Shown here: positions 1 to 25,668 of the stretch, one piece after another
Numbering within the stretch: the first letter of the stretch is position 1
Layout of the letters: each line of letters opens with the position of its first letter
Source of the DNA: a virus
IMG/VR virus record: IMGVR_UViG_3300031651_000019
Span: 1 to 25,668 of that record
Length of the DNA stretch: 25,668 nucleotides
Strand: one strand, 5' to 3'
Position numbers and translations under genes: made by a program
Notes under the pieces: model-generated
The model's input: the letters and a program-made list of their open reading frames with translations, nothing else
The model's database searches: none
What the model was told of the DNA's origin: nothing

Positions 1-876
1 TACAGCATCATCTACATCCTCAGCACTAATCCTAGTATTGCAAGTATCGCCAGATTTGGCAACGCTACACCTGAAAGTCAAACAGGCATTGGTGATGGTT
101 GCCCCTTGCGGAATAGTAACGTTAGTAAATCTCATGCCACAGCCAAACTGATAAGTAGATGCATCAAGCTCGGCTCCAGCAAGAACATTTATTTGCGCTC
201 CACCTACATCCCAACCAGTAGGTGCAAGACTCCTATAACAGTCATCCGTGCTTTCCCCAACCTGCCATGTGGGGTCTATCCTGACAGGGTACTTAATGGG
301 GCGATTCTGGTTTTCAGGTATCAACTCCTCAGTGAGTTTCTCATTTACTAAACTGGTCTCAACTTGTAACTCGCCTTCTTCATCACAAGCACGAACTCTA
401 AAGGGTGTTGTATCCTCGGAATTCCGAAAGCCTACAAACGCATCTGTAACCCTGAATTGGGCATCCGTTGGTGCTTTAGCGGATTTGAGAATACGAGTAA
501 ATCTAACTCTACTATTTTCAGCTACAATTTCAAGGTCGGTATCTTTAGCGAAATCTTTTATTCCAGCAATACCCCTTGAAAATGTCCAGGGAAGAGGCTT
601 AGCTTCCACCAATCCGATATTTGATAATTCAATGGTAACTATTTCACCCGTCTTCTTGTTTCTGATAGTAGCCCTAAGACCATCAAGCGTAAGTTCGTAG
701 GGTGCTTTGGTTATCTTGTTGCCTTCCCAAGTGAGGTCAATATCCTTCCACGGCTCTTTGGCATCGGAGTAGTTATCCTTGTAGTGGACAGCACCCATAG
801 AGACAACTAATTGTCGCCCCTTATCCGTTGAAAAGGTCTTGCTATTCTCTTGTCGGAGATTTAATATCTCATTCAT
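1..876 (-). CDS. Partial phage structural (tail/fibre-type) protein, C-terminus off the left edge
   Basis: An open frame of 292 codons runs from the ATG at 876 off the left edge without a stop. The product starts MNEILNLRQENSKTF and is rich in beta-prone segments. A later part (GGAQINVLAGAELDAS, then CGMRFTNVTIPQGATI followed by CLTFRCSV) resembles the jelly-roll or carbohydrate-binding-like modules of tail or fibre proteins that describe stacked beta strands. No catalytic motif is seen. It is last in the visible late operon and lies 28 bp from the preceding gene. The frame is open upstream of the ATG, but AAAGGT lies at a workable distance from 876, so that start is preferred. The structural role is inferred from position and composition; no named family is claimed. 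Confidence 0.7.
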   Translation of the reverse strand, partial: MNEILNLRQENSKTFSTDKGRQLVVSMGAVHYKDNYSDAKEPWKDIDLTWEGNKITKAPYELTLDGLRATIRNKKTGEIVTIELSNIGLVEAKPLPWTFSRGIAGIKDFAKDTDLEIVAENSRVRFTRILKSAKAPTDAQFRVTDAFVGFRNSEDTTPFRVRACDEEGELQVETSLVNEKLTEELIPENQNRPIKYPVRIDPTWQVGESTDDCYRSLAPTGWDVGGAQINVLAGAELDASTYQFGCGMRFTNVTIPQGATITNACLTFRCSVAKSGDTCNTRISAEDVDDAV

Positions 877-904
877 CGGATATTTTACTTTACCTTTTAT
901 TTCT

Positions 905-1135
905 TTACGTTCCTGGTTCGCCGATGGTTTCGGCGGATTCGATACCTCCCGTGCCGAGGACCTGGCGCAGGTGGTCCTTCTCGGCATCATTCATGGTATC
1001 CAGCTTCTTCTGCGCCGCCCGGCGGTCAAGCTCTTCGGCGATAGTCTTCATCTCGGCTTTGAGAGCCATCCGCTTTTCATTCAATTCATGGCTCTCCTCC
1101 AACAGCTGCTCATTACTTTTTTTGCTGTAATCCAT
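905..1135 (-). CDS. Small coiled-coil protein, unknown function
   Basis: A 76-residue acidic/basic helical protein, with a heptad-like stretch from about residue 8 to 45 (NEQLLEESHELNEKRMALK onward) that predicts a coiled coil. The start has GGAGG nine bases upstream. It overlaps the end of the preceding gene by 23 bp, so translation is probably coupled. Position in the late operon suggests a small virion accessory or assembly protein, but nothing in the sequence proves this. Family not recognised. Confidence 0.7.
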   Translation of the reverse strand: MDYSKKSNEQLLEESHELNEKRMALKAEMKTIAEELDRRAAQKKLDTMNDAEKDHLRQVLGTGGIESAETIGEPGT

Positions 1136-1523
1136 CTCCAGCCTCCTTCTTGGGTCTATGCTTTATCAGTGACGGCGTCCCCAGTGCCTCCCGGCTCCGG
1201 ATGCCTTCGTCGACATGCGGGATGCGTTTCCTTAATTCGGTGTTGTGGGCGGCTTCTTTGTATGCCTCTTGGATGATCATCGGGTTGCTGGTCAACCCGA
1301 ATGGCAGCCCCTGGCGCAGGATGAAAGCCTGGTCAAGAGATACCCGCTCCGCCTTGACCCACTCCTCGATGCGCCGCGCCTGTATGGTGATAGCTCTGGC
1401 CAGCACCAGCGCCGCATCCCAGGGCAGCTCGCATACCCGCTGCCCGTTCTTCACCAGCACCACGTCCAGCCCGTCACGGCTGACCGTCATCTCGGACAGC
1501 TTCGATTTTAGAATCTCTACCAT
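1113..1523 (-). CDS. Hypothetical late-operon protein
   Basis: 136 residues, mixed alpha/beta N-terminus (MVEILKSKLSEMTVSRDGLD) and a helical middle (WDAALVLARAITIQARRIEEW). The C-terminus is basic and ends QQKK. AAGGAGCGAG precedes the ATG. It lies 9 bp downstream of the MANALYD-type gene and overlaps the next gene by 23 bp, so it is part of the same operon. Family not recognised. A virion or assembly role is only an inference from neighbours. Confidence 0.75.
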   Translation of the reverse strand: MVEILKSKLSEMTVSRDGLDVVLVKNGQRVCELPWDAALVLARAITIQARRIEEWVKAERVSLDQAFILRQGLPFGLTSNPMIIQEAYKEAAHNTELRKRIPHVDEGIRSREALGTPSLIKHRPKKEAGDGLQQKK

Positions 1524-1532
1524 CTCGCTCCT

Positions 1533-1943
1533 TTACAGCTTGAATATCTTGTTGGCGCCGGAGTCCCACTGGACGGTTATATCCCCGCCGTTGGGGGTGC
1601 AGGGCAACCCGGTGGCGGTGTCGATGTAGGCTATCAGCAACGATGTGCCGGCGGTGCCGGTGTGATAGTAGATATTGATGCTCTCGAACTCGGCTCCGCT
1701 GACCGTGCTGACGGTTGAATCGGCAGCGTCGGCGACTCCGGCGGCGACCGTCTTCGACGCCAGCGCGTCGCTGGTAGCGATAGTGGCATTGCCATCATCG
1801 ATGTCGTCCAGGTCTTCATCGGTCGCCACTACCGGCGTATCTTCGCCGTGGTCGGTGAAGACGAACCTGATATCCTGCGTGTCCCAGTCCAGACTTCCGT
1901 CCAGAAAGTGCTCTCTTCCTTTATCGTAAAGTGCGTTCGCCAT
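1533..1943 (-). CDS. Conserved phage structural protein of the MANALYDKGRE type
   Basis: 136 residues. The N-terminus MANALYDKGREHFLDGSLDW, followed by D-x-Q-D-I-R-F-V-F, matches a conserved start that I recall from many tailed-phage structural proteins encoded near head or tail genes; this is from memory, not a search. The central Ala/Thr/Asp-rich part and beta-rich C-terminus (ESINIYYHTGTAGTSLLIAY, ending GGDITVQWDSGANKIFKL) suit a virion-surface or decoration protein. AGGAGG lies seven bases before the ATG. It follows the zinc-ribbon gene after only 3 bp. Confidence 0.75.
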   Translation of the reverse strand: MANALYDKGREHFLDGSLDWDTQDIRFVFTDHGEDTPVVATDEDLDDIDDGNATIATSDALASKTVAAGVADAADSTVSTVSGAEFESINIYYHTGTAGTSLLIAYIDTATGLPCTPNGGDITVQWDSGANKIFKL

Positions 1944-1946
1944 ATC

Positions 1947-2162
1947 TTACCTCCTCCTGCCGGTTTTCTTCATGACCTTCTTCTGCCGTTTTGCCTCGGG
2001 TGGCCATATCTGCTTCGTTTCGCGCCGCTCATCGATTTTGTTCTCTGCCGGCGCCGTGTTTTTATCCTCCATCCCGGTTTCCCGCGGCGACGGCTCGCCG
2101 CACTGAACGCAGACAAGGCGTCCCTCTTGATTCCTGGTGAAATATTTGCATTTATGTTCCAT
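1947..2162 (-). CDS. Small zinc-ribbon-like basic protein
   Basis: 71 residues. The N-terminus holds H3, C5, C18 and C21 (CKYFTRNQEGRLVCVQCGEP), which resembles one zinc-binding ribbon. The rest is hydrophilic and ends in a strongly basic tail (KRQKKVMKKTGRRR), so nucleic-acid binding is plausible. AGGAGAAGAAAG precedes the ATG. It sits between two structural-type genes, downstream of two hairpins. Exact family not recognised. Confidence 0.65.
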   Translation of the reverse strand: MEHKCKYFTRNQEGRLVCVQCGEPSPRETGMEDKNTAPAENKIDERRETKQIWPPEAKRQKKVMKKTGRRR

Positions 2163-2192
2163 CTTTCTTCTCCTGATATATATAACTCAAGA

Positions 2193-2225
2193 GACAGTGG
2201 GGCGGGTTATATCCCGCCCACTGTC
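2193..2225 (-). terminator. GC-rich hairpin, possible terminator or processing site
   Basis: GACAGTGGGGCGGG and CCCGCCCACTGTC form a stem of 13 pairs with one bulged G around a six-base TTATAT loop. On the minus strand it is followed by TCTTGAGTTATATA, which is only weakly U-rich. It lies between the fibre-like lipoprotein gene and the zinc-ribbon gene. Intrinsic termination is possible but less clear than at the other sites; mRNA processing or stabilisation would also fit. Confidence 0.55.
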
Positions 2226-2240
2226 GCAAAGGAGGATGAT

Positions 2241-2265
2241 GCCCCGCCTTGCCCGGGGGCGGGGC
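2241..2265 (-). terminator. Second GC-rich hairpin right after the lipoprotein-type gene
   Basis: GCCCCGCC pairs with GGCGGGGC across a nine-base loop, beginning five bases past the stop codon at 2270. No U-tract follows on the minus strand. Together with the hairpin at 2193-2225 it makes a two-hairpin block in a 107-bp gap. Confidence 0.45.
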
Positions 2266-2269
2266 TAAT

Positions 2270-3040
2270 CTATTCATCGGCGATAAGAGCCAACCAGTAC
2301 ACCGCAGCTACTACAGAGGTATTTGCCGTGTTGATAGTAAAGGCTGTCGCATTGATTGAAGATGGATATAAGGCAGTACCCTGGGTATATGTGGGAGTAA
2401 CCGAGTATGTCAGAAATATCCGGGTGGGAGTTCCAGCCATACCATGAGTAACGACAACGCTCCCGCTAGACAAATTAGAACTGACTCCGGAAGCGCGGTT
2501 GGATACCACCGAAGTGCCCCCTATTGTCGGTGATGTCAGTGTCTTGTTGGTGAGGGTATCGGTAGTAGCTCTGCCCACCATTGTATCGGAAGTATCCGCC
2601 GGCAAAGTGAGTGTGCCATTGTTGGAAATGGTTGATATCGTTGGATTTGTATAAGTCGCATTGCCAGAGACCGTTCCGGTTATCGTCGGACTCGTCAACG
2701 ACTTATTCGTGAGCGTGTCTGTGGTATCAGTGCCAACGAGGGTCGTAGTTGAAGTCGGTAGAGTCAGATTGCCGGAGCCGTCACTGGTAAAGATATTCCC
2801 GTAAAGATAAAAGTGGCGCCATTGCTTCGTAGCCTTACCGATATCGAAGCTGTTGTTGGCTGTCGGTATCATTGAGCTGGGATAAGCCCCCGGCGGCGTA
2901 ATGGCCGGCGTAATAGCCGGCTCCCCGGAAGGCACGGGCGCCGGAGGTAAGACTGGCTCTGTTTCGCAGCTGGAAAAGACGAAGACCGCGGATACCAACA
3001 GGGTTATCAGCAGTATGATTGTCGTCAGGTATTTTTTCAT
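2270..3040 (-). CDS. Fibre-like protein with a lipoprotein signal peptide
   Basis: 256 residues from the ATG at 3040, chosen because AGGAGGGAAAAA lies directly before it. Residues 1-25 form a classic lipoprotein signal: MKKY, a hydrophobic core, then FSSC with the lipid-acceptor Cys25. A Pro-rich linker follows (about 31-60). Then comes a segment with FDIGKATKQWRHFYLYGNIF, the pattern seen in phage tail-fibre and virion baseplate proteins. Two copies of TDTLTNK-S/T-LTSPTI (about 113-175) come next, and a beta-rich C-terminal domain follows. Fibre-type repeats are usual in virion proteins, but a lipobox is not. It may be a surface-exposed lipoprotein made in the infected cell, or a fibre whose leader has another purpose. 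Confidence 0.75.
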   Translation of the reverse strand: MKKYLTTIILLITLLVSAVFVFSSCETEPVLPPAPVPSGEPAITPAITPPGAYPSSMIPTANNSFDIGKATKQWRHFYLYGNIFTSDGSGNLTLPTSTTTLVGTDTTDTLTNKSLTSPTITGTVSGNATYTNPTISTISNNGTLTLPADTSDTMVGRATTDTLTNKTLTSPTIGGTSVVSNRASGVSSNLSSGSVVVTHGMAGTPTRIFLTYSVTPTYTQGTALYPSSINATAFTINTANTSVVAAVYWLALIADE

Positions 3041-3072
3041 TTTTTCCCTCCTGAAATATTTATTCCCGGTCA

Positions 3073-3387
3073 TTAAACGATATACCAGCTGGTGCCATCG
3101 CAGGCGACTTTCACGCTCTCGTATTGCGCGGAAAGCTCGATGTTCGCGGCCCCGTTTATCGTCTCCGCGCCGTTACCCTCGATAGTCACGGCATTCGCGC
3201 TGGAATCGACCTTGATGATGGTGAACTCGTGGTATTTGCTGCTGGCGACCGCCGGGAGTGTCCGGGTGATGGCGCCGCCGGTAGCAGTTACAAGCTCGAT
3301 GAGGTATGGCCCGATATTACCCGTCGCGGTGATAGCGCCGACCGGTATGGAACCTTCGATTATTGTTCCGCCACTGATTTTTCCCAT
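3073..3387 (-). CDS. Small beta-rich virion accessory protein (head or tail fibre-like)
   Basis: 104 residues. The C-terminal half, with NAVTIEGNGAETINGAANIE followed by LSAQYESVKVACDGTSWYIV, is the pattern repeatedly found at the end of phage fibre and appendage proteins (ordered beta strands ending in 'DGTxWYIV'). GGGAGGAATAATATC precedes the ATG. It lies between the capsid gene (after a terminator) and the lipoprotein-type gene. No enzyme motif. Decoration or fibre role is inferred. Confidence 0.7.
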   Translation of the reverse strand: MGKISGGTIIEGSIPVGAITATGNIGPYLIELVTATGGAITRTLPAVASSKYHEFTIIKVDSSANAVTIEGNGAETINGAANIELSAQYESVKVACDGTSWYIV

Positions 3388-3401
3388 GATATTATTCCTC
3401 C

Positions 3402-3434
3402 CGATTAAGAAGGGGCGGCTGTCAAGCCGCCCCT
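3402..3434 (-). terminator. Intrinsic terminator after the major capsid gene
   Basis: AGGGGCGGCT and AGCCGCCCCT make a perfect 10-bp stem with a four-base loop, followed on the minus strand by TTCTTAAT. It begins about 20 bp past the capsid stop and ends just before the ribosome-binding site of the next gene. It would let the capsid gene be expressed well above the distal genes. On the plus strand it is followed by AGATTTTCTTT, so it could act both ways. Confidence 0.75.
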
Positions 3435-3456
3435 AAGATTTTCTTTCCTCTCCGGT

Positions 3457-4731
3457 TTAGATGCCGGTTACCTGACAGAATGCCGTGCCGCGGAAGTAGA
3501 CTGCCGCGCAGCGCATCGTGGCCTTGATGGCTACCACGCCGGAAGCGAACAGTTCGCCGTGACTGGTGGTAGTCTCTATCGCCAGCCCCCTCTTAACGAA
3601 GAGCGCGGCATAGTTCGTGAAGTCGCCCACGACGCCGGTATTTTGCGTCTCGGCGGATGTCACGATGACCGGTACGCCCCAGAGCCTCTCCGGCCCGGGA
3701 TCCATCGGGCTGCCGAAGATGTATATCCCGTCCGCTGTGCGGAGCAGCCGTATATCCTGCCAGTCGCTCGGGTGGATAAGGGAATGGGAAGGCTCGGCGA
3801 AACCGGTGCCGGCCGTGGTGCCCCTTATCTTGGTCATGGCTTTGAAGAATGCGTCGGGGGTCGGGTCGGTGCTCTTCGCCTGCGTCTGGATGCCGCTGGC
3901 ATGAAGCACTCCCCGGAGACTGGGCGTCGAGCCGCTGCCGGCTACCAGCTGCCCGTCCAGGCGGTTCCTGGCCATGTAGGTCAGGCGACTCTCGATAAAT
4001 GCGCCGATTCCTTCAACGTCCTCGAGCTGCTCCTCGGTGACCGGTATCCAGACGGCGATTTTCTCCACCGGTACGGAACGCTCGGTCATAGCGATAGCCG
4101 CTTCGCCGTAAGCCGTCGGGCTGGCGGCATTGGTCTCTTCCGCGATTTCCGCGGCGTTATCGGTATGGGTCGTTTCCTCCATGTACTTGATATCCGATAC
4201 GCCGGTCGGATAGGTCGGGAAGGCGTCGGCCACGCGCAGCGCCCGCAGCGGGTAAAGCTCGACCCTCGGCAGCCGCATCGACTCCGGCGCCCAGCCGGCG
4301 CCCGTCTGCACGATGCTCTTCAGGTCGACGTCTAATTCTCCGCGGGCGCCTTTCTTGTTCAGCGCCTTCTCCATGAACTGCTCGCCGATTGATTTGGCGG
4401 GGGCAGCGGCTTTGCCCGGGTCTTCCCTCGGGACTTCCCCGGTGAATCCGGCTGCCTCATCGGCTGCCTGCCGCGCTTTCCGGATTATGTCCTCGGCCTC
4501 TTCCAGCGCCTTGATGTCGTCATGGATATCGCCGGACTCATCGTTGAGCTTTTTGAGCTCTGCCAGCTTCGCGGCGGTATCGCCTTCTCCCAGGACCTTA
4601 ACCCTGGAGAAATCCATGTCTTTCTCGTCGCCGGCTTCCTCGAATACCTGGGTGATTGTTTTCCCGATTTCTTCCTGCCTGCCGCGCAGGTCCTTCAAGG
4701 TTGTATGCTTTGTTTTGAGTTTCGTACTCAT
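3457..4731 (-). CDS. HK97-family major capsid protein
   Basis: 424 residues from ATG 4731, chosen because GGAGGAAATTAAC precedes it; an in-frame ATG 15 bases earlier lies inside that site. The first ~100 residues are a charged helical/coiled-coil delta (scaffold) region (LKDLRGRQEEIGKTITQVFE and onward). A Gly/Pro/Ala linker follows, where the prohead protease would cut. The rest shows the HK97 capsid pattern: VAVWIPVTEEQLEDV-like spine-helix segment (here KIAVWIPVTEEQLEDVEGIG), a peripheral domain with SLIHPSDWQDIRLLRTADG, the turn GPERLWGVPVIVTSA and the closing GDFTNYAALFVKRGLAIETT. Directly follows the protease, as in many siphophages. Confidence 0.93.
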   Translation of the reverse strand: MSTKLKTKHTTLKDLRGRQEEIGKTITQVFEEAGDEKDMDFSRVKVLGEGDTAAKLAELKKLNDESGDIHDDIKALEEAEDIIRKARQAADEAAGFTGEVPREDPGKAAAPAKSIGEQFMEKALNKKGARGELDVDLKSIVQTGAGWAPESMRLPRVELYPLRALRVADAFPTYPTGVSDIKYMEETTHTDNAAEIAEETNAASPTAYGEAAIAMTERSVPVEKIAVWIPVTEEQLEDVEGIGAFIESRLTYMARNRLDGQLVAGSGSTPSLRGVLHASGIQTQAKSTDPTPDAFFKAMTKIRGTTAGTGFAEPSHSLIHPSDWQDIRLLRTADGIYIFGSPMDPGPERLWGVPVIVTSAETQNTGVVGDFTNYAALFVKRGLAIETTTSHGELFASGVVAIKATMRCAAVYFRGTAFCQVTGI

Positions 4732-4732
4732 G

Positions 4733-5644
4733 TTAATTTCCTCCATATATGTATTTGATTGTTATGAAAGCCCTCTTGAGCTCGGTCCTGATGCTTTCAC
4801 TTAGAGCATCTTCGGGTTTTTCGAGCAGGGTTTTTATTTCGACCTCGATTTCCCCAAGCCCGTCATGCAGCCTGGAGATTTCTTCCCTGCTGTTTTTGGA
4901 AAGGTCCCGACCTTCCTTCCGCCTCAAGTCAGCAAGCGACTTCGCGCGGGCCACCAGGTCGTTTACGGCAGCAAGCGCCGCTTCCGCCTGGACTGTAAAG
5001 GTCAAGCCCTCTTTATTATCGTTTTTTATGGCCAGCGTGGCCGTGTTCATGCCGGCGCCGCGCAATACCGGCGACGCCTCGAACACATCGAGTTTCTTCA
5101 AGATGCGGTTGACATGGTTGCCTTCGTATTCCGTATCCTCTTCGGCGTCGATTATCTTGAATCCGTAGCTCCATTCCTGCAGGTCCGGCGCGAATTTAAT
5201 CGTCTCGTAATGCTCTTTGCCTGTATCGGAGTTGAGGTTGAAATCCCCCTCCACCAGTACCTCTTCACCCTGCTCATGGATTACACCCTTCCCCACCGGC
5301 AGCTCGCCCATCCAGCTCCCGTGCATATAGGCAGAGATAAGTATCGTCTTCCCCTCCGGGAATGCGCCGGGCAGAGTGACATCGCCGTCCTTATCGATGA
5401 CCTTCAGCGTGGCAATCCGGGCGATAAATGCCCCCGGCTTATCGGCTTTGAGTTCGATACCGGTAAATGACTTTCGTTCTAATTCCATCTTGGGACCTCC
5501 CTTATCTCGATTTTCCCATTGCGTATAGCAGACCCCGGCGCGCACGTCTTCGTCGGGGTATTCCTCGTTCATCAATTCATCACTCATGCAACGGCTGATA
5601 AACTCTTCTTCCGTTTCATCTTCTCCAGGCTTAGGTATTGGCAT
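4733..5644 (-). CDS. HK97-family prohead protease (peptidase U35)
   Basis: 303 residues from ATG 5644, which has GGGGGGAG three bases upstream. It cleaves the capsid scaffold region during head maturation. Residues 1-50 are an acidic leader (PKPGEDETEEEFISRCMSDE and CYTQWENR) that precedes capsid-protease genes in some phages. The protease core starts near residue 53 (MELERKSF). The likely catalytic pair is His108 in AYMHGSW and Ser159 in EWSYGF. A helical C-terminus from about 215 onward may act as a scaffold. The stop codon falls in the ribosome-binding site of the capsid gene. AAGGGAGGTCCCAAG lies before an internal in-frame ATG at 5488, so a shorter core-only product is possible. Confidence 0.9.
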   Translation of the reverse strand: MPIPKPGEDETEEEFISRCMSDELMNEEYPDEDVRAGVCYTQWENRDKGGPKMELERKSFTGIELKADKPGAFIARIATLKVIDKDGDVTLPGAFPEGKTILISAYMHGSWMGELPVGKGVIHEQGEEVLVEGDFNLNSDTGKEHYETIKFAPDLQEWSYGFKIIDAEEDTEYEGNHVNRILKKLDVFEASPVLRGAGMNTATLAIKNDNKEGLTFTVQAEAALAAVNDLVARAKSLADLRRKEGRDLSKNSREEISRLHDGLGEIEVEIKTLLEKPEDALSESIRTELKRAFITIKYIYGGN

Positions 5645-5654
5645 TTCTCCCCCC

Positions 5655-5679
5655 AATAAAAAAGCCCTCCGAAGAGGGC
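5655..5679 (-). terminator. Intrinsic terminator just before the prohead protease
   Basis: GCCCTC-TTCG-GAGGGC (minus strand) is a six-pair stem with a very stable UUCG loop followed by TTTTTT. It ends about 11 bases before the protease start, so its U-tract abuts the protease ribosome-binding site. It lies downstream of portal and the 56-codon gene and would reduce read-through from terminase/portal into protease/capsid unless bypassed. Confidence 0.85.
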
Positions 5680-5702
5680 AATTATTTCACGCTAAATATT
5701 GT

Positions 5703-5873
5703 TTACTCGGTCATATCAGGGCAGTATAGAGTCAAAGACAACACGACCATGATTCTCTGCCACCACGTTAGCCCGCCCCATGCTATCGAGGGAAAGCCTT
5801 TTTCTATAAATTCATCCGGGCCCATCGGCGGCATCGGTGGTTTAATTTCATTCCCTTGCTGGTCGTAAAGCAT
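5703..5873 (-). CDS. 56-residue late-operon protein between portal and protease
   Basis: MLYDQQGNEIKPPMPPMGPD opens the product, which continues with FIEKGFPSIAWGGL and a weakly hydrophobic end (RIMVVLSLTLYCPDMTE). The site AGGAGGAG lies before a double ATG (5876 and 5873); the second has better spacing. It starts 23 bp after the portal stop and ends just before the terminator at 5655-5679. Family not recognised. The length, strong ribosome-binding site and position support a real gene. Confidence 0.65.
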   Translation of the reverse strand: MLYDQQGNEIKPPMPPMGPDEFIEKGFPSIAWGGLTWWQRIMVVLSLTLYCPDMTE

Positions 5874-5895
5874 CATCTCCTCCTGAAATATTGAT

Positions 5896-7191
5896 TTATT
5901 GTTTATCTATGGAGGCGGGGGGCTTCAGCATTGAGTTGTTGAACTCATCCGCGGGCATCATATTCTGCGGTGAAAGAAAAGTATCCCCACCATCCTCCGG
6001 AGGTATCGGCTCAAGATTCTCAAACTCGCATATCCTGTTAGGCGTCAGCCATCCCCAGTTCCGCCCTATCGCGTACGCCCGGTACCGACTCTCGATATTC
6101 CCCCGCAGCAGGCTGTCTACGAGGAATTCGACATAATAATTCTGCTTCTCATCCGGCAAGAGCAGCTGCCGGTTCATCGACCTCTCCCAGCGCACCAGCC
6201 AGGGCCGCATCGTATAGACGACGAACTCCAGCGATTGCTCCTCGATGTTTGAGAACGTTGCCCTCTCCAGGTCGCCTATCATGTGCGGCGGAATATGAAA
6301 GAAGGACGCCATCTCGTTCCGCTGGAATTTCCTCGCTTCCAGCATCTGCGCGTCTTGGGGAGAGATATGATTCTTGCTGTACTTCATCCCCTCTTCGAGG
6401 ATGAGTAATCGGTGCGCCTTATCGACGCCTTCATGTTTTTCTTTTAATTGCTTTTCCCAATGCTGAAGAGCTATATCTGACATTTGATTGGGGTGTTCCA
6501 GGAAGCCCCCGAAGGTCAGCCCATTGGCGAATAGCTTAGAGCCCATTTTCTCGGCGGCTATTCCCAGTCCTATCTGATTCCTGGCATAGGTCAGCGGTGT
6601 ATAGCCCATCATCCCATCATAACCAAACCCGGGTATATGCCAGACCCTGTATGCAGGCAACGTAATCTGGCCGTTTTCTGCCTGGTATTGATACACAATC
6701 TCGCGGTTCTCACTCCGGGCTTTGGTTACTTTATCCGGATTCATCGGCCATAATGCCTTGATTGTCGTTCGGTCCTCGTCCCAGTCTATAAATGAATAGG
6801 CATTGCCGTTGGATGCTATCAGGTGGTACATCAAAGTCTCAAAATAGGAAAAGCTGTCCATCTCCGGGTTCGGCTCGCTATGTAATCTGTGATATAGCGA
6901 GTGCTCCACCGCCTTCTCTCTTCCCCGCTGCCCCCTCCGAAGGTATAAAAAGCAGGAAAGCGATGCCAGCGTCCCCGCCAGCAATGTCACGCACGACCAG
7001 AATGCCGTGTAATTAAGCGCCTTATCTCTGGTCACCGGTATCCCCGCATCGCTGTCACTGTAACTTAATTCGGTAAAGAATGTTTTAAAATCACCGCGGT
7101 AGCTTCCGCCCATTAATCTGGCGCCATTATAAAATGTTATCGCCAGGCTCTTCCTGAAATTATTTAAAAATTTCGTTATGGGATTCGCCAT
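5896..7191 (-). CDS. HK97-family phage portal protein
   Basis: 431 residues, the usual length for the family. It forms the dodecameric ring at the head vertex through which DNA is packaged. Recognisable parts are ALNYTAFWSCVTLLAGTLAS near residue 57, then LYHRLHSEPNPEMDSFSYFE (about 99-118), the strand GNAYSFIDWD (about 128-137), the segment MMGYTPLTYARNQIGLGIAA (about 210-229), and EARKFQRNEMASFFHIPPHM followed by IGDLERATFSNIEEQSLEFV (about 285-324). GGGAGACTCAG precedes the ATG. It starts 21 bp after the large terminase gene. The N-terminal ~45 residues are basic and hydrophobic. Confidence 0.95.
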   Translation of the reverse strand: MANPITKFLNNFRKSLAITFYNGARLMGGSYRGDFKTFFTELSYSDSDAGIPVTRDKALNYTAFWSCVTLLAGTLASLSCFLYLRRGQRGREKAVEHSLYHRLHSEPNPEMDSFSYFETLMYHLIASNGNAYSFIDWDEDRTTIKALWPMNPDKVTKARSENREIVYQYQAENGQITLPAYRVWHIPGFGYDGMMGYTPLTYARNQIGLGIAAEKMGSKLFANGLTFGGFLEHPNQMSDIALQHWEKQLKEKHEGVDKAHRLLILEEGMKYSKNHISPQDAQMLEARKFQRNEMASFFHIPPHMIGDLERATFSNIEEQSLEFVVYTMRPWLVRWERSMNRQLLLPDEKQNYYVEFLVDSLLRGNIESRYRAYAIGRNWGWLTPNRICEFENLEPIPPEDGGDTFLSPQNMMPADEFNNSMLKPPASIDKQ

Positions 7192-7212
7192 CTGAGTCTC
7201 CCTATCCGAAGA

Positions 7213-9879
7213 TTATATTTTATAGCTTAATGGTCCCCGTTCGTCATATACGCTGCGCTTATTCACATTCAGCGCCACCGCGTCCAGCCTCGCCTTCCAG
7301 CTCAGTATCGCCGCCATGGCCAGGTCAATTTTATTGGCACTGTCTCCCCGCTCCTTATGTATCACCCACAGGCGCTTCCCCTGCTCGTCCCGCTTATTAA
7401 GCTCCTGCTTAAAAGCATTCCCGATATGCCTCTCCAGCCCCTTGTGGTTTTCATGACTCAATTCCTGGCTCTTTATCGCCGTGCCGAAGGCCTCTATCGC
7501 ATAGCACATCTGGTTGTACCGGTTCGTGTACCATTCGACGACCCTCTCCTTGCCGTATAGACCCGCCCACTGCGCGGTATAGGAAAGCCAGTATTGAGGG
7601 TCCGCGTAGAGCCGCCAGACATCGTAATTCTCGAAAGCGGCTACCACCGCCTCTTCAATTTCCTCCACCGGCGCCTGCCAGTCCTTCTTCCCGTAAGGGC
7701 ATTCCCAGAGTCCCAGGACGAACTGGTATCCCGTCTCGATTTCCGTCCCCACCAGACCCACCGAATCGTGGAACATGGCGCCGTCAAACCCCAGCGTAAT
7801 CAGTGCCCTGTCTTTTACCCGGTAGTTTTTCTTGGCCAGCGGCTTCCACTCTTCGATATCAAAGGCTTTCTGTGAAGCCTTCACCAGCCGGTTGCAATAC
7901 ACCCGGTCGAAAAAAGTCATGTCGGTCGTAGGGTCCTGAGACAGAGCGACAATCGCGTCGATATCCCGCCATGATGCCGCCATTCCGGAGGCCTCTATCA
8001 CCGCCGCCCTGATGTCTTTCACGGCATTCAGCGGATGCTCATCCGATGCCTGACGGTGATAATAAAAGAACCGGGTATCCTTTATACGTCCCTCTTTCAC
8101 TTCCCGGGCGTATTCCATGGCGCTTTCCGCGACGCTCCCCGCCCCCGGCTCCGGCGCCGTCGTTATCTCAAGGTTCCATGGGTCGGCCTTTTTTCTCTTG
8201 GCCAGGTTGGCCACCATCGTCTGGTGGGCTCTTAATAAACGCGGTAATGTCCACCAGTGCGTATTATGGGTCGCTATCATCGCCTCCCCGGCCAAGAATA
8301 GATGTTCATCATTATCTACTGAAATGCATCTGACCGGGATTGTTTCAACCGCCTCAACCGCAATTATTGCCCGGCATTGGTATTGCCACTTGTGTTCAGT
8401 TATCTTGGCGCTTTTTCGATACAGCCGGAAAGGCATCATGTTCGGCTTACCTGTAAAATGCACTTTATAAATCGTACTCTCTTTTGCCCACCGCTTATCA
8501 ATTGAGGCACATTTTGGATGCGGTCGATAACCCAGCGTGCGCAGTAACTCAATTAAGCCATCGATAAGCCACTCACTGGTATTGACGAAAGTGCAAACAC
8601 CCTGTGGGCTTATGTACCCATCGGCATCCATAAGGCCTCGTAGCAATTCCAGACGCTGCTGTGTGCCAGCCCTGAGATAATCATCGGGAATATGTTTGTT
8701 TTCCAGCACTCCAATCTTGCGCAACTCTCCGACTACCGAGTGGTTAATCGGCTTGCCCTTCGTAGCCCCCCATCCGCTATAGCGGCTATCATTCATCGTT
8801 ATATAAATCAACGGCGCTCTGCCCCGTGCCGAACAACGCGTAACCCGGTAACCCAGCGCCTTGATATTCGCCTCGATTTCCTCAATATCCTGTTTGCCCG
8901 CGGTTATTGTCGCGTTCCTGGCGTCCCCGTCCCCCAGCCATAAACCCATCAAATAAGGCGCAACAGGAAGTTCCTTGTCCGGAAGCTCCAGCGGCCCGGA
9001 TTCTACAATCCTGAATCTGGAACTATGGGACCACTGGTGCTCATATAGGTATTCGGTTGCCACCGTGCGCTCGCATTTATAGCTCGGACTATGGTCATAA
9101 ACTGGCCACCCATGGTGGGCGTCCGCCACTATTCGAGAGCCATCGCCGAATTTAATAGCGTAACACTGCCTGTTATGATGAATAGGCCCCACTTCCCGCA
9201 CCTGCGCCGGATGGCCGTCTGCTCCAAACACGATATCCCCGGGATGGATATCCCCCATCGTCGTCCACCCGTCGGGCGTAGGGATGTGGGTATCCAGCGC
9301 CAGCGGCTCATCCATCGCGGAGAAGGTCGTCCTGGCGCCGTCACGGGCATTGGGAGATGAGGAAAGCGATACCACCTTCCCGTCTCCCCGCTTCCTCATG
9401 ATCCGCTCCAGACCGATGTCGAAGTCTTTGCCCAGGTCGCATTCTTCAAGTATGACCTTTATCGTACCGTAAAGGAGTTCATCGGACTGCTCTTCCGTAT
9501 ATGCCACCACCGGGATATAAGGGTCGTTGACCGGCCCCCCGATGGGGTTGCCATCCCTATCGAAACCCACACACCTCACCGGCGATTCAGGATGCAGCTC
9601 GCAGATCGCTATCCAGGCCGCCAACTCCGTCTTCGCCATCCCCTTCGCCAGGCTTATCCCTACCCTCTTGAACCGCCGCCGCCCCGCCACCCGGTGCCTT
9701 CGGGGATATACCTCGTACATCCGCCAGATAAGGCCCCGCTTATCATCATCGAGCTTCGCCGGCATGCCCCGCAGGTCGCCGGGCCCGAACACCAGATTCT
9801 CCTCGATGAAGTCACAGACCTGCCCCCCCAGCGAGGGGTACCACTTCCCCTTATCATCCGGTATCGTTAAGACGGACAT
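7213..9879 (-). CDS. terL: Terminase large subunit, interrupted by an in-frame intein
   Basis: 888 residues as encoded, 540 after removal of residues 192-539. The ATPase-nuclease that packages phage DNA. ATPase: Walker A-like GISLAKGMAKTELAAW at 74-89; Walker B TFSAMDE at 185-191, with catalytic Glu191 as the last residue before the intein. After splicing it continues THWWTLPRLLRAHQT. Nuclease (RuvC-like): Asp699 in ITLGFDGAMF, Asp760 in LYADPQYWLS and Asp852 in NKIDLAMAAILSW. It overlaps the methyltransferase gene by 13 bp and has no clear ribosome-binding site of its own, so translation is probably coupled. Without splicing the ATPase site would be split, so packaging should depend on intein removal. 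Confidence 0.95.
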   Translation of the reverse strand: MSVLTIPDDKGKWYPSLGGQVCDFIEENLVFGPGDLRGMPAKLDDDKRGLIWRMYEVYPRRHRVAGRRRFKRVGISLAKGMAKTELAAWIAICELHPESPVRCVGFDRDGNPIGGPVNDPYIPVVAYTEEQSDELLYGTIKVILEECDLGKDFDIGLERIMRKRGDGKVVSLSSSPNARDGARTTFSAMDEPLALDTHIPTPDGWTTMGDIHPGDIVFGADGHPAQVREVGPIHHNRQCYAIKFGDGSRIVADAHHGWPVYDHSPSYKCERTVATEYLYEHQWSHSSRFRIVESGPLELPDKELPVAPYLMGLWLGDGDARNATITAGKQDIEEIEANIKALGYRVTRCSARGRAPLIYITMNDSRYSGWGATKGKPINHSVVGELRKIGVLENKHIPDDYLRAGTQQRLELLRGLMDADGYISPQGVCTFVNTSEWLIDGLIELLRTLGYRPHPKCASIDKRWAKESTIYKVHFTGKPNMMPFRLYRKSAKITEHKWQYQCRAIIAVEAVETIPVRCISVDNDEHLFLAGEAMIATHNTHWWTLPRLLRAHQTMVANLAKRKKADPWNLEITTAPEPGAGSVAESAMEYAREVKEGRIKDTRFFYYHRQASDEHPLNAVKDIRAAVIEASGMAASWRDIDAIVALSQDPTTDMTFFDRVYCNRLVKASQKAFDIEEWKPLAKKNYRVKDRALITLGFDGAMFHDSVGLVGTEIETGYQFVLGLWECPYGKKDWQAPVEEIEEAVVAAFENYDVWRLYADPQYWLSYTAQWAGLYGKERVVEWYTNRYNQMCYAIEAFGTAIKSQELSHENHKGLERHIGNAFKQELNKRDEQGKRLWVIHKERGDSANKIDLAMAAILSWKARLDAVALNVNKRSVYDERGPLSYKI
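8263..9306 (-). mobile_element. Intein with LAGLIDADG homing endonuclease, class 3 features, inside terL
   Basis: Encodes residues 192-539 of the precursor (348 aa). The usual first Cys/Ser is absent: the intein starts Pro192-LALDTHIPTPDGWTTMGD, where LALDT is normally preceded by Cys. It ends THN with Thr540 as first residue of the C-extein. Instead of the standard TxxH in block B it has DAHHGW, with Trp258 two residues after the block B His. Cys518 in VRCISVD is at block F position 4. Thr537 is two residues before the final Asn539. This Trp-Cys-Thr set defines class 3 inteins, which use the block F Cys as first nucleophile. Two LAGLIDADG motifs are present: LMGLWLGDGDA (310-320) and LLRGLMDADGYI (412-423), with acidic residues kept, so the homing nuclease may be active. 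Confidence 0.9.
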
Positions 9880-10541
9880 AAAACCATTACCGACTGACTA
9901 CACCTCTTAGCGGCTATCTCACAATACTTTTCCTCTATCTCTATGCCGATACACTTGCGGTTGAGCTTCTTGGCACAGTAGGCGGTTGTGCCGCTACCGA
10001 GGAAGGGGTCGAGGATTATCTCCCCACTTTCAGACCACCATTTAACCAACCATTCCACGTGACCTTTTTTACGAGGGCATGGGTGGTCAGCTTGCTTGCC
10101 ATCCGAGCTGGTGTCTTCCATATATCCAGGAATAAGAAATTGTCCAGCAGCTGGTTTTGGTGGAACGCCGAATAAATATGCAATATCAGAATTATAGAGA
10201 AGCCGCCCTTTATAATGTGCTCGGATATACCTTAACCAACACACTCGAAAGAACTCATACTTGAGCGGTACTGTGGTTAAAAATCTAGGGTCAGAATCAC
10301 AACCCAGATGTATAGCGAGTCGTTTAACGTCAGGCAATACGGCAAACATACCATGCATCAATTCTTCTGGCCCACTCCGCCCTGTTATTTCCGCTGCAGC
10401 GTTAGGCCAAACAGGGTCAGTCAGCACCAGGTCAACCTTCGGCAACTGAGGCAGTATCTCCCTGCAATCAGCGTTGTATATAGTTACCCATTCATCTTGA
10501 TAATAGGGGCTATTGGGTACCTCTAGTCCGTTCCAGTTCAT
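9867..10541 (-). CDS. N6-adenine/N4-cytosine DNA methyltransferase, beta-type order
   Basis: 224 residues. The catalytic motif IV is near the N-terminus (LVLTDPVWPN, residues 38-47) and the SAM-binding motif I near the C-terminus (ILDPFLGSGTTAYCAKKLNR then KCIGIEIEEKYCEIA), an order typical of the beta group. DPVW replaces the common DPPY/DPPW. The protein is short and has little room for a target-recognition domain, so specificity cannot be guessed. It lies between small and large terminase genes and overlaps terL by 13 bp. Possible roles are protection of phage DNA from host restriction or marking DNA for packaging; both are inference. The start has only a weak ribosome-binding site and follows the terS stop after 4 bp. 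Confidence 0.88.
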   Translation of the reverse strand: MNWNGLEVPNSPYYQDEWVTIYNADCREILPQLPKVDLVLTDPVWPNAAAEITGRSGPEELMHGMFAVLPDVKRLAIHLGCDSDPRFLTTVPLKYEFFRVCWLRYIRAHYKGRLLYNSDIAYLFGVPPKPAAGQFLIPGYMEDTSSDGKQADHPCPRKKGHVEWLVKWWSESGEIILDPFLGSGTTAYCAKKLNRKCIGIEIEEKYCEIAAKRCSQSVMVLCPS

Positions 10542-10545
10542 AAGC

Positions 10546-11013
10546 TCAGTTCTTTGACTCCAGGGCGGTTCTCGGGTCGACTTCGTATTTCTCGACTTTT
10601 CTACCCTGGTTTCGCCGTTTCTGGCCTTTGGTTTTGGCGGTCTCCGCCTTTTCGATTTCCCACTGCAACCTTCTGCGGTCTATCGGCGTCAGACCGAAAC
10701 ACTGCCGCTGCAACCGTATCTCCGTCGCCAGGTTCGATGACGGCCCCTTTTTCGTCGCCGATTCCCGCCAGTACTGGTCGATTAAATCCGCAAGCATATA
10801 AAGCTGGTGGATATCGGACTGTATGAATTCCGGCGCCATCGGAGATTTCCATATATCCTGCCACCAGGCAATAGTCTCCTCGCGCCACTTCCGCCGGCGC
10901 TTCGGCAGCTCCGGTATAATTTTTACAGGCTTCTTATCCGTTAATGCCCGCGCCGAAGTATCTTTATTTCTCCGTTGCCTCAGCTTCGGATTTTTGGGAG
11001 CTGGACCTGGCAT
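10546..11013 (-). CDS. terS: Terminase small subunit (P27-like)
   Basis: 155 residues. The start MPGPAPKNPKLRQRRNKDTS is the conserved opening of P27/Terminase_4-type small subunits. The middle (ETIAWWQDIWKSPMAPEFIQ, then DIHQLYMLADLIDQYW) and the closing FGLTPIDRRRLQWEIEK are also typical. It binds the packaging start site and recruits the large subunit. GGAGTGATTTTAA precedes the ATG. It lies before the methyltransferase and large terminase genes in one operon. The tail is very basic (KTKGQKRRNQGRKVEKYE). Confidence 0.88.
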   Translation of the reverse strand: MPGPAPKNPKLRQRRNKDTSARALTDKKPVKIIPELPKRRRKWREETIAWWQDIWKSPMAPEFIQSDIHQLYMLADLIDQYWRESATKKGPSSNLATEIRLQRQCFGLTPIDRRRLQWEIEKAETAKTKGQKRRNQGRKVEKYEVDPRTALESKN

Positions 11014-11040
11014 TTAAAATCACTCCATAATCGTAATTGT

Positions 11041-11139
11041 TCAAAGAAACGTAAAGCTAAACGTTATGTAAGCCAACACGCGCGCGATATTAAAGTATTT
11101 TCCCCAGACTTTCCCGATTTCCCTCCAACCCGTACACAT
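11041..11139 (-). CDS. Short ORF upstream of terS, possible gene
   Basis: 32 codons from ATG 11139 (AGGAAAGAA just upstream) or 38 from ATG 11157. The product reads MCTGWREIGKVWGKYFNIAR then VLAYITFSFTFL. It fills most of the 175-bp gap between the HNH gene and terS. GWREIGKVWG resembles a short helix-turn-helix start. The same DNA holds three GGGAAA-type repeats, so it may instead be a packaging-site region. Function unknown. Confidence 0.4.
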   Translation of the reverse strand: MCTGWREIGKVWGKYFNIARVLAYITFSFTFL

Positions 11140-11188
11140 TTCTTTCCTGTTTATCATTCGGTTTAGAGCAAGAAGGCTGTAGAGATTG

Positions 11189-11572
11189 CTACCCCCCTCC
11201 CCCTTTGCCGAATGCGCCATCTTCTTTGGCGGTCTTTATGTCGTGGCATTCTTTGCACAAAGACTGATGGTTCGCCGGGTCCCAGAAGAGCCTGTGGTCG
11301 CCGCGGTGAGGGATGATGTGGTCGACGACGGTGGCTTCCCGAACAACCTCCGGCTTCTTCTTGAGACACAAGACACAGAGCGGGTGCGCGGCGAGATAAG
11401 CCCTGCGGTACCTCTGCCACCGGTAGTTATAGCCCCGCTGCGTGCTGGTGCCGCGCTCTTTATCCTGCCGGCGGCGGGTCTGTTTGAGGTGCTCAGGACA
11501 GTAGCCGCTTTTGTCGTCGGTGAGGTGGGGGCATCCGGGGAAGCGGCAGGGGCGCATCGGTTTCTGCGGCAT
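11189..11572 (-). CDS. HNH endonuclease at the start of the late operon
   Basis: 127 residues from ATG 11572, chosen for AGGAGAATACAG upstream. A first Cys cluster lies near the N-terminus (C9, C14, C25, with PCRFPGCPHLT and GYCPEH). The HNH fold follows: C66-x2-C69 (HPLCVLCLKKK), VVDHIIPHRGD with the catalytic His85, Asn101, and C106-x2-C109-His110 (LCKECHDIKT). In HK97-like phages an HNH nuclease beside the terminase genes assists cutting of concatemeric DNA during packaging; that role is inferred here from position. A terminator ends about 20 bp upstream of the start. The C-terminus is Gly-rich. Confidence 0.9.
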   Translation of the reverse strand: MPQKPMRPCRFPGCPHLTDDKSGYCPEHLKQTRRRQDKERGTSTQRGYNYRWQRYRRAYLAAHPLCVLCLKKKPEVVREATVVDHIIPHRGDHRLFWDPANHQSLCKECHDIKTAKEDGAFGKGGGG

Positions 11573-11592
11573 CTGTATTCTCCTGAAGTTCC

Positions 11593-11622
11593 AATAAAAA
11601 AACCCCGGCACTTACCGGGGCT
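11593..11622 (-). terminator. Intrinsic terminator before the HNH gene
   Basis: On the minus strand, AGAGCCCCGG-TAAGTG-CCGGGG followed by TTTTTTTATT: a six-pair GC stem with seven Us. The U-tract stops about 23 bases before the HNH start codon. This is the second terminator downstream of the promoter at 11943-11971, so late transcripts must pass both. Confidence 0.85.
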
Positions 11623-11890
11623 CTGATTATCATGCCAGCCAGTAGCCACTTCTGCCCTTTTATGTCGCCACAACAGCGTCGGTGCCCTTTAACGGGTGGC
11701 TGGCTCTTGCTGGCTCGGTTTTGTACTGTCTATCATAATTACAGCAGTAATCATACCACCAACACCGATATACAGAACACCAGCAAGCTATTCATCATGG
11801 CAGGCGGGTTGCTCAACCAGGCGGGGAGCATTTAACCGATAGACCTCTGTGGTGAGTTTTAATTCCTCACACCCGTTTCGGCACCCATCA
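11623..11890 (-). other. Long untranslated leader between two terminators
   Basis: This stretch and its borders form a gap of more than 400 bp without a convincing protein gene. The minus strand offers only a 15-codon hydrophobic ORF (MMNSLLVFCISVLVV) overlapping by ATGA a 21-codon one (MITAVIMIDSTKPSQQEPAT). It is rich in inverted repeats: GTGAG/CTCAC, TGCTC/GAGCA and GCCAGCCA/TGGCTGGC arms. It is most likely a structured 5' leader of the late transcript. No known riboswitch or tRNA pattern was recognised. Confidence 0.5.
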
Positions 11891-11920
11891 ATAAAAAAAC
11901 CCGCCGTTCCTGCCGGCGGG
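11891..11920 (-). terminator. Promoter-proximal intrinsic terminator (tR'-like)
   Basis: Minus strand CCCGCCG-GCAGGAA-CGGCGGG followed by TTTTTTTATT. The stem starts about 15 bases downstream of the expected transcription start, so unmodified transcription would make an RNA of only ~44 nt. Such an arrangement is typical of antitermination-controlled late promoters. Confidence 0.85.
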
Positions 11921-11942
11921 ACACTTTTACCACTACACCCCT

Positions 11943-11971
11943 ATTATAACGGTCTACGGGCTATTTGTCAA
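11943..11971 (-). promoter_or_regulatory. Consensus sigma-70 promoter for the late operon
   Basis: TTGACA (11971-11966) and TATAAT (11948-11943) on the minus strand, exact consensus with exactly 17 bp between. Transcription should start near 11936, heading through two terminators into HNH, terS, methyltransferase, terL and portal. It lies only 31 bp past the end of the putative late regulator gene. Confidence 0.85.
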
Positions 11972-12001
11972 GTTTTTCTATGCAAACGCATATTTTTGAG
12001 T

Positions 12002-12568
12002 TCAGGGCTTCTCAGGGGCATTCAGGCGGTGCTTTTGGTTTTTCCTGGCGATTTCACTGCTGCGGCTCCTGACCCACTGCCGATAAGGTATCCCGACGGG
12101 TTGCCTGCTGAACTTCCGCGGCGGGGTCTCTTTCTGCCGGCATTTTTCATACTCGGGGCAGTCAATGCAGTTCAGCCAGCGGCGGCACCGGCCGCTGGCG
12201 ATGTAGGTGAGGGCGTTGAGGCGGCGGCGCCGGACTTCTTCCCGGTCGGGCAGGGAGAGCTTGCGGGCAATATCGGCGTCGGAGAGCCTGAGGCAGTAAA
12301 AGTCTTCGACGATGTAGCGGTCGAGGCCGGTCCGGGCGAGGCGGTCATCGAGCTCGGCGGCGACCTGGCAGGCGGTCTCGTAGTAGGCGTGGGTGCTGCC
12401 GCCGGGGGTCTTGCTTTCGGTATAGCCTCCAGCAGGTTCGGAAGGGTAGGCGCCTTCACGGAGCTCGGGGAGCCAGGGAAGCAGGAACTCCATATCTTCA
12501 ATGTCGTAGCGGAGGGCGCCGGGTTCTATATATGATAACTGGTTTTTATCATCCCAGCGTCGCTTCAT
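12002..12568 (-). CDS. Putative late-gene regulator (HTH plus Cys cluster), antiterminator candidate
   Basis: 188 residues from ATG 12568 (AAGGGG seven bases upstream). The centre, about 83-125 (DRYIVEDFYCLRLSDADIAR, then KLSLPDREEVRRRRLNALTY), has the spacing of a sigma-region-4-like helix-turn-helix. It is followed by a probable metal site C128, C134, C137, C143 (GRCRRWLNCIDCPEYEKC). The C-terminal 45 residues are basic. Position is telling: last early gene, immediately upstream of a perfect promoter that runs at once into a terminator, as with lambda-type Q genes; some Q proteins also carry Cys clusters. Antitermination or late activation is inferred; no clear sequence identity to Q is claimed. 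Confidence 0.7.
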   Translation of the reverse strand: MKRRWDDKNQLSYIEPGALRYDIEDMEFLLPWLPELREGAYPSEPAGGYTESKTPGGSTHAYYETACQVAAELDDRLARTGLDRYIVEDFYCLRLSDADIARKLSLPDREEVRRRRLNALTYIASGRCRRWLNCIDCPEYEKCRQKETPPRKFSRQPVGIPYRQWVRSRSSEIARKNQKHRLNAPEKP

Positions 12569-12577
12569 GTATTCCCC

Positions 12578-12606
12578 TTGCACTTGAAAGCATATTTTGT
12601 TATTAT
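12578..12606 (+). promoter_or_regulatory. Plus-strand promoter giving a leaderless transcript
   Basis: TTGCAC (12578-12583), 17 bp, TATTAT (12601-12606). The ATG of the plus-strand small gene follows after six bases, so the transcript would begin at or next to its start codon. It diverges from the regulator gene at 12568. Confidence 0.55.
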
Positions 12607-12612
12607 AGATTC

Positions 12613-12750
12613 ATGAAGATAGCTGATTTGCCTCCATTGAAAAGAGAACATAAGAGGCGTGTGAAAAGAGCAAATTATCTTAAACATCGTCAAGCCAAAC
12701 GTATACAGGAATTGGAAGCCCTTTTGAAGGGTCAAGCCCAGATGCTCTAG
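12613..12750 (+). CDS. Small basic coiled-coil protein on the opposite strand
   Basis: 45 residues: MKIADLPPLKREHKRRVKRA, then NYLKHRQAKRIQELEALLKG and QAQML. It is strongly basic in the first half with a helical, coiled-coil-like end, so nucleic-acid or protein binding is plausible. There is no ribosome-binding site; the promoter places the transcription start at the ATG. A minus-strand ORF of 66 codons covers the same DNA with a good ribosome-binding site, but its Phe/Leu-rich product looks like the antisense of a charged helix. One of the few rightward genes. Function unknown. Confidence 0.5.
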   Translation: MKIADLPPLKREHKRRVKRANYLKHRQAKRIQELEALLKGQAQML

Positions 12751-12761
12751 CACGCGGAGGG

Positions 12762-12989
12762 TCATGTTTCCCCCCTCATGTGCTGCTCGGATTCCGGGGG
12801 CCGGCTTACCTCCCTTTCCATTTCCATCTCTTCCAGCTCCCGGCAGTCCGGGGCATCGATGATGTCGGGCTGACGCCTTTCGCCCTGAAGCACATAGAAG
12901 AAGTCGGGCCTTTCGCCGTGCTCATCGTAATAGAGCTGGATGAGGACGGCCTGGCTCCGGCCGTTGCAGAGTTCCCAGAGTTCAGGCAT
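12762..12989 (-). CDS. Small acidic hypothetical protein
   Basis: 75 residues from ATG 12989 (GGAAAGGAAG upstream). The start MPELWELCNGRSQAVLIQLY and the following YDEHGERPDFFYVLQGERRQ are mixed alpha/beta; the C-terminal third is Glu-rich and helical. It overlaps the zinc-finger gene upstream by 8 bp, and its stop overlaps an ATG at 12765. No family recognised. Confidence 0.7.
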   Translation of the reverse strand: MPELWELCNGRSQAVLIQLYYDEHGERPDFFYVLQGERRQPDIIDAPDCRELEEMEMEREVSRPPESEQHMRGET

Positions 12990-13158
12990 GTTTGTCTTCC
13001 TTTCCGCAGTCCTTCCGGCCGCACTGGGGGGCCAGGCATCTCTTTGAGCACAGAATGGGGCGCCTGCAGACGGGACAAGGAATCTCGTCATAGCCGGGGT
13101 GGTTGTATTCCCGGCCGTCTTCGTTTACCTCCAAATGAGGCTGATGTATGTCGTTCAT
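12982..13158 (-). CDS. Zinc-binding miniprotein
   Basis: 58 residues. It opens MNDIHQPHLEVNEDGREYNH and then has a dense Cys cluster: CPVCRRPILCSKRC, LAPQCGRKDC, seven Cys in about 25 residues, enough for one or two zinc sites. GGGAGAACC precedes the ATG. It overlaps the next gene by 8 bp. A terminator-like hairpin lies 20 bp upstream. Probably a small nucleic-acid or protein adaptor; unproven. Confidence 0.7.
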   Translation of the reverse strand: MNDIHQPHLEVNEDGREYNHPGYDEIPCPVCRRPILCSKRCLAPQCGRKDCGKEDKHA

Positions 13159-13168
13159 GGTTCTCCCG

Positions 13169-13210
13169 AAACAGAAAGGCGGACTCCGAGCCTCAGCTCT
13201 GAAATCCGCC
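13169..13210 (-). terminator. Branched hairpin, possible terminator
   Basis: Outer arms GGCGGA (13178-13183) and TCCGCC (13205-13210) enclose GAGC-CTCA-GCTC. On the minus strand the stem is followed by TTTCTGTTT. It lies between the 57-residue gene at 13237 and the zinc miniprotein. It could lower read-through towards the late regulator. Confidence 0.5.
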
Positions 13211-13236
13211 TCCGGTTTCCCCTGGTCAGCGTGGTG

Positions 13237-13410
13237 CTATTCAGTTGTTAAGAATATAAATATATAAGGGTCTTGAGGCAATAATCTTGCTACGGATTGG
13301 TCTGTAAATTTAATGGTCAGAATTGCTTCATCATCATCTTGTGGTATTACATCCTTTATCGTTTTTCCAATCATATCTTCCCATTTCACTATTCTTTTAT
13401 TCTCGCTCAT
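13237..13410 (-). CDS. 57-residue hypothetical protein
   Basis: MSENKRIVKWEDMIGKTIKD is followed by VIPQDDDEAILTIKFTDQSV and a short end LLPQDPYIFIFLTTE: an acidic, beta-rich small domain. The ATG overlaps the stop of the preceding gene (ATGA), so translation is coupled; GGAGG lies about 11 bases upstream. AT-rich relative to the zinc miniprotein gene next to it. Family not recognised. Confidence 0.65.
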   Translation of the reverse strand: MSENKRIVKWEDMIGKTIKDVIPQDDDEAILTIKFTDQSVARLLPQDPYIFIFLTTE

Positions 13411-13703
13411 AGCAGTCCTGCCTCCTTTTCTTTTAAGGCTACCGCGTCATGAAAGGCTTTATCAAACTTTTCCCCCAAGTATATCGGGATATCTATCCGA
13501 GTGTCATTTAGGCCGCATTTGAAGATTCTGGCGAGCGCGACGACCCTACCATATACAGGATGTTCATAAACTGCACGTATCTCAAGTAACCGTCCGTACT
13601 TTGATGAGATGCCTTTAGCTGTTACAGATTGGAAAGCAAATTTATAAGAAGGACATATCTGAGATAAATTGTCTATTAGTTGTTGCCATTTAAGTTTGGT
13701 CAT
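13407..13703 (-). CDS. Hypothetical early protein
   Basis: 98 residues from ATG 13703 (AGGCAGGATTACC upstream). The product MTKLKWQQLIDNLSQICPSY, then YGRLLEIRAVYEHPVYGRVV, looks like a compact alpha/beta domain. It ends KEKEAGLL and is coupled by ATGA to the next gene. The same C-terminal residues AGLL also end the protein at 14020-14235. Function unknown. Confidence 0.7.
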   Translation of the reverse strand: MTKLKWQQLIDNLSQICPSYKFAFQSVTAKGISSKYGRLLEIRAVYEHPVYGRVVALARIFKCGLNDTRIDIPIYLGEKFDKAFHDAVALKEKEAGLL

Positions 13704-13723
13704 GGTAATCCTGCCTTCAGTTG

Positions 13724-14011
13724 TTAATCTAGAATCTCGCCTATTGTGACGATGGGCAAAATCACCTCTACCATCGGCCACCCGAAAATCGTTTTACCAT
13801 TTTCTCCTAAGAAACACTTTCGTTCTGGGGATTGTCTAGCTATATGCGACATAAGAAGCCGCCTTTGCTCGGGAGATACGCCCACGGTGAATTTAATGTT
13901 CTGGGGTATTCTTCTCCGACTATCGGCTACTTCAATCCCCTTATTTTGGAGCATCCTCCAAATTTGATTTAAAAGAATTTCCGCCTGGATATCTTGCTCG
14001 TTAATGTCCAT
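13724..14011 (-). CDS. Hypothetical early protein
   Basis: 95 residues with a strong start site (AGGAGGAATA). The N-terminus is helical (MDINEQDIQAEILLNQIWRM). A region rich in Arg follows (SPEQRRLLMSHIARQSPERK), and the C-terminus is hydrophobic (GWPMVEVILPIVTIGEILD). No domain recognised. Confidence 0.7.
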   Translation of the reverse strand: MDINEQDIQAEILLNQIWRMLQNKGIEVADSRRRIPQNIKFTVGVSPEQRRLLMSHIARQSPERKCFLGENGKTIFGWPMVEVILPIVTIGEILD

Positions 14012-14019
14012 TATTCCTC

Positions 14020-14235
14020 CTAAAGTAATCCCGCCTTCCGGGCGATTTTGTCGAAGAGGACGGTCTCGGTGCCGGTGCCATCTTCAAGGTAGACCTCGGC
14101 TTTGACGGGCACGCCGTCCTGGAAATGGAGCTCCCGGATGATGCCGTAGGGGTGAGCCTTCCCCCACTCGATGAGGGCCGCCTGGAGCGGGGAGAGCTGG
14201 TAATGGGTCAGCTTGACGCCGGTCCGGTCAGGCAT
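14020..14235 (-). CDS. Hypothetical early protein
   Basis: 71 residues. A helix MPDRTGVKLTHYQLSPLQAA and LIEWGKAHPYG lead into a beta segment, HFQDGVPVKAEVYLEDGTGT. GGAAGAAGGCAA precedes the ATG. It overlaps the upstream gene by 28 bp. GC-rich codons contrast with the AT-rich genes just downstream, which suggests a different origin. Family not recognised. Confidence 0.75.
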   Translation of the reverse strand: MPDRTGVKLTHYQLSPLQAALIEWGKAHPYGIIRELHFQDGVPVKAEVYLEDGTGTETVLFDKIARKAGLL

Positions 14236-14456
14236 TTGCCTTCTTCCTTTCGCTCTTTCATAAATCTCTGGTAAGCCTCCGAGTATTCGAAGTATTTATC
14301 TATGGTCTGCCACTGCCAGTCCCTCAGACGCTGAGCCATGTAGCTGCTTACCCCCAAAGCCCGGCAGTAGGCGTATTTCTGCCGGCGCTCTTCGGCATCC
14401 TGCCAGAGGTTACAGAACTTGCGGGTGCATTGAGAGTACCTGTCGGGGACATCCAA
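14208..14456 (-). CDS. Hypothetical early protein, likely TTG start
   Basis: 82 residues. The TTG at 14456 is preferred because AAAGGAG lies nine bases upstream, formed by the end of the preceding gene. The product has a Cys-containing helical N-terminus (DVPDRYSQCTRKFCNLWQDA) and WQWQTIDKYFEYSEAYQRFM in the second half, ending in a charged tail. C-x4-C and a later Cys could bind metal, but no known ribbon is evident. Function unknown. Confidence 0.65.
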   Translation of the reverse strand: MDVPDRYSQCTRKFCNLWQDAEERRQKYAYCRALGVSSYMAQRLRDWQWQTIDKYFEYSEAYQRFMKERKEEGKCLTGPASS

Positions 14457-14460
14457 AATA

Positions 14461-14694
14461 TCAATCTCCTTTCGCAATTTCGCCGAGCCGCTTGATGAGG
14501 TCGACGGGGATGCAGTAGACAGCGCGCTTGCCGTCGCCGGTGACTTTCATCCTATAAGAGGCGAGCAGCTCGAGGATTTTGCCCAGGGCGCTGCGGGCGC
14601 CGGCCTCCGCGAGCTGCCTGACCGCCTCATCGCTGGCGGACGGCTCGGCGCTCCTGACAGCCGGCATGAAGTCGTCAATCTTCAGCATCGTCAT
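14461..14694 (-). CDS. Hypothetical helical protein
   Basis: 77 residues from ATG 14694 (AAGGAGGCAAA upstream). MTMLKIDDFMPAVRSAEPSA is followed by two helices, DEAVRQLAEAGARSALGKIL and ELLASYRM, and a beta end KRAVYCIPVDLIKRLGEIAK. The overall pattern suits a small winged-helix-like domain, but that is tentative. The start overlaps the stop of the HNH gene (ATGA). Confidence 0.7.
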   Translation of the reverse strand: MTMLKIDDFMPAVRSAEPSASDEAVRQLAEAGARSALGKILELLASYRMKVTGDGKRAVYCIPVDLIKRLGEIAKGD

Positions 14695-15419
14695 TTTGCC
14701 TCCTTTTGCCCGGTTACATTCCGCGCCCCGGATGGGTCTTTGAAGTAGACCTTCCATATCCCGCAGTCATCTGCCCGTTCGAGCGCGCCTTTTCGCGAGT
14801 ACCAGGCTTTGAGATAGCGTTTGAGCGTGGTCTGGTTGGCGCCGATATCATTGGCACCGGAGTCGAGAAGGTCGTCCTCGGGCAGCGGTCCGTGCTGAAG
14901 GAGCTCTTTCCATACCCAGACGGCATAGGAAGGCTGGTATTTGCTGTTGGCCTTCATCTCCGCGGAACCGTTCATATAATCGAGTACCGCTTTGACCGAG
15001 TAATCGGGTACCGGTACATCCAGCCTGTTTCTCCTGGCTACCCTCCCGAATTCCCCGGCTATTTTATTGTCCACTCCGGGTATACGTACCCCTTGGCGAC
15101 TTGATTTGCCTTGTTTCTCGCGCTCGCGCGCGCGCTCGCTCATTCTCAGGGCACGATAGTGTTCGATGATTTTCCGGTGCATCCGCGGGCGGTTTTTGTC
15201 CTCCGCATCGACGCTGCGGAAATAGATATTGCACTGGCCGCAGACAAGGCTGATATTGTCCGGGTCCCATATTACGTCCGGGTCATAGGAGATATGGTCA
15301 ACCTGGAGCTTCTGCCCGGGGGGCGGCGGGCTTTTGCAGATGAGGCAGGTCTCACCATAGGTGGCTACCAGCCATTTATAGTTGGTTTCGCTGACGCTCT
15401 GGCTGCCCCGGTTTCCCAT
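14691..15419 (-). CDS. HNH endonuclease with a C-terminal extension
   Basis: 242 residues. HNH domain at about 20-70: C25-x2-C28 (TCLICKS), VDHISYD with His42, WDPDNISLVC with Asn55, and C60-x2-C63. A very Arg-rich linker follows (SERAREREKQGKSSRQ). The C-terminal half (about 130-230) has YQPSYAVWVWKELLQHGPLP then NQTTLKRYLKAWYSRKGALE, which looks like a winged-helix DNA-binding region. Free-standing or homing-type nucleases with such tails are common in phages. GGAGGGAGCTTA precedes the ATG. It is one of two HNH genes here and is not related closely to the one beside terS. Confidence 0.85.
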   Translation of the reverse strand: MGNRGSQSVSETNYKWLVATYGETCLICKSPPPPGQKLQVDHISYDPDVIWDPDNISLVCGQCNIYFRSVDAEDKNRPRMHRKIIEHYRALRMSERAREREKQGKSSRQGVRIPGVDNKIAGEFGRVARRNRLDVPVPDYSVKAVLDYMNGSAEMKANSKYQPSYAVWVWKELLQHGPLPEDDLLDSGANDIGANQTTLKRYLKAWYSRKGALERADDCGIWKVYFKDPSGARNVTGQKEAK

Positions 15420-15458
15420 TAAGCTCCCTCCTATATATAATAGGTAATATGCTGAGGC

Positions 15459-15836
15459 TTATTTTGATTCTCCCAACGATAGCCAAAAGGATAAATCGCT
15501 TATCGGGAGAACCCACCAAGGGCATTTACTACGAGCAAAGGCAACAATGCCTAAAACCTCACCATCAACCTTTTTCCTGGCATGTTCCATCGAAGCCCCT
15601 GTGGTTAGAACGTCATCCACAATGAGCGTAGGCCCTTCGGTTACATATCCAGATAGAGCATGAGCAAGTTTCATCCCGCCCTCTGGTATTCCAATGACAG
15701 CACCAAACTTAACACGCTTTTTTATCGAAAAGGCTAATGTTCGCCAATCCTCATCGGTAAGAGCGTCACAGTTTATCAAAAAATGGCTCTTATCTCCTGA
15801 ATGTAATGTGAAATTGCCCAGTTCAAATAAACCCAT
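15459..15836 (-). CDS. Phosphoribosyltransferase-like protein
   Basis: 125 residues. The PRPP-binding signature is clear: GPTLIVDDVLTTGASMEHAR, with Asp74-Asp75 and Thr78-Thr79-Gly80, preceded by AVIGIPEGGMKLAHALSGY, a PRTase-type loop-and-helix. The N-terminal strand LHSGDKSHFLINC resembles the start of orotate phosphoribosyltransferases. It is much shorter than full PyrE (about 200 residues), so the hood or dimer parts are reduced. A nucleobase or PRPP-linked role in the infected cell is expected; the substrate is unknown. AGGGGGTAGATA precedes the ATG and begins just after the stop of the upstream gene. Confidence 0.82.
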   Translation of the reverse strand: MGLFELGNFTLHSGDKSHFLINCDALTDEDWRTLAFSIKKRVKFGAVIGIPEGGMKLAHALSGYVTEGPTLIVDDVLTTGASMEHARKKVDGEVLGIVAFARSKCPWWVLPISDLSFWLSLGESK

Positions 15837-15839
15837 TAT

Positions 15840-16022
15840 CTACCCCCTGATGTTATTTTGTTGTGAATCTGCTTTTTTTATCGACTCACTTAATTCCTCA
15901 AAGAGTGCATCGTAATGCTTGGCTCTGATAATTTCTACGTCTATGCCCAACTCTTTTGCCAATACTGACAGTTCAATAATTGAGGCATTTACTCCAGCCC
16001 TAAAATCCTTCAACGTTATCAT
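15840..16022 (-). CDS. Small helical protein, paralogue of the gene at 16268-16498
   Basis: 60 residues. The segment SIIELSVLAKELGIDVEIIR, then AKHYDALFEELSESI, matches SILELSVLAGRLGVDEDSIR, then EKHMDMLFESLKVAI, in the gene two places upstream. The shared core is S-I-x-E-L-S-V-L-A-x-x-L-G-[IV]-D-x-x-x-I-R-x-K-H-x-D-x-L-F-E. It could be a small helix-turn-helix-like or protein-interaction unit. CGGAGTGTTGA is the ribosome-binding region. Function unknown. Confidence 0.75.
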   Translation of the reverse strand: MITLKDFRAGVNASIIELSVLAKELGIDVEIIRAKHYDALFEELSESIKKADSQQNNIRG

Positions 16023-16037
16023 TCAACACTCCGAGGC

Positions 16038-16280
16038 TTATTTGCCCCTCATCATTCGTAACCTCGAAATAGCAACCGGGCTCCAAGGATGCTTAACTTC
16101 ATCCAGCAGGTCAAAACCCTCTACCGCCCCGTGAAACAGGTATTTGATATTCCCACCATCTTCGGGACGAATAGCGGCGTAGTTTTCTCCGTATCGAATC
16201 TCAACGGTTTGAACAACGCCAATCCCAACCCCCAACGGCCCGAAATACCTAACCTTATCTCCGACATTTACAGTCTGCAT
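16038..16280 (-). CDS. Small beta-barrel-like hypothetical protein
   Basis: 80 residues. The start MQTVNVGDKVRYFGPLGVGI, then GVVQTVEIRYGENYAAIRPE, is typical of a small SH3/KOW-like beta barrel that begins 'vGDkVry'. The C-terminus is Arg-rich (AISRLRMMRGK). It overlaps the upstream paralogue gene by 13 bp and uses GGTGAGTTGAA before ATG. Nucleic-acid binding is possible but not shown. Confidence 0.7.
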   Translation of the reverse strand: MQTVNVGDKVRYFGPLGVGIGVVQTVEIRYGENYAAIRPEDGGNIKYLFHGAVEGFDLLDEVKHPWSPVAISRLRMMRGK

Positions 16281-16498
16281 TTCAACTCACCGATGGTTAT
16301 TTGGCTGATTATCGCAACCTTGAGACTCTCAAACAGCATGTCCATATGCTTTTCCCTGATACTGTCCTCGTCCACACCCAGCCTCCCAGCCAGAACGGAT
16401 AACTCTAAAATTGATAACCCATCTAGCTTATACATTAACGCCTCATTGCTATCAATTCGCTGGACTTCATCAACAAGATTATCGTATTTCTTGCTCAT
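16268..16498 (-). CDS. Small helical protein, paralogue of the gene at 15840-16022
   Basis: 76 residues: an extra N-terminal helix (MSKKYDNLVDEVQRIDSNEA) followed by the shared core described for 15840-16022. The pair are separated by one gene, so a duplication of a two-gene unit or insertion between copies is likely. The ATG is preceded by CGGTGAATAGGA, a variant of the boundary sequence seen before its neighbours. Confidence 0.75.
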   Translation of the reverse strand: MSKKYDNLVDEVQRIDSNEALMYKLDGLSILELSVLAGRLGVDEDSIREKHMDMLFESLKVAIISQITIGELKCRL

Positions 16499-16514
16499 TC
16501 CTATTCACCGAAGT

Positions 16515-16721
16515 TTATTTTGTTAATTCAGGATTTAGCCAGTTCTTCTCCTTCATGTATTCAAAGCGACATATACCGCAGTTGTTATGCTTCGGGCAGA
16601 ACTCACGATTTTTACACTCAGGATTAAAATCATCGTCATCAATATTCTTTAGAAATTCAATTAAATCAACTTTATCCTCTGCCACTATATACACTCCCTC
16701 ATCTGAGGTTATTTTGCTCAT
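16515..16721 (-). CDS. Acidic protein with C-terminal Cys cluster
   Basis: 68 residues. An acidic N-terminal half (DKVDLIEFLKNIDDDDFNPE) is followed by CKNREFCPKHNNCGICRFEY, giving C-x5-C-x5-C-x2-C plus a His, a probable small zinc site. The ATG overlaps the stop of the 20-codon ORF upstream. AT-rich. Family not recognised. Confidence 0.7.
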   Translation of the reverse strand: MSKITSDEGVYIVAEDKVDLIEFLKNIDDDDFNPECKNREFCPKHNNCGICRFEYMKEKNWLNPELTK

Positions 16722-16780
16722 ATCGCTACATTTTTCTCAAGCACATCATAATAATCTAGTCTATCTTCTATTGTGTCCAC
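16718..16780 (-). CDS. 20-codon ORF, possible coupled leader peptide
   Basis: GTG start at 16780 with GGAG seven bases upstream; the product is MDTIEDRLDYYDVLEKNVAI. Its TGA overlaps the ATG of the Cys-cluster gene, so it may couple translation. It is preceded by the same CGGAGTGTTGA boundary element as the gene at 15840-16022. Confidence 0.4.
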   Translation of the reverse strand: MDTIEDRLDYYDVLEKNVAI

Positions 16781-16799
16781 TTCAACACTCCGATGTTAA

Positions 16800-16967
16800 T
16801 TAGTTTTTCCATCCTCTTTTACTGATAAATACTTTCCAACTTCTTGAACTCCTTCTTAAATACTGCCATAACTCCAAATATCGCCAAGAAATCAAGACAG
16901 ACTTATCTTTTAAGTCAAAGTCGTATTCCCAAGGTCTCAACGGATTGTCAGGCTCTTTTATCCCCAA
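16800..16967 (-). CDS. 55-residue basic protein with TTG start
   Basis: TTG start at 16967, with GGGAGG five bases upstream, an ideal site. The product has an acidic/aromatic N-terminus (GIKEPDNPLRPWEYDFDLKD) and an aromatic, basic C-terminus (SWRYLELWQYLRRSSRSWKV, then FISKRGWKN). Its ribosome-binding region is part of the direct repeat that also begins the methyltransferase gene. Function unknown; the six Trp residues in 55 are unusual. Confidence 0.6.
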   Translation of the reverse strand: MGIKEPDNPLRPWEYDFDLKDKSVLISWRYLELWQYLRRSSRSWKVFISKRGWKN

Positions 16968-16969
16968 CT

Positions 16970-17010
16970 AGCCCTCCCATTTTTACCTAGCTTATTTATT
17001 TGTTCGCCTC
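16970..17010. repeat. Direct repeat copy 1, downstream of the C5-methyltransferase-like gene
   Basis: On the minus strand: TTTTACGAGGC, variable bases, then AATAAGCTAGGTAAAAATGG and GAG. The second copy is at about 17565-17607. The 3' 23 bases are identical and the TTTACGAGGC part nearly so. In this copy it spans the last codons of the methyltransferase gene and the start region of the next gene. Confidence 0.8.
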
Positions 17011-17589
17011 GTAAAACGCCCGCGCGAACCCGGGCGGTGTAATACTCCTAACTGTTTTGGTGCGCTCACTACGACCACCATAATTAAGGTGCATTTTACT
17101 GCCCTGCGTTGGTTCAACGGGATTCTTTTCAGGGATATTGAAAGCACCCCAGAGGCAAGTCTCTTTTATATATGGGTCGCCGTAATCACAGGGGTGAAAG
17201 CGCATTACATAAGGCCCGATGTAATCTTTAAGCCAGCCGACAGGGTTCTCAAGGCAAAAGAATTCGGGCTTGACTGCATAATAAAATCTGATACAAGCAT
17301 CAACCACCGATAAGCCCTCCAAGACTTCACTGGTGGGGCGTAAGGCTCTCCACTTTGCACCACTTCCAGCAAACACTGTGCAGGGTGGTGCAGCCAGGAT
17401 ACCATAAACGGGTTCGTCTGGCTTTAACAAGAGACGAACATCAAAGCCGTTCTTGGTATCAAAACAGCGAACAGTATAGCCAGCTTCCTGGTATGGCTTG
17501 GCCCATTCCTCCGAATAATCACAGAGGCTATAAATTATCTTCTCCGAGTTATCCAAACTGTCTCTCCCATTTTTACCTAGCTTATTCAT
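16996..17589 (-). CDS. Short C5-cytosine DNA methyltransferase-like protein
   Basis: 197 residues, about half a typical Dcm-type enzyme. Motif IV is intact: GILAAPPCTVFAGSG with catalytic Cys70. Motif VI is FFCLENPVGWL (ENP at 114-116). The N-terminal IIYSLCDYSEEWAKPYQEAG, then YTVRCFDTKNGFDVR, takes the place of motif I and II (SAM pocket). The stretch ETCLWGAFNIPEKNPVEP precedes the C-terminus. No separate target-recognition domain fits in this length. Many phages carry this short form and its substrate is uncertain. The annotated ATG at 17589 lacks a clear ribosome-binding site; a TTG at 17556 (GGGAG upstream) is an alternative. It is bracketed by direct repeats. Confidence 0.82.
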   Translation of the reverse strand: MNKLGKNGRDSLDNSEKIIYSLCDYSEEWAKPYQEAGYTVRCFDTKNGFDVRLLLKPDEPVYGILAAPPCTVFAGSGAKWRALRPTSEVLEGLSVVDACIRFYYAVKPEFFCLENPVGWLKDYIGPYVMRFHPCDYGDPYIKETCLWGAFNIPEKNPVEPTQGSKMHLNYGGRSERTKTVRSITPPGFARAFYEANK

Positions 17590-17607
17590 GCCTGTTTAGC
17601 CTCGTAA
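17565..17607. repeat. Direct repeat copy 2, upstream of the C5-methyltransferase-like gene
   Basis: Minus strand GTTTACGAGGCTAAACAGGC followed by ATGAATAAGCTAGGTAAAAA and TGGGAG. Read in one frame, the first part encodes V-Y-E-A-K-Q-A-stop, close to the F-Y-E-A-N-K-stop end of the gene it precedes. It therefore looks like the leftover 3' end of a second copy of the same gene. Confidence 0.75.
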
Positions 17608-17630
17608 ACTCCCCCTGTTTTCACCGGATG

Positions 17631-18302
17631 CTATTTTGCAGGCATCTCCTGCCTTAATATCCTTTTCAGGTTATCTTTAATCTTTACCTGGGTTATCTTT
17701 GCCAACTCCTGAATGAGCTGGCGTGTCTTCTCCGGTGACGGCTCTGGTAGGTTGTGTCCTTTGCTATCAGCACCGATGCTCACGAACTCTGGCTTAATCT
17801 CCTCTATCCAGCGCACTAACTCATCAAGGTCAAAATCCATGATAGGCTCTATGCTGACCATTTTTGGCAGGATTGACTCCTGTATGTGTTCCTTACGCAA
17901 TTCTGTTCGTGGAGCTAAGCTGATAAAATCATATTTGCGATTTGTCTCTATAGTCGTGCCAATAATGGCTTCGTCTGGAAAGAAGTCTAATATTTCTATA
18001 AAACGTATTGGGTTCTTAGATTGAAACAAATATCTATTTCCATATTCCATACAATGAAACATAACTTGCTCAATCCATTTGTCAGGGATGTACTCTGCCC
18101 ACATATCACATGAGCTTCCAACAAAGATAGTGTTGCCGGAGCCGAGGTCTGTTTTTAATTCCTTTTCGTCAAAGTGCAACTCAGGCTGCGGGTACTGTTT
18201 CATGTAGCAGTAAATGCAATCATGGGGACACTTACCCTTAATCACGTTCCATGTGTGTGTCACCCAGGGATACATGTTACCTGTCTGTTTATTTAAGCTC
18301 AT
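17631..18302 (-). CDS. Radical-SAM-type phage protein (DUF5131/Gp37-Gp68-like)
   Basis: 223 residues. The canonical radical-SAM cluster motif C25-x3-C29-x2-C32 is in KGKCPHDCIYCYMKQYPQP. It is followed by the features of the DUF5131 group: NTIFVGSSCDMWAEYIPDKW, then NRYLFQSKNPIRFIEILDFF, IIGTTIETNR, and the late SIEPIMDFDLDELVRWIEEI with EFVSIGADSKGHNLPEPSPE. It should bind a 4Fe-4S cluster and SAM; the substrate of the family is unknown. GGAGTAAG precedes the ATG. It is next to the cytosine methyltransferase-like gene and two genes from tiny membrane and zinc-ribbon genes. Confidence 0.85.
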   Translation of the reverse strand: MSLNKQTGNMYPWVTHTWNVIKGKCPHDCIYCYMKQYPQPELHFDEKELKTDLGSGNTIFVGSSCDMWAEYIPDKWIEQVMFHCMEYGNRYLFQSKNPIRFIEILDFFPDEAIIGTTIETNRKYDFISLAPRTELRKEHIQESILPKMVSIEPIMDFDLDELVRWIEEIKPEFVSIGADSKGHNLPEPSPEKTRQLIQELAKITQVKIKDNLKRILRQEMPAK

Positions 18303-18303
18303 C

Positions 18304-18528
18304 TTACTCCTTCAGCCCTATGGCGCATTCCAGCCCGTGGGAGCGGTGATTCCTCTTGGATACATCCTGAGCGATACACAGGCGGAGGTAATCATTCCTG
18401 TTTTCCAGATATTGGTTAGCCTCCCGGTGACTGAAGCCCAGACTTTCCAATCTACGCGCCCCCCAGGGTTTACTTTTAATACCTCTGGATACCTTCCAGG
18501 ATATCTCTCTTCTCTCTGGCAAAATCAT
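18304..18528 (-). CDS. Small basic hypothetical protein
   Basis: 74 residues, basic (MILPERREISWKVSRGIKSK, then PWGARRLESLGFSHREANQY). The second half is helical and contains a potential helix-turn-helix, GFSHREANQYLENRNDYLRL. GTGAGGAG adjoins the ATG. Its stop is 1 bp from the start of the radical-SAM gene. Function unknown. Confidence 0.65.
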   Translation of the reverse strand: MILPERREISWKVSRGIKSKPWGARRLESLGFSHREANQYLENRNDYLRLCIAQDVSKRNHRSHGLECAIGLKE

Positions 18529-18538
18529 CTCCTCACCT

Positions 18539-18619
18539 TCACCTCTTCGTCCTATCCCAGTAACAGAGCAGGAACCCGAACAATATGACCGCCAGATAAA
18601 TCTCGAACCAGCCGCTCAT
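18539..18619 (-). CDS. 26-residue single-pass membrane peptide
   Basis: MSGWFEIYLAVILFGFLLCY then WDRTKR: a single hydrophobic helix with a basic C-terminus. GGAGGTAAAAG gives a strong start site, and the ATG overlaps the stop of the zinc-ribbon gene (ATGA). It is a relative of the 27-residue peptide at 25069-25152: both share W-x-E-I-Y-L-A, a hydrophobic run, L-x-C-Y-x-D and a basic end. A membrane-associated regulator or lysis accessory is possible. Confidence 0.7.
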   Translation of the reverse strand: MSGWFEIYLAVILFGFLLCYWDRTKR

Positions 18620-18792
18620 CTTTTACCTCCCGTCTTCATCCTGTTGCCGATACCGCGCACCAGCTTCAGAGGCTCCAGCGGCTTGATATCCCTCGTGTCC
18701 CCGCACTGGAGGCAGTGAAGGTAATAATCATGGTACTCGTCCCGCTCCAGGAACAAATCGCCGCCGCACCTCGGACAGGAACGCGGTATCAT
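18616..18792 (-). CDS. Zinc-ribbon miniprotein
   Basis: 58 residues with two CxxC knuckles: CPRCGGDLFLERDEYHDYYL, then HCLQCGDTRD, the classic small zinc ribbon, followed by a basic tail (LKLVRGIGNRMKTGGKR). The ATG overlaps the stop of the gene upstream and its own stop overlaps the membrane-peptide start, so three genes are translationally chained. Likely nucleic-acid binding. Confidence 0.75.
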   Translation of the reverse strand: MIPRSCPRCGGDLFLERDEYHDYYLHCLQCGDTRDIKPLEPLKLVRGIGNRMKTGGKR

Positions 18793-19538
18793 GCCTTACC
18801 CCTTACCAGCTCCCTGTAGGTCTTCAACCATTCAATCTGTACGTCCTTCCTCCACCACGGGTTGAACTTGGGGAAGGCCGGGAGCCCTGGTACATAATTG
18901 GGGAGTTTGAGAATGCTTGTCGGCATTTTATCACCGTGTTCAACGCTAACATCAGCACCGGCGGGGTTACCTTTGTCCACCGCAGCAGGCTTCTCAAACT
19001 CTGATTTTGGCTCCGCCGCCGGCTCAGGGTTTTTAGTCTTGTATTTTGCAATCGGCAAACCATGCCGCCTGCGGAACGATGACCAGCCGCCCGCAGAAAA
19101 CCCCCAGCGCTTCCTGGCAGCCGGGTTGCCTTTCCGTAAACCCAGCCTCTCAACAAGATAACGATGGTCGGCGAGAATGGCCTGGGCATTCTCCTCGTAA
19201 TATTTCCCCAGCGCTATCCGGGCCTGGATATTATTCATGCCGACGGTATCGGGCCTGGGCGGCACGGGGGGCAGGCCGGCGTGCATGGCGTTGTGGTCTT
19301 CCTTTTTCATCACCACGATGTTGTCAGCTTCGGTTTTCGGTTTTATGTCCATAGTCTTCATACCTCCTTTTGATTGGGGTCCCTCCTTTTCATGTTTTTC
19401 ATTCTGTATTCTGGCCTGCTCAACGGCGGCTGTGGCACCACTTCTGGGAAAGAACCGGACGGCGCCGCAGTAGCAGGTGGCGCGGTCAACAAGGCTGGTG
19501 AGGGGCTGCTTGTCCCACTGATGCTTATGTTCGTTCAT
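18789..19538 (-). CDS. Two-part hypothetical protein with internal start
   Basis: 249 residues. The N-terminal ~60 residues carry H4, H6, C22 and C24 (DRATCYCGAVRFFPRSG), a possible metal site. A second part starts near Met60/63, where AAGGAGG in the DNA lies in front of the in-frame ATGs at 19361 and 19352, so a C-terminal product of about 190 residues is probably made separately. That part includes ARIALGKYYEENAQAILADH (about 106-125) and GNPAARKRWGFSAGGWSSFR with a Gly/Arg-rich, possibly DNA-binding region, then a Pro/Ala/Glu linker and LPNYVPGLPAFPKFNPWWRK. Function unknown. Confidence 0.7.
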   Translation of the reverse strand: MNEHKHQWDKQPLTSLVDRATCYCGAVRFFPRSGATAAVEQARIQNEKHEKEGPQSKGGMKTMDIKPKTEADNIVVMKKEDHNAMHAGLPPVPPRPDTVGMNNIQARIALGKYYEENAQAILADHRYLVERLGLRKGNPAARKRWGFSAGGWSSFRRRHGLPIAKYKTKNPEPAAEPKSEFEKPAAVDKGNPAGADVSVEHGDKMPTSILKLPNYVPGLPAFPKFNPWWRKDVQIEWLKTYRELVRGKA

Positions 19539-19572
19539 CTTCGGCTGAACCTCCCTCCGTTAAATCGGGGCA

Positions 19573-19911
19573 TTAAACCATCATCTCCTGGCGGGCATTT
19601 TCGTAATACCTGGCGGTGTCCCGGATAATATGCCGGCGGCGCAGGAATATCCGCACCGCCCTTTTCTGTAATGACCTGGTGTACCTTCTGGCTTCCTCCG
19701 TGCTGGCGGGGAAAAAATAACCGGGCGGCTCCTCGGTGGCCGAGCAGACGGGGAAATGCTCCTTTATCAGTTCCTCGATAGCCTTCCGTACAGGGCGGTC
19801 ATCCCGGAAACCGAACATCCCGGCCAGTGACCCCGCATCAATAGCCTTTTCCCTGCCGATGTGCAGTATCAAGACGCGGCGCAGACTTGATTTTAGCTCG
19901 ACTTCAGTCAT
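19573..19911 (-). CDS. Winged-helix DNA-binding-like protein
   Basis: 112 residues. The N-terminal part is a small winged helix: SLRRVLILHIGREKAIDAGS, then LAGMFGFRDDRPVRKAIEEL with the recognition helix, and a wing PVCSATEEPPGYFFPAS. The Arg-rich helix RSLQKRAVRIFLRRRHIIRD follows. Such proteins are common in early phage regions, often near replication genes. The ATG overlaps the end of the frameshifted gene (19904-20144). Confidence 0.72.
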   Translation of the reverse strand: MTEVELKSSLRRVLILHIGREKAIDAGSLAGMFGFRDDRPVRKAIEELIKEHFPVCSATEEPPGYFFPASTEEARRYTRSLQKRAVRIFLRRRHIIRDTARYYENARQEMMV

Positions 19912-20144
19912 ATTCTGGCACCTCGATATGAGATGTTTTATCGTTCATCCTGCATATATCGATAATGAATCGGATAGCCATAGCTCCAAGCTGTAAAGCT
20001 TCTGCTTCCATCAAATTCAGGTCTCTCGTCTCTTTTTTTTGAATACTTCAGCTTTCAATTCTTCAAATTCTTCTTCAATAACAGCCAGACCTTCATGAGC
20101 ACTATTAAATGGAGAAAATTTGGAGGTAGCTCGCTCAATTTCAT
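19904..20144 (-). pseudogene. Frameshifted 'NSAHEG...EELDEL' family phage gene
   Basis: Two frames make one recognisable protein. Frame one, 20142-20017, reads DEIERATSKFSPFNSAHEGL then AVIEEEFEELKAEVFKKK and stops. Frame two, to 19904, reads RDLNLMEAEALQLGAMAIRF then IIDICRMNDKTSH. Together they match a phage family I recall as 'FNSAHEGYAVI-EELDEL ... EA-QVGAMAIRFI'. The shift is -1 at T8 on the plus strand (20033-20040), i.e. TTC-AAA-AAA-AAG; A-AAA-AAG is also the standard bacterial slippery heptamer. A second problem is the start: no ATG/GTG/TTG is in frame. An ATG at 20144 is one base out of frame. It is a decayed gene, a pair of indel errors, or a programmed shift. Confidence 0.7.
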
Positions 20145-20452
20145 CTCCAAACTTTAATCCCTTTCGGCGGCCAGAATGTAAATACCCCTTTGGTCATTGG
20201 CGGTTTATAACATACTGTAAAGCCCGTAACTTCACAGCCCGGTATAACAGCCGCGATTTCATTACCCTGATAGGCTATAACGCACCACCTGTCAGCTGCA
20301 CGGATTGGTATAGGGAATTCCTTATCAGAGACCAGCGACCATTCCTCACACCAGAATGCCATGTACTGGTCGCCATCGGGGGCATATAAATAATTGCGCG
20401 TGTTGAGAATTCCAGCTCTCGGTATATCTTCTCTTTTAATAGTTTCCATCAT
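20141..20452 (-). CDS. Hypothetical early protein
   Basis: 103 residues, with AAGGAGGA before a double ATG (20452/20449). It is beta-rich with aromatic residues: NYLYAPDGDQYMAFWCEEWS, AADRWCVIAYQGNEIAAVIP and CEVTGFTVCYKPPMTKGVFT. No catalytic motif is evident. Its stop overlaps the ATG that is out of frame for the frameshifted gene. Function unknown. Confidence 0.7.
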   Translation of the reverse strand: MMETIKREDIPRAGILNTRNYLYAPDGDQYMAFWCEEWSLVSDKEFPIPIRAADRWCVIAYQGNEIAAVIPGCEVTGFTVCYKPPMTKGVFTFWPPKGIKVWR

Positions 20453-20469
20453 TCCTCCTTTTTAATACA

Positions 20470-20562
20470 GGCTCTGGGGGCTAGACTCCTAAACGCAGTC
20501 ACAATTAAGGTGCTCTGCCACTAAGCAATCCCTTAGCAGTCATATCAACCACCCCCAGAGCC
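20470..20562. repeat. Perfect 11-bp inverted repeat around a 71-bp core
   Basis: GGCTCTGGGGG (20470-20480) and CCCCCAGAGCC (20552-20562) are exact complements. The core contains on the minus strand GCTTAGTGGCAGAGC, which looks like a tRNA D-arm, but no acceptor or T arm completes it. It overlaps the end of the weak ORF 20505-20771 and lies upstream of the gene at 20141-20452, so it may be a structured leader. Confidence 0.5.
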
Positions 20563-20771
20563 GTTTGCCCCACCGTTGCTGGCCAGCGGGGTTCTTCATA
20601 ACGCAGGTAGTTTTTCTGGTATGAAAAGCCTGCGCCGGGCTGATTTCTCTTGCAGGCACTTCCCGTTTCTCTGGTAACCAGCCCCCCAAGTCTCCCGGTC
20701 ACCTGCATCACCCCGGGAGTCCAACACCCTTTACTGTTACTCTCAGCCCTATCTTTGTTATTGGGTATCAA
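20505..20771 (-). CDS. Doubtful ORF, TTG start
   Basis: 88 codons from TTG 20771, overlapping by TTGA the stop of the preceding gene, with GGAAGAACC upstream. The product MIPNNKDRAESNSKGCWTPG, VMQVTGRLGGLVTRETGSAC and onward has no recognisable domain and an unusual composition. It may be real or be non-coding DNA carrying the inverted repeat at 20470-20562. Confidence 0.4.
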   Translation of the reverse strand: MIPNNKDRAESNSKGCWTPGVMQVTGRLGGLVTRETGSACKRNQPGAGFSYQKNYLRYEEPRWPATVGQTALGVVDMTAKGLLSGRAP

Positions 20772-21055
20772 GGTTCTTCCTCTCCCACGCCGGCAGGCTG
20801 GAGGGACGGCGCGTAAAGCGAGCGGTCCTCGATGACCTCGCCGGTGACGGCGCTGACGGCATCGAACCTCAGGTCCATCTCGGCCTGGTCCGTGGCGATG
20901 AAGCCGTACAGCGGGACGTCCTGCCGGTCCAGGTTAATCAGGCGGGCGATGTCGCCGGGGTGGAGATTGGTCTCCATGGTGAGCAGCAGGGTGCCCTTCT
21001 TGAACTTGAAAGAGATATCGCCGATGCGTTTGAGCTCTATCTTTATTCCGGGCAT
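20768..21055 (-). CDS. Hypothetical beta-rich protein
   Basis: 95 residues, AAAGGAGGAAGAATAAA before the ATG. MPGIKIELKRIGDISFKFKK then GTLLLTMETNLHPGDIARLI and LDRQDVPLYGFIATDQAEMD suggest a small beta-sandwich. GC-rich codons, unlike the AT-rich gene upstream. Function unknown. Confidence 0.75.
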   Translation of the reverse strand: MPGIKIELKRIGDISFKFKKGTLLLTMETNLHPGDIARLINLDRQDVPLYGFIATDQAEMDLRFDAVSAVTGEVIEDRSLYAPSLQPAGVGEEEP

Positions 21056-21073
21056 TTTATTCTTCCTCCTTTA

Positions 21074-21268
21074 TTAGATGTGAGTTTCTACGCAGTCTAA
21101 AGCCTCTTGAATTATTGCGGCTTCATTTGGTGCCCCAATTTCATCTAGATATTCTCTTAATCGTTCCAGGGTATATTCCGTAACTTCAGCCATATCATCG
21201 AGATGCAGCCCTGACCAATTAAGTTCTTCCTCAACTTTCTCAAATTTCTTTTCCAACGCCTTTTCCAT
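21074..21268 (-). CDS. Small acidic helical protein
   Basis: 64 residues from ATG 21268 (a GTG at 21277 is the alternative; AAGGAGGAAGGTG lies upstream). Almost entirely helical and acidic: MEKALEKKFEKVEEELNWSG then DDMAEVTEYTLERLREYLDE. Possibly a DNA-mimic or protein-interaction helix bundle, but no family is recognised. The leader shares CTTCAATAAAGG with the gene upstream. Confidence 0.7.
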   Translation of the reverse strand: MEKALEKKFEKVEEELNWSGLHLDDMAEVTEYTLERLREYLDEIGAPNEAAIIQEALDCVETHI

Positions 21269-21304
21269 CGTTATCACCTTCCTCCTTTATTGAAGCGTAC
21301 TGGG

Positions 21305-21919
21305 TCATATATCTCCATTTAATATCCAGACTATCATCACCAAATCGGCATTCCTACCTTGAAAATCACCAATGTTCTTTCTAATGAACACCTTCAAATC
21401 CTCGGTTTTTATAGACCACATTGTCATGCCATTCTTTTGAGGTTTCCTTTCAGAATGCCATGAGGCTTTTAATTCGCCGCTATCTATGTATCTCTGTATC
21501 TTCTTATGGTCAACGCCTAGTATCTCGCAGACTTCTTTTTGGGTGAACCAACCATCACGAACTCGGCGGGATAGTCTCAATCTCTTTGACTTGATCACAA
21601 CAGAATTAACGGAGCGATTTAACCTTTTGGCTATCGTTATAGGTGAATATTGGGTTATCATCTCGGTTAACGCTTCTACTTCTCTCTCCGACCAGCGGGG
21701 ACTCTTGTCTATGGCTAGACCCATTTTTTGCACTTGCCCTTTGACGGCATTGAAGGTGATGAGTCCACCTGTCATATGGCTTAACTTGATAGCTAGTAAT
21801 TGAGCGGTGCGGTTCTTGCCGTCGTAATCTCTGCGAACGATGTCTTTTTCATCATCAGTCCAATAATGTCTATGGGCAGAACCGCCTTTTCTCCCTGCTT
21901 GTATTAATGAGATAACCAT
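21305..21919 (-). CDS. DNA-binding protein: two SANT/Myb-like units plus excisionase-like HTH
   Basis: 204 residues, AT-rich and basic. First unit about 19-67: HYWTDDEKDIVRRDYDGKNR and AQLLAIKLSHMTGGLI. Second unit about 74-118: PRWSEREVEALTEMITQYSP then ITIAKRLNRSVNSVVIKSKR. Both have the W-[ST]-x2-E pattern of SANT/Myb-type repeats. Third domain about 124-160: WFTQKEVCEILGVDHKKIQR, YIDSGELKASW, a MerR/excisionase-type HTH with a wing. AAAGGGTGAATGA precedes the ATG. Probably a regulator or DNA-organising protein of the early region. Confidence 0.8.
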   Translation of the reverse strand: MVISLIQAGRKGGSAHRHYWTDDEKDIVRRDYDGKNRTAQLLAIKLSHMTGGLITFNAVKGQVQKMGLAIDKSPRWSEREVEALTEMITQYSPITIAKRLNRSVNSVVIKSKRLRLSRRVRDGWFTQKEVCEILGVDHKKIQRYIDSGELKASWHSERKPQKNGMTMWSIKTEDLKVFIRKNIGDFQGRNADLVMIVWILNGDI

Positions 21920-22348
21920 TCATTCACCCTTTATTGAAGTGTAATTCAGTTTTAGTCCCACCCAGCGCTGAATCTGCCCGGCATCGAGCTGCCAGGTTTC
22001 TCCAAAACCGGCGATAAAGTCTTCCTTAAATTCCTGGTGGTAGCCGAGGGCCAGGTCTTTATTGCCGGTAGCATCGAGCAGCAATGCCAGCGCCAGCTGG
22101 GCGGGACCGCTGCCGCGGTAGCCCCAGGAGAAGCCGTCCGGGGAGTGATTGTAAATCTCCTGGCTGGGGGCGGGGTCGAATACCTCCATGCTGACGCGCC
22201 CCAGCTCATTTCTCTCATAGCGCACTACCAGCGGTTTGTATTCGCCGCGGAGGGAACCTTCATAGATAATCATGGCTTCGTCTCCCATTTTTAATCCTTT
22301 GATGGTCCGGTACAGGTTCATCGGTGCTATACTGGATTCATCAGTCAT
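21920..22348 (-). CDS. DUF6166-like hypothetical protein
   Basis: 142 residues. The key stretch FSWGYRGSGPAQLALALLLD (about residues 73-92) matches the conserved core that I recall from DUF6166 proteins of phages and plasmids. The N-terminus is beta-rich (RTIKGLKMGDEAMIIYEGSL) and the end helical (YHQEFKEDFIAGFGETWQLD). GC-rich. It follows the 61-residue gene after 3 bp and runs straight into the SANT-type gene. Function of the family is unknown. Confidence 0.75.
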   Translation of the reverse strand: MTDESSIAPMNLYRTIKGLKMGDEAMIIYEGSLRGEYKPLVVRYERNELGRVSMEVFDPAPSQEIYNHSPDGFSWGYRGSGPAQLALALLLDATGNKDLALGYHQEFKEDFIAGFGETWQLDAGQIQRWVGLKLNYTSIKGE

Positions 22349-22351
22349 TAA

Positions 22352-22537
22352 TCAATTCCTTTCCATGGAGCCGCCGCAGCCAGCCGGCTCCCCCTCGTTT
22401 ATTTCCAGCGCCTCAGCCCGCTCCATCAGCATGTCCAGAAATTCACCCCATGCCTTGAGTTGCCGGGATGCGGGTTTGCCGGGCTTTACATTGATGATGA
22501 CTGTCGGATGGGCAGGGGCTGCGTTCCGGCGCATCAT
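22352..22537 (-). CDS. Small hypothetical protein
   Basis: 61 residues. GGAGGTGA lies before a double ATG and the start overlaps the preceding stop by 4 bp. A basic N-terminus (MMRRNAAPAHPTVIINVKPG) is followed by a helix (LKAWGEFLDMLMERAEALEI). No domain recognised. Confidence 0.65.
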   Translation of the reverse strand: MMRRNAAPAHPTVIINVKPGKPASRQLKAWGEFLDMLMERAEALEINEGEPAGCGGSMERN

Positions 22538-22857
22538 TCACCTCCGAGGGATTCAGGGTTTACAGGATTGACGCCCAATCTTTTAAGGTCGTCGAGACTG
22601 ATGAAATCGTTCGGAAGGTCTGATAGCCGGTATTTATCCCAGTAAGCCCAGTAACCTTCCTCTGTCTCGACGGCATACCGGGAGATGATTACCATCTGCT
22701 CACCGGTGGGCTGGAAGGTTATGAGCTTCTTTTCAATACTGCGCTTCGGCATCCGGAGCAGCTTTTGATTCCCCCGGGTCACCCACCATTCTTCCTCCGG
22801 GACTCCCTCCGTCTTCAGCTGCTCAATGACCCAATCTCTGTATGCCGTATTTCCCAT
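22534..22857 (-). CDS. Hypothetical early protein
   Basis: 107 residues from ATG 22857 (AAGGAGGATAGC upstream). MGNTAYRDWVIEQLKTEGVP begins it; a beta-rich middle, KLITFQPTGEQMVIISRYAV, and YWAYWDKYRLSDLPNDFISL follow. The first 20 bases of its start region recur upstream of the gene at 23630-24136. Function unknown. Confidence 0.7.
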   Translation of the reverse strand: MGNTAYRDWVIEQLKTEGVPEEEWWVTRGNQKLLRMPKRSIEKKLITFQPTGEQMVIISRYAVETEEGYWAYWDKYRLSDLPNDFISLDDLKRLGVNPVNPESLGGE

Positions 22858-22875
22858 GCTATCCTCCTTCAATAA

Positions 22876-22903
22876 TTGACAAGCCTTTCAGGGAGAGTAT
22901 AAT
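22876..22903 (+). promoter_or_regulatory. Plus-strand sigma-70 promoter
   Basis: TTGACA (22876-22881), 16 bp, TATAAT (22898-22903). Both hexamers are exact consensus, but it points against the operon and toward the 3' end of the gene at 23060-23578. Transcription would start near 22910. Confidence 0.7.
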
Positions 22904-22921
22904 TCGGGGTGGAGGGGAGAT

Positions 22922-22999
22922 ATGGGGCGGGTGGAGCCAGCGGTTAGAATTGCATGGTTTCGCCCCCGATTTTACAAGGTCGGTCAAGAAGAAAATTGA
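22922..22999 (+). CDS. Possible 25-codon ORF or short regulatory RNA
   Basis: Downstream of the plus-strand promoter, GGAGGGGAGAT precedes an ATG opening MGRVEPAVRIAWFRPRFYKV then GQEEN. In another frame the same transcript could encode SVKKKIDEMKRRLNLNIMS. GGGGCG (22924-22929) can pair with CGCCCC near 22970, followed by CGATTTT, so a short non-coding or antisense RNA is equally likely. Confidence 0.3.
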   Translation: MGRVEPAVRIAWFRPRFYKVGQEEN

Positions 23000-23059
23000 C
23001 GAAATGAAGCGCCGCCTCAACCTAAATATCATGTCGTAAGTATCCCTTCATCTACAGTA

Positions 23060-23578
23060 TTACTCTTTGAATTTTTTATAATAATCAGAGGTGACTCCAT
23101 AACCTGCCCACTTGAAATAACCACACGTTTCTTTTACTTCATCATCACTAACCCGCCCTACTGCATTGATAAAAGTGTCACGAACATTAGTGGGAATTAA
23201 GAGGTCTTTCATCGCTAGTTTCAGAGACGATTCTATTTTAATGCGGATAGCCTCAATATCATCGTGATTACGATAACTATAGACATTGGTGTCAATAAGA
23301 TAACCAAAACTGAGACGCAAGCCGTTGGGGCGGGGGCTAACCATTAACGCTACAGCAGGGTCGGGTGTTTTTATATGCCAGCAAGCTATTTCTTTATATG
23401 GGTCTGAGCCTGATACTGGGATACCAAACCTGCGATACATATAGACAAACAGAGACGCATAATCTCCATTTGGGAATATATCCTCAGCACATTTCCCAGG
23501 GTCGGCAATTCCCGCCATCGCACCCTGCCAGCGTTCACCATTAGTTTTTTGTATAGTAGCTCTCCATTTTTTAGCCAT
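23060..23578 (-). CDS. Hypothetical early protein
   Basis: 172 residues from ATG 23578; an upstream ATG at 23596 is part of its ribosome-binding site (ATGGAGGATATAG). MAKKWRATIQKTNGERWQGA then MAGIADPGKCAEDIFPNGDY, SLFVYMYRRFGIPVSGSDPY, and RPNGLRLSFGYLIDTNVYSY. Alpha/beta, AT-rich. No motif recognised. Confidence 0.72.
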   Translation of the reverse strand: MAKKWRATIQKTNGERWQGAMAGIADPGKCAEDIFPNGDYASLFVYMYRRFGIPVSGSDPYKEIACWHIKTPDPAVALMVSPRPNGLRLSFGYLIDTNVYSYRNHDDIEAIRIKIESSLKLAMKDLLIPTNVRDTFINAVGRVSDDEVKETCGYFKWAGYGVTSDYYKKFKE

Positions 23579-23629
23579 TACTTCTATATCCTCCATTACT
23601 GTATGTCAAGGGATAATTGCCACCTTTCT

Positions 23630-24136
23630 TTATATGTACTTTCCCAGTTCGCATACATACCAGTGCCGGTCGTTCTGTGGCTCGATAAACCAGACCTCAG
23701 TCCGGTCAAGTTCGCTGTTGTAGACATAAGCCTTGTTTATCGTGTGGAACTTGGAGGAAGGTATCATGTGGTAATACATGATAAATTCGTTATAGGACAG
23801 AGTTTCAGTTTCCAGGTATTTTCCGAAGTAATAGGCATTGTCCCTCAGCTGTTGCGCTTTCTGCCAGCAGGGAGGTTTGAGGCCAATAACCATTACCTCT
23901 ATATAAATATTCCGCTGTTCGGTGTCATCGTACTGCAGGAAAGCCCGGAGTTCGTTAATGGAGTCCCAGTCCTGCGGCTGCCCCTGCCAGTCAGAGCGGA
24001 ATTGGAACCAAGCACCATTATATTCACAGTAAACGGCTTCCGGGGCGTCGCTGGCTGAGACATGATTGTAGGCCAGTACCCCGACCAGAACCAGGACCGC
24101 CACTAGAATCAAGACTAACCTTTGCGTTCTACCCAT
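23630..24136 (-). CDS. Exported protein with possible thiol-peptidase-like fold
   Basis: 168 residues. The first 30 form a signal peptide or membrane anchor: MGRTQRL, then a Leu/Val run and HVSASDAP, where cleavage after ASA is possible. Later parts show CWQKAQQLRDNAYYF with Cys90, FHTINKAYVY with His131 and VWFIEPQNDRHW with Glu152-Pro-Gln. Cys...His...EPQ in that order resembles a phage transglutaminase/NlpC-like group, but the usual D-C-[DE]-[DN]-F start is changed, so activity is doubtful. GAGGGACTT precedes the ATG. Function unknown. Confidence 0.65.
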   Translation of the reverse strand: MGRTQRLVLILVAVLVLVGVLAYNHVSASDAPEAVYCEYNGAWFQFRSDWQGQPQDWDSINELRAFLQYDDTEQRNIYIEVMVIGLKPPCWQKAQQLRDNAYYFGKYLETETLSYNEFIMYYHMIPSSKFHTINKAYVYNSELDRTEVWFIEPQNDRHWYVCELGKYI

Positions 24137-24186
24137 AAGTCCCTCAAACCTTCCTCAATATTTCCCATGCTATCCCCCTATCTGTT

Positions 24187-24495
24187 TTATGGGTATATAA
24201 ATGCTCTCTTGAAGGATTCCCAGCAACGTATCAGCCAGCCGCCTGATTTTTGATTTGGTGAGGCCTGATGGGGGATTATTTGCTTACCACTATCTATTAT
24301 TGCTTTAGTGAATCCCTCAGGTAAAAAAAATTCACTGTATCTCTCATAAATGCGTAATATAACTTTTGGCGTTAGCTTTAACTTGCCTTTCTTCATTTTG
24401 TTATAATAGCCTCTAGAAATACCGATACTCTCAGCCATAGTAGCATCAGTCAATTTGCCTTTCTTCTGAATGATAATCACATTTCCGATATCCAT
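24187..24495 (-). CDS. Xre/CI-like repressor, leaderless mRNA
   Basis: 102 residues from ATG 24495. The helix-turn-helix is LTDATMAESIGISRGYYNKM, then KKGKLKLTPKVILRIYERYS; Y-Y-N-K-M-K-K-G-K is the recognition region of an Xre-type domain. The C-terminal ~40 residues are short, so no LexA-like peptidase is present. No ribosome-binding site precedes it: the -10 TATAAT ends six bases before the ATG, so the transcript starts at or next to it, as with lambda cI from PRM. It diverges from the Cro-like ORF at 24624. Role as lysogeny or early-region repressor is inferred. Confidence 0.75.
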   Translation of the reverse strand: MDIGNVIIIQKKGKLTDATMAESIGISRGYYNKMKKGKLKLTPKVILRIYERYSEFFLPEGFTKAIIDSGKQIIPHQASPNQKSGGWLIRCWESFKRAFIYP

Positions 24496-24501
24496 ATCAC
24501 A

Positions 24502-24530
24502 ATTATAATAATTACAGCGTCGTTTGTCAA
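24502..24530 (-). promoter_or_regulatory. Consensus promoter for the repressor gene
   Basis: TTGACA (24530-24525), exactly 17 bp, TATAAT (24507-24502) on the minus strand. The start ATG follows six bases after the -10 box, so the mRNA is leaderless. Confidence 0.85.
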
Positions 24531-24570
24531 TAGGTTTTGTATTAATTTTTACACAAATATTTATAATTAT

Positions 24571-24597
24571 TGCACAACCTACTATTGACACTGTGCA
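24571..24597. promoter_or_regulatory. Likely operator between the divergent promoters
   Basis: TGCACA (24571-24576) and TGTGCA (24592-24597) form an inverted repeat with a 15-bp spacer that encloses the -35 box of the rightward promoter. A further half-site TTACACAAA is at 24549-24557 and a weaker one (GTCACAT) at 24604-24610. A repressor dimer there would block rightward transcription. Confidence 0.55.
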
Positions 24598-24613
24598 TAT
24601 AATGTCACATAAT
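24585..24613 (+). promoter_or_regulatory. Rightward promoter of the switch
   Basis: TTGACA (24585-24590), 17 bp, CATAAT (24608-24613). A second TATAAT lies at 24598-24603 but has no spaced -35. The HTH ORF starts 10 bases after the -10 box without a ribosome-binding site. Confidence 0.65.
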
Positions 24614-24623
24614 TATATCTACT

Positions 24624-24722
24624 ATGGACTGGGGACAACTCAGTAAAATACTTAAAGAAAAGGGCATGTCTCAGGTTGAGCTAGCAAGTAGAACAGGGAT
24701 ATCCCAATCTCACATCTCATGA
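24624..24722 (+). pseudogene. Truncated Cro/CI-like HTH gene
   Basis: 32 codons: MDWGQLSKILKEKGMSQVEL then ASRTGISQSHIS, stop. This is the first three helices of an Xre-family domain up to the recognition helix, where a normal protein continues with R-x-E-x-G. The ORF ends exactly where a different sequence starts (the membrane ORF at 24719). It lacks helices 4-5 and any C-terminal domain, so it is most likely a remnant left by a deletion. Confidence 0.75.
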
Positions 24723-24781
24723 CGCTGGTGATACTGGGGTTTGCTTATCTGTTTGCCGACCGCTTCGGCTGCCTGCATTAG
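24719..24781 (+). CDS. 20-codon membrane-peptide ORF or gene fragment
   Basis: MTLVILGFAYLFADRFGCLH, overlapping the stop of the truncated HTH (ATGA). Single hydrophobic helix. V-I-L-G-F ... D-R recalls the tiny membrane peptide at 18539-18619, so it may be the 3' end of such a gene moved here by the same rearrangement. No ribosome-binding site of its own. Confidence 0.4.
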   Translation: MTLVILGFAYLFADRFGCLH

Positions 24782-24784
24782 AAG

Positions 24785-24829
24785 AAAAAAAGAATTCCCC
24801 CTCCCTCCGTAAAAGGAGAGAGGGGGAAT
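24785..24829 (-). terminator. Strong terminator after the lysis-like cassette
   Basis: ATTCCCCCTC-CTCC and GGAG-GAGGGGGAAT form a 14-pair stem with one mismatch and a six-base loop; on the minus strand it is followed by TTCTTTTTTTCTTC. It ends transcription of the cassette before the divergent switch. The plus side is less U-rich. Confidence 0.85.
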
Positions 24830-24848
24830 ATTCTTCGGGAAAGCTATA

Positions 24849-25055
24849 TTATTCTTCGTTGGTTTTCTTGGCGAAGTAATAGCCAAGTATGAAGCCTATT
24901 GACGTGGAGGCAATGCCGAGACCTGCGGCTACAAATTCAGCCTGCGCAGTAAGCGCCCCGTATACAGTGACAAAACAGGCTGTGACCGTGAATGACCCTC
25001 CAATACCCCAGGCCAAGTACCTCCGGGTTATTAGTTTGAATACCTCGTTATTCAT
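24849..25055 (-). CDS. Holin-like two-helix membrane protein
   Basis: 68 residues: short cytoplasmic start, helix 1 about 14-34 (GIGGSFTVTACFVTVYGALT), short loop, helix 2 about 42-61 (VAAGLGIASTSIGFILGYYF), basic/acidic tail AKKTNEE. Size, two helices and charged end suit a class II holin. AAGGAGGTATC precedes the ATG. It follows the 27-residue membrane peptide and precedes a terminator; the thiol-peptidase-like gene is two genes upstream. The lysis role is inferred from this and is not certain. Confidence 0.7.
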   Translation of the reverse strand: MNNEVFKLITRRYLAWGIGGSFTVTACFVTVYGALTAQAEFVAAGLGIASTSIGFILGYYFAKKTNEE

Positions 25056-25068
25056 GATACCTCCTTTT

Positions 25069-25152
25069 TTACCTCCTCATAATAGAATCGTAGTAACAAG
25101 CCAGAAAGAATGCGATGGCACAAGCCAGATATATTTCAGACCATAAGTCCAT
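25069..25152 (-). CDS. 27-residue single-pass membrane peptide
   Basis: Starts MDLWSEIYLACAIAFFLACY, then a short basic end. AAGGAGATAAGCA precedes the ATG and its stop falls in the ribosome-binding site of the holin-like gene. It shares W-x-E-I-Y-L-A and C-Y-x-D with the peptide at 18539-18619. It may be a lysis accessory or a membrane-bound regulator. Confidence 0.7.
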   Translation of the reverse strand: MDLWSEIYLACAIAFFLACYYDSIMRR

Positions 25153-25164
25153 TGCTTATCTCCT

Positions 25165-25662
25165 TTATGCTTTTGCAGAGTGGCATTTAACAACGTAAGC
25201 TGGCTTCAGGTCATCGTCGGGGCCGGCAATCCCCAGGGGGTCGGCGTACCAGACGCGGTAATCATCGGTGACGATGAAACAGAAGCCGTGATTGGGGAAT
25301 CCATAGACGGGGTCGGCGCCTTCGGCTTCTATATAGCCCCAGACATATTTGCTTTCCATCCAGAGAAGAGCGAAGGCCCTGCCTATCCAGGCGAAGTCCT
25401 CGCAGTCGCGGTCATCGTCTTCATAATCCGAGGGCTTGATGGGGGCATTGGCTTTGTACCATCTCAGGAAGCGTCTGGCTTCGTCAGGGGACATCAGCTT
25501 GTAGAGATAGTCCCCGGGCCCGCCGGATAGAGTAATGCCATAAGGACGGAGCAGCTGAAGGAGAGTGTTGCCGTTTATGGTGACGGTGCTTTTCGGCGGC
25601 GGGGGTTTATCATCGGAAGTTTTCTTCTGGAAAAAGCGCTTGAGCAATTTAAATACTATCAA
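25165..25662 (-). CDS. Transglutaminase-like (thiol-peptidase fold) protein, N-terminus uncertain
   Basis: 165 residues counted from a TTG at 25662. The frame stays open to the right edge, so the true start may lie outside the window. A basic start and Pro-rich linker (DDKPPPPKS) precede a domain with MSPDEARRFLRWYKANAPIK, DRDCEDFAWIGRAFALLWME (Cys87), FPNHGFCFIVTDDYR (His125) and WYADPLGIAGPDD (Asp141). Cys-His-Asp in that order suits a bacterial transglutaminase/thiol-peptidase fold. Next to membrane peptides and a holin-like gene it could serve in lysis or cell-surface modification. No signal peptide is visible. Confidence 0.65.
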   Translation of the reverse strand: MIVFKLLKRFFQKKTSDDKPPPPKSTVTINGNTLLQLLRPYGITLSGGPGDYLYKLMSPDEARRFLRWYKANAPIKPSDYEDDDRDCEDFAWIGRAFALLWMESKYVWGYIEAEGADPVYGFPNHGFCFIVTDDYRVWYADPLGIAGPDDDLKPAYVVKCHSAKA

Positions 25663-25668
25663 ATCAGC

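Follow-up and report, generated by a model that had tools for sequence, protein, structure and literature searches.

Near the right end of the viral DNA analysed here (hereafter the window: the entire linear IMG/VR virus record IMGVR_UViG_3300031651_000019, 25,668 bp), a complete leftward HTH gene and a rightward Xre-type ORF of 32 codons diverge from a common control region. This raises the question of whether the short ORF is the scar of a deletion, which regulator of a lysogeny switch was damaged by it and what lifestyle was left to the phage, which is of the HK97-type tailed kind judging from the portal, major head protein, protease and terminase recognised in the window. The best explanation as a whole, at a rough probability of 0.75, is that the locus represents the remains of the lysogeny arm of a temperate siphovirus, in a group of uncultured bacterial viruses, and that a deletion in this arm has removed a CI-like repressor and an integrase, giving rise to an obligately lytic phage.

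Loci compared

Five loci, all on linear fragments, were compared: that of the window, that of its close relative IMGVR_UViG_3300031643_000009 (G001; 96-100% identical), that of the relative IMGVR_UViG_3300031553_000219 (L016), which is more distant from the window than G001, that of a relative with a tyrosine integrase, IMGVR_UViG_3300031654_000019 (L018), and that of IMGVR_UViG_3300031651_000025 (L019), the flanking sequences of which are nearly the same as those of L016. Additional integrase relatives gave partial alignment matches (30-33%) and were left out. The search of genomes for the integrase yielded a single 46% match, in an archaeal MAG, which is uninformative on the host. The features of the window locus are listed in Table 1.

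Table 1. Coordinates of the control region, the truncated genes and the late-side border in the window
Feature	Position	Strand	Remarks
Leftward HTH gene (102 aa, start codon ATG at 24495), heading the early operon	24187..24495	-	Cro-like by position
Leftward early promoter, TTGACA-17-TATAAT	24502..24530	-	12/12 consensus
Putative operators	24525..24590	strandless	Exact 9-nt inverted pair CTATTGACA, 24525-24533 / 24582-24590
Rightward promoter of the lysogeny operon, TTGACA-17-CATAAT	24585..24613	+	11/12 consensus
32-codon stub of the putatively CI-like Xre repressor gene	24624..24722	+	HTH_3 match; aligns with the N-termini of the full-length Xre proteins of G001, L016 and L018
Deletion junction	24717..24719	strandless	TCA common to G001; microhomology limited to a few bases at most
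Truncated small single-pass membrane ORF (3' part retained), last in the lysogeny operon	24719..24781	+	In G001 the ORF has 37 codons, of which 16 onward are kept here
Hairpin terminator of the leftward late operon, bounding the region on the right	24794..24829	-	
Small membrane (holin-like) late gene, intact	24849..25055	-	94% identical to G001
Late gene common to the whole group, 165 aa	25165..25662	-	Marks the late side of the lysogeny cassette

A junction that breaks two genes

The product of the 32-codon ORF, MDWGQLSKILKEKGMSQVELASRTGISQSHIS, matches the HTH_3 profile with an E-value of 5.6e-7 and 29.9 bits (cut-off 23), but the match covers only profile positions 2-27 of 55. The second regulator of the switch is thus present as a stump, as an earlier note on this DNA had proposed, and its HTH_3 domain breaks off at the start of the recognition helix, the region where that note had placed the cut, so the stub should not work as an HTH protein. 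The ATGA at 24719-24722 combines the stop codon of the stub with the first codon of the next ORF (MTLVILGFAYLFADRFGCLH, followed by its stop codon), and the earlier description of an overlap with no gene in between holds. This second ORF is the tail of a small membrane ORF, the intact version of which comprises 37 aa in G001 (MMPEGCSGKVLFWFIMTLVILGFVYLFADRFGCLHYI); the window retains 20 codons and lacks the first 15. Small membrane ORFs of similar type occur at the same position in L016, L018 and L019. A 32-codon Xre-type ORF as a stable gene, the finding that would have spoken for an ordinary short gene, occurs in no relative.

G001 is collinear with the window up to 24255, with one mismatch in 1948 bases (99.95%), and its homology restarts exactly at window position 24717, where the earlier note had put the junction, and continues to the right end at 96%. 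Between these two points lie 461 bp in the window versus 2918 bp in G001. The latter segment encodes a leftward HTH protein whose N-terminus differs from that in the window, a complete Xre (120 aa), a TM2 protein (85 aa), a large serine integrase (505 aa) recognised by its PF00239, PF07508 and PF13408 domains (Resolvase, Recombinase and zinc ribbon), and the intact 37-aa small membrane ORF. Counted from the homologous Xre codon, approximately 2.46 kb of G001 is absent from the window, and a single junction breaks two genes, xre and the small membrane ORF. By this comparison the window carries a deletion of about 2.4-2.5 kb, and the proposal that a deletion had removed the lysogeny arm is borne out: the missing segment sought among the relatives is found in G001 with xre, the TM2 gene and the serine integrase. 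In agreement with the earlier remark that no integrase was in view, neither a PF00239 nor a PF00589 match is present in the 25.7-kb linear window record. An integrase might still lie in parts of the genome beyond this record, although a second recombinase was not found in the part of G001 that extends past the right end of the window, where other ORFs are located.

In G001 the integrase and the small membrane ORF are also separated by an array (locus L009 4465-4734) of approximately 9.6 tandem copies of a 28-bp unit with a higher-order period of 84 bp, possibly near attP.

The viral contigs matching the leftward HTH protein comprise G001 alone, which is matched through a shared tail, and an intact phage with the immunity allele of the window was found in neither viral contigs, genome contigs nor phage records, so the segment lost from the window's own lineage is deduced from relatives with a different immunity allele. 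No second contig with this junction was found, the exact pattern from the small ORF matching G001 only.

An assembly or chimera artefact, in which reads from two phages were merged at 24717, would fit a junction seen on a single contig and the unequal identity of the flanks to G001 (99.95% on the left and 96% on the right). Such a merger is nevertheless very unlikely, as the approximately three bases common at the junction fall far short of the overlap length of an assembler, both flanks are collinear with G001 and a scar of the same kind is found in L019, an independent contig from another metagenome. Mis-joined ends of a circularly permuted genome, suggested earlier, are likewise not needed given the collinearity of both flanks. 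Deletion by the serine integrase at an att site was also considered but is unsupported, the L019 scar containing the end of a tyrosine integrase instead.

The identity of the lost regulator

Both divergent promoters postulated in the earlier note are present, and a -35 box TTGACAAA occurs at the position of the leftward promoter in all five loci. The inverted CTATTGACA copies cover both -35 boxes, with a related copy at 24619-24629, and are putative operators. The part of the earlier description that does not stand is the naming of the repressor, which it had equated with the leftward HTH protein.

In G001, L016 and L018 the Xre gene is co-directional with and upstream of the integrase gene and divergent from the early operon. 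Its product comprises 116-120 aa in these intact relatives, with 44% identity between G001 and L016 over 104 residues. The leftward HTH gene, by contrast, occupies first or second place in the early (lytic) operon and is directed opposite to the integrase in G001 and L016. PHROG repressor families show strong matches to Xre and weak matches to the leftward HTH protein, which scores slightly below the cut-off against HTH_3 (E 2.2e-4). As Xre accompanies the integrase in the three intact relatives, and with the layout of temperate siphoviruses as the basis for the CI/Cro assignment (PMC3952083), position and conservation indicate that the lost Xre is CI-like and the surviving leftward HTH protein Cro-like, the two roles thus appearing inverted relative to the earlier naming.

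The opposite assignment would make the leftward HTH protein a repressor kept as a stand-alone superinfection-immunity gene, and the stub the remnant of its Cro-like partner. Small HTH proteins can serve as repressors, the gene is intact behind a perfect promoter, and under either naming the two genes diverge from a shared control region. This assignment is nonetheless unlikely, given that the gene is transcribed with the early genes, that the repressor families favour Xre and that L018 has Xre but, when read by eye, no similar HTH gene in the corresponding place. The superinfection immunity suggested earlier is accordingly unsupported, the regulator upstream of the integrase and matched by the repressor families being the one that was lost. 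With the identity of the lost regulator corrected, the immunity phenotype to be expected is the opposite one.

The -10 box of the leftward promoter is situated approximately 7 nt before the ATG (window 24493-24530), suggesting that the early mRNA is near-leaderless, with its predicted start at or near the ATG.

The intact lysogeny arm in the relatives

In L016, the integrase of which is 71% identical to that of G001, the late genes are followed by a terminator, the small membrane ORF, the integrase, membrane proteins, Xre, the divergent region and the early genes. The order in L018 is as in G001 and L016, with a tyrosine integrase. Xre is present in the three integrase carriers (3/3) and has been lost in both phages without an integrase (2/2). 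The late side is marked by the 165-aa late gene product, which is 98% identical to that of G001, 53% to that of L018 and 41% to those of L016 and L019; its holin-like neighbour matches a holin PHROG with an E-value of only 0.77.

Since L016 and L018 have the arm in the same position and order, the long form is, on this comparison, the ancestral state. The reverse, a short ancestral form to which G001-like phages added a repressor-integrase arm, could draw on the swapping of whole cassettes in the group, with serine and tyrosine integrases at the same place, yet it is extremely improbable: the short form contains fragments of two genes that the relatives have complete, namely half an HTH domain and a small ORF without its first 15 codons, and the long form occurs in three relatives of different depth.

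The order in G001, L016 and L018 matches the layout of temperate Streptococcus thermophilus siphoviruses (TP-J34, Sfi21 type), where the integrase-bearing lysogeny module is transcribed opposite to all other modules and lies beside the early side (PMC3952083). The host and gene families differ, however, and in the present group serine and tyrosine integrases alternate in one slot.

The tyrosine integrase of L018 (6817-7784) is split over two frames, indicating a frameshift or sequence error, and the region at approximately 7820-7860, which looks like the 3' end of a tRNA, is a possible attP.

Loss in a second phage

On either side of the locus, L019 and L016 share 99.6-99.8% identity. What is left of the arm in L019 is about 19 codons of xre, which run into the final codons of a tyrosine integrase, plus an intact small membrane ORF to which the xre start is fused in frame. 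Neither PF00239 nor PF00589 matches were found in the L019 record. As its endpoints differ from those of the window, the loss of xre and integrase in L019 is, by these sequences, independent, and the loss is recurrent.

The fusion in L019, the ATGA overlap in the window and the recurrence of the small ORF type in all five loci could also mean that the stub and the small ORF are retained as a translationally coupled unit for a membrane protein, such as a superinfection-exclusion peptide. That such a unit was kept is highly doubtful, however, as the membrane segment in the window is down to 20 residues after the loss of the first 15 codons, and the two scars place the small ORF differently (overlap in the window, fusion in L019).

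Exchange of the immunity cassette

The leftward HTH proteins of the window and G001 are 40% identical overall, with different N-terminal DNA-binding parts and an identical C-terminal tail (QKSGGWLIRCWESFKRAFIYP), and the exchange point is located inside the gene at 24255/24256 (window 24187-24260; G001 locus L009 7336-7404). In the L019/L016 pair, identity drops sharply inside the leftward HTH gene at about L019 7317-7329. It recovers near the late terminator in L019 (6851) and gradually to the right of the junction in the window (about 25250). From these drops and recoveries, it appears that the DNA-binding part of the cro-like gene is transferred jointly with the control region and the arm as one immunity cassette, which would be bordered by the cro-like gene on one side and the vicinity of the late terminator on the other.

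Both deleted phages, which make up two of the five members examined, carry an immunity cassette unlike that of their nearest intact twin. With two cases, a link between the swapped cassettes of stripped phages and defence escape is only suggestive. It may tentatively be proposed, at a probability well short of even, that the cassette is exchanged as a unit and that cassettes stripped of repressor and integrase arise repeatedly or are passed on, yielding lytic phages that escape prophage immunity. If true, stripped cassettes would turn temperate phages lytic and allow them to evade the immunity of resident prophages.

Predicted lifestyle and comparison with known phages

The proposed ancestral order would comprise the late genes, terminator, small membrane ORF, integrase, small membrane protein, xre, divergent promoters and operators, cro-like HTH gene and early genes. 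An illegitimate deletion of approximately 2.4-2.5 kb would have brought codon 32 of xre next to codon 16 of the small membrane ORF. Most of the repressor gene would have gone with it and, to judge by all the intact relatives, the entire integrase gene as well, and the early promoter, the putative operators and the cro-like gene would have been spared. With the repressor gene lost and the early promoter spared, the early operon would be transcribed constitutively and lysogeny would be neither set up nor kept, so that the phage is probably obligately lytic. It would have no immunity of its own; as the putative operators remain, a matching prophage repressor should still repress it in trans. The stub, the junction, the intact arm of the relatives, its polarity and the second loss in L019 can be read from the sequences themselves.

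Mycobacteriophage D29 is a natural lytic phage derived from a temperate L5-like parent by the loss of approximately 3.6 kb that ends on one side within the repressor gene and arose through illegitimate recombination, possibly via a 3-bp repeat; it retains functional integration genes (PMC5712189); its repressor gene has lost its 5' end (PMC6550527). The window similarly shows a loss of a few kb, an endpoint within the repressor gene that leaves a fragment and approximately three bases in common at the junction. Unlike in D29, the integrase is also gone and the repressor gene has lost its 3' part. The window is thus a further case of the known D29-like deletions, extended through the integrase.

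In phiTM42, a defence-escape recombinant of the Cluster A mycobacteriophages Trixie and RedRock, exchange of the immunity locus is combined with a deletion and repressor damage (PMC6550527). The window and L019 similarly combine a swapped cassette with repressor loss relative to their nearest intact twin; phiTM42, however, was selected in the laboratory and has a different immunity system (stoperators). Hypothetically, stripped phages may be selected by lysogens. Most known examples of temperate-to-lytic conversion by deletion come from isolates such as D29. Here two independent cases in a wild, uncultured group can be followed to the base, since each has a near-identical temperate twin for comparison, which makes it possible to test how often the switch occurs, where its borders lie and under what selection it takes place.

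An insert in the terminase gene

Elsewhere in the window, approximately 1.04 kb (8263-9302) of the large terminase gene (7213-9879; 888 aa) resembles an intein and is missing from the otherwise near-identical G001. The inserted part has further matches to other phage families, among them terminase profiles and an endonuclease family.
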